Shown: positions 1 through 5,899 of the stretch, piece by piece
How positions within the stretch are numbered: position 1 is the first letter of the stretch
How the letters are laid out: each line of letters opens with the position of its first letter
Assembly: GCA_947628465.1 (NCBI GenBank)
Contig: CANQZZ010000090.1
Location: 1-5,899, forward strand
Direction of reading: 5' to 3'
DNA: 5,899 nt
From: an uncultured Clostridia bacterium
GTDB lineage: Bacteria; Bacillota_A; Clostridia; TANB77; CAG-508
Program-made: the position numbers and the translations under genes
The notes under the pieces: generated by a model
Seen by the model: only the letters and a program-made list of their open reading frames with translations
Told to the model about the DNA's origin: nothing
The model's database searches: none

Positions 1-2421
1 GTTATATTTTTAATAATGATAGTTGTTATTCCAGTTTTCAACAATATATTTGGAGAGATAAATGAAAATTATAAAGGAAGCGAAATAGTTACTTCCAATA
101 GTGTTGGGGGAAATGAATCTCCTAATCCATTGAGCAGGCCTATATTCTGGTTAATAAATACTTGTGCTGAAATTGGTGAATATCTACTTTCTTCATTTGC
201 AAATTTGATGGCCTCTCAAAAAACTGGTAGAGGAGTTATGCCATGGGCTGATGCAATAATATATAATGGTGTTCCTGCGTTAGATGTAAACTTCATTAAT
301 CCAGATACTAATTCGTTTTCTAATATATTATCAAGTACAATTTCTAAATTATATTATACAATATTTTCTATTTCTATAACATTTTTTACAATTGCTGTTT
401 TAATAATGGCAATAAAACTTGCTACAACTGCAATTGCTGCTGAAAAAGCCTTATATAAAGAAATGGTTGGAAATTTTATTATATCTTTGATATTAATTTT
501 TTCAATTCATTATTTTATAAGTTTTTGCTTTTATTTAAATGAAAGTTTAGTAAAAGTTGCGTTTGCAATTGGACAGGTGCAATTGCAAGGTGAAAGTGTA
601 AAAATAGATTCAAATGCTAAAGATCGTTTTGAAAAGCTAGAAAGTACACAACTAGAAGATCTTTATGTTGGAGCAAATAATGAGGATGAAAATGAAAGAT
701 GGCATCAAGAGTTATTTGACCGTATTAAGGAAGATATGTTTGATGGAGGAAAAAAAGAACAAGTTTTTAATTATTTATCAGCTACTACATTACAAATTTT
801 AAATGATAATAATGGCGATCATATAGATACGGCATGTCAAACAGAAAAAGCAGTTATTGTATTCTGTATGGTGCATTTAGTAAATGATAATTACGAAAAT
901 AATGAAAGTATATTTACGAATAATCAAGAGTATCCTGATGGCGAAAATGAATTATATAACCAATTAAAAAAATATTATGATAAATTTTTTTATGATATGA
1001 TTGATACAGATACACTTATGACGGAATTGGGTATTAGAAGTACGCGTAGGGAATTTGAGGTAGTATATAAAGACTGTTTTGATATAGATAATTGGGGTTC
1101 AACTAAAAAATATAGAAATTTAGAAAAAACTGTTATTAATGGTATTAATGAAGCAGTACTTAGAATGAGATCAATTTATGGCTATGAGGATTCATCATTA
1201 GAAGAATATGGAAATTCTGTTGTATCACAATTGTCAGTATATTTTAAATTAAATAGATATGATGCAGAGGGAGAAATAAGTTTAATAGGTGTTATTGTCT
1301 ATGCAATATTTGTTTTACAATCAATAATGTATTTCTTTGCTTATTTAAAAAGATTTTTCTATATTGTAATATTATCTTTCTTTGGACCATTTCTTGTATT
1401 ATTTGATTTCTTATCAAAAGCGGTTGGACAGAATAGTAATACATTATCAAAATGGATAAGGGAATTTTGTGCATTAGTATTTATACAAACCTTACAAGCA
1501 TTTTTGCTTACTATGATGGCGACGCTAATTGTTAAAATAAATGGAAAAATATCTGACCTTGAGTTTAGTCAAGCACAGGGATTAGCAGTAATTAATATAA
1601 TTGCACTTGCATCTATGGCAAAACTAGAACAACTTGTATCTGATATGATTGGACTTAAGTCTTCTGTCTCAGATGTTGGCTTAAAAGGTGGGGCAAAAAT
1701 GGGAGCTCACGGACTTGCTGGCGGTGTTGCAACAATGGCAGCATTAAGAAGACTTGGTGATAATGGTAAGAAGATGCTTGGCGGAGTTAGAGGAATTGCA
1801 GCTGGAAGAAGAGAACAAAAGAATGCTTTAGTAGAGAAAAATAGAAAGGTAGCTCAATATGCCGAATTGTTATCCAAAGGTGGCGGCTCAGAAGGCTCTG
1901 CAGATGCAGGAGAAGTAGGAACAGGAACACCAGGTGGTTCAGGTTCAGGTGGCGGAACTGGCATAGGCAACGGAGGCGTCTCAGCTGGAGCATTAGGTGG
2001 TAGAGCACCAAGTATAAAAGATAAACATAAATATGAAGATATGTTAGCAAATTGTGATGCTAAAATTATGGAAGCAAGAAATAAAAAGAAAGCGGCAATA
2101 TACCAAATTGCAAGTGGTGTGCTTGAAACATCAGGTTCTGTTGCAGGATTTGTAACTGGAGGCACACTAGCAGGAACTATGCATGCAGCAGCAGGAGATT
2201 TTTCTTTAGGAGATGTATTGTCTGATGCAGTAAAAGGTGCTGGTGTAGGTGACGTTTTAGGAGAGGCTGCACTAAGTATACCAGCTGGTGTGGCATCATT
2301 TGGAAAAGATATAAAAGCTGGTTCAGGTAAAAAAGCATTAATTAACCAAATAAAACAAAAACAAGAAATAATAAAAGATGCTTATATAAAAGCAGGATTT
2401 GATGTATCTGATTTAGAATAA
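1..2421 (+). CDS. TrbL/VirB6-like polytopic membrane protein, copy A (5' partial)
   Basis: Probable channel or scaffold protein of a type IV secretion-like apparatus in the cytoplasmic membrane. The first ATG is at 16, but the frame is open to base 1. Alignment with the complete downstream paralogue puts that Met inside the first hydrophobic segment, at its residue 21, so roughly 15 residues lie upstream of the window. Counting from Met16: a conserved signature (MPWADAIIYNGVPALD, about 75-90); helices near 112-137 and 153-175; an acidic hydrophilic loop of about 184-398 with Cys274, Cys284 and Cys354; helices near 422-445, 447-466 and 483-507; a weaker hydrophobic stretch at 523-536; then a basic, Gly/Ala-rich tail with a Gly/Ser linker (622-662) and GxxxGxxxG motifs at 707-715 and 741-749. 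Positive-inside charges (AEKALYK, YLKRF) place the loop outside. The W-I-R-E-F-C...Q-T-L-Q-A-F-L-L stretch resembles VirB6/TrbL proteins. The family call is inference; the membrane plan is seen directly. Confidence 0.85.
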   Translation, partial: VIFLIMIVVIPVFNNIFGEINENYKGSEIVTSNSVGGNESPNPLSRPIFWLINTCAEIGEYLLSSFANLMASQKTGRGVMPWADAIIYNGVPALDVNFINPDTNSFSNILSSTISKLYYTIFSISITFFTIAVLIMAIKLATTAIAAEKALYKEMVGNFIISLILIFSIHYFISFCFYLNESLVKVAFAIGQVQLQGESVKIDSNAKDRFEKLESTQLEDLYVGANNEDENERWHQELFDRIKEDMFDGGKKEQVFNYLSATTLQILNDNNGDHIDTACQTEKAVIVFCMVHLVNDNYENNESIFTNNQEYPDGENELYNQLKKYYDKFFYDMIDTDTLMTELGIRSTRREFEVVYKDCFDIDNWGSTKKYRNLEKTVINGINEAVLRMRSIYGYEDSSLEEYGNSVVSQLSVYFKLNRYDAEGEISLIGVIVYAIFVLQSIMYFFAYLKRFFYIVILSFFGPFLVLFDFLSKAVGQNSNTLSKWIREFCALVFIQTLQAFLLTMMATLIVKINGKISDLEFSQAQGLAVINIIALASMAKLEQLVSDMIGLKSSVSDVGLKGGAKMGAHGLAGGVATMAALRRLGDNGKKMLGGVRGIAAGRREQKNALVEKNRKVAQYAELLSKGGGSEGSADAGEVGTGTPGGSGSGGGTGIGNGGVSAGALGGRAPSIKDKHKYEDMLANCDAKIMEARNKKKAAIYQIASGVLETSGSVAGFVTGGTLAGTMHAAAGDFSLGDVLSDAVKGAGVGDVLGEAALSIPAGVASFGKDIKAGSGKKALINQIKQKQEIIKDAYIKAGFDVSDLE
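1591..2421 (+). repeat. direct repeat, copy A C-terminal coding region
   Basis: Matches 4096-4920 from the last hydrophobic stretch (INIIALASMAKL) to the stop codon. Bases 1591-1995 differ from the partner at about 27 positions by hand count, plus a 6-base indel in the Gly/Ser linker. Bases 1996-2352 differ at one position only. The last 69 bases (2353-2421) differ at four. Similarity ends at the stop codon. Confidence 0.95.
1879..2001 (+). other. Gly/Ser/Ala low-complexity linker, copy A
   Basis: Encodes residues about 622-662 of copy A, mostly Gly, Ser, Ala and Thr, joining the membrane-proximal basic tail to the glycine-zipper region. Glycine codons make it locally much richer in G+C than the surrounding gene. 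It is 2 residues longer than the copy B linker. Confidence 0.85.
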
Positions 2422-2484
2422 TTTTACTATATTCATGTATTTATTTAATACTTAGAATATTCAAAATGATATAGGAGATTTAGT
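2422..2484 (+). other. 63-base spacer between the paralogues
   Basis: Very AT-rich. I see no clear -35/-10 pair. The 8-base palindrome GAATATTC (2455-2462) has no loop and no T-run after it, so it is not a convincing terminator. Copy B is therefore probably read through from copy A, although this is the longest gap in the cluster and a weak internal promoter cannot be excluded. Confidence 0.5.
2473..2477 (+). promoter_or_regulatory. ribosome binding site of copy B
   Basis: AGGAG lies 7 bases before the ATG at 2485, which supports that start and hence the full N-terminal hydrophobic segment. Confidence 0.85.
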
Positions 2485-4920
2485 ATGAAGAAAATCAAAA
2501 TTATTCAAATGTTAAAAAGAGTTATTATCATTGCAGTTATAATTGGAATTATAATTGTACCTCATTTTAATTATATATTTGCTGCTATAAATGAAAATTA
2601 TAGTGGTACAGAGGTTATAACTTCAATGAATGTTACAGGTGATGAAGATTCTAATATACTTACTAAAGCCATTTTTTGGCTCATAAATACATGTGCGTCT
2701 ATAGGAGAATCATTACTTACATCATTTGCTAAAGTTTTAGCTTCAGTTGGTGATGGGGATACTGGCGCAGCTCTTATGCCATGGGCCGATGCAATAATAT
2801 ATAATGGAGTTCCAGCATTAGATGTAAACTTCATTAATCCTTCTGCTGGCTCATTTTCAAGTATAATATCTGATGTAATTGCAAAACTTTATTACACTAT
2901 ATTTTCAATATCAATAACTTTTTTTACAGTTGCAGTATTAATAATGGCAATAAAACTTGCAACAACAGCTATTGCTGCTGAAAAAGCTAGATATAAAGAA
3001 ACAGTTGCTGATTTTGTAATATCTTTAATTTTAATATTTTCTATTCACTATTTTATAAGTTTTTGTTTTTATTTAAATGAAAGTTTAGTAAAAGTGGCTT
3101 TTGGAATTGTGGATAATCAATTAAGTGGATCATTTACTTTTGCTGGTGCTGCCCAGCAACAAAAGAATTTAATAGAGAGAGTTAAAGATGCAAAAGGAAC
3201 AGGAAACGAAAATTGGTTTCATGATGATGATAATGATGATGCGTTTGAAAAGTTATCCGATTATATAGCAGAGGCTTTGACTGATGGAGGAAAGTATGAA
3301 TTAGCAGCTAAATATTTGGCTGGTGGCTATGAAGATTTTTTAACTGAAGATAATGGTAATGGTTTAAGAAAAACTAATGATACGGATAGAGCAGTCCTTT
3401 TATATTGTATGGCTAAGGCGGTTTATGATCATAGAGAAACAGGTGTAATATTTGAAAACAAATTTGGAGAAGATATTACTTACGGCGATGATTATAAAGA
3501 AGATGATGAATTATATTTAGTATTGAAAGAAGCTTTTGATGCAGATATAAAAAATGATTGTAATATAAGAAGATCATTTGCTACTATATATAAAAGCTGT
3601 GTAGATATATTAAGTGATAATACATATGGAAAATATGAAGTTACAATGATGAATGCAATGACTACAGCAGTAGCTATGTTAAATTCTACTGGTGATGTAA
3701 CTCCTGGACAAATTGATGTTTCAAAATTAGGAAATTCAGTAGTATCGCAATTATCAGTATATTTTAAAATAAATAGATATGATGAAGATGGTGATATAAG
3801 TTTAGTAGGAGTTATTGTTTATACAATATTTGTTTTCCAATCAATAATGTACTTCTTTGCTTATTTAAAAAGATTTTTCTATATAGTAATATTATCTTTT
3901 TTTGGGCCATTCCTTGTATTATATGATTTTATGGCCAAAGCTATGGGACAGAGAAATAGTACTTTGTCAAAGTGGATTAAGGAATTTTGCGCTATAGTAT
4001 TTATACAATCTTTACAAGCATTTCTACTTACGATGGTATCATCCTTCATAGTTGAAATAAATGATAATGTAAATCAAGCGCCAGGATTGGCTATAATTAA
4101 TATAATTGCACTTGCATCTATGGCAAAACTAGAACAACTTGTATCTGATATGATTGGACTTAAATCTTCTGTCTCTGATGTTGGACTAAAAGGTGGAGCA
4201 AAAATGGGAGCTCACGGACTTGCTGGTGGTATTGCAACAATGGCAGCATTAAGGAGACTTGGTGATAATGGTAAGAAGATGCTTGGCGGAGTTAGAGGAA
4301 TTGCAGCTGGAAGCAGAGAACAAAAGAATGCTTTAGCAGATAAAAATAGAAGGGTAGCTCAATATGCTGAATTGTTATCCCAAGGTGGTGGAGCAGAAGG
4401 CTCTGCAGGTGCAGGAGAAGCAGGAGAAGGCGCACCAGGTGGTTCAGGTGGTGGAACTGGCACAGGCAACGGAGGCGTCTCAGCTGGAGCATCAGGTGGT
4501 AGAGCACCAAGTATAAAAGATAAACATAAATATGAAGATATGTTGGCAAATTGTGATGCTAAAATTATGGAAGCAAGAAATAAAAAGAAAGCGGCAATAT
4601 ACCAAATTGCAAGTGGTGTGCTTGAAACATCAGGTTCTGTTGCAGGATTTGTAACTGGAGGCACACTAGCAGGAACTATGCATGCAGCAGCAGGAGATTT
4701 TTCTTTAGGAGATGTATTGTCTGATGCAGTAAAAGGTGCTGGTGTAGGTGACGTTTTAGGAGAGGCTGCACTAAGTATACCAGCTGGTGTGGCATCATTT
4801 GGAAAAGATATAAAAGCTGGTTCAGGTAAAAAAGCATTAATTAACCAAATACAACAAAAACAAAAAATAATAAAAGATGCTTATAGAAAAGCAGGATTTG
4901 ATGTATCTGATTTAGAATAG
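2485..4920 (+). CDS. TrbL/VirB6-like polytopic membrane protein, copy B (complete)
   Basis: Complete 811-residue tandem paralogue of the gene before it, starting 7 bases after an AGGAG. A basic N terminus (MKKIKIIQMLKR) precedes a hydrophobic segment at about 13-25, ending near IFAA, which could be a signal peptide or a first helix. The signature MPWADAIIYNGVPALD lies at about 98-113. Helices lie near 135-158 and 176-196. The hydrophilic loop of about 207-415 is acidic, with a DDDNDD run at 247-252 and Cys308, Cys359 and Cys372. Core helices lie near 438-460, 462-481 and 500-523, with a weaker one at 533-547. The tail has a Gly/Ser linker (634-672) and glycine zippers at 717-725 and 751-759. 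Cys308 and Cys372 align with Cys284 and Cys354 of copy A; the rest of the loop is largely unrelated. Length and topology suit the VirB6-like channel proteins of Gram-positive conjugation systems, but no decisive motif exists and the assignment is inferred. Confidence 0.9.
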   Translation: MKKIKIIQMLKRVIIIAVIIGIIIVPHFNYIFAAINENYSGTEVITSMNVTGDEDSNILTKAIFWLINTCASIGESLLTSFAKVLASVGDGDTGAALMPWADAIIYNGVPALDVNFINPSAGSFSSIISDVIAKLYYTIFSISITFFTVAVLIMAIKLATTAIAAEKARYKETVADFVISLILIFSIHYFISFCFYLNESLVKVAFGIVDNQLSGSFTFAGAAQQQKNLIERVKDAKGTGNENWFHDDDNDDAFEKLSDYIAEALTDGGKYELAAKYLAGGYEDFLTEDNGNGLRKTNDTDRAVLLYCMAKAVYDHRETGVIFENKFGEDITYGDDYKEDDELYLVLKEAFDADIKNDCNIRRSFATIYKSCVDILSDNTYGKYEVTMMNAMTTAVAMLNSTGDVTPGQIDVSKLGNSVVSQLSVYFKINRYDEDGDISLVGVIVYTIFVFQSIMYFFAYLKRFFYIVILSFFGPFLVLYDFMAKAMGQRNSTLSKWIKEFCAIVFIQSLQAFLLTMVSSFIVEINDNVNQAPGLAIINIIALASMAKLEQLVSDMIGLKSSVSDVGLKGGAKMGAHGLAGGIATMAALRRLGDNGKKMLGGVRGIAAGSREQKNALADKNRRVAQYAELLSQGGGAEGSAGAGEAGEGAPGGSGGGTGTGNGGVSAGASGGRAPSIKDKHKYEDMLANCDAKIMEARNKKKAAIYQIASGVLETSGSVAGFVTGGTLAGTMHAAAGDFSLGDVLSDAVKGAGVGDVLGEAALSIPAGVASFGKDIKAGSGKKALINQIQQKQKIIKDAYRKAGFDVSDLE
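4096..4920 (+). repeat. direct repeat, copy B C-terminal coding region
   Basis: Partner of 1591-2421, same orientation. The nearly invariant block here is 4495-4851, with its only difference at 4545 (G, against A at 2046), a synonymous Leu codon change. The copies lie about 2.5 kb apart, a spacing that would allow homologous recombination, either conversion or deletion of one copy. Confidence 0.95.
4384..4500 (+). other. Gly/Ser/Ala low-complexity linker, copy B
   Basis: Encodes residues about 634-672 of copy B, equivalent to the linker in copy A but lacking one Gly-Ser unit. It carries several amino acid replacements, clustered more densely than in the coding sequence on either side. Confidence 0.85.
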
Positions 4921-4923
4921 TTT

Positions 4924-4928
4924 AGGAG
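4924..4928 (+). promoter_or_regulatory. ribosome binding site deciding the start at 4938
   Basis: AGGAG lies 9 bases before the ATG at 4938 but only 3 bases before the in-frame GTG at 4932. The spacing favours the ATG. Confidence 0.8.
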
Positions 4929-4937
4929 AGTGTGAAA

Positions 4938-5492
4938 ATGAATTTGCACAATATAAGTAAAAAACAATTAATTGTAGTCGGAATAACATTTTTAATATTA
5001 ATTTTTGTACTATATAATGTAATTAGAAATATTAATTCGAATACTGATAGTGTAATTAATTATAGAAAAGATAATGGGCAAACTTTAATTGAAAGAGGAA
5101 CTACAGTATATGATAGAAATGTATATTACAACTGTGAAAATTTTATAAATCAGTATATTAATTCCTTTAGTAATGATTCAGAAGGCTATTTGGAATATTA
5201 TAAAAATAGCCTTACTGATTTTTACAAAAGAAAAGTTTCAAAATTTAAATATAAAAAGATAGCTAAATCTTTTTATCAAAAAATTCTTGAATACAATACG
5301 GTTGATACTTCCGTAGGAGAAAGATTAAAATCAGAAAGTTCATTATATGATTCTGATTGCTTAGGAAAAATATATTCTTTAGACTCAGGTTATTATTTAT
5401 GTGAGTTGAATTTAAAAGATGAAACTAAAGGATATATTGGAATTTATTTTAATAATAATTTGAGTAAGGCATATATTTTTTATATTGAATAA
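4938..5492 (+). CDS. single-anchor membrane protein, possibly VirB8-like (NTF2-like)
   Basis: A 184-residue bitopic protein. A short basic N terminus (MNLHNISKKQ) precedes one hydrophobic helix at about 11-29, followed by about 150 residues expected outside the membrane. The first half of that domain looks helical (about 62-118, rich in Tyr, Lys and Phe). The second half looks like beta strands (SGYYLCELNL, then KGYIGIYF and AYIFYIE). This helix-then-sheet order behind one anchor is what VirB8-like and other NTF2-like proteins show, but no sequence motif confirms it. Cys66, Cys141 and Cys155 lie in the external domain. A GTG at 4932 is in frame, but it is only 3 bases from the AGGAG at 4924-4928, whereas the ATG at 4938 is 9 bases away, so the ATG is preferred. 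The gene starts 17 bases after copy B and is probably co-transcribed with it. I do not recognise the family with certainty. Confidence 0.85.
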   Translation: MNLHNISKKQLIVVGITFLILIFVLYNVIRNINSNTDSVINYRKDNGQTLIERGTTVYDRNVYYNCENFINQYINSFSNDSEGYLEYYKNSLTDFYKRKVSKFKYKKIAKSFYQKILEYNTVDTSVGERLKSESSLYDSDCLGKIYSLDSGYYLCELNLKDETKGYIGIYFNNNLSKAYIFYIE

Positions 5493-5496
5493 AAAA

Positions 5497-5501
5497 AGGA
5501 G
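5497..5501 (+). promoter_or_regulatory. ribosome binding site of the last gene
   Basis: AGGAG, preceded by an A-run, lies 6 bases before the ATG at 5508. It supports that start for the gene that runs off the window. Confidence 0.85.
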
Positions 5502-5507
5502 TATAAT

Positions 5508-5899
5508 ATGGAAGATTATTTTCAAATACTTAAAAAATATAGAATAATTATAGTTGTTTATATTGTATTTTTTATTGCTATCTTATATTTTATTTGGAGG
5601 CCACAATCACCAGAAGATACTTCTCTTTTTAATATTGAAGATGTGGAAGAAAAAACAATGACTGATAGATTTTATAGTTATTATAAGAAAAAATTAGATC
5701 AAATTTTTATAGAAAAAAATTATGAAAAAATATATAATGACTATTTACTAGCAGATTACAAAAAGAAAAATAACATTTCTTTGGAAAATGTTGAAGAGAT
5801 AATAAAGTATAGATGTGAGAGTTTTGCTTCTGCCACTGTAACTCAATATACTGCAAGTAAAAGTGGTACAAGCTATGTATATCATGTTATTTATACTGA
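5508..5899 (+). CDS. second single-anchor membrane protein, NTF2-like candidate (3' partial)
   Basis: The window holds 130 whole codons plus two bases and no in-frame stop, so the gene runs past the edge. A short N terminus (MEDYFQILKKYR) leads into one membrane helix at about 13-29. Then come an acidic linker (EDTSLFNIEDVEEKT) and a helical stretch from about 53 to 101 (YYKKKLDQIF, NYEKIYNDYL, LENVEEIIKY). Strand-like segments follow (ASATVTQYTA, SYVYHVIY). This anchor, helices, then sheet order parallels the preceding gene and suggests an NTF2-like or VirB8-like external domain. The pattern of Tyr and Lys residues around helix 1 is typical of secreted NTF2-like domains, but this is pattern recognition, not a database match. 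It begins 15 bases after the previous stop with its own AGGAG 6 bases before the ATG, so it probably belongs to the same operon. Sequence identity between the two small proteins is low by eye. Confidence 0.85.
   Translation, partial: MEDYFQILKKYRIIIVVYIVFFIAILYFIWRPQSPEDTSLFNIEDVEEKTMTDRFYSYYKKKLDQIFIEKNYEKIYNDYLLADYKKKNNISLENVEEIIKYRCESFASATVTQYTASKSGTSYVYHVIYT

What the first reader, a model, noticed from the sequence alone, without database searches (positions are those of the whole stretch)
1996..2352. 357-base block almost identical to 4495-4851: recent gene conversion between tandem paralogues
By direct comparison the two blocks differ at one base (2046 A, 4545 G), a synonymous Leu codon. 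Elsewhere, membrane helices with nearly identical protein sequence (for example 352-450 against 2884-2982) carry many synonymous differences. Protein-level selection alone does not preserve synonymous sites, so recombination has probably homogenised this tail after an older duplication.
Basis: partly seen in the sequence, partly recalled or inferred. Interest (0 to 1): 0.7.

Follow-up and report, generated by a model that had tools for sequence, protein, structure and literature searches.

The report
Tandem secretion-channel genes sharing one tail
Two neighbouring genes for a membrane protein of a bacterial secretion or DNA-transfer machine have drifted far apart over most of their length, but DNA copying between them keeps their ends almost identical; this is a clear example of a known process, with an unusual parallel in relatives that carry only one copy of that end.

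Summary
1996-2352 and 4495-4851 differ at one synonymous base, where random synonymous codons would give about 65 mismatches. The genes (W1, 5'-cut, 1-2418; W2, 2485-4917) encode tandem VirB6/TrbL-like membrane proteins beside type IV secretion genes. One related locus, L001 (uncultured Clostridia MAG), carries the same pair. Up to 1568, sites group the genes by position (316 against 7 by genome); over 1569-2352 by genome (35 against 1); at 2353-2418 by position again (2 against 0). AU tests agree. Between strains the tail diverges normally (25-34 differences in 358), so DNA-level constraint is not the cause.

What I add: the homogenised stretch is the last predicted membrane helix plus tail. 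In related genomes the gene is often split, and in 4 genomes two N-terminal genes precede one C-terminal gene. Conversion may keep two fused copies equal to one shared subunit; that step is inferred. The window is probably a strain arm of L001's k=77 assembly graph, so a few differences could be hidden.

The parts
1..2418 (+). W1: first tandem gene (5' end cut by the contig), VirB6/TrbL-like polytopic membrane protein, 806 aa present; stop codon at 2419-2421
   Evidence: ORF; profile match to the N, M and C parts; weak NCBIfam hits to ICE/conjugal transmembrane families
2485..4917 (+). W2: second tandem gene, 811 aa, same architecture; stop codon at 4918-4920
   Evidence: ORF
1995..2352 (+). 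most recent conversion tract in W1 (357 of 358 identical to 4494-4851); encodes the distal tail
4494..4851 (+). partner tract in W2
1569..1994 (+). older or mosaic homogenised stretch of W1 (last predicted membrane helix, proximal tail, Gly/Ala-rich linker); 38 differences in 428 from W2 over 1546-1994
4074..4493 (+). partner of the older stretch in W2
2353..2418 (+). last 66 nt of W1: position-specific sites return (2353, 2365), so the tract ends before them
4852..4917 (+). last 66 nt of W2, position-specific
532..1260 (+). W1 large acidic loop between hydrophobic segments, diverged from W2 (dN about 0.6-0.8)
3070..3801 (+). W2 large acidic loop, diverged
2404..2987 (+). 584 nt identical to L001 (end of W1, spacer, first 167 codons of W2): between-strain exchange or an assembly-graph shared edge
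1..77 (.). exactly 77 nt shared with L001 7529-7605 at the contig's left end (reads as a k=77 graph junction; inference)
5823..5899 (.). exactly 77 nt shared with the right end of the L001 contig (reads as a k=77 graph junction; inference)

Best explanation
An older tandem duplication produced two VirB6/TrbL-like genes. Since then their N-terminal helices and large loop have diverged, while homologous recombination without loss of a copy (gene conversion) has overwritten the 3' third of one gene with the other. In the window's strain the latest event covered about 1995-2352 / 4494-4851, and older events covered about 1570-1994. Shown: the switch of phylogenetic signal, the tract limits, the recency (after the window/L001 split), and normal between-strain divergence of the same sites. 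Inferred: RecA-type recombination as the machinery, the donor (not resolved), and that both proteins need the same last helix and tail because these contact the same partner in the channel.
For: W1 and W2 differ at 485 of 1488 sites over 1-1545 but at 1 of 358 over 1995-2352; the orthologues W1-L1 and W2-L2 differ at 34 and 25 of those 358, with tail dS of 0.14-0.47 and 0.17-0.29, in the range of the rest of the genes. Four-sequence informative sites: 316 by position, 7 by genome, 7 crossed over 1-1568; 1 by position, 35 by genome, 2 crossed over 1569-2352; 2 by position over 2353-2418. AU test: only the by-position tree survives for 78-1545; only the by-genome tree for 1849-2352 (others p about 1e-5) and 1995-2352 (others p about 9e-4). 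Permutation: 0 of 20,000 for W1/W2, all sites and silent sites. Of 15 amino-acid sites in the C part where both W copies stand against both L copies, most cannot be polarised, but 2035 E in both W copies (outgroups Q in 6 of 7) and 2017 R in both L copies (outgroups K in 7 of 7) point to a shared change in each lineage.
Against: Only one related DNA locus could be found. L1 and L2 differ at 29 of 358 in the same block, and the L1/L2 silent-site permutation is not significant (7,106 of 20,000). In the protein tree of the whole C part W1 and W2 pair (98/98), but L2 joins them (89/90) and L1 pairs with P0003 instead; that part includes a helix and an end that carry position signal. P0009/P0010, probably a pair on one contig, are less alike in the tail (78%) than in the last helix region (95%). 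Stretch 1546-1848 alone does not decide between the trees. The exact count rests on what is probably a short-read assembly. The functional reason is not tested.
Confidence: 0.9

Rival explanations
1. The near-identity is made or exaggerated by the assembler: in a k=77 metagenome graph the two tails share one edge, and small differences are collapsed as bulges.
For: The window starts and ends with exactly 77 nt shared with L001, L001's contig carries a SPAdes-style NODE name, and metaSPAdes is described as collapsing the majority of strain differences by bulge projection (PMC8021871, passages). The 306-nt run is longer than 77.
Against: As I understand such graphs, to enter and leave a shared edge both copies must contain the same 77-mers at its two ends, and both 77-mers are exact; so about 152 nt in the middle could hide differences. 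With one entry and one exit per copy there is a single linear path through both genes (inference). The by-genome signal is also strong outside the exact run (18 sites over 1849-1994).
Confidence: 0.07
2. The whole second gene is a recent duplicate and the front parts were later replaced by imports.
For: Conversion and import leave similar mosaics; the W2 front is identical to L2 over 2485-2987, so imports into this locus are plausible.
Against: Front parts of both genes have orthologues in the same order in L001, and 316 sites group by position, so the two front types predate the strains' split; two position-specific sites also survive at the very 3' end (2353, 2365).
Confidence: 0.02
3. Selection on the DNA or RNA itself (antisense gene, regulatory element, RNA structure) keeps the tail fixed.
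For: Antisense ORFs of 103 and 101 aa overlap part of the tail.
Against: The same sites diverge normally between strains, and no antisense ORF of 90 aa or more is listed there in L001.
Confidence: 0.01

Closest known systems
mtrA-1/mtrA-2 of methanogens (PMC4632066; abstract and one results section read)
   Same: paralogues in one operon whose membrane parts differ while one domain is kept alike within each species by gene conversion
   Different: a methyltransferase domain, recurrent over very long times in many species; here a secretion-channel-like protein, shown clearly in one strain and partly in another
virB6-1 to virB6-4 tandem paralogues of Rickettsiales (PMC7648143 and PMC3556328, passages read)
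   Same: tandem VirB6 genes in synteny with virB3 and virB4, extended C-terminal parts, strong strain variation
   Different: copies differ in their C-terminal parts, two with internal repeats; no tail homogenisation was described in the passages I saw
long-lasting concerted evolution in prokaryotes (PMC6053082, passages read)
   Same: paralogues kept alike by recurrent conversion; tandem pairs such as fla and mtrA
   Different: the passages name core genes such as tkt, dxs, ftsH, fla and methanogenesis genes; 'secretion' occurs 0 times in the text

Membership tests
Concerted evolution by gene conversion between tandem paralogues | paralogues within a genome more alike than orthologues between genomes in the tract | tested here: met
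   W1/W2 1/358 against 25-34/358; AU test. For L1/L2 met over 1546-1994 (28/419 against 50/428 and 61/437), not over 1995-2352 (29/358)
Concerted evolution by gene conversion between tandem paralogues | duplication older than the split of the genomes compared | tested here: met
   316 by-position sites over 1-1568; N-part protein tree, W1 with L1 (and P0003) 100/99, W2 with L2 100/100
Concerted evolution by gene conversion between tandem paralogues | significant tract against permuted sites | tested here: met
   0 of 20,000 for W1/W2, all and silent sites; L1/L2 all sites 0 of 20,000, silent sites 7,106 of 20,000
Concerted evolution by gene conversion between tandem paralogues | recurs in independent lineages | tested here: inconclusive
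   clear in W, partial in L; P0009/P0010 show no tail-specific effect
VirB6/TrbL-like T4SS inner-membrane channel protein | sequence match to a curated VirB6/TrbL family above cut-off | tested here: not met
   best NCBIfam hits are 26.5 bits against cut-off 70 (W2) and 21.8 against 90 (W1), to ICE and conjugal transmembrane families; no VirB6/TrbL Pfam model listed at E up to 1. I therefore say 'VirB6/TrbL-like', not a member
VirB6/TrbL-like T4SS inner-membrane channel protein | polytopic protein encoded next to VirB2-, VirB3- and VirB4-type genes | tested here: met
   in L042: TrbC/VirB2-type pilins, PrgI-like (below its cut-off; PrgI as the VirB3-type part is recalled), P-loop TraG/VirB4-type ATPase directly upstream; about 7 hydrophobic segments
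VirB6/TrbL-like T4SS inner-membrane channel protein | VirB6 fold | tested here: inconclusive
   models with mean pLDDT 45.8 and 59.6; no Foldseek match at E up to 0.001; VIA rows look like generic helical matches

The most novel reading that the evidence does not exclude
The channel needs two different N-terminal halves but one common C-terminal half. Some relatives meet this with two N-terminal genes and one separate C-terminal gene; the window's lineage carries two fused copies and keeps the C-terminal halves interchangeable by gene conversion, so conversion does the work that sharing one subunit does in the relatives.
Probability: 0.25. Interest if true: 0.6.

Novelty: new member of a known kind. 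Interest (0 to 1): 0.35.

Why it matters
It gives a clean bacterial case in which conversion is limited to one part of a protein, with sharp limits and recency relative to a related strain. The split relatives (two N-terminal genes, one C-terminal gene) offer a natural comparison for asking whether conversion is selected for keeping a shared interface or is merely self-reinforcing wherever paralogues remain similar.

Tried and rejected
No own genome is held for the window. No near (megablast) match in plasmids or phages, and no relative in viral contigs with W2 alone or with the 12-protein alignment. Searching 385 genomes of the order with W2 and 391 of the class with P0009, both at E 1e-60, found only G001 again. 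PDB sequence search with the alignment: 0 hits at E up to 10. Two structure predictions were too weak to use, and the Foldseek and VIA searches gave no convincing match; no VirB6 chain is among the 50 rows shown of each, which excludes nothing. A programmed frameshift or readthrough at the N/C split was considered and dropped: at 14 of 15 junctions a start codon stands 11-24 nt after the stop, by eye with a purine-rich stretch before it (the fifteenth, L054, has an ATG in another frame). Donor direction is unresolved: W equals L2 at 18, L1 at 10 and neither at 1 of 29 sites. Literature searches for VirB6 with gene conversion, concerted evolution with T4SS, tandem VirB6 paralogues, split VirB6, and tandem paralogues with conjugation showed no title, and the passages I opened no text, with this finding; the lists were capped, so this is not proof of absence. 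The one 'gene conversion' mention in PMC3556328 was not among the 12 passages shown.

Full report
WHAT IS THERE. The window's main forward ORFs are W1 (1-2418 plus stop, cut at its 5' end), W2 (2485-4917 plus stop), a 186-aa ORF and a 130-aa ORF open at the right end. W1 and W2 align over their whole length. If only the protein were preserved, random synonymous codons in the window's own usage would leave about 65 mismatches, never fewer than 40 in 5,000 draws.

RELATED LOCUS. A scan of genome contigs with W2 gave one relative, L001 (CANQYI010000007.1, uncultured Clostridia bacterium, isolate Lapin-016; that this means a rabbit sample is my guess from the name). It is 86% identical in the best segment and carries the same pair in the same order, L1 then L2, followed by the same two small ORFs. 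The genome holding it has these two matches only, at E up to 1e-3.

DIVERGENCE ALONG THE GENES. In 60-codon windows the W1/W2 dS is 0.41-3.05 in windows starting up to 1522 and 0-0.18 in those starting from 1612; L1/L2 behave alike (0.26-1.33, then 0.09-0.34). The orthologue pairs show no such drop: W1/L1 0.14-0.47 throughout; W2/L2 0.05-0.61 after a first stretch of 0. So the tail sites that are fixed between W1 and W2 are free to change between strains.

SITE PATTERNS. Counting ungapped sites that divide the four genes two against two: 1-1568, 316 by position, 7 by genome, 7 crossed; 1569-2352, 1 by position, 35 by genome, 2 crossed; 2353-2418, 2 by position. Tree tests over W1 78-1545 keep only the by-position tree; over 1849-2352 and 1995-2352 only the by-genome tree; 1546-1848 does not decide. 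A permutation test on variable sites gives 0 of 20,000 for W1/W2 (run 2061-2349), also with silent sites only. L1/L2 has a significant run at 1888-1947 with all sites (0 of 20,000) but not with silent sites (7,106 of 20,000). Of 15 amino-acid sites in the C part where both W copies differ from both L copies, most cannot be polarised; 2035 (E in W, Q in 6 of 7 outgroup proteins) points to a change shared by both W copies and 2017 (R in L, K in 7 of 7) to one shared by both L copies.

RESULTS THAT DO NOT FIT A GENERAL RULE. In the protein tree of the whole C part W1 and W2 pair (98/98), but L2 joins them (89/90) while L1 pairs with P0003. The protein pair P0009/P0010 (both listed with a longest contig of 53,597 bases; that this is one contig is inferred) is less alike in the tail (78%) than in the membrane part (87-95%). 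The case is therefore strong for the window's strain and partial for L001.

ASSEMBLY CAVEAT. The window begins and ends with exactly 77 nt shared with L001, and L001's contig ends at the same base. With the SPAdes-style name of L001's contig this suggests that the window is a strain arm of the same k=77 graph (inference). [quoted passage not shown] Both end 77-mers of that run are exact in both copies, which leaves about 152 nt where that could happen. The 584-nt identity with L001 at 2404-2987 may likewise be a shared edge or a real exchange between strains.

WHAT THE PROTEIN IS. Upstream of the pair in L042 are TraX, SSB, VirB2-type pilins, a PrgI-like protein (below its cut-off), a 527-aa ORF and a P-loop TraG/VirB4-type ATPase; further upstream lie housekeeping-type genes (serine hydroxymethyltransferase, phosphoglucose isomerase). 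W1 and W2 have about seven hydrophobic segments, a large acidic loop of 243-244 residues and a 258-260-residue tail. Family hits are to ICE/conjugal transmembrane families but below the curated cut-offs; 25 of 40 aligned proteins hit one of these families at E up to 0.01. I call it VirB6/TrbL-like from gene order and topology; the fold could not be tested.

RELATIVES ARE OFTEN SPLIT. Of 36 genomes in the family of G001, 27 have a match. I took 30 stretches from these 27 genomes (two of them from G001) and searched them with profiles of the N, middle and C parts. 11 genomes have an N+middle gene and a separate C gene (in G013 on two contigs; in G020 and G024 the first gene is itself broken). 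4 genomes (G002, G016, G025, G026) have two N+middle genes followed by one C gene. Fused genes occur in G001 (two), G031 and once more in G025. In the remaining 10 genomes the C profile found nothing at its threshold; one search lists weaker matches reaching into the C part in 7 of these 10, and two of them (G035, G036) look fused, with one 695-aa frame, while G018's match lies at a contig end. At 14 of 15 junctions a start codon stands 11-24 nt after the stop. In the N tree the first and second N genes of G002, G025 and G026 group by position (99/96 and 86/77; those of G016 are not placed), and W1 groups with L1, W2 with L2. The split point, at about W1 1430, lies some 115-240 nt before the homogenised stretch, which starts between 1545 and 1668, close to the last hydrophobic segment (1582-1638); the two limits are near but not the same.

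INTERPRETATION. Gene conversion between old tandem duplicates is well supported (0.9). Why only the last helix and tail are homogenised is open. Either conversion reinforces itself where the paralogues stayed alike, or both proteins must present the same end to one partner; the single C gene beside two N genes in four relatives makes the second idea attractive, but I have no functional evidence. Close precedents exist: mtrA-1/mtrA-2 of methanogens, where one domain is homogenised while membrane parts differ (PMC4632066, abstract and one section), and prokaryotic concerted evolution in general (PMC6053082, passages). Tandem virB6 paralogues in synteny with virB3 and virB4 are known from Rickettsiales (PMC7648143, PMC3556328, passages).

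Noticed in passing
window 2404-2987 against L001 9920-10503: 584 nt identical between the two strains, covering the end of W1, the spacer and the first 167 codons of W2, while nearby stretches differ by about 5 to 30%.
   Followed up: partly
window 3301-3600 (W2 loop): the loop of W2 differs strongly from L2 (identity 70-73% in 150-base steps; dS 0.5-0.6, dN up to 0.43), more than other orthologous stretches, as if a diverged loop had been swapped in.
   Followed up: partly
L047, L055, L057, L061: two N+middle genes followed by one C gene: a split VirB6-like arrangement in four genomes of the family.
   Followed up: partly
protein P0008 (552 aa): a third kind of front part joined to a tail 90-93% like those of L1, L2 and W2; possibly another paralogue or a related species.
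   Followed up: no
window 1-77 and 5823-5899: exact 77-nt matches with L001 at both contig ends, as expected of a k=77 assembly graph shared by two strains.
   Followed up: partly
L046 and L053: the first gene is broken between its N and middle parts by a change of frame; real or an assembly error.
   Followed up: no
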